A DNA stretch of 64,000 nt from Candidatus Altimarinota bacterium (GTDB lineage Bacteria > Patescibacteriota > Gracilibacteria > BD1-5 > UBA6164), in NCBI GenBank assembly GCA_027019405.1, contig JALUWO010000206.1, forward strand, positions 40,001 through 104,000, in the 5' to 3' direction. How positions within the stretch are numbered: the first letter of the stretch is position 1; each line of letters starts with the position of its first letter. A program made the translations under genes and the position numbers. Below are positions 1-64,000 of this stretch, piece by piece. Below the pieces are notes generated by a model. That model made no database searches, was not told the origin of the DNA, and was given only the letters and a program-made list of their open reading frames with translations.

Positions 1-882
1 TATATTGTATGAATAAAAATTTGAATTTTGTTTTTAATATTATATTTTTGATTTTGATATATAAATCCTAGTCATTTTTCTGATATAGCAAAACATGATT
101 CTTTTTCAATTATTGTTGCTTGAATGATTATATTTGTTGCTTATGAGTGATTTGAACTTATTGCAAATTCAGCAAAAGATGTAATTAATCCAGAAAAGAA
201 TTTACCTAAGGCATATTATATATCAACTATATGAGTTACTATTTTATATGTTTTGATTGCTATTTTAACTGTTTGAACTTTATCTGAAAGTGTCATAGTA
301 AAAACTAGTGATTATGCTTTAGCTGAAGCAGCAAAACCTGCTTTATGAATATTGTGATTTAAATTAGTTTGAATTGCTGCAATATTAGCTACTTTATCAG
401 CTATAAATGCAACAATTTATTGAAATGCCAGACTTTGATATAGTTTAGCTATTGATAGAGAATTGCCTCAATATTTTTCAAAGAAGATATTTGATGATTC
501 ATATTTTTGAGTTATTATATTAGGTGTATTATCTGTTTTTATGGCAAATTTGATTGATTTATCATCTATTGCAATTATTGCAAGTATTTGATTTTTATTG
601 ATTTTTTCATTTGTAAATTTAGCTGCATTAAGAATTCATAAAGAGATAAATGCTAATATTTACATTACTTTTTTTTCTACTGGAATTACATTTTTAGCTT
701 TATTTATTTTGTTGTATAGAACTTATAATTCAAATCTATTAGCAATAATAATTTTTATATTTTTTATATTATTTGCATTGTTATTTGAAGCTACTTATTG
801 AAAAACTAAAGATGAACATTTGAGTATGCTTAGAAATATTAAAAATAAATTTAAAAATACTATAATTAATATACTTAAATAG
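1..882 (+). CDS. APC-superfamily amino-acid permease, 3' part
   Basis: Integral membrane transporter, probably amino-acid uptake. The gene enters the window already open and ends at TAG 880-882, leaving about 293 codons of C-terminal part. The motif FVAYEGFELIANSAKDV around residues 46-62 followed by INPEKNLPKA is the conserved segment of YfnA-like and archaeal APC permeases. Six or more hydrophobic helices follow and the tail is short and basic. Nearly all glycines in the helices are TGA. The family assignment is from motif memory, and the substrate cannot be read from the sequence. The N-terminal helices lie outside the window. Confidence 0.85.
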
Positions 883-996
883 ATTATATTAGAATTATTA
901 AAATAAATTTTACAAGTAGAAAATAATTTTAAAGATTGATTTTTATTTTTAAGGAATATAATTTAGTTAAATTATTTAATTAAATTATATAAAAAT

Positions 997-1227
997 ATGA
1001 AAAAATATATTATAGTATTTATTGCTAGTTTATTTCTTTTTAGTTGTGGTTCAAATATAAAGCTAGATAATCAAAAAAATAATACTTGAGCAAAAAATCA
1101 AGTAAATAAACAAGTAAATGAGAAAAAAGTTTTAGAAAAAACTGGTAGTGTTGAAAAAGTAAATAGTGGAGCAATTGAATTAACTCCAGATGATGAAAAA
1201 ATGATAAATGATTTATTAAATTTTTAA
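997..1227 (+). CDS. Small lipoprotein of unknown function
   Basis: A 76-residue protein with a typical type II signal: positive N-terminus (MKKY), hydrophobic stretch, and lipobox LFSC with the acylated cysteine at residue 17. The mature part is short, rich in Lys, Asn and Val and looks unstructured, with one Gly encoded by TGA. It is probably anchored on the outer face of the cytoplasmic membrane. It stands alone between the permease and a strong terminator, followed by a two-component system; a sensory partnership with that system is possible but not shown. No family recognised. Confidence 0.65.
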
Positions 1228-1241
1228 ACTTTATTTAAACT

Positions 1242-1280
1242 AAAAAGTTATTATATTAACAATAATATAATAACTTTTTT
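1242..1280 (+). terminator. Rho-independent terminator with 16-bp perfect stem
   Basis: AAAAAGTTATTATATT (1242-1257), loop AAC plus three bases, and the exact reverse complement at 1264-1279, ending in a T run. It lies between the lipoprotein and the response regulator, whose ATG starts only 4 bases after the T run. The regulator mRNA therefore has to start inside or upstream of this hairpin, or be leaderless. Confidence 0.8.
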
Positions 1281-1283
1281 ATT

Positions 1284-1946
1284 ATGAAAATACTTGTTGT
1301 TGAAGATCATCCAAAATTAAGAGAAAATATTATTAAATTTTTAAAGATTTCTGGTTATATTGCAGAAGGAGCTTTTAATTGAGAAGAAGCTTTAAAAAAG
1401 ATATCTTTAAATAAATATGATATTATCATACTTGATGTAAATATGCCTATAATGTGAGGTAGAGAACTTATGAAGAAATTAAGAGAAAAATGAGATAATA
1501 TACCAGTTATAGCTCTTACTTCAAATTCTATGCTTGATGATAAACTTGAAATGTTTAATCTTTGAGTTGATGATTATTTAACTAAACCTTTTGAATTTAA
1601 AGAATTAGATGTAAGATTAAAAGCAATTTTAAAAAGAAAAGATAAGAAAATAGAGAAACAAATAAATATAGATTCTATTGTAATTGATTTAAATAATCAT
1701 AAAATTTTTAAAGATGATAAAGAAGTAAGTTTTTGAAATAAACATTTTTTAATAATAGAATTTCTTGCTAGAAATAGATGAATAATAAAATCAAAAAATT
1801 CTATTTTAGAAAAAGTCTGGGGGGAAGCAGAGGAAAATTTAAATTTATCTTCAACAACTTTGGAATCTCATATTTCAGTTATTAGAAAAAAATTATGAAA
1901 AAATTTTATAAAAACTATAAAATGATCATGATATATTATTGAGTAA
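1284..1946 (+). CDS. OmpR/PhoB-family response regulator (system 1)
   Basis: A 220-residue transcription regulator. The receiver domain (residues 1-115) has the acidic pair in VVEDH, the phospho-acceptor Asp in IILDVNMP, a conserved Thr in ALTSN and the Lys in LTKPF. A winged-helix DNA-binding domain follows (about 130-218), ending in the RR-DBD pattern VIRKKLG...TIKGSGYII. It is followed 15 bases later by its histidine kinase on the same strand, so the pair is co-transcribed. The ATG sits directly against the upstream terminator with no Shine-Dalgarno sequence. The signal sensed is unknown. Confidence 0.92.
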
Positions 1947-1961
1947 TAAAAATTTAGTTTT

Positions 1962-3152
1962 ATGAAAATAAGTTATGAAAATAAATTGGCAATAAAAATT
2001 ACAATAGTATTGTTTTTATTATTGATTTTTAGTTTTAGTATTTTTATAGTTTTAAATTATAAATTAGCTTTAAAAAGAGAAAAAAATTTATTTTTAGAAA
2101 ATCTTAAATCGGTTCCATCTGAATATATAATAAATCTTATTAAGTGAGATAATTTACATAATTGAGTTCATTATTGATTTTGAAAAACAATATATAAAAA
2201 AATATTTAGAAATTTTTATGTAAAAATATGAAATAAAGAATTTAAAAGATGAATTTTTATAGAGGATGATATAAAAAATAAAATTATTAATAATTTACAA
2301 AATAAACAAATAAAAGTTTTTAGTTTTCCTGAAGATAAGATATTGGCATATGAATTAAAATCAAAAACTATTACTCTTATTATTTGAAAAAATATTGATT
2401 ATATTTTTGATTCTATTCATAGGTTGATATTAATTTCATTTATTTTATCAATATTTTCATTGTTTATTTTATATTTTATAAGTTTAAAACTTGCATATAA
2501 AACAACTAAAAATATAAAGTTGGCAAATAAAAAACTTCAAGAGTATAATTATAATGTTGCTCATGAATTAAAAACACCATTATCAGTAATAAAATCTGAT
2601 TTAGAATTATTATCTTTAAGTGAAAAAATAGATTTAGATATTATTAAATCTATTCAGGAAGAATCTTTATTTATGCAAGAAATTATTGATTCATTATTGT
2701 TTCTAAGTGAAAATGATAATGTAATACAAAATGATTTTATAGATTTAAAAGAAGAGATAAAAAATATTATTTGAAAATATTTTTCTGAATATAAAAAGGA
2801 CTTTAAAATAAGTTGAAAATATATTTGAAAAATTAAAGTTAATAGAAAACTTTTTGATTTACTTTTAAAAAATTTATTTGAGAATACTATAAAGTATAGA
2901 TGAAGACCTAAAAAAATAAATATTTTTTTAGAAAAAGATAAATTAATTATAAAAAATAAAGTATCAAAAGATATAAAAGATTTAGATATATCTAAAGTTT
3001 TTAATACTTTTTATAAAGCAGATAATTCTAGAAATACAAATTGATATTGATTATGATTAAATATAGTTAAAAAAATTATAAAGATACATAATTTTGATAT
3101 AAAAGTTGAATTAAATAATAATTTTTTTATTATAAAAATAATATTTTCTTAG
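1962..3152 (+). CDS. Membrane sensor histidine kinase (system 1)
   Basis: A 396-residue kinase partner of the preceding regulator. There are two predicted membrane helices, near residues 8-30 and 152-176, with a short extracytoplasmic sensor between them. The dimerisation/phosphotransfer H-box NVAHELKTPLSVI is at about residue 195. The ATPase domain shows an N-box (LLKNLFENTIKY) and G-box (NGYGLGLNIVKKI, glycines as TGA). The C-terminus is short and lacks an extended G3 region. The gene ends at TAG. The CDF exporter starts 8 bases downstream, which suggests one operon and perhaps metal-linked control, an inference from position only. Confidence 0.9.
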
Positions 3153-3160
3153 AAATAATA

Positions 3161-4066
3161 ATGATTAAAAAAAATACATTAGAATCAAAAGCTCCTATTG
3201 TTGCTATGTGAGTAGCAATTTTTTTGGCTATGATAAAATTTATAGTATGAATTTTATCATGATCAGTTGCTTTATTATCTTCAGCTATGGATAGTTTGCT
3301 TGATAGTGGAGTAAGTGTGTTTAATTATTTTGCAATAAAATTTGCTTGAGAGGATCCAGATGAAGAGCATAATTATTGACATTGAAAAATAGAGGGGATA
3401 GCTGCAACTATTGAATGAACTATCATTAGTTTATCTGGTTTATATATAATATATGAAGCTATACATAAAATATTTAATCCTAAGACTATAGAATATATAG
3501 ATTGGACATTAATAGTTATGTTTATAAGTATATTTGCTACATGATTATTGGTATATTTTTTATCTTATGTTTATAAAAAAACTAATAATTTAGTTATAAA
3601 ATGAGATAGTCTTCATTATAAAATGGATTTATATACAAATATTGCAGTTATTTCTACATTGTGAATTATTTATTTTATACCAAGTTTAACTTGGATAGAT
3701 TGAATAGTATGATTATCAATATGAGTATATATTATTCATGAAGCTTGGTGACTTATAAAAGAATGAATTGATTTACTTTTGGATAGGGCATTGGAAGAAC
3801 ATGAAGAAGTAAAAAAGATTATAGATAGTTATTTATGAAAAAATAAATTTGAATCTTATCATTGTTTGAAGACAAGAGCTGGATGAAGTAAGGATAAGTT
3901 TGTAGAATTTCATTTTGTAATGTCTCCTTCTACAACTATTTTAAAAGCACATGAAATATGAGATGAGATAGAAGAAAAAATAAAAAAAATAAATCCTAAG
4001 TATAATTGGCATATAGTTTGGCATATTGATCCTTATGATGATAGTAATATAAATTGATGTAAATAA
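3161..4066 (+). CDS. Cation diffusion facilitator (CDF) metal exporter
   Basis: A 301-residue divalent-metal/proton antiporter of the CDF family, acting in the cytoplasmic membrane. About six membrane helices occupy residues 12-215, followed by a cytoplasmic ferredoxin-like domain (about 215-301). The helix 2 site is SAMDSLLDSG, the loop HNYGHGKIEG has the conserved His-Gly-His, and helix 5 reads DSLHYKMDL, giving the H-x3-D half of the metal site. The C-terminal domain is His-rich (YNWHIVWHIDPYD). It is the third gene of an operon with the response regulator and kinase. Substrate (Zn, Fe, Mn or Cd) is not decidable here. Confidence 0.92.
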
Positions 4067-4069
4067 AAA

Positions 4070-4096
4070 AAGACTTATTATTATAATAAGTCTTTT
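4070..4096. terminator. Bidirectional terminator between convergent operons
   Basis: Inverted repeat agacttatt / aataagtct (4071-4079 and 4085-4093) with A and T runs on both sides. It ends the CDF operon on the plus strand. The stop codon of the minus-strand kinase (4081-4083) lies inside it. Confidence 0.75.
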
Positions 4097-5361
4097 ATAG
4101 TAAAACAAGTTCATTTTCATAATTCACTTTTGATTTCTATTTTCCAATTAAATAATTCACAAATTTTTTTAACTATGGTTAATCAAAGTCAATTTCAATT
4201 ATTATAATATAAGCCTGAATTTTTATTTCTATAAAATCTATTAAATATTTTTTTTATTTCATTTTTTTCTATTCAAATTCATTGATCACATATATTAATT
4301 TTATTTTTATTTATAGAGATTTCTATTGTATTATTACCTTGATTATAAAAAATGGCATTATTTATAATATTTCAAAATAATCTATCTAAATAATATTTAT
4401 TATTTGTTATTTTAAAATTCTTTATTATTTTTAAATTTATAATAATATTTTTTTCTTTTGCTATAGGGGTATATTTTTTTATTAATTCTTGAAAATAATT
4501 TTCAATATCTATTTCTTCTTTTTTTAGATTTAGATTTTCTCATCTTAGAATAAAACTCAGATTTTTAATTATTTCATTTATATTTTCAGTTGAATTTTTT
4601 ATTTGTATCAGTTTATTTAATACTTTTTCATCATTTATTTTTTCTTCCAATATTTCTATATTTGAATTTATTTGCATTAAAGGAGTCTTTAATTCATGAC
4701 TTACATCTTGAATAAAATCTTTTTGTTTTTCTAGTATATCATTATTTTGTTTTATAAAATTATTTATAGCTATTGTTAATTGTCCTATTTCTGTGTTTCA
4801 ATAATTATTTTTTACTAATATATTTTTATTTTTTTTATTATATTTATTTAGAAAATTAATTAAAATATTTAATGGTTCTAAAAATATTTTTGTAAGATAA
4901 TTTATAAAAATTAAAACAGTTAAAATTAAAAATAAATTTAGTATTAATAATATTTTAAAAAAGTCATTTTTAATTATTTTTGATTCTATAAGTTTTTTTT
5001 CAAGTATTATATTATATCATTTATAGTCTCATCTAAAAATTAAATTATCATTTGATATATTAATTCATTTTTTATATTTTGCTTGTATTATTTTATCATT
5101 TTTTCATATGTATAGAAAAAATCATAAGTTATTTATTTTTTCTATTTCATATTTTGGAATTTGTACATAATAATTATTTTTTTCTATATTTATAAAGGTT
5201 TTTATTGTACTATATTCATTTAAAATATTATTATATATTGTATATTTTGTATTTGTTTGAATAAGAAAATATAGTAAAAATAAAAATATATTTACTATTA
5301 TTATTATAAAAATTGTGAATCATATGAATACTCTTTGTTTTATTCAAAATTTTGCTTTCAT
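4081..5361 (-). CDS. Membrane sensor histidine kinase (system 2)
   Basis: A 426-residue kinase. Two membrane helices (about residues 13-38 and 128-150) bracket a sensor of roughly 90 residues, followed by a HAMP-like linker. The H-box DVSHELKTPLMQI is near residue 220. The ATP-binding domain has the N-box FGNIINNAIFY, the G1 box DQGIGI and the G2 box NGLGLTMVKKI, and closes with SELGKGTCF. The last codons run into the bidirectional terminator. It is the second gene of a regulator-kinase operon read leftwards, 16 bases after the regulator. Confidence 0.9.
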
Positions 5362-5377
5362 AAAAAATTATTAAGTT

Positions 5378-6052
5378 TTATTTTTCTTCAAATTTAAATC
5401 ATATTCATCTTATAGTTTTTATAGGATCATAATTAAATCAAGTATTTATTTTAGTTCTTAATGTTTGTATATGACTTCTTACTACATCAGACCATATATC
5501 ATTATTTATTCCCCAAATATATTCTAGTAATTCTTTTTTAGGGATTACTTTATTTTTATTTTTCATTAGATATTCTAATATTTGGAATTCTTTTGGTGTT
5601 AATTCTATAAGTTTTCAGTTTCTTTTTACTTGTTTTAAATCAAGATTTAATTCTATATCTCAAATTTTTATTGTATTTATAGATTCTATATTATTTACCC
5701 TTTTTAAAATTGCTCTTATTCTTAAAAGTAATTCTTTTAGTTTAAATGGTTTTGTTATATAATCATCTCAACCTGCTAAAAATCAAGTTTCTATACTTTC
5801 TAAATCTTCTTTTGCTGTTAGGAAAATTATAGGAGTTTTTATTTCTTCTTTTCTAAGTTCTTTTGCAATTTCAAATCCTGATTTAAATGGTAGCATAACA
5901 TCAAAAAGGAATAAATCATATTTGTTTCTTTTTGATTCTTTATATCAACTTTCTCAATCTTGTTCCCATTTAACTAAAAAATTATTTTCTTCTAGATATT
6001 CTTTTATATTTTCTCAGATTATTTTATCATCTTCTACTAATAATATTTTCAT
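5378..6052 (-). CDS. OmpR/PhoB-family response regulator (system 2)
   Basis: A 224-residue regulator: receiver (VEDDK acidic pair, LFDVMLP phospho-Asp, LTAK, ITKPF) and winged-helix output domain ending RSHIQTLRTKI...IRGIGFKFEEK. It is divergent from the membrane PH-like gene. The shared 150-bp upstream region carries three 11-bp direct repeats, the spacing typical of OmpR/PhoB-class binding, so this protein is the best candidate to bind there and at the matching site upstream of the Bat operon. That link is inferred from repeat architecture and proximity. Confidence 0.92.
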
Positions 6053-6127
6053 ATAATTTTTTAATTAATTATTATATAATCAATATTATTTTTTTTTGTA
6101 AATAATACAATTAAATTTTTAAAAAAT

Positions 6128-6168
6128 AACATAATATTAACATATTCTTGACATAATATTAATATAAT
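6128..6168 (+). promoter_or_regulatory. Promoter with three 11-bp direct repeats abutting TATAAT (site 1)
   Basis: AACATAATATT (6128), AACATATTCTT (6139) and GACATAATATT (6150) lie head to tail at exactly 11-bp phasing, followed 2 bp later by TATAAT (6163-6168). No standard -35 is correctly spaced from this -10, so the repeats occupy the -35 region, as in PhoB-type class II activation. It drives the gene at 6203 and may also serve the divergent regulator. Confidence 0.7.
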
Positions 6169-6202
6169 AATTATTAATTATATTATTTAATTTAATAATT
6201 AT

Positions 6203-6700
6203 ATGTCTACTAACATTACAATAGAAGAGATTAAAAAGAAAATATTTTTAAAAACTAATAAAACATTTATATTATTATTTTTTAAAATATTATTATCAAC
6301 ATTTTTTATAGATACTATTGTTATATTATCTTTTAGTTTTGTTGATTATATTGATATAAAAAATGTTTGATTTTTTAATATGTATTCATTTGAAGAAAAT
6401 ATATTTATATTAGCCTTATTTTTTCATTTGTTATTTTTTATATATTTATTTATATTATGGATAATTGATTTTTATGAAGTAAAATTATGAAAAATAATTC
6501 ATACTAATTGATTATTTTTTAAAAAATCAGAGTCATTTACAATTGGTAAAATAAATACAATACAATTATATCAAAGTTTTTTTTGAAAATTATTTGATTA
6601 TTGAGATATAAGTATATTTTATCATGAAAAAGTATTTATTTTAAAGAAAATACCACATCCTAAAGAATTCATTGATTTAATTGAAATTTTTAAAGATTAG
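6203..6700 (+). CDS. Membrane protein with bacterial PH-like (bPH2) domain
   Basis: A 165-residue protein with two hydrophobic segments (about 22-48 and 70-92) and a soluble C-terminal half. That half reads like the bPH2/YdbS-YdbT fold, with the typical FGKLFDYGDISIFYHEKVF strand pair and the closing helix KIPHPKEFIDLIE. The role is unknown; such domains often sit beside envelope-stress systems. It is transcribed from the repeat-bearing promoter and lies between the second two-component system and the Bat operon, whose own promoter has the same architecture, so co-regulation is likely. Confidence 0.7.
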
Positions 6701-6725
6701 TTTTTTAAAATTTTAACAAAATAAA

Positions 6726-6766
6726 AACATAATCTTGACATTTTCTTGACACTTAGTTATTATAAT
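6726..6766 (+). promoter_or_regulatory. Promoter with three 11-bp direct repeats abutting TATAAT (site 2)
   Basis: AACATAATCTT (6726), GACATTTTCTT (6737) and GACACTTAGTT (6748) are phased at 11 bp, then 2 bp, then TATAAT at 6761-6766. The layout is identical to the site at 6128, including the 2-bp gap to the -10. The start codon of the BatD-like gene follows 31 bp after the -10 box. It is the likely activator-dependent promoter of the whole Bat operon. Confidence 0.72.
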
Positions 6767-6797
6767 AGAATTAAATTTTATTTCTTAACTATTATTT

Positions 6798-7742
6798 ATG
6801 AAGAAGATTTTTAAAATATTTATTTTTATATTAATATTTGTTTATATTATTTGAAATGCTTTTGCTTTTGATGCTCAAATGCAAGTAGATAAAACAAATG
6901 TATGATTATGAGAAACTTTTAATTTGAGGTTTGAAGTTAAAACTGCAACTTGAGGTAATATATCTATAAAGGATATAAAAAATATAAACAATTTTAATAT
7001 TGTTTGAAAAAGTCAATCAAGTAGTTCTGCTACACAGATTGTTGTTGAAAATTGAAAAACTAAATCAAAAAGTATAACAACATATGATTTAGATTTAGTT
7101 TTACAAGCTAAAAATAAATGAAAATTTGAATTATGACCTGCTATTATAAATCAGAATTGAAAAGATATAAAAACTAATAGTGTTAGTGTAAATGTTACAG
7201 ATGTTCCTATTATTAATAATACTTCTAATAATAATGTTGTTAATAGTTGAGTAAATAATTCTCTAAGAAAAAAAACTATAGAAAAATATGATTATAATAT
7301 TATTTATTTTTTATTGATTATTATATGAATAGTTTGAACTTTATTTTATTTAAATAAAAAATGATTATTATTTGATAATAGTATAAAAAAAATAGAAGAT
7401 AATAATATTGATACTGAAAATAATAATATAAAAGATGAAAAAAAGATTACAGATAATGAAGATGAAATAAAAGAAGTAAATATTGAAGAAATAGAAAAGA
7501 CTTTTAGTTATCCTGAGATAAATGATATAGACTTTAATAATAAAATAGATGAAATTTTTAGAAAAAAGTTAGAATCTAAATTTTGAATTTGAAATATATA
7601 TTGATTAACATATGAAGAAATTTTAAAAAAGACTTGAAATAAACAGGAAATTAAAGATGTAGTAGATTTATTAGTAAAAATAAAATATTCAAATGTTATT
7701 TTGGATAAAAATAAACTTTTAGAATTAATAAAAGATATATAA
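6798..7742 (+). CDS. BatD-like secreted and membrane-anchored protein
   Basis: A 314-residue protein. The signal peptide is hydrophobic and ends near GNAFAFDA. An immunoglobulin-like beta domain follows (about 25-135: DKTNVGLGETFNLRFEV), then a linker rich in Asn, one membrane helix (about 172-190) and a cytoplasmic acidic/helical tail. This is the layout of BatD ('oxygen tolerance') proteins, shorter than the usual 500 or so residues. It opens an operon with MoxR, DUF58, BatA, BatB and a TPR protein, which strengthens the call. Its stop overlaps the next ATG (TAATG). Confidence 0.75.
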
Positions 7743-7909
7743 TGGAAATATTATGACATAAGATAAATTATAATTTATATATTAAATATAATTTAACAAA
7801 GAAGGATTTAAAAAAGATTTTTTCAGATATATATGAAAAACATGTAGATTTTTGATATATTTATTGAAAAAATAAAAAAGTTATATGAACTTGGTCATAT
7901 GATATGTAA
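7742..7909 (+). CDS. Small ORF of unknown function inside the Bat operon
   Basis: A 55-codon frame whose ATG overlaps the BatD-like stop, implying translational coupling. The product is basic and aromatic with no signal peptide (begins MEILGHKINYN). Four glycines are TGA codons. No family recognised. The tight junction on the left and only 27 bases to MoxR on the right argue that it is a real gene, but it could be a conserved C-terminal extension split off from its neighbour. Confidence 0.5.
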
Positions 7910-7936
7910 AAATTTATATTATATAATTATAAAAAA

Positions 7937-8953
7937 ATGGAAAAAGAAATAAAAGAAAATAAAGAAATAAAAAATAATAATAAATTTGAAGCAGAAGTAA
8001 AGGAGGCTTCAGATAAAATTGTAGAATTGAAAAATGAAGTACATAAAAAAATAGTTTGACAAGATTTTTTAATAGAAAGTTTAGTAATTGCTATTTTATC
8101 TGAAGGTCATGTATTACTTGAATGAGTGCCTTGATTAGCTAAAACTCTTACTGTTGATACTTTAAGTAAAGCTTTGGAATTATGATTTAATAGGATTCAA
8201 TTTACTCCTGATTTACTTCCAAGTGATTTAATATGAACTGAAATATATAATCAAAAAACTTGAGAATTTGATATTAAAAAAGGACCTATATTTAATAATT
8301 TTATTTTAGCTGATGAAATAAATAGAGCTCCTTCAAAAGTTCAATCTGCATTGTTGGAAGCTATGGCAGAAGGACATATAACTATTGCAAAAAATACTTT
8401 TGAGCTTGAAAAACCTTTTATTGTCTTGGCTACACAAAATCCAGTTGAACAAGTATGAACTTATAAATTACCAGAAGCATGACTTGATAGATTTATGTTA
8501 AAAGTTGATGTTGATTATCCAACAAAACAAGAAGAAAAAGAAGTTTATAAAAAGATAACTTCAGATGAAAAAGTTAAAATAAATAAAATTTTTACTAAAA
8601 AAGATATATTTAAATTACAAAAATTAGTAAAAGATATTTATGTTTCTGAAAATATTTATGATTATGTTTCAGATATAATTGATGCATCTAGAAATCCTAA
8701 AGATTATGATTTATCATGAATTGAAAAATATATTGATTTTTGAATTTCACCTAGATGATGAATTTCACTTATAAATGCAGCAAAAGCTAATGCATTAATT
8801 GAAAATAGAACATTTATTATACCTGAGGATATAAAAAAGATGGCAAAAATGGCATTAGCTCATAGATTAGTATTAAGTTATGAAGCTGTTGCAATGGATA
8901 TTACAAGTTCACAAATAATTGATAATATTTTACAAAATGTGAAAGTTAAATAA
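7937..8953 (+). CDS. MoxR-family AAA+ ATPase
   Basis: A 338-residue AAA+ chaperone-like ATPase. An N-terminal charged helix (1-35) precedes the core: Walker A LLEGVPGLAKT (about 63-73), Walker [11 protein letters not shown] (about 126-135), sensor 1 LATQNPVEQ and the arginine finger region GLDRFML. A C-terminal helical lid closes it. MoxR proteins assist maturation of vWA-domain partners, and here two vWA proteins are encoded just downstream. The next gene starts 16 bases before this stop, in another frame. Confidence 0.93.
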
Positions 8954-9821
8954 AAAAATAAGATTATTAGAGTATAAATTTAAGAAAAATCTTTGAGCAG
9001 ATTTACTATGATTATATAAAACAAATTTTAAATGACAATGAATGGAATTTGCTGAACTTAGAGAATATGCTTATTGAGATCCTATTAAACATGTTGATTG
9101 GAAAACTACAGCTAGAACATGAAAGATGCAAACTAGAATTTATGAGGAAGAAAGGGATTTAAATGTATTATTTTTATTAGATATAAGTGATAATATGGAG
9201 TTTACTTCAGCTAAAAAAACTAAAAAAGATATATCTCAAGAAGTTTTTTACAGTCTAGCTTATAGTGCAATTGCAAATAATGATAATATATGATCTTTAT
9301 TTTATGATGATAAATGATTTTTAGAATTTTTGAATTTTAAAAAATGAGTTTCTCAAATATATAAAATAATTGAAAAATGGGATGAAAATACAAAAATTAA
9401 TAATAAAAATAAGAAATCTAATTATACACTAGATGCTTTTAAAAAAATATCAGATTTGAAATTAAAGAGAAATTTAATTTTTGTTTTAACTACAGATACT
9501 AGTATAAAAAATAGTAATATATTAAGATTAGTTTGAGAAGAAAATGAGATTATTTATATAAATATATTTGATTATTTTGAAAATAATTTAGAAATTCCAT
9601 GAATTGATTTAAAAAATATTGAATTAAATTTATGAATTAATAATTCTATTTTGGATATAGATTTAACAAATAAAACAAAAATATTAGAATATAAGCAAAT
9701 AAGAAATAAAAAAATATGAGATTATAAGATTTTTTTGGAGAAAAATAAAGTTTCATATTTAAAAATTGATAATATAGATAATTCTTATAATAAACTTTTA
9801 GAATTTTTTTCTAGAAGGTAA
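8937..9821 (+). CDS. DUF58 protein
   Basis: A 294-residue DUF58 protein, the usual companion of MoxR. The conserved block EFAELREYAYGDP...VDWKTTART is at about residues 38-60, followed by a vWA-like half with LFLLDISDNMEF (a degenerate metal-site D-x-S). Near full family length. Start chosen at the ATG overlapping the moxR 3' end, followed directly by a TGA glycine. It is probably cytoplasmic and membrane-associated. It likely works with the MoxR ATPase and the BatA/BatB sensors. Confidence 0.9.
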
Positions 9822-9845
9822 ATTTAAAAATAAAAAATATAAAAT

Positions 9846-10313
9846 ATGACTTGAATGACAGATATTTATGGAATACAACCATTATTGTTAGATAATTTTA
9901 TTAATTATAAAATAAGTTTTATTTATCTTATTGTTATAATTTTAATTTTATTATTTCTATATTATATCTATGAAAAAAATAAAATTAAAGTTAGTGTAAT
10001 AGATAATAGTCCTATAATTAATAAAAGAGATTTTTCTATTGATTTAGATTTATTATATGAAAAATATTTATCTGCACAAAGAGAATTATTTTATTCAAAA
10101 TTACTTTGAATTTTAAGAGATTATTTAGAATATAAAACTTGAAAACATATTACTAAGATGACTCTTGATGAATTAAAAAGTTTAAAATTAAATAATAATT
10201 TATATAAGATTATTTCTAGTTTGTACTATAAAGAATATTCAGATAATTCTTTAGATGATAATTTAGATGAGAGAAAAAAATTAATAGAAAAAATAAAAAA
10301 TATAATTAAATAA
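9846..10313 (+). CDS. Single-span membrane protein of the Bat operon
   Basis: A 155-residue protein with a short extracytoplasmic N-terminus, one strong membrane helix (about residues 23-43) and a helical cytoplasmic domain (LLYEKYLSAQRELFYSKLL...). The layout resembles the DUF4381-like small protein often placed between DUF58 and BatA genes, but I cannot confirm the family. It starts 24 bases after DUF58 and ends 7 bases before BatA. It is likely a structural partner of the Bat complex. Confidence 0.6.
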
Positions 10314-10320
10314 TCAATAT

Positions 10321-11295
10321 ATGAATATATTTAGTAACATAGAATTTTTGAATAAGTATTATTTTATATTACTTATAATAATACCTTTATTTATTTATTT
10401 GTATTATAAAAAAAGGAAATATATAAAATTTTCTTATTTTGATGATTTACAAAAAGTTTTTAGAAAAAATAGTTTATTTTTTTACATTAAATTATTTTTA
10501 ATTTCTATTTTAGTATCTTTGATGGTACTAATTATTGCAAATCCTAATAGTATAAATACAGATAAACATATAAAAAAGAATGGTATTGATATAATGTTAT
10601 TATTGGATGTTTCTCCTAGTATGGATACTCCAGATTTAAAACCTAGTAGAATAGAAGTAGCTAAAAAAGTTATATGAGATTTTATTTCAAATGCAAAAAC
10701 AGATAGATTATGACTTGTTGTTTTTTCTTGAAAACCATTTACCTCTATTCCATTAACATTTGATTACAATATTTTGAAAGAAACAATCTCAAATATAACT
10801 ACTCAAACCTTAAGATTGAATTGAACAAATATTTGAGATTCAATATTATTAGCAAAAAATATTTTTGAGAAGCAAATAAAAAAAGAGGACTTTAAAAAAA
10901 GACAAAAAGTTATTATTTTGGTAACTGATGGAGATTCAAATGTTTGAATAGATCCTATTATAGCAGCAAAAGCAGCTAGTGATGATTGAATAAAAATTTA
11001 TACTATTTGAATATGATGAAGAAAACCATTATTTATTAGTTGATTATGAATTATTCCTCCTCTAAATGCTACTACATTGAAAAAAATAGCACAAGTTACT
11101 TGATGAGAATTTTTTAGAGCAGATTCAAATTATAGTTTTCAAAGAATATTTGATAAATTAAAAACTTTACAATCAAATGATATAGAAGTAGAGATAAAAA
11201 AACAATATTCTCAAGAATACTATAAGTTTGCAATGTTATTATTATTTATTTTTAGTATTTATATATTTTTAGTATTTGCAAAAATAGAAAAATAA
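10321..11295 (+). CDS. BatA-like vWA membrane protein
   Basis: A 324-residue protein with two N-terminal membrane helices (about 14-28 and 60-78), a von Willebrand factor A domain (about 88-285) and a C-terminal membrane helix (about 300-318). The MIDAS motif is intact: LLLDVSPSMD (D-x-S-x-S) near residue 93, a conserved Thr in NGTNIGD and VTDGDSNVG. This is the canonical BatA layout. It is probably a metal-dependent protein-interaction module facing the periplasmic or outer side. Confidence 0.92.
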
Positions 11296-11327
11296 ATAAT
11301 TATTTTATTTAAAATTAATAAAAAAAA

Positions 11328-12336
11328 ATGGAATTATGAAATTTTAATATATATACTTTGATTTTATTTTTAGTTATATTGCTAGTTTTATTTTATATAA
11401 TTTATTTATATATAAATAAAATTAAAAATCTTTCAGATAAATCATTATTATTTACAAGGAAAATAAGTTTTAAATATTTATTTTTGTTTTTATCATTTTT
11501 TTTAGTACTTATAACTATTTTTCAACCTAAATGATGAGAATTAAAAAATAATAATGAAGCAAAATGAATTGATGTAGTATTTACTTTAGATGTTTCAAAA
11601 TCTATGAATGTTGCAGATATAAGTGATAATCATTATAATTATACAAGACTTGATATTGTAAAAAATGCTATTTGAAATTTTGTTTCAAAATATAAGGAAG
11701 ATAGATTTTGATTAGTTATATTTGCTTGAGATGCTATTTCAAGTGTTCCTTTAACTCTTGATCATGATGTTTTTTTAACTTTTTTAAAATGAGTTGATTA
11801 TAGAAATATATTAAAACAATGAACTGATTTAAAAAAAGCTGTAAAAATGGCTGTAAATAGATTTGATTTAAATGATAATAGATCAAAAGTTGTAGTTATA
11901 GTTTCTGATTGAGCAGATAGTGATTATAAAATAGATATAGATTATTTTAAACAATTAAAAAATAAATATAAAAATATTAAATTTTTTGTTGTTTGAGTTT
12001 GAACTGATAAATGATGAATGATTATTAAATGAAATGATGTTTTTTGAAGGCAAATATATCAAAAATATAATTGAAAATATGTTATATCAAAAATAAATAG
12101 GAATAATCTTGAACTTCTTGCTAGTAGTTTATGAGCTAAATATGTTGAAATTAAAAATATATGAGATTTAAATAAAATAAGTTGAGATTTAAATAAGCTA
12201 GATAAAGAAATATTAAATTCCAATATTAATTGAGAAAAAAATGATTTAACTAGAATATTTGTTTTTATTTCATTTATATTATTTTTAATTTATATGTTTT
12301 GGGATTTTAGTAATTTTTTAATAAAAAGATGAAACT

Positions 12337-12350
<14 letters not shown>
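11328..12350 (+). CDS. BatB-like vWA membrane protein
   Basis: A 340-residue paralogue of the preceding BatA-like protein: two N-terminal helices, a vWA domain with MIDAS FTLDVSKSMN (about residue 87), LKQGTDLKKAV and IVSDGADSD, and a C-terminal membrane helix (about 310-328). In Bat operons BatA and BatB are consecutive and probably form a heteromeric complex. The last 14 bases overlap the TPR gene, so the two are translationally coupled. Confidence 0.92.
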
Positions 12351-13452
<1,102 letters not shown>

Positions 13453-13487
13453 AAAAAAATACTTTATAATTTATAAAGTATTTTTTT
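13453..13487. terminator. Bidirectional terminator after the Bat operon
   Basis: Stem of about 16 bp (AAAAAATACTTTATAA and its complement) with A and T runs at both sides. It separates the Bat operon from the convergent minus-strand gene, whose TAA is at its right edge. Confidence 0.8.
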
Positions 13488-15105
13488 AGTTATATAATTT
13501 AACTAATCTTTTTGTATATTTTGGAGATATTTCTCTGATTCTATTTAAAGTTTTTTTATCAGGTTTTGTATGATGGAAAATTTTATAAATTTCTTTAACT
13601 GCCCAAGTATTTCATAGTAAAGCAGTTCATATATAATCTTTTATTCATACTTCTTGTCATAATCTATTTTTAACTTTTTTTGTATTTGATCAAATATCTA
13701 ATATTAATAGTTGAATTTGTTGTTCTAATGTGAAATCAAGAGGATTTATATCTAATTTTTTATTGTAATTTGTAGGTATATTAAAATTTAATTTATTTAA
13801 TAATTTATTTGGATAGTTAAAATAAATATTTTTTAAACTTGTTTCAAAAGAACTAGTATGCCAGGCATTTCTTTTTCTTAGTTTTTTTATATTTATTTTA
13901 TTAATTTTATCTTTTGTATACCATTTTCCTTTATAATAATATTCTTCATTAAAGTGTCAGTTTCAATCTAACCATTGTCATAATCATTTTCAGCTACTTT
14001 TTTGAGTATTTTTTGCTTTATAATTTCAATCACTTTCAATATGAATAATCATAAGAATTATTGCTTTTAAATTATTTAGAAGTTCTATTTTATGTTTATT
14101 TATAAACTCTTTAGTTAATTTAATTTTTTTATGATCTACTGAAATAACTTTATTCTCTAATTTATTTATTACTGCTAATAAAAATTTTTCATTTTTTGGA
14201 TTATTTATTATTTTTTCAATATCTTTCATTTTTTCTGATGTTGATAATTTTTCATAATTATCAAGTTTTACTTTTTTTATTTCAGTATTTATTTTATTTT
14301 TTAGAATATTTGTTTTTGTCTTTGGAATAGTTGTTTCTTTAAATAGTTGATTTATATTAATATCTTTAGTTTTTGCTTCTTCTTTTTTTGCATTTAATTC
14401 TATCAAATCATCATTATATAATTTGACTTTATATTTAAAATTATAATTTTTTGTTAATTTTTTATTAATATTTTGAGAAAAAATATTAATTTCTTTTTGA
14501 GTTAGTATCAATCATTCTTGTTTTAAAATGCTTTTTATATCATTTTTATTTAATTTTCTTTTTATTCTTGTTTCTAAAATGTTTATATATTCTATAGTTG
14601 CTATATCAAAAAAATCTTGATATTTTTCAGGACTGATACTTTCTCTTATTCAAAGAATATTTATATTATCTTCTACTAAATCTCTTATAGTTCAATATGA
14701 AAAAATATCAATGGTATCTTTTAATTGTTGTTTTTCTTGTTCTAATTTAGAATTTATTATTTTATAATCATTTGCTAAATTATTATTTGTAAGAGTAATT
14801 TGATTTTTTATAGATGAGAAGACTTTATTTATTTCTTTTTTTGTATTATTTGTAATATTTATTTTGATATATTCTTTATATAATTTTTGTAATTTTCTTA
14901 ATTGTTCTATTTGTTTTTCTAATATATATCTTTCTTTTCCTGTTCTAGATTGTTTTATTTTTTCATCTAAATTATTTATAGCTAAATCTATAGGACTGTT
15001 TTTTATTGATTTTTTTTCTAATTTATTAGATTCTGAAAAAAGCTCTTGTTTTTCAGGAGCTATTAATTCATAATAAGCATTTTCTATTTTATTTTTAAAT
15101 CACAT
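13486..15105 (-). CDS. Large coiled-coil protein with lytic-transglycosylase-like domain
   Basis: A 539-residue protein without an obvious signal peptide. Residues 1-330 are helical and very rich in Lys, Asn, Glu and Ile (coiled coil). Around residue 355 a lysozyme-fold segment appears: IHIESDGNYKAKN supplies a candidate catalytic Glu in the ES(D/G)-NY pattern, followed by GKGLGQWLDG, a variant of the G-L-x-Q motif. The rest (KRNAWHTSS...) is helical. The gene at 18587 has the same type of domain in a different context. It is probably a peptidoglycan-cleaving protein, but catalytic function is inferred. Confidence 0.6.
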
Positions 15106-15223
15106 ATTTATTTTTTATTATATTTTATTTATTTTAACATAATAAATATATAATTTCAAAAATTGCTTTATTTGTTATATTATATATATTTATTTTGATT
15201 TATATTTTATAATTTATTTTATA

Positions 15224-16069
15224 ATGTCTGTTTGATTACTTGCCTTGTTAGATGATATTTCTATGCTTGCTGATGATGCTGCAACTATGACAAAAGTATC
15301 TATGCAAAAAACTGTATGAATACTTTGAGATGATTTAGCTGTAAATGCAAAGCAAGCATCATGATATAATGCTTCAAGAGAAATACCTGTTTTGATAAAA
15401 ATAACAAAATGAGCTTTGATAAATAAAGTAATTATTTTACCATTTGCTTTTTTATTAACTGCTTTTGCTCCAAGTTGGGTAATTCCTACAATTTTAGTTT
15501 TTGGATGAGCTTATTTAGCTTTTGAATGAACTGAAAAAATTTATGAGTTTATTTTAGAAAAATTTTTTAAAATAAAACATAATGATAAAAAAGAAGAATT
15601 AGTTTTAGATGAAAATAAAAAAGTGAAATCAGCTATTTTTACAGATTTTATTTTGAGTATAGAAATTATAATGGTTGCTTTATCAACTGTTTTAGAATAT
15701 TGACTATTAATTCAGATAATTATAGTTTCAATTGTTGCAGTATTGGCTACTTTTTTTGTTTATTGAATAGTAGCTTTAATTGTTAGGCTTGATGATTTTT
15801 GATTTTGGTTAAAAAGAAAAAACTTTAATCAATTATGAAATTTATTTATAAAATCTCTTCCTATAATTATCAAAATATTATCAATAGTTTGAACTTGGGC
15901 AATGTTAGTTGTTGCAGGAAATTTATTTACTCATAATATTGTTTTTATTCATCATTTGTATGATAAAATAAACTATATTCCATCTTTAGTTTTTGAAACA
16001 ATCCTTGGATTTTTAGTCTGAATGATTTTTATTTTTATATATTTATTTTTAAAGAAAATATTTAAATAA
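15224..16069 (+). CDS. DUF808-family membrane protein
   Basis: A 281-residue multi-span membrane protein. The N-terminus MSVGLLALLDDISMLADDAA and the following KQASGYNASREIPVL are the signature of DUF808 (YedI-like) proteins. Five or six helices follow, with the acidic segment FEGTEKIYEF between them. The function of the family is not established; transport has been suggested. It is monocistronic, with 118 bp of upstream DNA containing no clear conserved promoter. Confidence 0.88.
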
Positions 16070-16152
16070 TCTATAAATGATAGAAATAAAAATATTGACA
16101 TTATAATAATTATTTTATAATATATGTATTCTATATTATAATTATTATAATA

Positions 16153-17862
16153 ATGATTCATAAGTTAATTTGAATATCTAAAGAAAAAATAGATAATTTT
16201 TTAATAAGTAAAGATATTAATTCTAGCCAAAATCAAGTTAAAGATAAAATTGATTCTTTACTTGATTTTAGTGATTATAAAGATGATATTGAATCATTTG
16301 TTTATATTTATAAAAATTTAAATAAATATAATAAAAAAAATAAAAGGTTAGATTTGACTAATTTTGTTTTTACTGTTTTAAAACCAATTCTGAAAGATAA
16401 ATTTATAGATTTAGTTACTGATATAGAATTTACAAAACTTATATTAAAAATTTATTGATTAGATAAGAATAAATGAGAATATAAAGTTATTTTTAATTCA
16501 GAAAAATGAAAAGAAAGTTTTATTTTAATTAATATATCAAATAATAGAAGATATTCTTGATTTACATCTGCTGAAGTTGATAGATTTATTTTTAATATTT
16601 TATTATTAAAAGATAATAATGAAATATATAAGTTTATTAATAAAGTTATTTACTGAATTGATGAATCATTTGAAAAATATACATGAAAAAATTTTAAACA
16701 ATTTATTTATTCTCATATATTAAAAGAAGTTGAAGCTTTATTAGATAAAAATAATAATGTTTCTAAAATGTTTTTAGAGTGAAAAAAATGAATTATAGAT
16801 AAAAAATTATTTATTAAAGCAATGGCTTGAAAAATATATAGAGATAATTTTGATTATATACATAAAATAGCATGACATAAATTGATGTCAGATATTCCAA
16901 AAGTAATTTTAGATGAAATTCTTAGTAATCATAGTACTGATTTAAAAGAAAATATTAATTTTCATTTTAATAATATTATACATTTTTTATCTTGATTTGA
17001 TTCTGATAAACAATCTATTTTAGAAATAGAAGATGAATTTACAAATGATATACTTATTAATTTTCAAGATAGGTTAAAGTTATATTTTAAAAAATTTGAT
17101 AATACTAATATAGATTCAGAGCTATTGAAATGAACAATTGGTTATTTGATAGAAAATAATAATTTAAACATAAATATAAAGGAATTATCTGATGCTATAT
17201 TTTCTTTATTGGAAAATAATATAGATGATTTAATAAAATTATTTTGAAAATATAATTGAGAAGTAATTGAAGAAGATTGAAAGAAATTTATTTATTCAAA
17301 ATTTAATATAAGAGATTTTAAAAAAATAGAATGAAAATATAGTGTTAAAAATATATTTTTATGAATAAAATCTATAATTGATGATATAAAAACTTTAGAA
17401 ATAAAGTTAAAAAGTTTAAAATCTAGATTAGAAAAACAAAATATTACTAATTATAGTTATACTGCTAATATAGAAATTAAAGAGAAAAAACTTTTAAATT
17501 ATGAAAAAGAAATTGATAGACTTGCTTTAATTAAAAGTGAATTGGAAAAGAAAATTGAATTATTAAAAAATAAAAGTACTTTTGATAAAATTTTAACTAA
17601 AAATAATGAATTAAATAAATTAGAGGTAGAATATGATTGAATTTATAGTGAATTATTAGAATTAACTAGAAAATATAAGGATTTAGAGGCTTTAATTTTT
17701 TGAATAAAATATAATGTTTCTAAATTAAATGATTGAAATGAAAAAATGAGAAGAGAAATTAGTGATTTAAATTTAATTTTGAAAAACAAAAAAAGACTTT
17801 TAGAAAGAGTTAGGGAGGATTTTATGAGAAATATTCTTTTTTGAAGAGAAGAATTAAAATAA
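16153..17862 (+). CDS. Unknown 569-residue protein with C-terminal coiled coil
   Basis: No family recognised. Residues 1-400 are mixed alpha/beta in composition with no signal peptide and no membrane helix. Residues about 415-560 are a long Lys/Glu/Leu-rich coiled coil containing heptad-like LEIKLKSLKSRLEKQ and EKEIDRLALIKSELEKK. Twenty-odd glycines are encoded by TGA. Transcribed with the next gene (22-base gap) and ended by the terminator at 18486. A structural or cytoskeletal role is conceivable. Confidence 0.6.
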
Positions 17863-17883
17863 TATATATTATAAATAGTATTT

Positions 17884-18492
17884 ATGAATTCAAGAATTAA
17901 AGTTTTTTCTTCTTTTAAAGAGTTAGATGAAGAAAAAAAATACAAATATTTTAGATTAGAAAAATTCAATGATTCATTAGAAAGAGAATGAATAAAGGAT
18001 TATAAAGAAATTTATGATTCATATATTAAAAATATTATTTCCACAGATAAAAATATAGATTTTTCAAATTATTCAGAATTGGATTTTCAAATAAAATATT
18101 TAATTGAAGAGGAAAAAGTAGCTGTAAATTCAATTCTTGAATTTGCTTGAGAAAAATTTTCTACTTATGAAAAGTTACTTATAGATTTATTTGATAGGTC
18201 AAGCATATTTTCTCCATTTCATAAAGTATGAACAATGGTTTGAATTTTAAAAGATTTACAAGAAGTAAAAAATGAACTTATTTATAAGATATTAAAATTA
18301 AAAAAATGAGAATTAGTAATAAAGTTTATTAATCCTATAGATTTTAGTAATAGAACTTATTTGATAAATTTTGATTTAAATAACTTATGAGAGTTTGAAA
18401 AATTTGAAGAAGAAATTTTGAGTTTTGATGTAGATAAAATAATGAATGAAAATAATATGATAATTGAGTGAATTTGAATAATGAAAAGCTAG
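17884..18492 (+). CDS. Unknown 202-residue soluble protein
   Basis: Acidic, helix-rich soluble protein, second gene of a two-gene operon with the preceding coiled-coil protein. Begins MNSRIKVFSSFKELDEEKK. No signal peptide, no membrane segment, no recognised motif. The stop codon TAG lies inside the terminator stem. The two proteins may form a complex, on positional grounds only. Confidence 0.55.
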
Positions 18493-18519
18493 ATAATTAT
18501 TTTAATTATCTAGCTTTTT
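18486..18519 (+). terminator. Rho-independent terminator
   Basis: Perfect stem AGCTAGATAATTA / TAATTATCTAGCT around a short loop, followed by TTTTT. It ends the 16153-18492 operon, and its stem includes the TAG stop codon. Confidence 0.85.
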
Positions 18520-18586
18520 AAATTGTTGTAAAATATATAGTAATATGTTATTATTTACATATATTTTAAATGTGTAATAAAATTAT

Positions 18587-19516
18587 ATGTCATTTGATAC
18601 TTATAATTGACCAGCTCCTTGGGAAGAAAGTAAAAAGCCTAAAAGTAAAAACAAGCAATCAGATTTAAGTGTTTTTAATACTATAAATGCTTCATCTCCT
18701 TGGGAATTAGAGAAGAAAAATAATGTAGAAAATAGTAAAACAGATTTAAGTATTTTTAATACTGATAATTGAAGTATTCCTGATAAAAAGAAATTTATTT
18801 ATTTTAATCCTGAGTGATTAATTTCAACTAGAAAACATAGAAGACATATTGAGAGAGTATTAAAAAAACATTTGGAGAAAAAAAGAAAGATAATAAATAA
18901 AAAATCTTTAGAGTTAAAAAAATTTCAATCTAAAGTTATTTTAGTTGAAAAAGAAAATAATTTTAAAAATACAGATATTCAAGATATTATTATTGATGCT
19001 AAAAAAGATTTAAAATTAAAACAAAGTATTTTAGGTAAAGATAAAGAACATAATTATAGTATTAAGATTTTAGAACAACAATGAAAGACAAGAAAAGAAA
19101 TTTTACATATAATTAATGATAGAAATAAACCAAAATTTATAAAATATGAAAAAAAATATAAAGTACTTTGACTAAATAATAGAAAAATTGATGTAAAGCA
19201 TATTCTAGATAAAGTTCCAGATAATATAAAAAGGACAATAGAAGCTATATTCCCAAGAAGTGAAGTAAAAAATGCAATTTTGGTTGCATATTTTGAAAGT
19301 TGATTTGATACTAATGCTGTAAGAGAATATTATAAAAATCCAGGTGGATGAAATGATTTATGATTATTTCAAATCAATGATAAATATCATCCTGAAATAA
19401 GGAAATATAATTGGAAAAATCCTGAAATTAATACTAAATTAGCATATAAGATTTATAAGGAATCATGAAATTCTTGGAGACCTTGGCATGCTGCTAGAAA
19501 AATATGATTAGCTTAA
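18587..19516 (+). CDS. Lysozyme-fold (transglycosylase-like) protein
   Basis: A 309-residue protein. The N-terminal 70 residues hold two copies of a short motif (A/S-P-W-E ... D-L-S-V/I-F-N-T), then a basic helical region. The C-terminal domain (about 215-309) is lysozyme-like: candidate catalytic Glu in AYFESGFDTNAV, GLFQIND, and the closing SGNSWRPWHAARKIG, which matches the W-x2-W helix of goose-type/SLT-like enzymes. No signal peptide is obvious. It probably cleaves peptidoglycan glycan strands. It could be a non-classically exported or phage-like enzyme. Confidence 0.75.
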
Positions 19517-19536
19517 AATTATTAAAAGTAGTTTTT

Positions 19537-20358
19537 ATGAATGAAGATATAAAAAATTTATGAGATATTTTTACTAAGAAAAAATTAGAACTTGTTACTA
19601 AAAATGAAAATAGAACTTATACACAAAATCATGTAAACAAAGTTTTATCTTGAGAGATATTAGATCCAAAATCAACTGAATTTAGACCTAAAGATAATAC
19701 AGCTATTAATTTATCAGTGAAAACATTACTAGAAAAAATATGATTAAATTTAGAAGAATTGAAAGCTAAAAAAATACTTGATATATGATGAGGTTTTACT
19801 TGATTTCCTTTTTTATTAAGTTGATTAGCTGAAAAAATCACAGTTGTTGATCCTATTTTTTCATCAGATGTAAAAAAAGAAATATCTAGAAATAGAGATA
19901 AAATATTTAAGTTAATAGAAAAGTTTGATGATTATAATTATGATGCATATGTAAATTGAGAAAATCAGGATTATTTTTATAGTTTAAATAATGAATTTAA
20001 TAATATTTTAAGTGATTTAAGTTCTTGGGAAAAGGAATATTTATCAGAAGATTCATTAGTTCACAAAAATATAACTATTTTACCTATTCCAGCAGAGGAA
20101 ATATCAGATATAGAAAATGAATCAATTGATATTATTTTTATAAATCATACTATAACAAAACCACAAGTAGATCCTTATAAAGTTTTGGATAAAGCATATA
20201 ATTTGCTTAGAAAATGATGAAAAATATATATAACAGAATCTTGAAAAATAGATTTTTCAGATTTTACTTTCTGTAATGAAAATTTTGATTTTGAAATTAA
20301 AAAATTTAATAATTTTTGAAAAAATGAAAATACTGTTTTAATTTTGGAGAAAAAATAA
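19537..20358 (+). CDS. SAM-dependent methyltransferase
   Basis: A 273-residue class I Rossmann methyltransferase. Motif I KKILDIGGGFTGFPFLL (about 85-101) has consecutive TGA-encoded glycines, then TVVDPIF gives the acidic ribose-binding Asp at strand 2. A later strand reads IDIIFINHTI and LLRKGGKIYITESG fits the post-motif helix and strand. The substrate is unknown. It starts 20 bases after the lysozyme-fold gene and may be co-transcribed. Confidence 0.85.
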
Positions 20359-20437
20359 TAATAATTAAAATATAAGTTGTATTTTCTTTATATTTTATGG
20401 TATTACATAGCTAATAATTTAATATTTAATTTTGATT

Positions 20438-21256
20438 ATGAATAGATTTAAAAAGATTATATTTTTTGTTATTTTATTATCTTGATTTTTATATTTACAA
20501 GCTGATGCTAGAGCTTGATGAGGTGGTAGTTCTTCTTGAGGTTGAGATGCTATTGGAGCATTAATAGCTTTATTAATCTATGCAATCTATGAAATTAGAA
20601 GAAGAAAAATGATAGAAAAAGCAAAAAAAGATTTAGAAAAAGCATTATCTACTGATTCAACTTGGAATTTAGAAGAGTTAAAAAGAGTAACAGAAAATGT
20701 GTTTTTTAAGTATCAAAGAGCTTGGTCTAATAAAGATTTATTACCTGTTAAAAATTTAATGACTAAGTCATATTTTGAAAAAGCAAATAAAATTTTGGCT
20801 AATAGGTTAAATAAAAATAATAAATTATCATTTTTTAAAAGTTATGATTCATATAAATATAAAAATATTTTAGAAAATATACAAATTCATGATATGACTT
20901 TAATGTCAGTTAGAGATTTTCCTTGAAAAGATTGAGATATGTTTGCAATGGAAGTTTCAGCTTCTATGATTGATTATACAATAGATGAAGAAACATGAAA
21001 ATTTATAAGATCAACTCTTAGAAGAAGAAAAAATGAATCAGATAAGGATTATGAGGCTAGGGCAAAAAGAGAAGCAGAACCTTTTAAAGAATATTATATA
21101 TTTATTAGATATAATTGAAAATGGCTTTTAAATAATGTTAAGCAACAGTTTTCTATAGTTTGAGATATAATTAAATTAAAAGAGTCTGATTTAATAAAAG
21201 TACTTGAAAAGGAAAGAGCTTCTGATGATGTAAATGATGATGTATTTTATAATTAA
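20438..21256 (+). CDS. Tim44-like domain protein with signal anchor
   Basis: A 272-residue protein. A signal peptide ends near QADARA, then a Gly/Ser-rich stretch (GGGGSSSGGG, several TGA), a membrane helix (about 39-52) and a soluble Tim44-like domain (about 75-260). The domain shows the usual W-x2-E-x3-R-V-x-E...FFKYQRAWSNKD start and DGDMFAMEVSASMIDY core. Bacterial Tim44-like proteins are membrane-tethered and poorly characterised. The gene is followed by a strong terminator. Confidence 0.8.
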
Positions 21257-21291
21257 AAAAAAGACTAAAAAATAAATTTTTAGTCTTTTTT
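21256..21291 (+). terminator. Rho-independent terminator
   Basis: Stem AAAAAAGACTAAAAA / TTTTTAGTCTTTTTT after the Tim44-like gene, T-rich at the end. It marks the left edge of the accessory island. Confidence 0.8.
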
Positions 21292-21362
21292 AATAAGAAT
21301 AATCCTTTGAATTATCAATAAAAAATTATATAATATAAAAAATAATAATTATAAAAATAGTT

Positions 21363-23723
21363 ATGACTAACAAAAAATCACTATCAGAAAGAGATATTTG
21401 TACAAAGTATATAAACCCAGCTTTACAAAATGCAGGTTGGGATATAGGAAAACAAGTTAGAGAAGAGGTTACTTTTACAGATTGAAAGATTGTAGCTAAA
21501 TGAAAAAAAGTTTATAGACTAAACAAAAAAAGAGCTGATTATATTTTGTATTACAAAAATAATTTTCCTATTGCTGTAATTGAAGCAAAGGACAATAACC
21601 ATAGTTTATGAGATGGTATGCAACAAGCTCTTGAATATGGAGAAATACTTGATATTCCTTTTGTTTATTCAAGCAATGGAGATGGATTTTTGGAACATGA
21701 TAGACTAAAAGATGATGGAGAAATAGAAAAAGAAATTTCTTTAAATGATTTTCCTTCTCCTGAAAATTTGTATCAAAGATATTTACAAGAAAAATGAATT
21801 ACTCAGGAAGAAAAAAAGATAATTGAAGAGCCTTATTATCTTGATTCTACTTGAAAATCTCCTAGATATTATTAAACTATTGCTATAAACAGAGTTGTAG
21901 AAGCTATTGCAAAATGAAAAGATAGGATTTTGCTTGTGATGGCTACTTGAACTTGAAAAACTTATACTGCTTTTCAGATTATTTGGAGGCTTTGGAAATC
22001 AAGAGCAAAGAAAAGAATTTTATTTTTAGCTGATAGAAATATACTTGTTGATCAAACTAGAACTAATGATTTCAAACCTTTTGGTGATGTGATGACAAAA
22101 ATTGAACATAGAAAAGTAAACAAAGCCTATGAAATTTATCTTGCTTTGTATCAATGACTTACTTGAAATGAAGAAGATAAAAATATTTTTAAACAATTTA
22201 GTCCAGATTTTTTTGATTTAATTGTTGTAGATGAGTGTCATAGATGAAGTGCAAAAGAAGATAGTGCTTGGAGAGAAGTATTGGAGTATTTTTCTTCTGC
22301 TACTCAAATAGGTCTTACAGCTACTCCAAAAGAAACTAAAGAAGCTTCAAATATAGAATATTTTTGAGAACCAATTTATACTTATAGTTTGAAACAAGGT
22401 ATAGAAGATGGATTTTTGGCTCCTTATAAGGTAATTAGAATAGCTTTGGATGTAGATGAATGATGGAGGCCTAGTGTAAATACTATTGATAAAGATGGTA
22501 ATAAAATAGAAGATAGAATTTATAATACAAAAGATTATGATAGAATTTTGGTTTTGGAAAATAGAACAAAACTTGTAGCAAAAAAAGTTACTCAATTTTT
22601 GAAACAAAGTTGAGATAGATTTCAAAAAACTATTGTATTTTGTGTAGATATAGATCATGCTGAAAGGATGAGACAAGCTTTAGTAAATGAAAATGCAGAT
22701 TTGGTGAAAGAAAATTCAAAATATATTATGAGAATTACTTGAGATAATGAACAATGAAAAAAAGAATTAGATAGTTTTATTGATCCAAATGAAAAATATC
22801 CTACAATAGTAACTACTTCAAAACTACTTACTACTTGAGTAGATGCAAAAACTTGTAAGCTTATAGTTCTTGATTCAAATATAAATTCTATGACAGAGTT
22901 TAAACAAATTATTTGAAGGTGAACAAGACTTAAACCTGAAGCTTGAAAATATTTTTTTACAATAATGGATTTTAGACAAGCTACAAATAAATTTGCAGAT
23001 CCAGATTTTGATGGAGAACCAGTTCAAATTTATGAACCAAAAAATGATGAAAGTTTGATAAAAGATGATACAAAAGAAGAACAAATACAAGAAAATTCAA
23101 ATGATAATTATGAAATGATAAAAGGTGATGTAAATATAGATGATTTTTGAGAAGAAAAACCAAGAAAAGTATATGTAAATGGAGTAGATGTAAAAATTAT
23201 AAATGAAAGAGTGCAATATCTGTGAGCTGATGGAAAACTTATAACTGAAAGTTTAAAAGACTACTCAAAGAAAAATATTTTAAATCATTTTAAAAGTTTG
23301 GATTTTTTCCTAGAACAATGGAATAATGCAGAAAAGAAAAAAATAATCATAGAAGAGCTTATGCAAAATGGTGTAATGCTTGATGAACTTGAAAAAGAAG
23401 TATGAAAAGACCTTGATCCATTTGATTTAATTTGTCATATAGCTTTTGATAAGCCAGCTTTGACAAGAAAAGAAAGAGCAAACCATGTAAAAAAGAGAAA
23501 TTATTTTGAAAAATATTCCAAAGAAGCAAGGGAAGTACTTGAAGCTCTGCTTGATAAGTATGCAGAAGAATGAATTGAAACAATAGAAGAAATGGATATT
23601 TTAAAAGTAAGACCTTTTAGAAGTTTATGAAGTCCTTTGGAGATTATCAAAAGATTTGGAAGTAAACAAAAATATATTGAAGCAGTGAAAGAAGTGGAAA
23701 AAATGATTTATGAGGTGGTTTAA
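21363..23723 (+). pseudogene. hsdR: Type I restriction endonuclease subunit R, interrupted by in-frame TAA
   Basis: Reads as a 786-residue HsdR if TAA at 21873-21875 is skipped. Before it (170 residues): nuclease domain with AVIEAKDN, the PD-(D/E)xK E-x-K. After it: helicase with Walker A MATGTGKT (about 192), DEAD-box variant VVDECHRG (about 290), GLTATP, and a C-terminal HsdM-contact region. The TAA falls in SPRYY-stop-TIAINRVV, where HsdR proteins have RYYQ, so a single CAA-to-TAA change explains it. The rest of the frame is intact over 615 codons with no frameshift, so the event is recent or the stop is read through. The break separates nuclease from motor. Confidence 0.85.
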
Positions 23724-23785
23724 AAAATGATAAATTGTGAATTATGAATTTGTAGAAGAAAATTTAATAGTTAATAAAAAGATTT

Positions 23786-24508
23786 ATGGAATATGAATAT
23801 ATTTTTACTTGAATAGTATACCCAGAAAGAGTTAATTTTTCATATCAACCTATAGAATTTGCTTCTGAAAACATAATTATTTGAAAATGAAAGATTTTCA
23901 TCAAAAATTCAAAAATATTTTGTATATTTAAAACAGAGGAAAATTATATTGATAATATTTATGAATTAAAAAATTATATTGATGAATATGTGAGATGAAT
24001 TGTAGATACTTGGTGTTTTGTTAATTCATATAATTATGATGTAGAAATTACTAATGTTTTTTGTGAAAAATTAAATTTTTCTGAAACATTTAATGTTATA
24101 TGAGAATATAATCAGCAAAATAAAACAGATGAAGAAAAAATATTAGAATTAAAAGATATTCATTCAATTCTAGAAAAATGAAAGTATACACATATATTAC
24201 TAGATATTTTTGCAGATTTTAGAAGATAAATTAAATACCCTAAACAGACTTGATTTTTTTGTTATAGATTATTAGAAACTATAAGAAAAGGATTTTTTCA
24301 GGAATGAAATAATGAAAAGAAAGCTTGGGAGAAAATGAATAAAAAATTATCTCTTAAAAAAACAGATTATAGTTTAATATTTAAAAATTATAATAAAAAA
24401 AATAGACATTGAGAATATCCATATATTTCTTATGAAGATAGAGAAAAAATAATGAATTTTACTAGAAATGTTATAAACAAACTAATTTTACAACTAACTA
24501 AAACCTAA
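23786..24508 (+). pseudogene. Unknown gene between hsdR and hsdM, interrupted by in-frame TAA
   Basis: From ATG 23786 a frame of 147 codons ends at TAA 24227, but the same frame continues open for 93 more codons to TAA 24506, two bases before hsdM. The downstream part is clearly protein-like (TGFFCYRLLETIRKGFF, WEKMNKKL, NRHGEYPYIS) and resembles a helical family in which Asp-Phe-Arg precedes an Arg-rich CYR-E helix. I infer one 240-residue protein with a nonsense codon (FADFRR-stop-IKYPK). HEPN-like function is possible from the RHGEY segment but unproven. A genuine 147-residue protein plus a second ORF is the alternative. Confidence 0.6.
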
Positions 24509-24509
24509 T

Positions 24510-25937
24510 ATGCCCCTATCAACCCTAATAAAATCAATTCAAGATATAATGAGAAAAGATGCATGAGTAGATGGAGATGCTCAAAGGATTTCTCAGCTTG
24601 TTTGGATGTTGTTTTTGAAAATCATTGATGATAAAGAAGAAGAATTTGAAGTTATGAAAGATAACTATGTTTCTCCAATTCCTGAAAAATTAAGATGGAG
24701 AAATTGGGCAAAAGATCCTGAATGAATTACTTGAGAAGAAATGCTAAATTTTGTAAATAATGAGCTTTTTCCATGATTGAAAAGTATTGAAGCAGAAAAT
24801 GTGAATAGTTTGGCTTATATTGTAAAAGAAGTTTTTAATGATTCTTTCAATTATATGAAAAGCTGAACTTTGATTAGAGAAGTAGTAAACAAACTTGAAC
24901 AAGAAATTGATTTTAATAGTAGTGAAGACAGACATCTTTTAAATGATATTTATGAACAAATTTTAAAAGATTTACAATCAGCTTGAAATGCTTGAGAATT
25001 TTATACTCCAAGAGCTGTAACTCAGTTTGTAGTAGAGATGGTAAATCCTCAACTTTGAGAAAAAGTAATGGATCCAGCTTGTGGTACAGGTTGATTTCTT
25101 ACTTGAACAATTGAACATTTAAAAAAACAAGTAAAAACTCCAGAAGACTTAAAACTTATAGAAGATACTATTTTTTGAATTGAGCTAAAACAATTGCCAC
25201 ATTCTTTAGCTGTTACAAATATGATTTTACATGGTGTAGAAATTCCAAAAAACATAGTTCATGACAATAGTCTTACTTACAATGTAATAGATTTTGAAGA
25301 AAAAGATAAAATGGATTGTTTTGTGATGAATCCTCCTTTTTGATGAACTGTGCAAGATGGAGTTTTATCAAATTTTCCCAAAAAATTTCAAACAAAAGAA
25401 ACAGCTTATTTATTTTTAGTTTATGTTTTTTATAGACTTAAACAAAATGGTAGGGTTGGTATAGTTTTACCTGATGGGGGGATTATGTCAGGTGAAAAAG
25501 TTTCAGAAATAGAAATTAAGAAGAAATGGCTAGAAGAACATAATCTTCATACAATTATAAGGCTCCCAAATGGAGTTTTTAGTCCATACACAGATATCAA
25601 AACAAATCTTTTATTTTTTACAAAATGAACTCCAACAAAAGAAATTTGGTATTTTGAACATCCTTTACCAGAATGATACAAAAAATATAACAAAACTAAA
25701 CCTATCAAACTTGAAGAATTTGATTTAGAAAAATCTTGGTGGAATTCTAGAGAAGAAAATGAATATGCTTGGAAAGTAAGTATAGAAGATATAGTAAAAA
25801 ATAATTACAATCTTGATATAAAAAATCCAAATAAAAAAGATGAAGAAATAGTTTACAACAAAGAAGAACTTATAGAAAAAATTGAACAAAATTTAGAAAG
25901 AAGTAAGGAAATTTTAGAATTAATTAAGAAAGGGTAA
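24510..25937 (+). CDS. hsdM: Type I DNA methyltransferase subunit M
   Basis: A 475-residue N6-adenine methyltransferase. An HsdM_N helical domain (about 1-140) precedes the catalytic domain: motif I VMDPACGTGGF (about 188), a SAM-binding region with GIELKQLPHSLAVTNM, and motif IV FVMNPPFGG (about 270). The protein is intact. It overlaps hsdS by one base (TAATG). With hsdS it can form the modification enzyme even though hsdR is interrupted. Base composition is slightly less AT-rich than flanking genes, fitting horizontal acquisition. Confidence 0.95.
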
Positions 25938-27424
25938 TGAATAATAATACAAAAATTTTTAATAAAAATATAGGTATTTATTTATGAATTATTAATAATA
26001 AGTTATCAAAAACAATTTGATTTTCAGAATTATGAAAATATATAAAAGTTCAATGATGATATTCATTTAAGGCATCAAAGTATGTTGAATCTGGTATCCC
26101 AATAATAAGAATATCAAATTTTAATAACTGAAAAATAATATTAGACAAACATAAAACTAAATTTTATGAAGAATCAGATAAATATAAAGAATTTGAATTA
26201 AATAAATGAGATATAATTATTGCAATGACAGGATGAACAATTTGAAAATTAGCAATTGTACAATGATGATTATGAAAAATTTATTTAAATCAAAGAGTGT
26301 GAAGATTTAAAATTATAAATCCATTACTTGTAGATAATGAATATTTGTATTGGATTGCTAGATGAGTTGAAAATATTGTTAAAAGTATGTGATATTGATG
26401 AGCACAACCAAATGTGAGTTGAAAACAAATAGAATCATTAAAATTTCCATTTCCTAAAAAAGAAATTCAAAAACAAATTGTTTCTTTTTTGAATGATTTA
26501 ATGAATTGAAATTTAAAAAATACAGAATATTTTGATAAAAATATTGAAAATAAAATTTTAAAATTACATAAGAAAAGTTTAAATATTAATATTATTTTAG
26601 ATAATTCCCAAAACAACCAAAACTACATAATTCAACTCAAACAACAAATCCTCCAAGAAGCAATAGAATGAAAACTTACAAAATCTTGGAGAGAGCAACA
26701 TCAAGATATAGAACCAGCTTCTGTTTTACTAGAAAAAATTAAAAAAGAAAAACAAGAACTTATCAAACAAAAAAAACTTAAAAAACAAAAAGAACTAAAA
26801 CCAATAGAACAAGATGAAATCCCTTTTGATATTCCTGAGAGTTGGGAGTGTTGTAGGTTGGGGGAGGTATATACATATATTCAAAGATGACCTTCAGCAA
26901 AATATTCAGAAAAAAGTAATGTATGAATAATTAATCAAAAATGTATAAGATGGGAAAAAATAGATTTTTCTTACATTAAATATTATAAAAAAGAATTAAT
27001 AGAAAAATTAAAAGAAGACAGATTTATAAAAAAAAGAGATATTTTATTAAATTCTACTTGAACTTGAACTATTTGAAGATGTTATTTAGTAAAAGATATT
27101 TATGAAAATAAATATATTGCAGATTCTCATGTTACAATTCTTAGAGAAAATGCTAATTTTATAGATAATTGATATGTAAATACATTTTTAAAATCTGATT
27201 TTATTCAAAATTTTATAAATAATGGTTGAATATGATGAGCTACTAATCAAATTGAATTAAGTAAAACAATTATAGAAAATTTTATTTTTCCTCTTCCTCC
27301 TCTTGAAGAACAAAAACAAATAGTCCAAAAAGTGGATGAGCTTATGAAACTCTGTGATGAATTGAAAAAACAGACTTTGGAAATAAAAGAAAATAGTGAA
27401 AATTTGATGAAGGCTGTGTTATAA
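25937..27424 (+). CDS. hsdS: Type I specificity subunit S
   Basis: A 495-residue HsdS with the usual two target-recognition domains. TRD1 spans about residues 15-175 (VQGGYSFKASKYVESGIPIIRIS), then the first central helical spacer. The second TRD starts after DIPESWECCRLGEVYTYIQ (about 300-450), then a final helix (PLEEQKQIVQKVDELMKLCDEL). It determines the two half-sites recognised. The middle region (HQDIEPASVLLEKIKKEK) is less AT-rich and is typical of the conserved spacer. The ATG is coupled to the hsdM stop. Confidence 0.93.
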
Positions 27425-27440
27425 GAGGTGTTTAGGAAAT

Positions 27441-27476
27441 AAAAAAGAAGTAAAAAATTATTTTTTTACTTCTTTT
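27441..27476. terminator. Terminator after hsdS
   Basis: Stem AAGAAGTAAAAAA / TTTTTTACTTCTT with flanking A and T runs, so it can act in both directions. The stop of the small minus-strand ORF lies at its right edge. Confidence 0.75.
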
Positions 27477-27663
27477 ATTTTGCTAACATTGTTATAAAAC
27501 TTATAAATCAAGCTCAAATTAAAATCATTAAAGAAGATATAGTTATTTTTTGGATAAACTTTGAAGTTCAAGCTATAATATTTTTTAATATAAATCAAGA
27601 TATAGTTTTAATTGGCCAAATTAATAAGTAATATAATAATGTTTGCCACCATGGTATATACAT
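27475..27663 (-). CDS. Putative small hydrophobic protein
   Basis: A 62-codon frame (code 25) starting MYIPWWQTLLYYLLIWPIK and continuing with a second hydrophobic half (SLMILIGAGFISFITMLAK), so two membrane helices are likely. No family recognised. It is divergent from the antitoxin-toxin pair and convergent with hsdS, and its stop lies in the terminator. The sequence around the start is unusually rich in C and G for this DNA (ttggccaa, gccaccatgg). A chance frame cannot be excluded. Confidence 0.4.
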
Positions 27664-27727
27664 ATTATTATTAATTACTAAAATAAGGATTTATATTTTA
27701 ATTATTTTTATTTATAAGTCAAACTTA

Positions 27728-27748
27728 AATGTTAAAATTATTAACATT
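27728..27748. promoter_or_regulatory. Inverted-repeat operator upstream of the toxin-antitoxin pair
   Basis: AATGTTAA - 5 bp - TTAACATT, a perfect 8-bp inverted repeat. A further partial copy (aatgttaa) lies around 27761-27768 just upstream of the -35. The HTH antitoxin encoded downstream is the obvious candidate to bind it and autoregulate. Confidence 0.6.
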
Positions 27749-27774
27749 AAAAGTTAATAAAATGTTAAAAACTT

Positions 27775-27801
27775 TTGACAAAAACTTTTAAATAATATAA
27801 T
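27775..27801 (+). promoter_or_regulatory. Sigma-70-type promoter of the toxin-antitoxin operon
   Basis: TTGACA (27775-27780), 15-bp spacer, TATAAT (27796-27801), then ATG at 27840. The spacer is short, which suits a promoter whose strength is modulated by the adjacent operator. Confidence 0.65.
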
Positions 27802-27839
27802 ATTGATACATAAATTACTTAAAATATAAAATAAATATT

Positions 27840-28523
27840 ATGGCTCAAAATATAGAGAAGTTTAGAAAAGAAAAAAAACTTACTCAAGATGAAGTTGCAA
27901 AATATTTAGGTATCACAAGACAAACATTTTCAAAATTAGAAAAAGGAAAAATAGAGCCTACTTTGGGGCAAGCTGTAAAATTGGCAGAATTATTTTGAGT
28001 TGAAATAGATAATTTTATTAAAGATGTAAAAGTAGAACAAACTAAAAAAACAGATATTGAAAAATATAAACAAATTATTCAGTTTTTTCTGGAAAATATA
28101 AAAACTAAGAAGTATCCTAAAGTAACAAAAACAAAATTAGCAAAACTTTGTTATTTGGCTGATTTTTGATGGTATTATAATAATTTAGAATCCTTGACAA
28201 ATCTTGAATATAGAAGAATCCAACAATGACCAGTTCCAGATGCTTTTTTTAGAGTTATAGATGAAATGCTAGAAGAAGAAAAAATTTCTATTGATATAGA
28301 TTGAAAATCTTTTTTGATTTGAAATAAAGAAAGACCAGATACTTCTAAATTAACTCTAGAAGAAAAAAGCTTTTTGAAAAAAATAGCAGATAAATGGAAA
28401 GATAAAACAACAACACAAATAGTTGATTTTACTCACAATCAACTACCCTGGACTATTGCTGATGATAAGGAAATAATTCCTTATTGACTTATAACTCAAG
28501 AAGATCCTGAAAATGTGTATTAA
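27840..28523 (+). CDS. HTH plus Panacea (DUF4065) antitoxin
   Basis: A 227-residue protein. The N-terminal XRE-type HTH (residues 5-58, LTQDEVAKYLGITRQTFSKLEKG) is followed by a DUF4065/Panacea domain (about 85-200: KTKLAKLCYLADFGWYYN..., GPVPDAFFRVIDEM, PWTIADD). This domain order is known for promiscuous antitoxins of PanAT-type systems. The next gene starts inside its last codons, as usual for a toxin partner. It likely neutralises the toxin and represses the operon through the inverted repeat at 27728. Confidence 0.85.
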
Positions 28524-28923
28524 TAATAAAAAATATAATGTAATAGTAGGTGAGTATGCTAAAAATCATTATATAAAACCTTTTAAGAAGAAGTATAAAT
28601 CTGTTTGGTGAAAAACTTTTGAAACTATAGAATTTATGTTAAAAAATATAGAAAAACTTTTAAAGACTTTAAAAGTTAATAAAATTCATATTTGTGATAT
28701 TTGATATATTGCTAAATATGAATTTAATATTGAGTGAATAAAAGTTTCAACAAAAGCTTCTTGAAATAGAATAATTATTTTTGTAAATGAAGAAAAATTA
28801 GAAATAACTATTTTACTAGTTTATGCAAAAACTAATATTAAATGAGCCAATGAAACTGCTTGGTGGGAAAATGAAATCAAGAAAAATTATAAACAAATAG
28901 CTTTATATTTTTCAAATTTATAA
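28513..28923 (+). CDS. Putative toxin of a Panacea toxin-antitoxin pair
   Basis: A 136-residue basic protein whose ATG lies 11 bases before the antitoxin stop, so translation is coupled. It has alternating strands and helices compatible with a RelE-like fold (HICDIGYIAKYEFNIEGIKVSTKAS; ILLVYAKTNIKG), ending ETAWWENEIKKNYKQI. No catalytic motif can be assigned with certainty. The toxin call is from gene order and size, and the fold is a guess. A strong terminator follows. Confidence 0.65.
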
Positions 28924-28957
28924 AAAATCCTAAAAAATTAATTTTTTAGGATTTTTA
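28923..28957 (+). terminator. Terminator after the toxin gene
   Basis: Stem AAAATCCTAAAAAATT / AATTTTTTAGGATTTT, a perfect palindrome followed by a T-rich run. It lies immediately left of att site A. Confidence 0.85.
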
Positions 28958-28960
28958 TTT

Positions 28961-28976
28961 TTTCTATTTTGGTACT
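28961..28976. repeat. Attachment-site repeat, left end of element A (attL-A)
   Basis: 16-bp sequence tttctattttggtact, present again at 31541-31556. Its last 7 bases equal the 3'-terminal 7 nt of the tRNA-Glu gene (tggtact at 43155-43161, complement of ...AGTACCA). The two copies bound a 2.58-kb segment with its own gene pair and a recombinase stub. Confidence 0.75.
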
Positions 28977-29063
28977 AAAAAAAGCTTAGATATAGGAAGT
29001 TTAAAAAAGTATATGAGAAAAGTAGATTTAGAAGATTTAATTGAGTTAAAAAAGTTATTCTAA
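28977..29063 (+). pseudogene. Displaced 3' end of element A recombinase gene
   Basis: Open frame of 28 codons plus TAA directly after the att repeat, with no start codon at its beginning (KKSLDIGSLKKYMRK...). Joined to the recombinase stub that ends in the other att copy (frame of ggt-act at 31551-31556), it gives an uninterrupted C-terminus. I read it as the part of the recombinase gene moved to the left end when the circular element integrated. Its last 9 bases overlap the convergent gene. Confidence 0.6.
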
Positions 29064-29579
29064 AATATCATCTACTTTATTTTCTATTTTTCTTACTTCT
29101 TTTCAAATTTTTCAGAAATATAATTCAGGATTTACTATTACTCATTTATATATTCATAATTCTGGATTTATTTCACTTGTAGTTCAATTATATGGATATA
29201 AAAATAAATAATATTTTCAATTTAAGTCTAATTTTCAAATAGGTTCTGCTATTTGTCTTTTTCAATCTAATTCTTCACTTTTAATAGGATTTATAATATT
29301 AATATTATTATCCATTAAATTATTATCATTATCTCTATCTTTCTTATTGTTATATTCTATTACTATAAAATCAGAATAAACTCAATCTAAAATATTTCTA
29401 TTTTTATCAAAAAAATTAAATTTTCATCATTTTAATAAATAATTTACATATCTATTAAATATATTAGGAGCATAATCTTTTTTTACATCAAAAACTATTA
29501 TTTCCTTATTTCAAGAAATATAATCATCAATTTTAAATATATTTTGTCAGTTTATTTCTACTATTTCATTAAATTTCAT
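29055..29579 (-). CDS. Unknown 174-residue protein, element A cargo
   Basis: Second gene of a two-gene operon read leftwards, 10 bases after the kinase-like gene. Soluble, acidic, with strands suggestive of a nuclease or beta-rich fold (NKEIIVFDVKKDYAPNIF; YSDFIVIEYNNKKDRD; ELDGKRQIAEPIGKLDL). The FIVIEYNNKK segment faintly resembles the E-x-K part of PD-(D/E)xK nucleases, but I would not call it. It could be an immunity or effector partner of the kinase-like protein. Confidence 0.6.
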
Positions 29580-29589
29580 AATATTTTTA

Positions 29590-31401
29590 TTACTTATCTA
29601 TTTTAGTAATTTTACTTCTTCAAAAATCAATTATATAAATTTTTCAATCTAATGTTTTCATAAAATTACCCCAATGTTCATCATTATGTTTAAAACCATT
29701 TTTTTCAAATATATTTAATAATGGTTTTATATCTTTTATAAAATATTTATGCCATAAATTTTCTATTCAATAAATTTGAGTTAAAAAGTTTTTTGCTTCA
29801 TTATTTGTCATTTTTGACATTATTTCATCTTCTATAGTTTCACTTAAAGGATGTTTTACTAATCATCTTTCTTCTAATATTTTTTCTAAATCATTATCTG
29901 TTAAATCTTTTTTATTTATTATATCTCAGAGTTTATCTTTATGATATTCTAAATGCATTAAAGATTTATATGATAATCCATTAACTTTTTCCATTTCAAA
30001 AACTCAATTTTTAATTTTATCAATTTTTGGAACAAAATATTTTTGTAATAATAATCATTCATGTGTATTTTTATATAAAGATTTTAATTGAAATAATATT
30101 TCATCAAATTCTCTATGATTTTTATATTCAATATCTAATTTATCTATATTTTCTCATTCTTTAGCAATTTTTAAAACCTTATTATTTTTATTAGGATGCC
30201 TTAATATTATTCAATTATTTCATTCTCAAATAATATCTTTCTCACTTAATTCTTCACCTAATATATCCTTATACTTCTCTAAAAAACTATATCTAGGGTC
30301 TTCATATAAATTTTTAAATTTTGGATACTCCTTTCAACATATTCATTTATCTAATAAAATTCTAACTTCTTGATTATCAAATCAAGCTTTCTGGAGTATT
30401 TCTACTTTCTTTTTTAAATCTCAAATACTATAACTTCAATTTTCAAGTCTATTTCATATATTATGTGCTTCTAGTATAGCATCTTTTTGTTCTTTTGACA
30501 AGTTTCTATTTAATATATCTTCTGATGCTTTTAATCTTTCTTTAGGACTTAATTTTAATATTTCATCTGTAGTTAGATTATTATATTGATTTTCTATTTT
30601 AGTAGTTTTTTCTTTTATTAATTCTTTTTGTAATTGTTTATCTACTTTAGTTAAATCAATCTCTTGCTTAGGAATTACTTCATCAACTTTATTTTTGATA
30701 TCAGATATAGTTCATTTTACTTCTGAACTTTGAACTAATCTTTCTTTATTTACTCTTAATTTAGCTATTTGTTTTGTTGTTAGTTTAATTCACTCTTTTA
30801 CTCATTTTTTTACTAAACTTGCTGTTAATCAAGCTCAGGCTGTTATTAATCATAGTACTACTTCAGCTGATACTTTTCATTTTTCATAAGCATTTCAATC
30901 CCACAAAGTCCATAAATCTTCTTTTAGGCTTTTTGCTAGTTTCTTTAATCATTCCCAAGATATTAATTGTTCTAATCAATCTAGTATTATTTTTCAATTA
31001 GTTTCATATATTTGTACTAATAAATCATAATTATCTAGTATTCATCAATCTATTACTCATTTTATAAAGTTTTCAAATTTAGAATTATTTTCTTGATTAT
31101 TATTTATTCCTAATTTTTCATACAAGAATATTTTCATTTCATTTTTAAATACTTCTTTATCTAGTTGTTCTTGGGTTTCTTTATATGTTTGAGTTTCTTT
31201 ATTTTCTTTTGATTGATTTGTTTCTTGAAATATTTTATATTGTTTTAAAGCTAAATTATCTGCTCAAGGAATAGTTGAATTTATTTCATAGTTTTGTTTT
31301 ATATTATTTTCCACATTAGTAAAAGAAAGATTAGTATTATTTGTATCTAATCTTTCTTGTTTATTTTCTACTTTTGGAATATAATTAAAACTTTCTGGCA
31401 T
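29590..31401 (-). CDS. Protein-kinase-fold protein, element A cargo
   Basis: A 603-residue protein. Residues 1-170 are Asn/Glu/Gln-rich and disordered or helical, and about 175-195 is a hydrophobic Gly/Ala segment (AEVVLGLITAGAGLTASLV). The C-terminal 220 residues look like a kinase: glycine-loop-like GENNGIILRHP, lysine in KVLKIAKEG, hinge FEMEKVNGLS, catalytic loop FKHNDEHWGNFM (H-x-D-x4-N) and DFG in IYIIDFGRSK. All key residues are present. The catalytic loop spacing recalls atypical kinases (RIO/Kdo-type). The target is unknown. Carried by a mobile element, so a defence or toxin role is plausible. Confidence 0.7.
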
Positions 31402-31445
31402 TTATTAATTTTAGTTTTATATAGTTATTATAACATATTTTTTAA

Positions 31446-31604
31446 AAATATCAAAAACTTAGGTTGGAACTTTTTATAGACACTAAAAAAGAGCTTCATG
31501 TAGCAGAAAATCCACTATTAGAAAGCTCTAAAATCTTCAATTTCTATTTTGGTACTGCAAAGACAGGCAAATGCAAACTATACAGCCCTTGTTTGAATAT
31601 ATAA
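31446..31604 (+). pseudogene. 3' stub of element A serine recombinase
   Basis: A 52-codon frame without start codon. Its part KLRLELFIDTKKELHVAENP...SKIFNFYFGT aligns with the C-terminus of the recombinase of element B (LILDNKKQLTIKDSKLFEMIKSLNF), sharing Asp, Lys-Lys, Leu, Leu, Glu, Lys and Asn-Phe positions. The frame passes through the att repeat and stops at TAA 31602. The catalytic part has been lost, so element A cannot excise itself. Confidence 0.65.
31541..31556. repeat. Attachment-site repeat shared by elements A and B
   Basis: Second copy of tttctattttggtact. It is the right end of element A, and its last 7 bases (31550-31556) are the left end of element B, matching tggtact at the tRNA-Glu 3' end (43155-43161). 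Confidence 0.75.
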
Positions 31605-31681
31605 ATAATAGTAAAGGAAATACTTTAAAAGTTATGAAAGAGTTATCATCTGTTTTGAAAAAAGATATAAAATTAGAATAA
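31557..31681 (+). pseudogene. Displaced 3' end of element B recombinase gene
   Basis: In the frame tgg-tac-tgc the sequence is open for about 41 codons to TAA 31679 (CKDRQMQTIQPLFEYI..., KVMKELSSVLKKDIKLE). Splicing 41727-43161 to 31557-31681 gives exactly 520 codons (1,560 nt), so the circular form of element B would encode the recombinase with this C-terminus instead of the tRNA-derived one. Confidence 0.65.
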
Positions 31682-31781
31682 GTTTTTGTCTCTTATAAAA
31701 AGGAATACTAATAGAATTTTGTATAGTTTAAGTATTACCAAATAATAATGATAATTAATTTATAATTTAATAAATAGTATT

Positions 31782-32339
31782 ATGAAAAAAGTAGAAGTAA
31801 ATATTTCAAAAAAACAGTTAGAAGCAAATAAAAAGAATGCTTTAAAATGATGAGTAAAAACTAAAGAGTGAAAAGAAGTTATAAAATATAATGCAGTTAA
31901 ACACTGATTATCTTCTAATGTATATGATGAAGATTTAGAAAAAGAAATAATAAAAGAATATAAAGTAGAATGAACATTAGAAAAAATGCTTGTAAAAAAT
32001 ATTTGTATATCAAAATCAAGGTTTGAAAAATGAGTAGAATTAGAAAATAATTTAACAAGGCATATTTTACAACCATCTAAATATGAAAAGGTTTATAACT
32101 CTCAAGAAGAGTATGAAGAATATTTACAAAAAAAAGAAGATTATAAAAATAATTTTAGTCTTGATTTATTAGAACCATCTGAACCAGCTTTTACATTACA
32201 AAGAGTAGAATGATATGATTTTAATTTTGATTTAGAAAAAATACAGTATTTAGTAAATATTATATGAAAGTATAACTACCAAAATGAAGTTAGATTAAGC
32301 AAAAACATAGTTTGATTATTACAAACTATAAAAAAATAA
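31782..32339 (+). CDS. Mobile-element protein with N-A-x-K-H-G-L motif
   Basis: A 185-residue basic protein, first gene of element B. The N-terminus KKNALKGGVKTKEGKEVIKY followed by NAVKHGLSS matches a small family widespread on mobile elements (pattern N-A-x-K-S/G-T-G-P-x-T-x-E-G-K...N-A-x-K-H-G-L) whose function is unknown. The remaining two thirds are helical and charged. It probably has a DNA-related houseke function in the element, which is inference. Confidence 0.7.
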
Positions 32340-32409
32340 AAATGGGTTTGTTTTGAAAAAAATAAATTATAGATATTATTTAAGAAAATATTATTTATAA
32401 TATAAATTT

Positions 32410-32925
32410 ATGAAAAAAGATATAACTTTTAAAAAAGTAGATATTACTGAAAAAGAAGCTAAAGATATTTTAGATGCTTATTTTGATAGTAAGGATGAAA
32501 ATTATAAAAAAGGATTAATGGAAATAACACCTTTTAAATGATGACCATTTAAAAATTATTTTTATAAATGTTTAGCTTATTTTCAAATACAAAAAGAATT
32601 AAAGAAAAATAAAGAAGCTTTTGTATATAGATTAGCATTAATAACTTGAATTGATAAATCTAATAAAAAATATTTTTATTTAAAGTTATTAGTAAATTGA
32701 AAAGCTAAAGTTTTCTTTTACATAAATATAAAATCTGAAAAGAGAATAATTATTGATAAAATGATTTCTATACAAAAATGATTATGAAAACAAGCTATTA
32801 AAGAATTATGTGATTATTACAATATATACAATATTATTGTAGAACCTTCTATATATTGAATTTGATTTTGGAAAAAAATAAAACTAGAATATAAATGAAA
32901 AATAAATATAACTATAAAAAAATAA
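32410..32925 (+). CDS. Unknown 171-residue element B protein
   Basis: Soluble alpha/beta protein (FKKVDITEKEAKDILDAYF; NYFYKCLAYFQIQKELKK), Lys- and Ile-rich, ending in a short strand ladder. No recognised family. It sits between the first element gene and an HTH regulator, followed by a weak hairpin terminator. Possibly replication- or transfer-related; no evidence for either in the sequence. Confidence 0.55.
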
Positions 32926-32941
32926 AAATTAATTATGTTTT

Positions 32942-32972
32942 ATAAAAAGGCTTTTAAAAAGTCTTTTTTATT
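32942..32972 (+). terminator. Probable terminator
   Basis: Imperfect stem AAAAAGGCTTTT / AAAAAGTCTTTTT followed by T residues, between the unknown gene and the small HTH gene. Confidence 0.5.
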
Positions 32973-33028
32973 ATTGAAAAAATATCAATTATAGATATAG
33001 TATTATAGATAACAATTAATAATAAAAT

Positions 33029-33235
33029 ATGAAAGTAAAAATAAATATTGAATGATTATTAGAAAAGAAAAATATTAAATTAAGTGATTTAGAAAAGCTT
33101 GTAAATTTGAGTTATCAACAACTTTGGAATATAAAAGAATGAAGAACTAGCAAAGTTAGTTTTGATACTATATGACAGCTTTTAAAGGCTTTTAAATGTA
33201 AACCTAATGATTTATTTATAATAACTAAAAAATAA
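33029..33235 (+). CDS. Small XRE-type HTH regulator
   Basis: A 68-residue Cro/C1-type DNA-binding protein: LLEKKNIKLSDLEKLVNLSY, then the recognition helix QQLWNIKEGRTSKVSFDTIG, and LLKAFKCKPNDLF at the end. Such short HTH proteins often control restriction-modification operons (C-protein role). It ends 1 base before the type III methyltransferase, so it is co-transcribed with mod. Confidence 0.8.
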
Positions 33236-33236
33236 T

Positions 33237-36200
33237 ATGCAAAGCAATACTTCTTTACAACAATTACAAAATAGACTAAAAGAAATGTTTCAATTTCAAA
33301 ATAATGATTTGAATTTTTGAATTTTTAAAATTTTTAAACTAAAAAAATCTGAAATAGAAAATTTTATAGATAATGACCTTGAAGAAATAGTAAAAAAAGA
33401 ATTAGTAAATGCTTCTAATAATGAAGAAAAAGCAGATTTAATAGAGTTAAAATTATTTTTACATAAATCTAGTCAAGATAATTTACTTGAAGATATAAAT
33501 TGAAATTATTCTAAAATAGAATGACTTATTAATGTTTTATGAAATTGAGAAACTGAAAAATTATTAAATATTTTAAAATCACAAAGAAATTGAAATATAG
33601 AATGAGATTTAGAAAATAAAATCTATAACTATATTTTAAACTTTTTTGATTTATATTATTCTGATGGAGATTTTTGATATAACACAAGAAGTTTAGACAC
33701 TTATAAAGTAGAATATGATGAAGATTATAATGGAAGTGACATTATGTTTCACTGGAAGCATAAATGAAGCTATTATATAAAATCTTGAAACTGATTTAAT
33801 AGTGTAAGATTTGATTTAGAATGAAAAAATATTGAATTTGTTTTAGAAACTAATGATGATAGTGAAGCAGAAGAGACAGCACAAAATAATAATAGAGAAA
33901 CTGAATTTAAACATTATGAGTTAAATAGAATAGAAAAAGTTTTTGATAATAATTATAAAGTAATTTTTAATTTATCTAAAACTTCAACATCAAAAGAAAA
34001 TATTTTTAAAGCTATTTATAAAGAAATTTTTAGTGTAGAATTAAAAGAAGAATTTATTTTTGAAACAGCAAAAAGTAAATGAGAAGAAATTAAAAAAGCC
34101 ATTTTTAAAAGTTTATGAAAAGATTTTTGAAAAATACAAGATTGAAATATTAAATGATTTAGTCAGCTAAAAATTAAAAAAGATGATTTAATAAAAAAGT
34201 ATAATACTAATTTTTGAAAATGAGAAAAGCTAGAAGCTAAAAGTTTTGATGAGTTAGATAAAAATAATGAAGTAGAAAAAACTTTAATTAATTTATGGAG
34301 TTTAGACCAAAAACTAAACAGTTTTTATATTTGAAATGATAGTGATTTTTTTATTCACAAAGATTTAAAATGATTTTTGACTAAAGAAAAAGAAAAGTTT
34401 ATAAAAAATAATATTTTATGAGACCTAAATTCTATTTTAAATGCTAAAATAGATAATACCAGTTTAGTTATAGCAAAAACTTTTAATAATATTTCATCAA
34501 AAATAATAGAATTTTTAAGTGCAGTTGAAGAATTTCAAAAACATATTTTTGAGATGAAGAAAAAAGTTTTAGTTTCAGAATATTGTATAACTATTGATAA
34601 AATAGATGAAAGTTTTTATAAAGAAATTTCAGAAAATGAAGAGCAAATTCAAGAATGGATAAAGTTATGATTTATAGAACAAGACACTAAACTAGATTTA
34701 GAATATTTAAAAAATAATCAAACTTTAAATATAGATACTAAATTTTTTAGCAAAGATTTTAAAGATAAAGTTTTAGCAAATTTCAATAATTTAGAAAATG
34801 AATTAAACTGAACACTTATAAATTCAGACAATTTTCAAGCCTTAACTCTTCTAAAAAATAAATACAGATGAAAGATTAAGTGTATTTATATTGACCCACC
34901 ATATAACACTTGAAATAATTTTATTTATAAAAATAGTTTCAAACATTCAAGTTGGCTTTCAATGATGGAAAATAGATTATTAGAAGCAAAAGATTTACTT
35001 ACAAAAGATTGAGTTTTAATTATTGCTATTGATGAAAATGAACAAGAAAACCTTTGAAGATTATTAAATAATTTATTTGATACTGAAATTTATGAAATAC
35101 ACTGTATAACAGTTTTACATAATCCAAAATGAATACAATGAGGTTTTGTTTCAACAAATAATGAATATGCTTTTACTGTTTCTAAAAAATGATTATTATC
35201 TAACAATAAAATATTAGAAGAAAAAGATTACATATATGAAAATTTTAGAAATTGGTGATGAGAAAGTGAAAGAGAAACAGCAAAAAATTGTTTTTATCCA
35301 ATTTTAGTAAAAGATAATAAAATTATATGATTTTGAGATATTTGTAATGAAAATTTTCATCCTTGAAAAAGAAATATAAAAATAAATAATTGAGTAGTAG
35401 AGATATATCCAATTGATAGTAAATGAATTGAAAGAAAATGGACATATGCACAATTTAACAAAGATAAAATAATAAATAGATTAAGAGTAAAAAAATTAAA
35501 AAATTGAGAAATAGATATTGAAAAAATTAGAAATACTGAAAGATTTAAAACTGTGTGGCAAGATAGTAAATATATAGCAGGAGATTATTGAACAAAAATT
35601 TTAAATAATATTATTTGAAGTAAAAAATTTGATTTTCCTAAATCAATTCATCTTGTAAAAGATAGTATATTTTTAGCAACAGATAGTAATTCTATAGTTT
35701 TAGATTTCTTTTCTTGAAGTGGAACTACACAGCAAGCAGTTATTGAATTAAATAAAGAAGAAAAAGAAAATATTTTAAAAGAAATTGAAAAAGCTAAAAA
35801 AGATTGAAATAGTGAATTAGTAAAAGAATTAGAAGAAAAATATAAAAATGCTTGAAATAGAAAATATATTTGAGTGGAGATGGGGGAATATTTTGATAGT
35901 GTTACTAAACCTAGAGTGCAGAAGGTTGTTTATAGTAGTGATTGGAAAAATGGGAAACCTGAAAACAATGAATGAGTAAGCCAAATTTTTAAATATCAAG
36001 TTTTGGAACAGTATGAAGATGTACTTGATAAATTGGAAGTTGATAGAGAAGATTTTCCAGAATGATTAGATTTGAAATATTTGTATAGAAAAGAAGAAAT
36101 AAAATTAGGTTCTAGTTTGGATTTGAGAAAACCTTTTAGTAATAAATATGTTTATTGAAAAAAGAAAATTGAAACTGAAATTGATTTAGTTGAAACTTAT

Positions 36201-36488
36201 AATTATTTGCAAGGTTATGAAGTAGAAAGTATTAAATCTTATAAAATAAATAATAAATATTATAAAGTAGTTAAAACTTGAAATACTCTTGTAATTTGGA
36301 GAGATATTGAAGTGGCTGAAAATGATATAGAAAATATTAAAGAAATTGTATGAAAATATAGTGATATAGATACTTTAGAAGTAAATGTAGAGATTTATAG
36401 CTTAGAGAGAGATAAGTTTGGTATGCTTGAAATTTGATGAAAAAAATATGATGTGGAAATAATAGATGAAAGTTTGTTTTGTGAGTAA
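33237..36488 (+). CDS. Type III restriction-modification methyltransferase (Mod), extended
   Basis: A 1083-residue protein, much longer than ordinary Mod (600-700). The N-terminal 520 residues are acidic/helical and unrecognised. The catalytic part has motif IV IDPPYNTGNNF (about 552) before motif I VLDFFSGSGTTQQAV (about 824), the beta-class order of N6-adenine methyltransferases. The target-recognition region lies between. The C-terminus (to 1083) probably contacts Res. The frame is intact. It gives specificity and methylation for the type III system whose Res is encoded at 37402. Confidence 0.9.
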
Positions 36489-36507
36489 CAATTTGTTCAA
36501 AATTTCT

Positions 36508-36531
36508 AAACTGGTCAAATTTGACCAGTTT
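36508..36531. promoter_or_regulatory. 24-bp perfect palindrome (operator or terminator)
   Basis: aaactggtcaaa followed by its exact reverse complement tttgaccagttt, no loop, 20 bases after the mod stop and 29 bases before the BRO-like gene. As RNA the hairpin would be followed by few T, so a protein-binding operator for the downstream gene is at least as likely as a terminator. Confidence 0.6.
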
Positions 36532-36560
36532 TAGAATAAATTTATAAATAATTTTAAATT

Positions 36561-37379
36561 ATGGAAACAAAATTAGCAATTTTTCAAGAAAAAGAAATAA
36601 GAAAAATATATTATAATGATGAATGGTGGTTTGTTTTGGAAGATATTGTTTTTGCTTTAACAGATAGTAAAGACCCTAAACAATATATTCAAAGATTAAA
36701 ATCAAGAGATGAAGAATTAAAAAAAGGGTGGGTACAAATTGTACATACCCTTGAAATTGATACAAAATGATGAAAACAAAAGATGAATTGTGTTAATACA
36801 AAAGGGGCTTTTAGAATAATTCAATCTATTCCTAGCAAAAAAGCAGAACCTTTTAAACAATGGTTAGCTCAAGTTTGATATGAAAGAGTACAAGAAATAG
36901 AAAATCCAGAATTAGCAATGGATAGAATGAAGTCTATTTATGAACAAAAATGATATTCAAAAGAATGGATAGATAAAAGACTTAGATGAATTGCTGTTAG
37001 AAAAGATTTAACAGATGAATGGGATGAAAGATGAATACAAAATAGGCAATATTGAATTTTAACAGCAGAAATTAGTAGAGCAACCTTTTGAATGACTCCA
37101 AGTGAATATAAAAAATATAAATGATTAACAAAGAAAAATCAAAATTTAAGAGACCATATGACAGATTTAGAATTAATTTTTACAATGTTATGAGAGGCTT
37201 CAACAACAGAAATAATGAGAACTCAAGATAGTGAATGATTTTATAAGATAAAAGAAGCAAGTAAACAATGATGAAAGGTAGCAGGAAATGCTAGAAAGGA
37301 GCTTGAACAAAAAACAAAGAAAAAAGTAATTTCAAAGAAAAATTATTTAGATATACAAGAAAATAAAAAATTAAAATAA
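36561..37379 (+). CDS. BRO/DinD-like protein between mod and res
   Basis: A 272-residue protein. The Bro-N domain starts at residue 1 (AIFQEKEIRKIYYNDEWWFV, LEDIVFALTDSKDPKQYIQR) and continues through GAFRIIQSIPSKKAEPFKQW. The C-terminal half (GILTAEISRATFGMTPSEYK, LTDLELIFTMLGEASTTEI-like) resembles DinD and phage antirepressor-like proteins. Roles in the family include antirepression or DNA-damage response. Its position inside a type III restriction operon suggests control or accessory function. Confidence 0.8.
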
Positions 37380-37401
37380 GTTTTAAAAATTATAAAAAAT
37401 A

Positions 37402-40398
37402 ATGGAAACAAAATTATACAACTATTTGAGTAAATCATTATTAGAAAAAGATATAGATTTTTCTAATGAAAATATTCAGGCACAAATAGAAAAATTAAAA
37501 GATAATTCACTTTGATTTGAAGAAAAATATATAAAAAAAATTATGAGTTACTTAAAAACTTATAATTCTTTTTTGACTTCAATTTGAAAAGAAGAAGTAA
37601 AATTAAGATATTATCAAATCTTGGCTTTATACTTTACTGAAATGTTTTTTGATAATAGAGATGAAAAGATATTTGATGATAATAACTTTTCTAAAAATGC
37701 ACTTGCTTATTGGATGGCAACTTGAAGCTGAAAAACTATTGTAATGCACTTAAATATTTTACAATATTTAGATAAAGTAAAAAATTATAATATTTTTCAA
37801 ATTATTTTAACAACTCCTTGAGTAAATCTTATTGACCAACATAAAGAAGAAATAGAACCCTTTATAAATTATTTGAATACTAAAAAATACAAGAATAAAT
37901 TAAAATTTATTATAGATACAACCCAAAGTCTTTCAAATAAATGAAGTGATTATTATAATCTAGCTTGAAATAAAAAAACAAAAAGACTTATTTTGATTGA
38001 TGAAGCCCATATAGGAATAAGTTCTAAACAAAAAGAAGATAAATGAGCTTTTTATAATTTTAGAAATGCCTTAAATAAAGAAAATAGTTTTTTATTTGAA
38101 TATAGTGCAACTTATCACAATTTAAGTAAAGATTTAGAAAAAGAGTATGAAAATCAAATAGTTTATGATTATAATTATAACTTATTTTATAAAGATTGAT
38201 ATTGAAAAGACTTTAGTTTTACCCAAGTATGAAATGATATTTTAGCTTGAGAAAATGAAAATGAATTAAAACAAAATCTTGATAAATGTTTATGAGTAAT
38301 AAATGAAAAAATAAATATTTGGAGTAAAATCAGTGATTATGATAGTAATGAACAAACAGCTTTATTTTGAAATATAAAAATGTTTCCAGATAAGCCACTT
38401 ATTACTTTTATGTGAAATACTGTAAATAATAAGGATGGGAAAAATGATGACCCTGAAATAAGTGACATATCAAATATTATTAAATATTTAGCCTGATTAA
38501 CTGAAAAAGAAAAAAAGGAATTTGAAATAGTTTTTAATTATAAAATTTCTTGAAAACTTACTATTACAAGAATTAAATCTGTAAAAGATGAATTATTATT
38601 ATCTTTTTGAGATGATTGAAAATATTTTTGAATAATAAATGTTTGAAGTTGAGATAAGTTTTTTAATGATATTGATTTTGAAAATATAGATAAAAAGTCT
38701 ATTGAAATAATAGATAATAAATATTTATTTAAAAATATAGATAAAAAAGAAAGTCCTATAAATATTCTAATTTGAAGTAGAAAATTTGCTGAATGATGGA
38801 ATAGTTTTAGAGTTTCTGTTATTGCCCTTATAAACTTATGAAGTAATGCTTGAAATAAGATTATTCAAATATTTTGAAGATGAGTAAGATTAAAGTGATT
38901 AAATTTAGATTGAAAAAGAAAGAATAAAGAACACTTAAAGGATTATTTTGAATTATGAAAAGAAAATAAAGATAATTTAAGAAAAATAGAAACACTAAAT
39001 GTATTAAGTGTGAAAAAAAGTTATTTAGAAACTTTTACAAAAAAAGTAAATGAAGAGATTAAATACACTTATAGTTTTAAAATAAAAGTACATCCAAATA
39101 TTATAAAACTTAATTCTTGAGAAGAATTAGAATTTGAAAAATATAAAAAAAATCTTCCCATTTTTAAATTATCTAAAAAAGAAATTAATTATAAAAATAT
39201 AATTTTAGAAGAAAATAATATTATTTATTCTTACTTTGATGAAAAGCAAATTATAGAAAATGAAAAAATATCAAATTTTAGCTTTTCTCTTGATTACAGA
39301 CTAGATAAAAAAATAGAGTGAATTAATATTAAAAATGATATAAAAGACAAAATAGAGCAATTTAAAGACTATATAAACACTAATAAGATAGAAACTATTA
39401 TATTAAATTATCTAAAAGAAAATAAAATAAGTTTATATTCAAATAAAGAATGAAAATTACTAGATTTTGATTATATGCAAGTATTTAATTTTATTGATGA
39501 AATAAAATATGATAATAATATTTGAAATGATATTTTAAGAATTGAAAAAACTTTAATAGTTATAATCAATGATTTTTTAAAAAAATTAAAAAACAAAGTA
39601 AATCATAGAATAAATTCAAAAAATATAGTTTATAATAAGGAGTTATCACAAAAAAGTGAAGAAAATAAAACTTGAGATTTTATAGAAGAATATACTATCA
39701 CAAAAGAATTTAAAACAGAAAAAGAAAAAAATGAATATATAGAAAATCTTGAACAAGAAAAAAATAAAATATTAAATACTTTAAATTTAAGTATAGATAA
39801 ACATATTTATTCTCCTTTATTAAAAGAAGATGATAAATTTACAAAATTAGATATAAATATTTCTCCTGATAAATTAAATCTTTGAGAAAAAATATTTATA
39901 GAACAATTACAAGAATATATTTCAGAGAAGTTTTCCAAATCTAATTTAGATTTATATTTAATGAGAAATGTAGAAAGTTTAAAAGCTATTTGAATATATT
40001 TAGAAAATGATGAACATCCATTTTTTCCAGATTTTATATTATGGATTATAAATAAAGAAAAAAATATTACATATATTAATTTTATTGACCCAAAATGACA
40101 AGATTGAATTTTTGATAGAAATACTTGAAGTTTTAATGATAAAGCAAAGATTTGAAATAAAAATAAAGATGAAACATTAAAAAAGATAGAAATTAATTTA
40201 AGTAAGAAATTAGATAAAAAAATTATAATAAATTCTTTTATCTTATTAAAACCTTGAAGTGATTTATGAAAAACTAATAATGATAGTATACAAGAAAAAA
40301 TGATAGGAAATAATGTATTCAAAATTGATTGGTATTGAGAAAATAAATTAGATTGAAAATCTTATTTAGATTTAATGTTTTGAAAAATAATAAAGTAG
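37402..40398 (+). CDS. Type III restriction subunit (Res)
   Basis: A 998-residue SF2 helicase-nuclease. Walker A AYWMATGSGKT (about 101-111), motif II LILIDEAHIG (about 196), helicase motif VI IIQIFGRGVRLKG (about 490). The C-terminal nuclease has HPFFPDFILWI and INFIDPKGQ (about 873-897), matching the D-x(n)-D-x-K restriction site. Length is normal for Res. No in-frame TAA or TAG until TAG 40396. It probably cleaves DNA with Mod, so this system looks functional, unlike the type I locus. Confidence 0.92.
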
Positions 40399-40401
40399 TT
40401 T

Positions 40402-41409
40402 ATGATAGATAAAGAACAAGCCTTAAAAAATATTGATAAATGATTTGAAGATTTAAGAATATTTTGAGAAAAAATAAAAAATAATTTTTCAAGAATTAGA
40501 TTAATTGAAGAAAGTAAAGAAAAGCATTATTTAATAACTTTTTTAAATTATTTTTATATAAATGCTCAACTTTCTTCTGATAAACAAATTAGTCTTTTTC
40601 TACATTTTTTTGATTTAGTTGATTGGAATACAAAAGACAAATTTACTTATTTTTATCATCATTATTGAATGAATTATCTTCCTTTTTTTGAGTTACAAGG
40701 AGATAAAGAAATATGTGAAAAATATAATATTGTAGAGTTTTTTGAAAAAAATATATATTTAGAAATAGATAGCAATATCTTAGATAAATTATTTATCTCA
40801 CAAAATACTTGAATTGATTATAAATTTTTTATAAAGCATTTTTATAAAGATTACATAGATAATCTTTTTGAAAGTGTTTATTATACTTATTATGAAAATG
40901 ATTTAATAGATTGTGAATATAAAAATGATAAAAAGATTATTGTAAATACTTTATCTTATTTATATAGTGTTTTATGAGATAAATTTGAAATAAATGAAAA
41001 AATGTTTAATAAGAAACAAAAAATATATTTTGATAAATTTCTCATATCATATTATTATGTTTGATTTATAGAAATAATTTGATTTCCAAATAAAGCAAAT
41101 AATCAATCTATTAAAATAAAAATATTACCAAAATTGAAAAATATTTTAGATGAAATAGAAGAAAAAAGAGAATTAATAATGGATAAGGTTTTTGATGAAA
41201 AATATAAAGAAATAAAATTAAAAAAGAAAAATTGAACCCCTCATCTATTAGAATGAAAATTAGAATTTATTTGAGATGAAAATAAATTTGTAGAAATAAG
41301 GAAAAAATATCCTAATTCAAAAATAACTTGAAATAATTATAAATGAAAAACAACTAAATATGAAGTTATAGAAAACATAAAACTTGATAAATTAGATAAT
41401 AAGATATAA
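40402..41409 (+). CDS. Unknown 335-residue protein following Res
   Basis: It starts 4 bases after the Res stop, so it belongs to the type III operon. Soluble, aromatic- and Ile-rich, no motifs recognised (NYFYINAQLSSDKQISLFLHFFD; FTYFYHHYGMNYLPFFE). The C-terminal 100 residues are more basic. It may be an accessory subunit or a separate defence gene. Conserved coupling to res in other genomes would support the former. Confidence 0.6.
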
Positions 41410-41413
41410 TAAA

Positions 41414-41444
41414 ATTACTCTTATTAAATGTTAAGAGCCTTTTT
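41414..41444 (+). terminator. Rho-independent terminator after the type III operon
   Basis: Stem CTCTTA (41418-41423) / TAAGAG (41432-41437) followed by CCTTTTT. The roughly 60 bases after it, up to the next ATG, contain the locally GC-rich string cagccagccagc and no gene. Confidence 0.6.
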
Positions 41445-41504
41445 ACAGAAATACAGCCAGCCAGCTTTTAAATGTAAGCAAGGATTTGTATGTACTGTTA
41501 AAGT

Positions 41505-41627
41505 ATGCTTACAATTGAGCAAATTAGAAAAGCTTTGTGAGAAGATTTTTCTAAATTAACTGATACAGAAATTGAACAAATCTGAACAGAAATGTTTAAT
41601 TTTTGGAGTATTATGTTAGAAGATTAA
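41505..41627 (+). CDS. Short conserved-looking protein upstream of the recombinase
   Basis: 40-residue acidic peptide (MLTIEQIRKALGEDFSKLTD, then EIEQIGTEMF...MLED). Short acidic ORFs of this kind directly before serine recombinases recur in candidate-phyla mobile elements as I remember them. It could act as a recombination directionality factor or regulator. It is followed by its own terminator, 100 bases before the recombinase. Confidence 0.55.
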
Positions 41628-41648
41628 GAGACTAAAAAGTCTCTTTTT
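41627..41648 (+). terminator. Rho-independent terminator
   Basis: Stem AGAGACT (41627-41633) / AGTCTCT (41638-41644) with an AAAA loop and TTTTCT following. Confidence 0.75.
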
Positions 41649-41726
41649 CTTTTGAATTTTTATCAATTATAGTTATAATAACAATATATATTTATCCAAC
41701 TATATTTGAATTTATAAAAAGATATT

Positions 41727-43211
41727 ATGAAAGAAACAGCAATAATTTATTGTAGAAAATCAACTGATAGAGAAGATAGACAAACAAATTCTTTAGAACA
41801 TCAAAGTAATAATTGTAATAATACAATCAAAAAAAATGATTTATTATTATTAGATGAAATTAAAGAAAGTATAAGTGCTAAAACTTAATGAAAAAGAGCT
41901 TGATTTAATAGAATGATAGAAGAATGTAGTAAGTGAAAAGTTGATTATATTGTAGTTGATGAAACTAAAAGATTATCAAGAAATATTGTAGATAGTGCAT
42001 TAATAATTAATTTATTAGATACAAATAAAATAAATTGAATTTTAACAACTGATAAGAGTTTTTTAGCAAATGATATAAATGCTAAATTTATGCTTTTATT
42101 AGAACTTTGAATTTCAAAAATGGATAATGAGCATAGAAGTAAAGATATTAGATGAAAAATGCTTACAGCTCTTCATAAATGACAATGGCTCTCACAAGCC
42201 ATATTTTGATATAGAAATGTTTGACCTAAATGAAAAAAAGATATAGAAGTGGTTGAAGAAGAAGCTAAAATTGTATTAAAAGCTTTTATAATGAGAACAC
42301 AACAAAAGACTTTAAAAGAAATTGCAGAATTTATAAATGAAAAAGCTTGAACAAAATGGAATAGTGAAAGAGTTTCAAAAATGCTTATAAATACAAAATA
42401 CTATTGATTACAAAAGTTTTGATGAGAAGAAGCATTATTAAATAGCCCTTGATATAGACCTATTATTTCAAAAGAATTATATGATAAAGTTAATTGAATA
42501 ACTAGAGTTAGAGAATATAAAAAATGAGAAAATTGAACAAGATATTTTTCAGGAATATTATTTGATACTCAGTGAAATAAATTATATCCATATAAAACTA
42601 AATGAAATATTTATTATCATCAGTGAGCTAAAACACCTTATAAAATAAATATAAGTCAAAAAGACCTTTTTAAAGAGTTTGAAAAACATATTGATAATTA
42701 TAATTTTCCAAAATCTTTTATAGCTTTATCAAAATTAACTTTAAAAGAATATTATAAAGATAAAGTAAATCAAAGAAAAAGTGAATTAACAAAAATTACA
42801 AAAGAATTAAACAAAACAAAAGAAAGACTTGAAAGTCTATTTGATAAATTTTTAGATAATGATATAGATAAAAAAACTTATGATTATAAAAAGAAAGAGT
42901 TAGAAGATAGTAAAATAGAATTAGAAGAAAAATATAAAGCTTTAAAACAAGATGATGATAATATAATAAATATTATAGAAAATTTGTGCAAACTTGTAGA
43001 AAACCTTTCAGAAAGCTATAAAACTTGAAATGAGCAAGAAAAATGAAAAATTATAAGAGCTTTACAGTGCAAACTTATTTTAGATAATAAAAAACAGCTT
43101 ACTATAAAGGATAGTAAACTGTTTGAGATGATTAAATCTCTTAATTTTCATAAATGGTACTCCCAAGGGGAATTGAACCCCTGTCCCAGCCGTGAGAGGG
43201 CTGTGTCCTAG
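41727..43211 (+). pseudogene. Large serine recombinase of element B, in-frame TAA, 3' end inside tRNA-Glu
   Basis: Resolvase-type N-terminus with catalytic Ser in AIIYCRKSTDRED (about residue 12), KVDYIVVDETKRLSRN and FMLLLELGISKMDNEHRS helices, then recombinase and zinc-ribbon-like region and a long coiled coil. TAA at 41886-41888 interrupts SAKT-stop-GKRAGFNRM after 53 codons, removing activity unless read through. The remaining 440 codons are open. The frame crosses the att core (tgg-tac at 43155-43160), reads antisense tRNA-Glu (SQGELNPCPSREG) and stops at TAG 43209, so the present C-terminus comes from the target site. Confidence 0.85.
43155..43161. repeat. Right attachment site of element B at the tRNA-Glu 3' end (attR)
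   Basis: tggtact, identical to the last 7 bases of the repeats at 28961 and 31541. On the minus strand it is AGTACCA: three acceptor bases, the discriminator and the encoded CCA of tRNA-Glu, so insertion leaves the tRNA intact. Confidence 0.75.
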
Positions 43212-43229
43212 CCACTAGACGATGGGAGC
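43155..43229 (-). tRNA. tRNA-Glu (anticodon CTC)
   Basis: 75 nt including encoded CCA. Acceptor GCTCCCA pairs with TGGGAGT, D-loop GTCTAGTGGCTAGGAC, anticodon stem AGCC/GGCT with loop CTCTCAC, so anticodon CTC (codon GAG), and T-arm AGGGG-TTCAATT-CCCCT. Close to bacterial tRNA-Glu. It is the integration target of element B and probably of element A. Confidence 0.95.
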
Positions 43230-43239
43230 ATATAAAAAT

Positions 43240-43292
43240 AAAAAATCTCATTTTATCCCTCTCCTGATAGGAGAGGTTAGGTGAGGTTTTTA
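43240..43292 (-). terminator. Terminator of rplK
   Basis: Nested stems: inner CCTCTCCT / AGGAGAGG with GAT loop (about 43259-43277) and outer AAAATCTCA / TGAGGTTTT. On the minus strand it ends in a T run. Unusually GC-rich for this DNA. Confidence 0.75.
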
Positions 43293-43296
43293 TTAA

Positions 43297-43761
43297 TTAA
43301 GCTATTTCAGCTCTTAATTCTTCTAATGTTTTACCATCAATATCAGTAGTAACACCAGTAGCTCTAGCTGTACCTCTTACAGTAAGCATAGCACCTGCTA
43401 AATCTTTAGCATTTAAATCTGGCATTTTTTCTTCAGCTATTTCTTTAACTTGATCAAAAGTTAAATTACCAACTTTATCTTTTTGAGGTACTCCAGAACC
43501 TTTTTTAAGGTTAAGTTTATTTTTGATAAGAGTACTCATAGGTGGTTGTTTTACAATGAAGTCAAATGTTCTATCTTCATAAACTGTAATAACAACAGGT
43601 AATTTAACCCCCATTTTATCTTTAGTTTGTTCATTGAATTTAGTTGTAAATTCTTGAATTGGTACTCAGTATTGCCCAAGAGCTGGACCTACTGGAGGAG
43701 CTGGATTAGCTTGTCCTCAATTGATTTGTAATTTTATGTATCCTTTTACTGCACCTGCCAT
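43297..43761 (-). CDS. rplK: 50S ribosomal protein L11
   Basis: A 154-residue uL11, slightly longer than usual (about 141) by a C-terminal TLEELRAEIA extension. N-terminal domain with the PPVGPALGQYGV signature, then KMGVKLPVVITVYEDRTFDF, and the rRNA-binding C-terminal domain with KDLAGAMLTVRGTARATGV. It forms the GTPase-associated centre on 23S rRNA. Thirteen of fifteen glycines are GGN and only two TGA, unlike most genes here. No rplA follows; the tRNA and the inserted elements lie downstream. Confidence 0.97.
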
Positions 43762-43960
43762 AATATTTTATTATTAATTTATAAACTTTAAAAAGTTCCT
43801 TTGTAAAATATAGATTAAAATATTATTTTATAAAATCAGTTTTCGGGACTAACTAGAAAATAATATTATCTAACCTTATGTCTTGAAAGACACAAGGATT
43901 TCAGAAGCAAAAGGATTTTATTTAAAAAGCTTAAAAAAGCAAATTTTTTTATTGATTTTT
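43762..43960 (-). promoter_or_regulatory. Possible structured leader of rplK
   Basis: About 200 bases upstream of rplK without a gene. They contain the stem CCTTGTGTCTT / AAGACATAAGG (plus-strand 43874-43897) and the comparatively GC-rich motif ttagtcccga (minus strand). L11 operons are often autoregulated through leader RNA, so this may be a ribosomal-protein leader. The assignment is speculative. 43961-44073, toward the divergent gene, shows only AT-rich promoter-like DNA. Confidence 0.35.
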
Positions 43961-44073
43961 TTTGTATTTTATGTTAAAATATCTTAAAGTTATTAATTAA
44001 CTATTTTTGTATCTTTAAAGTTTATTTAAAAGAACTTTTTATGATTTATTGAAAATAGTAAAATATAAAAAAT

Positions 44074-46581
44074 ATGAAGAAGGTAATACTTGAAATACTT
44101 GTAGATAAACATAATAATAAATGACCTTGAATATTTGAACATATATTGATTGTGTTACATAATGTATTTGAGGATTTTGATAAAAAAAGTAAAATTTGAG
44201 AAAAATTTGATAAACAAAGTAATTTTTCTTTGGAAATAACAAAAATTTGAAATAGAATTAGATTTTTTTTAGTTTCACCTAAAAAATATAAAAATTTTTT
44301 GGTAAATCAGATTTATGCTCATTTTAAAGATGTTGAAATAAATCAAGTAGGGGATTATTTAAATAATATTCCTGATGATAAAATTATTGTTTGAAAAATA
44401 TGATTATCAAAACACTTTTTATATCCTATAAAAACTTTTACAGAACTTCAATGAGAATCAACAGAGAGTATAGATCCATATTCATCTATAACTGCTGCAT
44501 TGTGAAAGACAGGTATTTATTCTTTAAATACTTTTCAGGTAAATTTTACTCCTATAAAAAACAAAACTTGGAAAAGTAATTTAACAGAAACTGTTTCTAT
44601 TCTTACTTCTTCTTATCCTGATTTTATAAAGAAGATATTACTTGATTCAAAATTTAAGTATTTTAAAAATATTTTAAATATAATATTTTTTCCAATAAAT
44701 ATAATTTTATTTTTCATAAAGAAAAAAGATAATGCTTCAGATGAAAATCAAGAACTAAAAGAGGAATGATCTAAAGAACAAATTGATTTATGAGAAAAAA
44801 AGATTGTTTTAGATAAAATTTTTGCATCAAAAGTTTCTTGATTGTGATATGAAACAAGTATAAATTTGATTCATGCTTGAGATGATGAAATTAATTGAAA
44901 ATCAGATATAAAAGAAATAGCTTCAACTTTAGGTATATTTACTTGAAATTGATTTAATAGTTTTAAATTAAATGAAATAACAAAGGAAAATGAAATAATA
45001 AAAGATGTAAAAAATAGAATTATTGATAATTGATTTATTTTAAATACTCAAGAATTATCTTGATTGGTACATTTACCAACAGATTATGTAAAAACTCCTT
45101 GAATTAATTGGGTATGTTCTAGGGCTTTTGAACCACCTTCAAATCTTCCAATTATTGATCCTGATTTAACAGATTGATATACTCCAGAAACAGAATTAAC
45201 TCCTATTTGAAAGACAAATTTTAGGGGAACAAATATGAGTTTTGGTATGTGACCAAATGATAGAAGAAGACATACTTATATTATTTGAAAAACAGGTATG
45301 GGTAAATCTGTTTTACTTGAAAATATGATTATAGATGATATAAAAAAATGAAGATGAGTTGCAGTTATAGATCCACATGGAGATTTAGCAGAAGCAGTTA
45401 TAGGTCATATCCCAAAATCAAGAACAAATCAGGTAATTATTTTTGATCCTAGTGATACAGAATTTCCAATTGCATTTAATATGCTTGAATGAGTAAAACC
45501 AGAACATAGAGCTTTGGTTGCATCTGGTTTTGTATGAATATTTAAAAAAATATTTTGAGATTCTTGGGGGCCAAGATTGGAACATATTATGAGAAATACA
45601 GTTTTGGCTTTACTTGAATATCCAAATGCAACTATTATTTCTATTCCTCTTATGCTTACAAGTGATGTTTATAGGAATAAAGTTGTAAATAAGATAACTG
45701 ACCCTATTGTAAAGAAATTTTGGACTCATGAGTTTGCAAAAATGGCTCCAAATCAAAAAACTGAGGCAGCTTGACCTATTTTAAATAAAGTATGACAATT
45801 TTTATCAAGCTCTATTTTAAGAAATGTACTTGGTCAACCTAAAAATACATTTAATATTAGGTGGGCAATGGATAATAATAAAATTGTGATTGTAAATCTA
45901 TCAAAGTGAAAAATTTGAGAAGATGCTTCAGCACTTTTATGAGCTATGATGGTTACAAAATTTCAAATGGATGCTATGAGTAGAGCAGATATTCCAGAAG
46001 AAGAAAGAAAAGACTTTTATCTTTATGTTGATGAATTTCAAAATTTTGCTACAGATTCTTTTGCAACTATCCTGTCAGAAGCTAGAAAGTATAAACTTAA
46101 TTTAGTTATGGCAAATCAATATATTGATCAAATGCAAGAATCTGTAAAATGAGCTGTTTTTGGTAATGTATGAACAACTATTTCTTTTCAAGTAGGTTAT
46201 CATGATGCAGTTATATTAAAAGAAGTTTTATGAAATTGAGTAAGTGAAGATGATTTAACAAATTTAGCTAAGTATCATATTTATTTAAAACAATTAATTG
46301 ATTGAATGCCTAGTCCTGTTTTTTCAGCTGCTACATTTCCTCCATATCCAAAAAATCCAGAAGCTTTTGAAGCTAGATATCAAAAGATATTAAAAGTATC
46401 AAGAGAAAAATATTCTAAACCTAGAGATAAAGTTGTAGATAGAATAAATAAGATGATGAAAGATATAGAGTTTCAAGAAAAACAATGGGAAAGAAAAAAA
46501 CAAGAACTTGAAGAAAAGAAAAAAGCAGAGAAACAAAAAAAGCATCAAGAGATGTTATCTAAGCAAAAAGAATGAAAATAA
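44074..46581 (+). CDS. TraD/VirB4-like (DUF87-type) DNA-translocation ATPase
   Basis: An 835-residue protein. The N-terminal 330 residues include two helical/hydrophobic segments (FFPINIILFFI around 210) and beta-rich parts. The ATPase domain has Walker A TYIIGKTGMGKSVLL (about 403), VAVIDPHGDLAEAV, and Walker B YLYVDEFQNF (about 650), followed by the arginine-rich segment LSEARKYKLNLVMANQY. A charged coiled coil closes it. This architecture is common in candidate-phyla genomes beside type IV pilus or secretion genes, and it may drive DNA uptake or transfer. Start ATG 44074 was chosen because 44041 runs into TAG. Confidence 0.85.
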
Positions 46582-46613
46582 AAGCAAATATAATTATATT
46601 TGCTTTTATTTAT
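46577..46613 (+). terminator. Rho-independent terminator
   Basis: Stem AAAAGCAAATATA / TATATTTGCTTTT with TA loop, followed by ATTTATTTTT. Confidence 0.8.
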
Positions 46614-46662
46614 TTTTATGTTATAATTATTAATGTAAAAAATATTTTTAATTATTGTAATT

Positions 46663-47742
46663 ATGACAATAAATAGACAAGAAACTTTTTCTGATAGAGA
46701 AGAATTAATAAAGAATAATCCTGAATTATATTTTAGTGAGGATTATTTTTCTAGTTTGCAACAAACTCTTCTTTGATTAAAAAATAAATTTTTAATTAAG
46801 GATGTTTGATTATATAAAAATTATTTAAGTGATTTGATAATAGCTATTTGATTATTAAAAGATAGTTATTCTGAATTACAAAAATTATCTAAACAAAAAG
46901 AAGAATTATCAAAATGAAAAAATCAATTAGAATTAGAATTATCTACTTTGGCTGATGAAACTAAAAGAAAAACAGAAGAAATTATTTCTTCTTGAAAAAA
47001 AATTAAAGATATTGAAGCTGAAAATTCATGATATAAATCAATAATTTCAGATTTAGATTTATTATTGAAAGAAGCAAATAAAAATATTGATTTATTAACT
47101 TCTGGTCAGTTAGATTTATCTGCTCAAAATAAATGATTAAGAATTAAAATAAAAAGATTAGAAGCTGAAAAAGAAAATATAAGAAAAAAAATAGAACAAG
47201 AAGAAATAAATAAAAAGTTAGAAAAAATTTTACCTGAAAAGAATAAAAAATATAAAAAAATATTAGAAGAAAATATAGAAAAAAAATATGATATAGAATT
47301 GAAACAAGAATTATTAAAAAAAGAAAAAGAATATAAAAGAAAAGAGATGAAATATAAATTAGAAATATCTAATTTAAAAGAGACTATTTCTATATTAGAA
47401 ATTGAAATTAAAAATATAAAACAAGATTTAGATAAAGAAAAGCAAAAGAAAGTTTTATTAAAAATTAATAAATTGGATGAAGTATTAAAATGATTAAATA
47501 AGATATTTGATATCAAAGATTCAGTTGAATATAAAGAATTAGAAAAAGAAAATGAAAGTATTTCTAAAGAAAATCAAAAATTAAAAAAAGAAAATAAACA
47601 AAAAGAAGAGATTATTTCAAATAGAGATGAAACTATTTCTCAAAGAGATGAAGAAATTGAAAGATTAAAAAAGCAACTTGAAGAATCTGAAAATGAAAAT
47701 AAAAGATTAAATAGCTTATTAGTTAAACATAAATATCAATAA
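46663..47742 (+). CDS. Long coiled-coil protein
   Basis: A 359-residue protein. The first 75 residues are mixed (LYFSEDYFSSLQQTLLGLKN...), the rest is an almost continuous Lys/Glu/Leu coiled coil with few glycines. No signal peptide or membrane helix. No family recognised. Monocistronic, between two terminators. It could be a structural or cell-division partner of the FtsE-like ATPase downstream, on position alone. Confidence 0.6.
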
Positions 47743-47756
47743 TAATTTTTGCTTAA

Positions 47757-47793
47757 AAAGAAAAAATAACTATAATTTTTATAGTTATTTTTT
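47757..47793 (+). terminator. Rho-independent terminator
   Basis: Stem AAAAATAACTATA / TATAGTTATTTTT followed by TTTT, 15 bases before the next ATG. Confidence 0.8.
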
Positions 47794-47807
47794 TATTAAT
47801 AAAATAA

Positions 47808-48491
47808 ATGAAAATAGATAATTTAACTTTGGCTTTTTGAAATAAAATTGTATTAAGAGATATTAATTTAGATATACAAGCTTGAGAATTTGTATTTTTT
47901 ATTGGTCATTCATGAAGTTGAAAAACTAGTTTGATTAGGTCTTTGATTTGAGATTTTAAACCAATGAAATGAGATATTATTCTTGATAATCAAATGGCTT
48001 TATATAAAAGTATGAGTGAAAAAACTCTTGAAGAATATAGAAGAAATATTTGAGTTATTTTTCAAGATTATAAATTACTTGAATCAAAAAAAGTTTATGA
48101 AAATATAGCTTTTGCTATGGAAGTTTGTGGATATAAAGAAGATATTATTAGAAAAAAAGTTCCTGAAGTTTTAGAGCAAGTATGATTACTTGTTAAAAAA
48201 GATAAATTTGTTCAAGAATTATCAGGTTGAGAAAAACAAAGAATAAGTATAGCAAGGGCATTAGTTAGAAATCCAGATATTATTATTGGTGATGAACCAA
48301 CATGAAATTTGGATCCTCAAACAGCAAAATGAATTATGGAAATATTTGAATGATTGAATAAACAGGGAAAAACTATAATTATAGCAACACATGATAAAAA
48401 CATAGTTGATACAATGAAAAAAAGAGTTATTTCTTTTAAGGATAAAAAAGTAATGAGTGATCAAAATCCAGGACTTTATAATTTAGATTAA
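47808..48491 (+). CDS. ftsE: FtsE-like ABC transporter ATPase
   Basis: A 227-residue ABC ATPase. Walker A GHSGSGKTSL (about 34-43, glycines 3 and 5 of the motif as TGA), Q-loop VIFQDYKLL, signature LSGGEKQRISIARAL, Walker B DIIIGDEPTGNLDP, and H-loop IATHD. Length and the GVIFQDYKLL...VYENIAFAMEV segment match FtsE, the cell-division ATPase that works with FtsX. No ftsX follows in the window, so the assignment to ftsE rather than LolD is probable, not certain. Confidence 0.82.
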
Positions 48492-48521
48492 AAAATACTA
48501 GTTAATTCCTAGTATTTTTTA
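48489..48521 (+). terminator. Rho-independent terminator
   Basis: Stem AAAAAATACTA / TAGTATTTTTT with a 9-base loop after ftsE. It lies just upstream of the CIRCE element. Confidence 0.8.
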
Positions 48522-48525
48522 TTTT

Positions 48526-48552
48526 TTAGCACTTTATAAAAATAAGTGCTAA
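48526..48552. promoter_or_regulatory. CIRCE element (HrcA operator)
   Basis: TTAGCACTT - 9 bp - AAGTGCTAA. This matches the CIRCE consensus TTAGCACTC-N9-GAGTGCTAA with one compensated change per arm, and the inverted repeat is perfect. It lies 83 bp before the DnaJ-like gene, so heat-shock control by HrcA is expected. Confidence 0.9.
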
Positions 48553-48634
48553 AAAGATTTGATATTTTAAAATAAAAGAGTATAATTCAGAGTAAAGATT
48601 TATAGAGGAGTTTATTTTTTAATTATAAGAATAT

Positions 48635-49336
48635 ATGGCAAAAGATTTTTATGATATATTATGAGTTTCAAAAACAGCTACCCAAGATGAAATAAAAAAA
48701 GAATATAGAAAATTAGCAATGAAATATCATCCAGATAGAGCAAAATGAGATAAAAAAGAAGCTGAAAAGAAATTTAAAGAATTGTGAGAAGCATATGAGA
48801 CATTATCAAATCCAGAAAAAAGGAAGCAATATGATATGTTTTGAAAAGCTTGATGAAATCCTTTTTCTTGAGCTTGATGAACTTGAACTTCTTGATTTTG
48901 ATGATTTGAAGATATTTTCTGACAAGCAGCAAGATGATGATCTTGATGAGGTATTAATTTTGAAGATTTATTTTGAGGTTTTACTTGAAGAACAAAAACT
49001 AGTTGAAATCCATTTTGATGACAATATGGGCAACAAACAAAACAAGAACCTAAAAAAGAGGAAAGTTTAGATTTTGAAAAAACTTATGAAGTTCCATTTT
49101 TTGATTTTTTACTTTGATGAAAACTTGAAGTTAGATGAGTTTATTGACAAACAAAAACTATAAAAATTCCAGCTTGAACTAAGCCAGGTACAAAAATGAG
49201 AGTTAAATGATTTGGTAAAAAAGAATGAGCAAAGGAGTGAAACTTAATAGTTAAACTTGATACTAAAATGCCTAAATACATTTCTGATATGGATAAGCAA
49301 ATGCTTGAAAGAATAAAAGAAGGAGTTGGGTATTAA
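48635..49336 (+). CDS. DnaJ/CbpA-type co-chaperone without zinc finger
   Basis: A 233-residue Hsp40. The J domain (1-68) has KYHPDRAKGDKKEAEKKF, with HPD at about residues 32-34. A Gly/Phe-rich linker follows, in which most glycines are TGA (long TGA-TGA strings). Then comes a single beta-sandwich substrate domain (LDFEKTYEVPFFDFLLGGKL ... IPAGTKPGTKMRVKGFG). The CxxCxGxG zinc repeats are absent, so it resembles CbpA/DnaJ type II but with one shortened C-terminal domain. The CIRCE element upstream makes it a heat-shock gene. A possible SD (gaggag, 48605-48610) is too far from the ATG. Confidence 0.88.
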
Positions 49337-49364
49337 AAAATTCTGACATTGTCAGAATTTTTTA
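49334..49364. terminator. Bidirectional terminator
   Basis: Stem AAAAAATTCTGAC / GTCAGAATTTTTT with loop ATT. It serves the DnaJ gene and the convergent minus-strand gene. Confidence 0.85.
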
Positions 49365-50063
49365 ATTATTTAAAATTTGTATTGTTTCAAAATCTATTCA
49401 ATTATAATCCTGTCATTCATTAATGTATATAATTGTTTGATTATCTATTTTTATAAAATATCTAATTCAATAGTTATCTAATTGTGTTTCACAGATATTT
49501 TTTGAATTTATAGGTTTTAAAATAAAAAAGTTATATTTTATATTTTTTATAAAATGTTTTGGATTATTAATTATTTTACAATTTTTTATTATTATATTTT
49601 TTTCAAAATAATTTTGAATATTTTGATTCTTAGGAATTTTTATAATATTTATATATTTATTTCATTTTGTATCATATAAATAATTCTCATTTATTTTTAT
49701 ATTTTTATTTGTAACTAATATTTTAAAATATTTATTTTTTAAAATATTATAGTAAATTTGATTATTAAAATCAAAAAAAACATCTCAATAATCAAAAAAA
49801 TTATATATTTTAAAATATGCATATTCTTTAAATGAATTAAATTGTTTATTTTTATTTATTTTTGTTGATAATTTTTTTTTCATTAAATTTTTAAAAATAT
49901 CTAAATTTTTTCATGTAATATTATTATTTTTAGTAAAATTTTGTATCTTTTTATAAATATTATAAATTTTAATATTATCATTAATGTTTTCTTGATAATA
50001 TCAAAAACTTATATTTATTTTTAAAAATATTAATAATAAAATTATTATAATTTTTTTAAGCAT
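49362..50063 (-). CDS. Secreted protein of unknown function
   Basis: A 233-residue protein with an N-terminal signal peptide (MLKKIIIILLLIFLKINISFG). The mature part is rich in Asn, Lys, Ile and Tyr, beta-prone, with two cysteines (about residues 163 and 189) that could form a disulfide. No family recognised. It starts 15 bases after the RecO-like gene on the same strand, probably the same transcript. Confidence 0.6.
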
Positions 50064-50078
50064 ATTTGATTTTTATGA

Positions 50079-50627
50079 TTATATTTTTTTTAATCCTATT
50101 TTTATATTTTCATCAATTCAAGTTAATTTAAAAATAGTTTTTATATTATTTTTATTGATGAATTTTAAAACTTTATTTATAGTTGTATCTTTGTTTTTTA
50201 TATCTAGTTCTCATAGAATATTTTTTATTTTTAATTTTGCTAAAATTAGCTTTGTTTCATCAATTTTTTCAGTTTTATTTATATATTCTATTATATCAAA
50301 AATCTCATAAAAAACTATTCAAATAGCTATATTTTTTAAAGTATAACTTAATATTTCAAGATATAAGTTTATTTCAGAAAAACTTCTTTTTTGATTTAAA
50401 AATTCATATTTTATTTTTATATTTCTTATTTTATGTATATCATTTTTTTCATTTGTTTGTATTTCACAATTAATTATATATCATATATCTAATACTTTTT
50501 CTTTTGAACTTAATTTTTTATTTACTAGTATTTTTCAGTAATCTTTTGTAAATATAGTATATATAAAATCCTTCTGATTTATTTTTTTTTGATTTAATAT
50601 TATTGCTTGAGTTTTAAATAATGACAT
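50079..50627 (-). CDS. RecO-like DNA repair protein (short)
   Basis: A 182-residue protein. The N-terminus SLFKTQAIILNQKKINQKDF then IYTIFTKDYGKILVNKK follows the RecO OB-fold pattern (A-x-V/I-L...E/D-x-D-x-x-x-x-x-F-T-K-x-x-G-K). The helical C-terminal half fits RecO, but the zinc-binding cysteines are missing, as in several reduced genomes. Shorter than typical RecO (about 240). It likely helps RecA loading in recombination. The call rests on the N-terminal motif, so it is moderate. Confidence 0.6.
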
Positions 50628-50736
50628 TTTTAAAAAGAGTAAAAGTTTAATTTTTTATTTATTATAATAAAAACTTTTGAAAAATAAAAAATATTATTTA
50701 TAATAAGAGAAATTTATAATTAATTATATAATTAAT

Positions 50737-51135
50737 ATGTCAGAAGTTCAAATAAAAGAAGAAGAAGTTGATAAAATAATATCTGATTTAATCAAAAAAC
50801 ACCTTCCAGAAGTTGATATTGATGAAGCAAAATTTCTTGATTTATTAAAACATAGTCTTTCTTTAAATACAATGGAAAAAAAGAGAGTTATTGATGCTGT
50901 TCCTACTTTATCTCAATTTCAATTTGATGAGTTAACAAAAGTTTTTACAGAAGAAAGAGAAAAATTTAAAGAATTAGCTTGAGAACATCCTGATGATATC
51001 AAAAAATTATTAAAAAAACAACAATCAGAATGGAAAATGTTAGGAGATTTATATGTGTCTGAATTAGAAAATAAAGCTAAAGAAGAAGAAGCAAAGAAAA
51101 AAGAAGAAGAGATTAAAAAAAGTTTAGGATTATAA
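50737..51135 (+). CDS. Unknown 132-residue acidic helical protein
   Basis: Soluble helical protein (KIISDLIKKHLPEVDIDEAK, LLKHSLSLNTMEKKRVIDAV, PTLSQFQFDELTKVFTEERE) ending in a Lys/Glu-rich coiled coil. It contains one TGA glycine. I recall similar short proteins in related candidate phyla but no function. The next gene, a pseudouridine synthase, starts 9 bases after its stop, so they are co-transcribed. Confidence 0.65.
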
Positions 51136-51144
51136 TTAAAATAA

Positions 51145-52089
51145 ATGAGATATAATTTTTGTGTATTTATAGAAGAGAAAAATAAAAGAGTAGATATGTA
51201 TTTATCTGCTCTTTTTAAAGATTTTTCAAGAAGTTATATTCAGAAGATAATTGATAAGTGACAAGTTTTTGTAAATAATAGGCAAATAAATAAAAATGTA
51301 AAAATAAAAAATAAAGATGAGATATCTTTTGAGATTATAGTTGAAAAACTTGATGAAGTTTTAGCTGAAAAAATGCCTTTAGATATTATTTTTGAAGATG
51401 AGAATATATTAGTTTTAAATAAAGATGCTTGAATAAATGTTCATCCTGTCCCTTGAGAATGATGAAATAGTGGAACTTTGGTTAATTGAGTATTATATCA
51501 TTGTAAAAATAATTTACCATCTATTTGAGGAGTAGAAAGACCATGAATAATTCATAGACTTGATAAAGACACAACTTGAGCAATAATGATTGCAAAAAAT
51601 GATAAGATGATGAATTATTTATCTGAAACTATAAAAAATAGAGAAGTTTGAAAATATTATCTAGCAATAGTTACAGGAATTTTAACTAAAGATAATTTTA
51701 AAATTGAAAGTTATATAGGTAGGGATCCATATGATAGAATGAAGATGACTACTAAAAATCCTGTTAATCCCAAATTGGCTATAACATATTGAAAGGTTTT
51801 AAAGCATATTGATAGTAAATATAGTTTAATAATGCTTAAACTTGAAACTTGAAGAACACATCAAATAAGAGTTCATTTAGCTTCTATTTGATATCCAATT
51901 ATTTGAGATAAAACTTATTGAAATTCAAAAATTAATAAACAAGCAGCAACTTTATATCAATTAAAAAGACAAGCTTTACATGCTTATTTTATAGAAATAG
52001 ATTTATACTGAAAAAAACATAAGTTTGTTGCTCCTTTAAAAGAAGATATGAAAAGAATAATAAAGGATGAAATAAAAACAGAGTTTTAA
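51145..52089 (+). CDS. RluD-family 23S rRNA pseudouridine synthase
   Basis: A 314-residue enzyme. An S4 RNA-binding domain (residues 15-75: VDMYLSALFKDFSRSYIQKI) precedes the catalytic domain with IIHRLDKDTTGAIMIAK (about 137-152; the catalytic Asp is in RLDKDTTG). Also YLAIVTG and LKLETGRTHQIRVHLASIG, the Arg/His motif of the RluA/RluD family. It isomerises uridines in 23S rRNA or tRNA. The specific site (RluC or RluD type) cannot be fixed from sequence. Confidence 0.93.
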
Positions 52090-52127
52090 TAAAAAAAAGA
52101 AATTTATTGATAAATTTCTTTTTTTTA
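52090..52127. terminator. Bidirectional terminator
   Basis: Stem AAAAAGAAATTTA / TAAATTTCTTTTT around TTGA with flanking A and T runs, between the pseudouridine synthase and the convergent VTC gene. Confidence 0.8.
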
Positions 52128-53003
52128 TTGTTTAACTAGATTTTTTTTTCTATCATTTTGTTTTTGTGTATTTTGTTTTAGTATTGTTTCTATTTTTGTT
52201 TTTCTAAATCTATTTTTTAATGTTTGCATTCTTATTTTTCTGATTTCATTCATTGTTTCAGCAAATGTATCATATTTTTCAGCAAGTCATGCATATATAA
52301 CTCATAGAGAATATTTAGAACAAGATTTTGCTTCTTTTATTCCATGTCTTTTCATTGTTTCACAACTAGTACAATCTTTGTTTAATGATTTTGATTCAAT
52401 TATTACTAAATTTTTTAGATTTACTTCATCTTGAGATAAATTTCTTAAGTTTTCAGTTTTTATATCAAAATCTATAGTTAATCTTTCACTTCAATCTTTA
52501 CTTACTAAAGTTATTCTTTTATATTTTGTTCTTATTGAAGGAGTTATTGTAGGTGCTTTTTCTCAGTTATACATAGCTTGCCACACTCATTCAAAAAATC
52601 TTTTTTTTCCTTTTGTCATAGTTCAGTGTTCTTCTATAGGGAAGCTATATCTGTATTTTTGAGTTATTCAATTTTCTTTTTGTTTAAATTCAAAAAATGC
52701 TAAATCAGAATCTTTATATAATCTTGTTCTTATTTTTGTTCTTTTATTTTGTTTTGCTTGATGTTGTTTATAGAATAAATGTTCCTCAGTATCCATATAA
52801 ACATTATCATAAGAAAATATTCTTTTATTATTTATTTCAAGAATTTTAAAATCATTTACTATATCTTTTAATATTTCTTTAAAGTCAGAAGCTGTAACTA
52901 AAAATTTTCTATCAATTCTTTTTAAGTAGCTAGAAGTTTGGTTTAATTCATCTAAACTAATTTTATCAAATTGTTTTACTTCTTTATTAAAAACTGTGTT
53001 CAT
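52125..53003 (-). CDS. VTC-domain polyphosphate polymerase-like protein
   Basis: A 292-residue VTC/CYTH-like tunnel-fold protein. Basic strand motifs line the tunnel in the family: LKRIDRKFLVTASDF (about 27-41), RTKIRTRLYKDSDLAFFEFK and RTKYKRITLVSKDG, plus SKSLNKDCTS near the end (E/K alternation). Bacterial VTC proteins make polyphosphate from ATP. The PiT phosphate transporter lies just upstream on the same strand, which fits a phosphate storage locus. A long charged C-terminal tail follows. Confidence 0.85.
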
Positions 53004-53114
53004 TTTTATTTTTATTTTTAGAAAATATTTTATATTTAAAGTTTATCATATTATTTTTTTTGTATCAATTATTTTATATATATTTTTTATAAAATATATT
53101 GACTTTTTATTATA

Positions 53115-54521
53115 TTATTTTGAGTAATATATAATTATTCAATATACTATTGAAGCAATTACTCATGCAATAGGGAAAGTTACAAACCAAGATAAAATTA
53201 TTCAATTTAATTTTCAGATTTCTATTACTTTTTTATCTTTTCATTTTCTATGTTTTAACCATTGTCTATATAATCATATACCAAAAATTCATCATAAAGC
53301 TATTTGTGTTGTGGATACAGGAATTCATAATCAAGATGCTACAATTACTGTTATAGCAGCAGAAAGAGCAATAGAATATGCTCTTGTTTGGTCAAGTTTT
53401 GTTATAGATTTTCAAACAGTTTTTATAAGTCTAGCTCAAAAAACAGCAAGTCAAAAAGATAGAGAAAATGCTCATAAAATCATAATCCATATAGGTATTC
53501 CAACTTTATTTACATTTCAAACTGTATCTATAGTTGTGTCATATATTGCTGCTAGAGGTCAAATAGCATTTGCTACATCATTTGATCAGTGTGCAAAACT
53601 TAAAAGAGCAACAGCAAAAATCAAAGGAAGATTAAATAATTCATTTACAAAGTCTTTACTATCTTCAAAAAATGATTTTTTCTTTCTTCAATAATTTATT
53701 ATTAATATAGTATAAACTATAACTGAAATTATTACAGATATAAAGACTGCAGTAGTGATGAAATTTAATCACATGTTTTCTATATATGATTGAACTGGTC
53801 ATAATTTATGTTTAAATCATTTTAGTATAAGGTAAATAGAAAAGATTAATACCATAAGTGATACATATATTGGAACCCAATGTTTTGCAGCTTCTCATTT
53901 ATTCTTTTGTTTTAATATTGTTCTTTTTATGGATATATAGATACTTGTTGCAATAATTCATCACATAAATATTGCAATAATTAATGCAATTACAACTTTT
54001 ATAACAACTGGCCAGTTAACTACTTCAAATCATGCTGAAGTAATTCATGCTCAGATTAATCATCAAAGTATTGAATGTGTGATTGATACTGGTGCTTTAA
54101 GAAATGTAGCAATATTTACCCATATAGCTGATCAAAGTAGTGTTGCTAGCATTATAGCAATAAATTCAATTTGATGATTTATAAAAAAATCAGGTTTTAT
54201 AATTCATCATTTTATTGTATTTACTACATCTCATCATGCTATTATTGCTCAACTAGCCTCAAAAATTACAGCAATTATTATTGCTCATCTTAAACTTATA
54301 GCTTTTGAACCAACTGCTGGTCCCATATTATTTGCAATATCATTTGCTCATAGATTGATTGCCATATATATTGCAAAAATACAAGCTAATAATAAATAAA
54401 CATTTGAATCTGCTCATTTAAAAAAATATGCATAACTTATCATTGAAATTATAAAAATTCAAAGAAGTACATATTTTATTTTTGCTACAATAATATCAGG
54501 TATATTTAAAACAATTTTCAT
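53115..54521 (-). CDS. PiT-family phosphate transporter
   Basis: A 468-residue membrane transporter with two homologous halves. First half: GANDIANNMGPAVGSKA (about 57) and APVSITHSILGGLIGAG. Second half: FAHGSNDVANAIGPLAA (about 305) and GIPVSTTQIALGGIFGIG. These are the GANDVANA signature and the P-V-S-T-T-H/Q loop repeat of PiT transporters. About 11 helices in total. It imports phosphate with protons or sodium. The gap of 111 bases to the VTC gene suggests shared expression, though no promoter or terminator is clear between them. Confidence 0.93.
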
Positions 54522-54533
54522 ATTTTTATATAA

Positions 54534-54580
54534 TAAAAAAATAAGTATATTTTTATTGTAACATACTTATTTTTTTTAAT
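54534..54580. terminator. Terminator between murG and the PiT gene
   Basis: Stem AAAAAATAAGTAT / ATACTTATTTTTT with a long AT-rich loop (54537-54578). It ends the murG transcript read leftwards and can work in either direction. Confidence 0.7.
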
Positions 54581-54626
54581 ATAATTTTTAGTATTGCCAA
54601 AAGAAATAAATAATTAATAATATTTT

Positions 54627-55670
54627 TTAATTTTCTATTTCTTTTTGAATTATTTTTAATGGTTTAAAAAAATCTTTTAAATTTAATCATACTTTTCTTA
54701 AATCTTTATATTTTGTTAGTTTATCAATTATTTTTTCTGATAATAATTCATCATCATCAAGTATTTCACTTCAATAATTTTCTTTAAAATATAGAGCATT
54801 TTTTTCTTGATGATTTCAAGCACTTCATTTTAATGGAACAATTAAACTATGTATTCAAAAATAATATAATTCCCATAAAGTTGTTGCTCAGGCTCTTGTT
54901 ATTGCTATATCAACATCTTTTAAAATCTTTCATAATCTTTTTTGAGTTATAAAATCATGAACAATTGTATTTGAAAATTTTTTAAATTCTGGTCTTAAGT
55001 GCATATGTTTTTCTCATAATACAATATGGAATTGAACATGCTGTAGTTTTGGTAATGCTTTTAATAATGCATTAAATATATTAGTTGCTCATTGACTTCA
55101 TCCCATAACAATAACATTTAATTTTGCTCAATTAACAACAGTTGTATCTTCTAGATAATCAATTAATTCAGGATTTAATATTTGTCCAGATAATATATGT
55201 TTTTTTCAATCTATTTTTTTGTTTGCAAAACTGTAAAAAACTTTGTCTGCAAGTTTTGATACTATTTTATTTGATATTCATGCTACAGTATCAGATTCAT
55301 GTATATATAATTTTTTTCATGTCAATTTTGCTCAAAATGCCATAGGTAATGAAACATAACCTCATTTAGAAAATACTATGTCAATGTTTTCTTTTTTACT
55401 ATAATAAATTGCTTCAACAACTCAAGTAAGATTTTTTAATGGTTCATAAAAATTTCTTATATCAAAATATCTTCTAAGTTTTCAAGCACTTATATCAAAA
55501 AAAGGAATTTTATTTTTTTGAGCAATTTCTTCTTCTAGGTTTCATTGTTCTCAGAACCATAAAAAATTATACTTTCCAGTTTCTTTTAAATAATTATATA
55601 AAGAGACTAGTGGAAATATGTGTCCTCAAGTTGAACCTCAAGTTAATGCAATATTTTTTTTCTTTTCCAT
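54627..55670 (-). CDS. murG: UDP-GlcNAc:lipid I N-acetylglucosaminyltransferase
   Basis: A 347-residue GT-B enzyme that makes lipid II at the inner face of the membrane. N-terminal G-loop LTGGSTGGHIFPL (about 9-21), second G-loop VMGGSQGATNIFNAL (about 190), and the donor-site segment ITRAGATTLWELYYF with LIVPLKGSAGNHQEKNAL. Most glycines of the loops are TGA. Complete. It shows that this organism makes peptidoglycan, in line with the lysozyme-fold genes in the window. Confidence 0.93.
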
Positions 55671-55829
55671 ATATTATATATTTATATCATTATTAATTTT
55701 AAACTATTATTCTTATAATTTATAATTTTACAAGTTTATTTTATAAAAAATGCTTAATTATTTTTGAAAAAAAACAATTATAGAATATACTTAAACACAG
55801 ACTTATTATTTTAATATGAAAAAAGAAAA

Positions 55830-57119
55830 ATGGAAGACTCAAAATTGAAAACAAAAGTAATTTGACAAGATGATCATAAATATCTAACTTTTTTAAAGAA
55901 AGTATTTAGACATGAATTTAGAAAGAATTGATTTAGAAGGTTATCAACTCCAAATTTAATAGAATTAAAATATATAAAAGATATTTTTTGAGATGATTAT
56001 GATAAATATTCCTATAATTTTGATATAGATTGATTGTGAGAATTTGCTTTAAAGCCAAATTCATCAATATTAACTTTGAAATCATATATTGATAATAATA
56101 TGTCAGAAGAAAATCAACCAATTTATACCTATTATATGGATTGATTTTATCCAAAAGTTGATTGAGAAATAAAATCTGTATGATTATTTTGATGAGATGT
56201 TATTTGAGAAGATGATCCAATAATAGATGCTCAACTTATTTATATAACATATAGTGTATTAAAAAAAATTTGACTTGAATCAGAAGTAAATATAAGAATA
56301 AATTCTGTATGAAATAAAAAAGAACAAACTAAATACATTGAAGAATTACAAAATTTTTATGAAGATAAAAAACATTTACTATCTGAAGAATCTTTAAATG
56401 ATTTAGAAAAAAATCCTTTGGCTTTATTGAAAGCAAAAACTGAAGATGAAGAAATTTTATTAGAAAAAGCTCCTAAAATTACAAAATTTTTAAAAAAAGA
56501 TTCAAAAAAGCATTATATTCTTTTAAAAGAATATCTTGATATATTAAGTGTTCCTTATATGGAAGATTCTTCTTTGATTTTAGATTATCCTTATATTAAT
56601 AATTCTGTATGGAAATTTGATTTAGTTTCTAATAATGAAGTTATATCATCATGATATAGATATAATACTTTATCATTAAGTTTATGAAATGATAAAGAAA
56701 TTCCTGCTTCAAATTTCTCAGTAGATGTTTTTAAATTAATAGATTTATTAAAACAAAAGGATATAAAAATTAGAAATAAAGATAAATTGGACTTATACTT
56801 TGTTCAATTATGAGATGAAGCTAAAAAAGTAGTTTTACCTTTGACTTTAGAAGCTAGGGATGCTTGAATAAATACCTCAGTTTCTTTATGAACTCCATCA
56901 ATGAAACAACAAATGTTAAAAGCAAATAAATCATGAGCAAAATATGTGGTTATGGTTTGAATAATGGAAGCAAGAAATTGAATTTTTCAAGTGAGAAATA
57001 ATGTTGATGGAACTCAAACAGAAGTAAAAAAAGAAGATTTAATTAATTATATTATTGATAAAATTTGAAAAGATAATTTAGATTTTTATGAACCAAGTAG
57101 AGATTTATTAACAGATTAG
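55830..57119 (+). CDS. Histidyl-tRNA synthetase-like protein with degenerate active site
   Basis: A 429-residue HisRS-like protein. Motif 1 region LSTPNLIELKYIKDIFGDD, helix NPLALLKAKTEDEEILLEKAP (HisRS N-P-L-R-x-L-D-x-K), and the C-terminal anticodon-binding domain AKYVVMVGIMEARNGIFQVR. The family's motif 2 (R-Y-E-R-P-x-x-G-R) reads GFYPKVDGEIKSVGLFGG here, without the key arginines, and the GGGRYD signature reads SSGYRYNTLS. It may be a diverged true HisRS or a non-aminoacylating paralogue of HisZ type. The ATG at 55816 is in another frame and stops after 14 codons. Confidence 0.75.
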
Positions 57120-57176
57120 TTTACTAATCTGTTTTTTTTATATAAAAAAATACTATATTTATATATAGTATTTTAA
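57111..57176. terminator. Two terminator hairpins between convergent genes
   Basis: First stem ACAGATTAGT / ACTAATCTGT followed by TTTTTTT (plus strand). Second stem AAAATACTATAT / ATATAGTATTTTA (about 57149-57176) facing the minus-strand gene. Together they separate the HisRS-like gene from the membrane protein. Confidence 0.75.
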
Positions 57177-57177
57177 A

Positions 57178-57630
57178 TTAAACTCTAATTTTAGTTATTT
57201 TTTCACCATATCTTAAACAAGGTTTAGGTATACATTTTCATGTAATTCATGCAAAAAGAGGTAAAAAACCTAATATCATAACTAATACATCAAAATCTAA
57301 ATCTGCAGTATCTTTTATAAGTCATGCAAATATAAATAGTATTATACCAAATATAATTTGTCCAATTCTTATATATTTAGATTTAGCTATACAATGATTT
57401 ATTATTGATGCAATAATTGGAAGTGTTCACATAGCTATTAATATATATTTTAATATTAGTGCTGCTTGATCAGAAATTGTTATTCACCAAAAACTAGATT
57501 CCATTGCATCACCTTGATATATAAGATTATAATAAGCTGTAGAAACTAATAGTAATCAAAATAAAATTCTTCATATTCTAATAGTTAAGTCACTTGGTCT
57601 TTTTTTTAAAAAGTTTATTATTCACAACAT
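57178..57630 (-). CDS. Small multi-span membrane protein
   Basis: A 150-residue protein with four hydrophobic segments, starting with a basic N-terminus (MLGIINFLKKRPSDLTIRIG) and a cytoplasmic cysteine pair at the end (KCIPKPCLRYGEK). No family recognised; the layout recalls DUF4870/DUF2809-type small membrane proteins without a match. Read leftwards as a single gene. Confidence 0.6.
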
Positions 57631-57738
57631 AGTTTATTTAAGCTTAAAAAATAATTATATATTAATAATAATTTTATAAAAAATCATTATTTTTGTAAGC
57701 CTTATATTAATAATTAACAAAAAAAATCAAAATTTATT

Positions 57739-57765
57739 TTGACTTTTTATTTATTTTTATATAAT
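57739..57765 (+). promoter_or_regulatory. Promoter of tRNA-Gln
   Basis: TTGACT (57739-57744), 15-bp spacer, TATAAT (57760-57765), 33 bp before the tRNA 5' end. The intergenic stretch 57631-57738 shows no gene. Confidence 0.6.
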
Positions 57766-57797
57766 GTGCAAGCTAAAGAAATTTTAGAAGCATTTAT

Positions 57798-57872
57798 TGG
57801 GATGTCGCCAAGTGGTAAGGCAACGGACTTTGACTCCGTCATGCGTAGGTTCGAATCCTACCATCCCAACCA
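57798..57872 (+). tRNA. tRNA-Gln (anticodon TTG)
   Basis: 75 nt with encoded CCA. Acceptor TGGGATG pairs with CATCCCA, D-loop GCCAAGTGGTAAGGC, anticodon loop CTTTGAC gives TTG (codons CAA, CAG), T-arm GTAGG-TTCGAAT-CCTAC. The T start and G-rich acceptor are typical of tRNA-Gln. Confidence 0.95.
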
Positions 57873-57883
57873 TTTTTAAAAAT

Positions 57884-57993
57884 TTAGAATCTGTAGTGTG
57901 AAACTATTTTATGGTTATAGACTTTAGATTCTAAAGTAGTTAAAACTTAAGAAAAAAGGGAAATTAGGGCTTTTCTTTTTTAAGTTTTAAAAA
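57884..57993 (+). promoter_or_regulatory. Structured leader upstream of rplU
   Basis: Between tRNA-Gln and rplU there are two stems: TTTAGAATCT / AGATTCTAAA (57884-57893 and 57927-57936) and AACTTAAGAAAAAAG / CTTTTCTTTTTTAAGTT (about 57947-57990). The second is followed by T and A runs and may act as a tRNA terminator, as an attenuator, or as an L21 leader of the type known upstream of rplU. Which one is undecided. Confidence 0.5.
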
Positions 57994-58035
57994 AATACTT
58001 AAATACTTATTTTATATATTTTAAAAAAGTTAATT

Positions 58036-58347
58036 ATGTTAGCAGTTATAGAATTAGGATGAAATCAATTTATTGTTAGAAAAGGTGATGTAATTGATGT
58101 AAAAAGACAAGATGTTGAAGAAGGTAAAAAAATATCAGTTGAAGCTTTATTAGTATCAGATGAAGATGGAAAAGAAACTAAGGTATGAACTCCTACAGTA
58201 AAAGGTTCAAAAGTAGAATTAAAAGTTGTTGAACAATTTAGAGGTTCAAAAGTTAGAGTTTTTAAAATGAAATCTAAAAAAAGATATATGAGAAATAATG
58301 GTTTTAGACCAAGTTTAACAAAAATGGAAGTTGTTTGAATAGCTTAA
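58036..58347 (+). CDS. rplU: 50S ribosomal protein L21
   Basis: A 103-residue bL21 of normal length. Begins MLAVIELGGNQFIVRKGDVI (family V-I-x-x-G-G-K-Q), with central VKGSKVELKVVEQFRGSKV and closing SKKRYMRNNGFRPSLTKMEV. It binds domain V/VI of 23S rRNA. Seven of ten glycines are GGN. rpmA (L27), the usual partner, does not follow; a terminator does. Confidence 0.97.
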
Positions 58348-58349
58348 TT

Positions 58350-58397
58350 AAAAAATAAAAATAGAGATTTTCTTTTGAAAATCTCTATTTTTTTATT
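58350..58397 (+). terminator. Rho-independent terminator after rplU
   Basis: Stem AAAAATAGAGATTTTC / GAAAATCTCTATTTTT followed by TTT. 58398-58543 holds no gene apart from a possible earlier start of the next one. Confidence 0.85.
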
Positions 58398-58543
58398 ATA
58401 CTTATTAGGCTAAATTTTTAATTTAAAATACTTATTTTCATTTAAGTATAAATAGACTATTTTTATAGTTTATATTTATTTTCTAAATAAATAATTTGGT
58501 ACAAAAAGTTAATATAAAAGCACGTATAGATAGACATTCTAGG

Positions 58544-59611
58544 ATGTTGAAAGAAAATATGTGATTAAAACATAAAGTAACTCAAATTTTAAAAAAAAAT
58601 AAATTATGATATAAAATAGTTATTATATTTATGGCATTTCTAATGCCTATATATCCTATGTTTGCATCAAAAATTTATAATAATACTGCTTATGATTTTT
58701 ATAGATGAGATATAGATGAAAGTTCAATTTTATGATCATATATAATTTGAAAAAATGATTTAGAAGATCAGTGAGCTCAATTATATGAAGCAAAGGATTC
58801 TTTTTTATCTGTATCAACAGTTTTAGATGATAATAGAGATTTATCTTGAACTAATGAAATAGTAAAATATAAAGTTCAAGCTTGAGAATCAATATCATCA
58901 ATTGCATATAAATTTAGAGTTTCTAGTAATTCTATTTATTGGGCAAATAATTTTACAAAAAAACATGTTATACATCCTGGGGATATAATAAAAATTCCAC
59001 CAGTATCTTGAGTTATTCATAAAGTAGAAAAATGAGAAACTTTACTTAGCTTAGCTAAAAAATATAAGGTTGATGTTTCTAAAATAAGAAAACAAAACTT
59101 AATTTGAACTGGTGAAGTTGTAAAAACTTGAGAGATATTAGTTATACCATGAGCTAAAAAATATGTACCTAAACCTAAATATAAACCAAGAAAAAGAGTT
59201 TATACATATAGAAAATCTTGATATACTTTTTCTAGAAGTAAGTATGTAACTGCTTCTTGAAGATATAAATTAACTCCAAAGCCAAGTTATCATAAATTTT
59301 ATTGGGGAAATTGTACTTGGTATGTTGCAAAATATAAAACTGTAGATTGGTGAGGTAATGCAAAAGATTGGATAAGAAATGCAAGGAAGAAATGACATAA
59401 AGTTTGACATATACCAAAATTATGAGCAATTATTGTATTTAATGGTAGATGATATAATCCTAGATATGGGCATGTTTGAATAGTTATGGATATAAAATCA
59501 AATTGAGATTTGATTATAACAGATATGAATTATAGAAGATTGTGAGAAGTTACTTATAGAAAAATTTCTTCAAAAAATAGAGCAATAAGTTGATATATTT
59601 ATGTAAATTAA
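58544..59611 (+). CDS. LysM-CHAP peptidoglycan hydrolase, membrane-anchored
   Basis: A 355-residue exported protein. A signal or anchor helix (about 24-42) is followed by two LysM repeats (about 107-152: VKYKVQAGESISSIAYKFRV; and 155-200: IHKVEKGETLLSLAKKYKVD), a Lys/Arg/Tyr-rich linker, and a CHAP domain (about 245-350) with catalytic Cys in YWGNCTWYVA and His in RYGHVGIVMDI. It cleaves cell-wall peptides or amides. Start uncertain: the frame is open back to 58487 and TTG 58496 would add 16 residues. Confidence 0.88.
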
Positions 59612-59613
59612 TA

Positions 59614-59654
59614 AAAAAATAATATAAAGTTTTGAAACTTTATATTATTTTTTT
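59614..59654. terminator. Bidirectional terminator
   Basis: Stem AATAATATAAAGTTT / AAACTTTATATTATT around TG with flanking A and T runs, between the CHAP gene and the convergent secreted-protein gene. Confidence 0.8.
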
Positions 59655-59662
59655 ATTGATTT

Positions 59663-60562
59663 CTATTTACTCATTGCATGTATTATTTTATATACAACTT
59701 GATTTATAGGACTTATTGCTTTATATAAATTCTCTCTATATATGATTAAATTATCTTTTAATAATCATAGGGCAAGATGAATTGGATAGTTGTTTTGGTA
59801 TTCACTATAAGCAGTAAAAGCTAATTTGTATATTTGATAACTATGATTTTTTTCTGAACTTATATTATTTTGAATTTGTGATTTTAATCCAGCAATTACA
59901 TCAGGATTATATGATATATTTTCATATGCTTTTTTTGTTTTTCATTTTAATTTTGTTTCATCTATTCAAAGTATATTATCTATTTTTGAATAATATGAAT
60001 CTAGATAATCTAGGTAAAAACTATATTTACATAATTCAAAAGTTGATTGATCAAGAATATTTTTTTTTGATATAGATATATTGTTTTCAGGTAATTTACA
60101 TTGAGAATTTATTTGTTTCAATCTTTTTATTTTAGGTTTTATTTTATTTTTTATTAATATTTTTAATGTTCAAGTTTTATCTGCTTTTGTTAAATTTTCT
60201 AATAGTTTCATAGATTTATATTGAGCTGAAATTAATCAACATTTATATATTTCATTTTGAGTATCTCTATATATTTGTTTTATTGCTTTTAATGCAAAAT
60301 CATTTTGATTAAGAAATGCTTTTATTTTTGAATTATTTTTTAATTCTTCAACAGTTGGATAGTATTTCTGATATTCTTTATATTTATAAATATATTTATT
60401 TCATTTATCTTCTTGAGTATAAAAATTAGCATTTATACAATAAGTTTCTACATTTTTTTTATATCCTTCATATAGAGTATTTTTTTCTTCTGCAAAAGAA
60501 GTATTATATATAGAAAATATAATACTTAGCATTATAATGGATGATATAATTTTTTTGTTCAT
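59663..60562 (-). CDS. Secreted protein of unknown function
   Basis: A 299-residue protein with a cleavable signal peptide ending near NTSFAEE. The mature part is helical, Lys/Asn/Tyr-rich with six cysteines in a dispersed pattern (YCINAN, IYKCGLIS, SQCKLPEN, ELCKYS), probably disulfide-bonded outside the membrane. No family recognised. Adjacent to the pilin-like gene on the same strand (60-base gap), so a surface-structure role is possible. Confidence 0.65.
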
Positions 60563-60621
60563 AACTTTATAATAAATTATTTTTTATTTAGTTTATATTT
60601 TAAATTATATTTGTAAAGAAA

Positions 60622-61221
60622 TTAATATAATTGTTTTTTATTTTCAGTTTGTATTATATTTGTATTTCAGATTATTTTTATAATTTTATAATTTATATAT
60701 TTAGGTCTGCATGCTTTTTCAGAATAGATTTTTATTTTTGATTCTCATCATAAATTTTGTAGTATTATTTTTCACCAATTATTTGAACTATCAAGCAATG
60801 TAGTTTCCAATTTATCTGATATAATTCAACTTCATACTAAGTTATTTATATTATTTTTATCATTTGATTGGTATAATTTGTAATATAAATCTGCTCAATA
60901 TATTTTATTTATTTTTAAATTTATAGTTGCTCAAGAATTAAATAAAATAGTAAAACTAGAATTTTTTTTAATTACTCTTCTTAATGGATTTCTACTTTCA
61001 AAAATTAGGTAAGTTTTATCTTTTAATTTTGTTGTATTAAAATTAAGTGATTTAACTTTGTTATTTATTATTTGATTTATTTTATTTTGATTTAGTATAT
61101 TATCATTATTTTTAAGTATTTTAGTTATTTTTGTACTTATAGATAAGAATAATATAGATAAAATCATACTTATAAATATTGCCCATAAAAGTATAGAGGC
61201 ATTTTTATTGGATTTTTGCAT
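60622..61221 (-). CDS. Pilin-like (PilX-type) protein
   Basis: A 199-residue protein starting MQKSNKNASILLWAIFISMI, a short basic N-terminus directly followed by one long hydrophobic helix, then a polar domain. This fits PilX-like minor pilins or pilin-assembly proteins. The glutamate-5 pilin cleavage motif is not evident. It is divergent from pilB. An alternative upstream start (TTG, 61293) would add a second hydrophobic stretch but overlaps the pilB promoter region, so the ATG at 61221 is preferred. Confidence 0.6.
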
Positions 61222-61294
61222 TAATAAAATGATTATGCTATAATGTTTATATATTATAAAAACAAATAAAAAATACAAGATTAAAAATTTCAAT

Positions 61295-62614
61295 ATGCCT
61301 ATTTGAAAAGATATAAAAGTAAAAATAAATGAGAAGTTAAAAGAAAAAATTTTGGAGTCTGAACAACAAAAGAGTTTTTCTAGTGATAAATTTGAAAAGA
61401 TTGAAAAACAAGTTAAAGATTCATTGAAAAGGAGGGAAACAGATACTGCATTATATGATTTAAGTATTTGAGCCTTAGTTTTAGGAGCTTCAGATATACA
61501 TTATGAAATTTTTGAAAATGAAGTTGAAGTAAGATTCAGAATTGATTGAATTTTAGTTAATGTTTTTAAGTTAGAATTAAATCAATATAAATTAATCTTA
61601 GAAAGATTAAAATATAGTGCAAATCTAAAATTAAATATTACAAATGTTCCACAAGATGGTAAGTATGAGTTAAATGTAGCTGAAAATAATAATTCTAAAT
61701 TGGATGTAAGAGTTTCTACTTTACCAACTAAATATTGAGAAAATGTTGTTTGTAGGTTACTTGATGCATCAAAGGCAATAGTTAGTTTTGAAGATTTATG
61801 ATTTTTTTGGACTACAAAAAGAATGGTAGAAAAAGCTATTTCAAAGAAAAATGGTTTAATATTGGTTACTTGACCAACCTGATCAGGTAAGACAACAACT
61901 CTTTATACAATGATATCAAAATTGAATACTCCTGATAAAAAAATTATTACACTTGAAGACCCTATAGAATATGAATTACCGGGAATTATTCAAGCTGAAG
62001 TTGATGATAAAGTATGATTTACTTATGAAACATGATTAAAGGCTTTACTAAGACAAGATCCTGATATAATAATGGTATGAGAAATAAGAGATAAAGTTAC
62101 TTTAGATACAGCAACTTCAGCATCTCTTACAGGTCATTTAGTTTTATCAACTCTTCATACAAAATCAGCAGCAGATACTTTGGATAGGATTATAAATATG
62201 TGATTGAAACCATATATAATAGCATCAGCAATTGATACTATTATTGCTCAAAGATTGGTTAGAAAAATATGTCCTTATTGTAAAGTAGAAAGAGAAAAAA
62301 CTCCTTGAGAAATTGCTTTAATAAAAAATATGATGGAAGATATAGGTATGAAATGAATGCCTGCAGATAAATTAAAATTATATGAATCCAAATGATGTAG
62401 TAAATGTAATTATAGTTGATATAAATGAAGAATTTGAATTTTTGAAATTATTTCATTAACAGAAAATTTAAGAGATTTGATTAGAGAATGAGCTACTGTT
62501 GATGAAATAATAAAATCAGCAAGATGAAAAGACTTGATTTTAATGCAAGAAGATGGTATATTAAAAGCAATTAAGTGATATACTACTATTGAAGAAGTAT
62601 TAAGAGTGACTTAA
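61295..62614 (+). CDS. pilB: Type IV pilus assembly ATPase
   Basis: A 439-residue GspE/PilB ATPase powering pilus extension. The short N-terminal part is followed by [20 protein letters not shown], the Walker [16 protein letters not shown] (about 190-204), the Asp box [12 protein letters not shown], Walker [16 protein letters not shown], the His box [16 protein letters not shown] and the tetracysteine zinc site CPYCK...CSKCNY. It lacks the N-terminal MshEN domain of long PilB forms. The opposite-strand pilin-like gene shares its upstream region. Confidence 0.95.
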
Positions 62615-62637
62615 AAATATAAATTAATAATAATGAT

Positions 62638-63030
62638 ATGAAATATTTAGAACAAAAATTCACTACAGATGTAAAATGATTAAAATATACTAGAAAAGAA
62701 CTAGAAGAACATGATAATTTTATGAAAAAATTTGTTTTTCCATTGGATGAAATTATAAGAAAATGAGAGTTTTCTCCTAATATGAAAGAATATAATTTTT
62801 TTATTTTAGAGTATGGTAAATTATCTGAGAATGTAAAATTAGTTTTAAGAGAAGTATATGAGGAATATAGAATTTTATATTTTAAAAAGAAAATTGAGAA
62901 TATAATTAATAAAAATACTTTTAAACAAGATAAAAGAAGTTTTGATTTATATGTTAATTGATTGAATCAATTAATATGAACTGAAGAAACTAATACTTTT
63001 TTAATAAAAAATAAAGACTCTATTAAATAA
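62638..63030 (+). CDS. Unknown 130-residue helical protein after pilB
   Basis: Soluble, strongly helical, Lys/Glu/Phe-rich (YTRKELEEHDNFMKKFVFPL; LEYGKLSENVKLVLREVYEE). It starts 23 bases after pilB and is ended by a terminator, so it belongs to the pilB transcript and may regulate or assist the ATPase. No family recognised. ATG 62633 in another frame stops immediately, so 62638 is the start. Confidence 0.6.
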
Positions 63031-63045
63031 ATTAGAGTCTTTTTT
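63013..63045. terminator. Rho-independent terminator
   Basis: Stem AAAGACTCTA / TAGAGTCTTT with an AT loop, followed by TTTTTT. It separates the pilB operon from the convergent tRNA-Arg and overlaps the end of the preceding gene. Confidence 0.8.
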
Positions 63046-63052
63046 TATATTT

Positions 63053-63130
63053 TGGTATCCTCAGTAGGATTTGAACCTACGACTAACCTAGGTCCGCAGC
63101 CTAGTGCTCTTCCAACTGAGCTATGAGGAC
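63053..63130 (-). tRNA. tRNA-Arg (anticodon GCG)
   Basis: 78 nt with encoded CCA. Acceptor GTCCTCA pairs with TGAGGAT (one G-T pair), D-arm AGCTCAGTTGGAAGAGC, anticodon stem CTAGG/CCTAG with loop CTGCGGA, so anticodon GCG (codons CGC, CGU), T-arm GTAGG-TTCAAAT-CCTAC. Unusual: most bacteria read CGN with ACG (inosine). Confidence 0.9.
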
Positions 63131-63250
63131 AAAAAAATATGTAAATATTATATGTTATTTAATAAAAAAAACAAAAAAATTTATTTTTTATTTTTTTTAT
63201 GTTATAATATATTTGCCAAATCATAAAAATTAAAAATAAGGAGGTATGTT

Positions 63251-63544
63251 ATGGCTTATATAGAAGAATATATGGATACATCAGATAACACTAAGAAACT
63301 TATTAAAGTACCAAGTGCTCAAGGTGGATCTGATAGAACCATATATGTTAATGGATCTAACTCTGGGTATAGACTAGGTAATTCAAATAATATGGTTTAT
63401 AGTTCAGGAGGTAGAGAGGTTGCTAAGTCACTTAAAGATTTTGCTAGAGAAATGCTTTGAGTGTTAGTTTTTAAGCTGTGGATATTTATCCCAGCTTTTC
63501 TTTTTGTATTTTTTTTATGATTTTATATAATTATTTTTAATTAA
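63251..63544 (+). CDS. Small C-terminally anchored membrane protein with strong SD
   Basis: A 97-residue protein: a hydrophilic, Ser/Gly/Asn-rich first part (YIEEYMDTSDNTKKLIKVPS; IYVNGSNSGYRLGNSNNMVY), then a membrane helix (about 72-95). It is preceded by AAGGAGG (63239-63245) 5 bases before the ATG and by TATAAT around 63202, one of the few clear Shine-Dalgarno sites in the window. Seven of nine glycines are GGN, like the ribosomal genes, suggesting high expression. No family recognised. Confidence 0.75.
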
Positions 63545-63565
63545 AATTTAAGTAAAATATTAAAA

Positions 63566-64000
63566 GTGATAGAACAAAAATCAATAAAATGAAATATAAT
63601 AAAATTTGATAGAAAAACTAAAAATAAAACTATAGAAGAAATATTAAATTCTAGATTTGAGTGAGATGAATTTTTACCAAATACTTTGGATAGTTTACAT
63701 GATCCATATTTATTTGAAGATATGCAAAAGGCAGTTGAAAGAATAAAACAGGCAAAAGATAATGATGAAAAAGTTTTTATTTTTTGAGATTATGATGTTG
63801 ATGGAGTTACTTCAACTAGTATTTTAATGCATTTCTTTACAAAAATCTGATTAAAAGCAAGTTATAGATTACCTCATAGAGTAAAAGATTGATATTGATT
63901 AAAACAATATTTTGTTGATGAAGCAAAAGAACTTTGAGTTAGTTTGATTATTACTGTAGATTGTTGAACTAGAGATGTAGAAATTATTAAATATGCAAAG
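63566..64000 (+). CDS. recJ: Single-stranded-DNA exonuclease RecJ, 5' part
   Basis: Continues beyond the window (145 codons visible). DHH-family motifs: KVFIFGDYDVDGVTSTSILM (motif I, metal-binding Asp-x-Asp), RLPHRVKDGYGL (motif II type) and LIITVDCGTRD (motif III). It degrades single-stranded DNA 5' to 3' in repair and recombination. Start taken at GTG 63566, the first usable codon after the previous stop; no ATG precedes the conserved region in this frame. Confidence 0.9.

Follow-up and report, generated by a model that had tools for sequence, protein, structure and literature searches.

The window analysed here, i.e., the whole 64,000-nt stretch of DNA, belongs to the genome (G000) of an uncultured bacterium, assembled as 2.7 Mb in 504 contigs, which is 93% complete and larger than nearly all of its relatives. 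This genome reads TGA as glycine: long reading frames were open under code 25 and broken under table 11. On the reverse strand of the window lies the gene for a 224-aa response regulator (RR2; 5378–6052; TGA read as glycine), directly followed downstream by that for its partner histidine kinase (HK2; 4081–5361, reverse strand; Pfam HisKA and HATPase_c). RR2 comprises a receiver domain (Response_reg, 2.7e-25) and a C-terminal winged helix (Trans_reg_C, 2.5e-22), both of which scored far over the Pfam cut-offs, and its best solved relatives, DrrD, MtrA and PhoP, are all members of the OmpR/PhoB family. The Pfam matches, together with a regulator tree, bear out the OmpR/PhoB class that an earlier sequence-only reading of the locus had assigned to this gene.

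The genes on the forward strand start with that for a 165-aa membrane protein carrying a bacterial PH domain (bPH; 6203–6700; Pfam bPH_2, 9.4e-06, above the cut-off). It is followed by genes for a BatD-like protein (6798–7742; BatD, 8e-16), a MoxR-type AAA ATPase (7937–8953; AAA_3, 1.6e-62), a DUF58 protein (8919–9821 as listed from TTG, the true start being probably an ATG six codons inside; DUF58, 1.2e-26), a 155-aa membrane protein of which the position is kept in relatives (9846–10313), two VWA proteins of the BatA/BatB type (10321–11295, VWA, 3.6e-24; 11328–12350, VWA_2, 3.3e-18) and a TPR protein of the BatC/E type (12337–13452), for which the Pfam TPR matches were weak (best 5.2e-06, below the curated cut-off). 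With the MoxR ATPase, DUF58, VWA, TPR and BatD proteins encoded together, as judged from Pfam and from the gene order kept in relatives, these genes make up a Bat (aerotolerance) operon, for which a role in oxidative or envelope stress would be expected.

The other response regulator of the window, RR1 (1284–1946), has an 11-bp array of its own, TTTAAAC-N4-TTTAAAC at 1223–1257, before TATTAT/TATATT. The RR1 promoters in the genomes G067, G029 and G031 are nearly identical to that of the window (CTTAAACTTCTCTTAAACTAAAAAGTTATTAT), and this array adds a further, separate regulator code to the two described below for the family. At about 1244–1280, in the spacer between RR1 and the gene of a small lipoprotein, we also noticed an extended inverted repeat made up of A and T only and ending in T (AAAAAGTTATTATATTAACAATAATATAATAACTTTTT), a putative terminator or leader element that overlaps the -10 region of RR1.

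Two arrays of 11-bp direct repeats were found on the forward strand. Array 1, located in the divergent spacer between RR2 and bPH, points to bPH and away from RR2; it consists of AACATAATATT (6128–6138), AACATATTCTT (6139–6149) and GACATAATATT (6150–6160), followed by AA and a TATAAT box (6163–6168) that ends 34 nt before the ATG of bPH. Array 2, directly before BatD, consists of AACATAATCTT (6726–6736), GACATTTTCTT (6737–6747) and GACACTTAGTT (6748–6758), followed by AT and TATAAT (6761–6766), which ends 31 nt before the ATG of BatD. The two promoters that the sequence-only reading had described, each with three 11-bp repeats, 2 bp and TATAAT (6128–6168 and 6726–6766), were correct in every letter. 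When framed on the hexamer CTTRAC, the repeats at 6128, 6139 and 6150 become AATAACATAAT, ATTAACATATT and CTTGACATAATATTAA (array 1, 6125–6162), the last copy starting 16 nt from the -10 box, and those at 6726, 6737 and 6748 become AAAAACATAAT, CTTGACATTTT and CTTGACACTTAGTTAT (array 2, 6712–6760), preceded by an extra fourth in-phase copy, TTTAACAAAAT, at 6712–6722.

The full pattern of three repeats and TATAAT matched exactly twice in the window and never in 100 dinucleotide shuffles. Without the -10 box, the three-repeat pattern had exactly two 0-mismatch matches in the whole 2.7-Mb genome, namely the two arrays, and, beyond the shifted registers of the arrays themselves, a single marginal match with three mismatches; at two mismatches or fewer, no match occurred in 100 Mb simulated with an order-3 Markov model (0.00 expected). 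Because the shuffled and simulated sequences gave none and the genome only two perfect matches, the array pattern is real and nearly unique in the genome, and chance is no explanation for it.

CTTAAC-like 11-bp repeats also stand upstream of the BatD homologues in the family. We scored the upstream regions of Bat operons for paired CTTRAC half-sites with an 11-bp period and a -10 box at 14–17 nt, against 200 shuffles each. All ten BatD-led Bat operons (G000, G003, G004, G009, G029, G030, G033, G035, G067 and G069) carry an 11-bp CTTRAC repeat 15–16 nt ahead of a -10 box, 30–40 nt before the start codon, and each match was equalled by no more than seven of the 200 shuffles. A lack of conservation of the repeats before orthologous Bat operons, which the sequence-only reading had named beforehand as speaking against its inference, is therefore not what the family displays. 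In the same scoring, no repeat/-10 match was obtained for G021 and G008, of which the Bat operons are not led by BatD, or for G002, which has a weak homologue. The core kept in the relatives comprises the two proximal copies and the -10 box, and the third, distal copy is kept only at sites of the RR2 type, one of the two described below.

A tree of 98 regulators united RR2 of G000 with those of G009 and G033 (75 and 69% identical), the regulators of G049, G028, G019 and G038 being placed farther off. A second clade, RR3, is present in many of the genomes with Bat. In the tree, RR3 was not found among the regulators of G000; with an assembly that is 93% complete and broken into many contigs, an RR3 gene may have escaped detection. 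A fragment that encodes the DNA-binding domain of a response regulator on another contig of this genome (C210:179-391) was considered and rejected as RR3, as it is not RR3-like and has no TGA-glycine codons; the contig is possibly a contaminant of the assembly.

The sites fall into two lists; both comprise sites picked as clear ones, and the contrast between them is therefore descriptive. Part of the motif rule was also set once some sites had been seen. At the RR2-type sites (n = 11), both half-sites end in A-C (CTTRAC) and the gap to the -10 box is 16 nt in 11/11; a third A-C lies exactly 11 bp upstream in eight of the 11, versus 0–2 at neighbouring offsets (P ~2e-8 at a generous background of 6%), and a fourth copy in four. 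At the RR3-type sites (n = 14), the half-sites are CTTAA[CT]-like, the gap is 15 nt and the third copy is missing, and RR3 genes are preceded by CTTAAY-N5-CTTAAY-N9-TATAAT of their own. The Bat promoters of genomes without RR2 carry the RR3 code, with a gap of 15 nt in six of seven, and those of G000, G009 and G033 carry the RR2 code, although G009 and G033 also possess RR3. The association of the gap with RR2 (Fisher p = 0.033) is suggestive only, because it was computed on related genomes. Thus, the arrays do not provide the one ready-made regulon motif for the organism group that the sequence-only reading had anticipated, as relatives without RR2 use another code, matching RR3. Judged from these promoters, the regulator has apparently been swapped on one promoter architecture within the family.

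In the three genomes with a close RR2 orthologue, Bat is always among the few near-perfect RR2-type sites of the genome. At one mismatch or fewer, G000 has three such sites (Bat, bPH and an FKBP lipoprotein at C86:10565), 0.11 being expected from a pattern slightly stricter than that of the scan; G009 has two (Bat and a small secreted protein); and G033 has three (BatD, DUF58 and the promoter of RR2 itself). The Bat operon of G033 is split between the contigs C32 and C2, with BatD and MoxR on one and DUF58 to TPR on the other, and the promoters of the two halves carry identical CTTAACGGTTTCTTAACA arrays; the DUF58 site surfaced in the genome scan, not in a directed look. Only near-perfect sites are informative, because loose scans (three mismatches; or TTCTTRAC-N3-TTCTTRAC in all 48 genomes) returned counts similar to those of a reversed-pattern control. 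The distant RR2 operons of G019, G028 and G049, the last from another family, have TTTGAC-N5-NNNGAC-N10 before the -10 box, likewise with a 16-nt gap. The leading gene after the array in each of these three operons codes for a small Lys/Ala-rich protein that is secreted and has KKATK/KTTKK repeats.

RR2-type sites therefore track RR2 and are kept at Bat, which supports the earlier claim that RR2 controls this operon, binding and activation being predicted. The parallel claim for bPH is supported by array 1 within G000 only, because no bPH orthologue was found in the relatives; in G067 and G029, what looked like orthologues next to Bat were spurious weak matches inside other genes. The FKBP lipoprotein was dismissed as a conserved target, as arrays were seen in G000 and G030 only among the ~30 family genomes checked. 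Consequently, two of the three targets in G000 are without phylogenetic support, and the RR2 regulon of this genome, with its three near-perfect sites, looks very small. RR2 had also been suggested perhaps to control itself, and in G033, G019, G028 and G049, RR2-type sites do occur in the promoter of RR2 itself or of the operon containing it. In G000, direct self-control stays hypothetical, array 1 being directed at bPH and not at RR2. Self-control through TTNAC-N6-TTNAC is not general, because only 2 of 79 RR2-like regulators across all bacteria carry this motif within 300 bp upstream.

PhoB makes base-specific contacts through V197 (PMC3264566). In all six genomes of the RR2 clade compared, the residue aligned with V197 of PhoB is Ser if TTGAC occurs in the sites and Thr if the sites have TTAAC alone; in all three sites of G000, the proximal copy is TTGAC and the distal copy is mixed. 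This pattern probably reflects one or two evolutionary events only. We give even chances to the fuller scenario, in which, within a TGA-glycine candidate-phylum lineage, Bat would have kept one promoter architecture while its regulator was exchanged (RR2 with CTTRACA and a 16-nt gap; RR3 with CTTAAY and a 15-nt gap), half-sites, spacing and repeat number being re-coded together, and a Ser/Thr switch in the recognition helix of RR2 would read TTGAC or TTAAC.

In the relatives, RR3-type sites are found upstream of RR3 itself, Bat, small secreted proteins, HtrA-like proteases (G004, G022 and G069), a cyclophilin/FKBP lipoprotein, i.e., a PPIase (G030), and a HlyD/MacAB-like export operon (G067 and G009). 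In the last two genomes (G067:C3:288000-298500 and G009:C43), this export operon is led by a small membrane protein, and several arrays are grouped around the RR3 gene. A family of secreted proteins of ~100 aa (motif KKxIQKRKKYHxNLL), without a Pfam match, has an RR2-type array in G009 (C61) and an RR3-type array in G069 (C17). CpxR envelope-stress regulons combine targets for envelope folding, proteolysis and export with a direct-repeat site and self-control. From its predicted members, the RR3-type target set resembles an envelope-stress regulon (for the character of which see PMC8831704), and the predicted RR2 targets in G000, namely Bat, the bPH membrane protein and the FKBP lipoprotein, appear to be of the same envelope kind. 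The likeness to CpxR lies mainly with RR3 in the relatives, where HtrA and the PPIase are found, and is weaker for RR2, which in G000 has only the one non-conserved FKBP lipoprotein. The half-site differs from that of CpxR, and no CpxP was recognisable: the small secreted protein beside RR3 in G003, tried as a CpxP/Spy (LTXXQ) candidate, had no Pfam match.

We propose that both arrays are binding sites of RR2, which would switch on the Bat operon and bPH, and consider this reading probable. RR2, presumably phosphorylated by the adjacent HK2 in response to a stimulus, would bind the repeats head to tail on the core CTTRACA-N4-CTTRACA, to which a weaker third, and sometimes a fourth, upstream copy would add. 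The bound regulator would substitute for the absent -35 element and recruit RNA polymerase to the -10 box, which lies 16 nt downstream of where the last repeat begins, i.e., class II activation. In G000, RR2 would thereby switch on bPH, the Bat operon and the FKBP-type lipoprotein as an envelope-maintenance regulon. In relatives lacking RR2, the Bat promoter has this architecture written in the RR3 code (CTTAAY, 15 nt).

Half-sites of OmpR-family regulators are mutually similar, and the arrays might be bound by another such regulator of G000, i.e., RR1, RR4 (at C57) or RR5 (at C80). RR1 and the Bat operon are 5 kb apart, RR1 orthologues are also near Bat in G035, G029 and G067, and RR4 occurs in every Bat genome of which the regulators were all listed. 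Nevertheless, RR1 is preceded by its own distinct array, both in the window and in G067, G029 and G031, RR4 and RR5 have no such array at their own promoters, and among the regulators the RR2-type code is common only to the promoter of RR2; we therefore regard binding by one of these regulators as unlikely. If RR2 is the binder, it may repress rather than activate, as some regulators of the OmpR family do, since polymerase could be blocked at a site that overlaps the -35 region. Such repression also seems quite unlikely, as CiaR-activated promoters have just this layout, with the site one helical turn ahead of the -10 box and no proper -35 element (PMC3091779), and Bat expression dropped in phoP and phoR deletions of Riemerella (PMC9603813).

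The TTGACA motifs could, alternatively, have been duplicated through slippage in AT-rich DNA or by chance and be no more than the -35 elements of ordinary, constitutive sigma-70 promoters. In array 2, TTGACA (6735) stands 17 bp before TATTAT (6758–6763), giving 11/12 consensus matches, and array 1 offers a 9/12 version of this overlapping reading. When the conserved -10 box is taken as the reference, both arrays have 0/6 consensus matches at 17 bp, i.e., no good -35, and the relatives have 0–3/6, while both half-sites and the 15–16 nt gap persist. Arrays this rare genome-wide, which in G033 mark both halves of the split Bat operon as well as RR2, and an in-phase third repeat, which would be meaningless for a plain -35, make the constitutive-promoter explanation very unlikely.

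The proposed control by RR2 has parallels in known systems. The CiaR box of streptococci is NTTAAG-N5-TTTAAG, 10 nt and TATAAT (PMC3091779); the window arrays, framed on CTTRAC, share with it the 11-bp direct repeat and the 10-nt spacer from hexamer to -10 box, and the regulator family is the same. The class II layout, an 11-bp repeat before the -10 box, is seen with a 16-nt gap at 11/11 RR2-type sites, but all 11 have half-sites ending in C where CiaR has an invariable G. They also differ from the CiaR box in their third or fourth upstream repeat, as do the targets (Bat and bPH) and the recognition helix of RR2. The RR2-type promoter is thus CiaR-like in layout and not a CiaR promoter. CiaR also controls htrA (PMC10197876), and RR3-type sites precede HtrA-like genes in the relatives.

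The target, too, has a precedent. PhoP of Riemerella anatipestifer, an OmpR-family regulator with the core TTTAACA, was reported to control the Bat operon directly, with EMSA at the moxR promoter and self-binding upstream of phoPR (PMC9603813). RR2 is likened to this PhoP by regulator family, motif core and (predicted) target, not by established orthology or repeat-to--10 geometry; the phylum is another, and PhoP has hundreds of sites compared with the three near-perfect ones in G000. The arrays further recall the pho boxes of PhoB and PhoP, for instance the 7-bp repeats with a 4-bp spacer of M. tuberculosis PhoP (PMC4832192), in their 11-bp direct repeats and in the head-to-tail dimers predicted for RR2. 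They differ in half-site and targets, with no phosphate genes at near-perfect sites.

Both the principle (the CiaR geometry) and even the target (Bat, in Riemerella PhoP) are already known; the novelty lies in the lineage, in a regulon that is small and defined, and in regulators having apparently been exchanged while the promoter architecture stayed the same. A limited literature search turned up no regulon described for these candidate-phylum bacteria with TGA read as glycine. For them, this analysis supplies a defined, predicted binding code with its regulator and three predicted targets, together with a second code, matched to it, in the relatives. OmpR-family two-component control of the Bat envelope machine, established experimentally in Riemerella (Bacteroidota), is thereby suggested in a very distant lineage. 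The split operon, the regulator swap and the one-residue change in the recognition helix form a natural series for studying how regulators and their sites change together, and the comparison across relatives yields a rare testable control circuit for this bacterial group.
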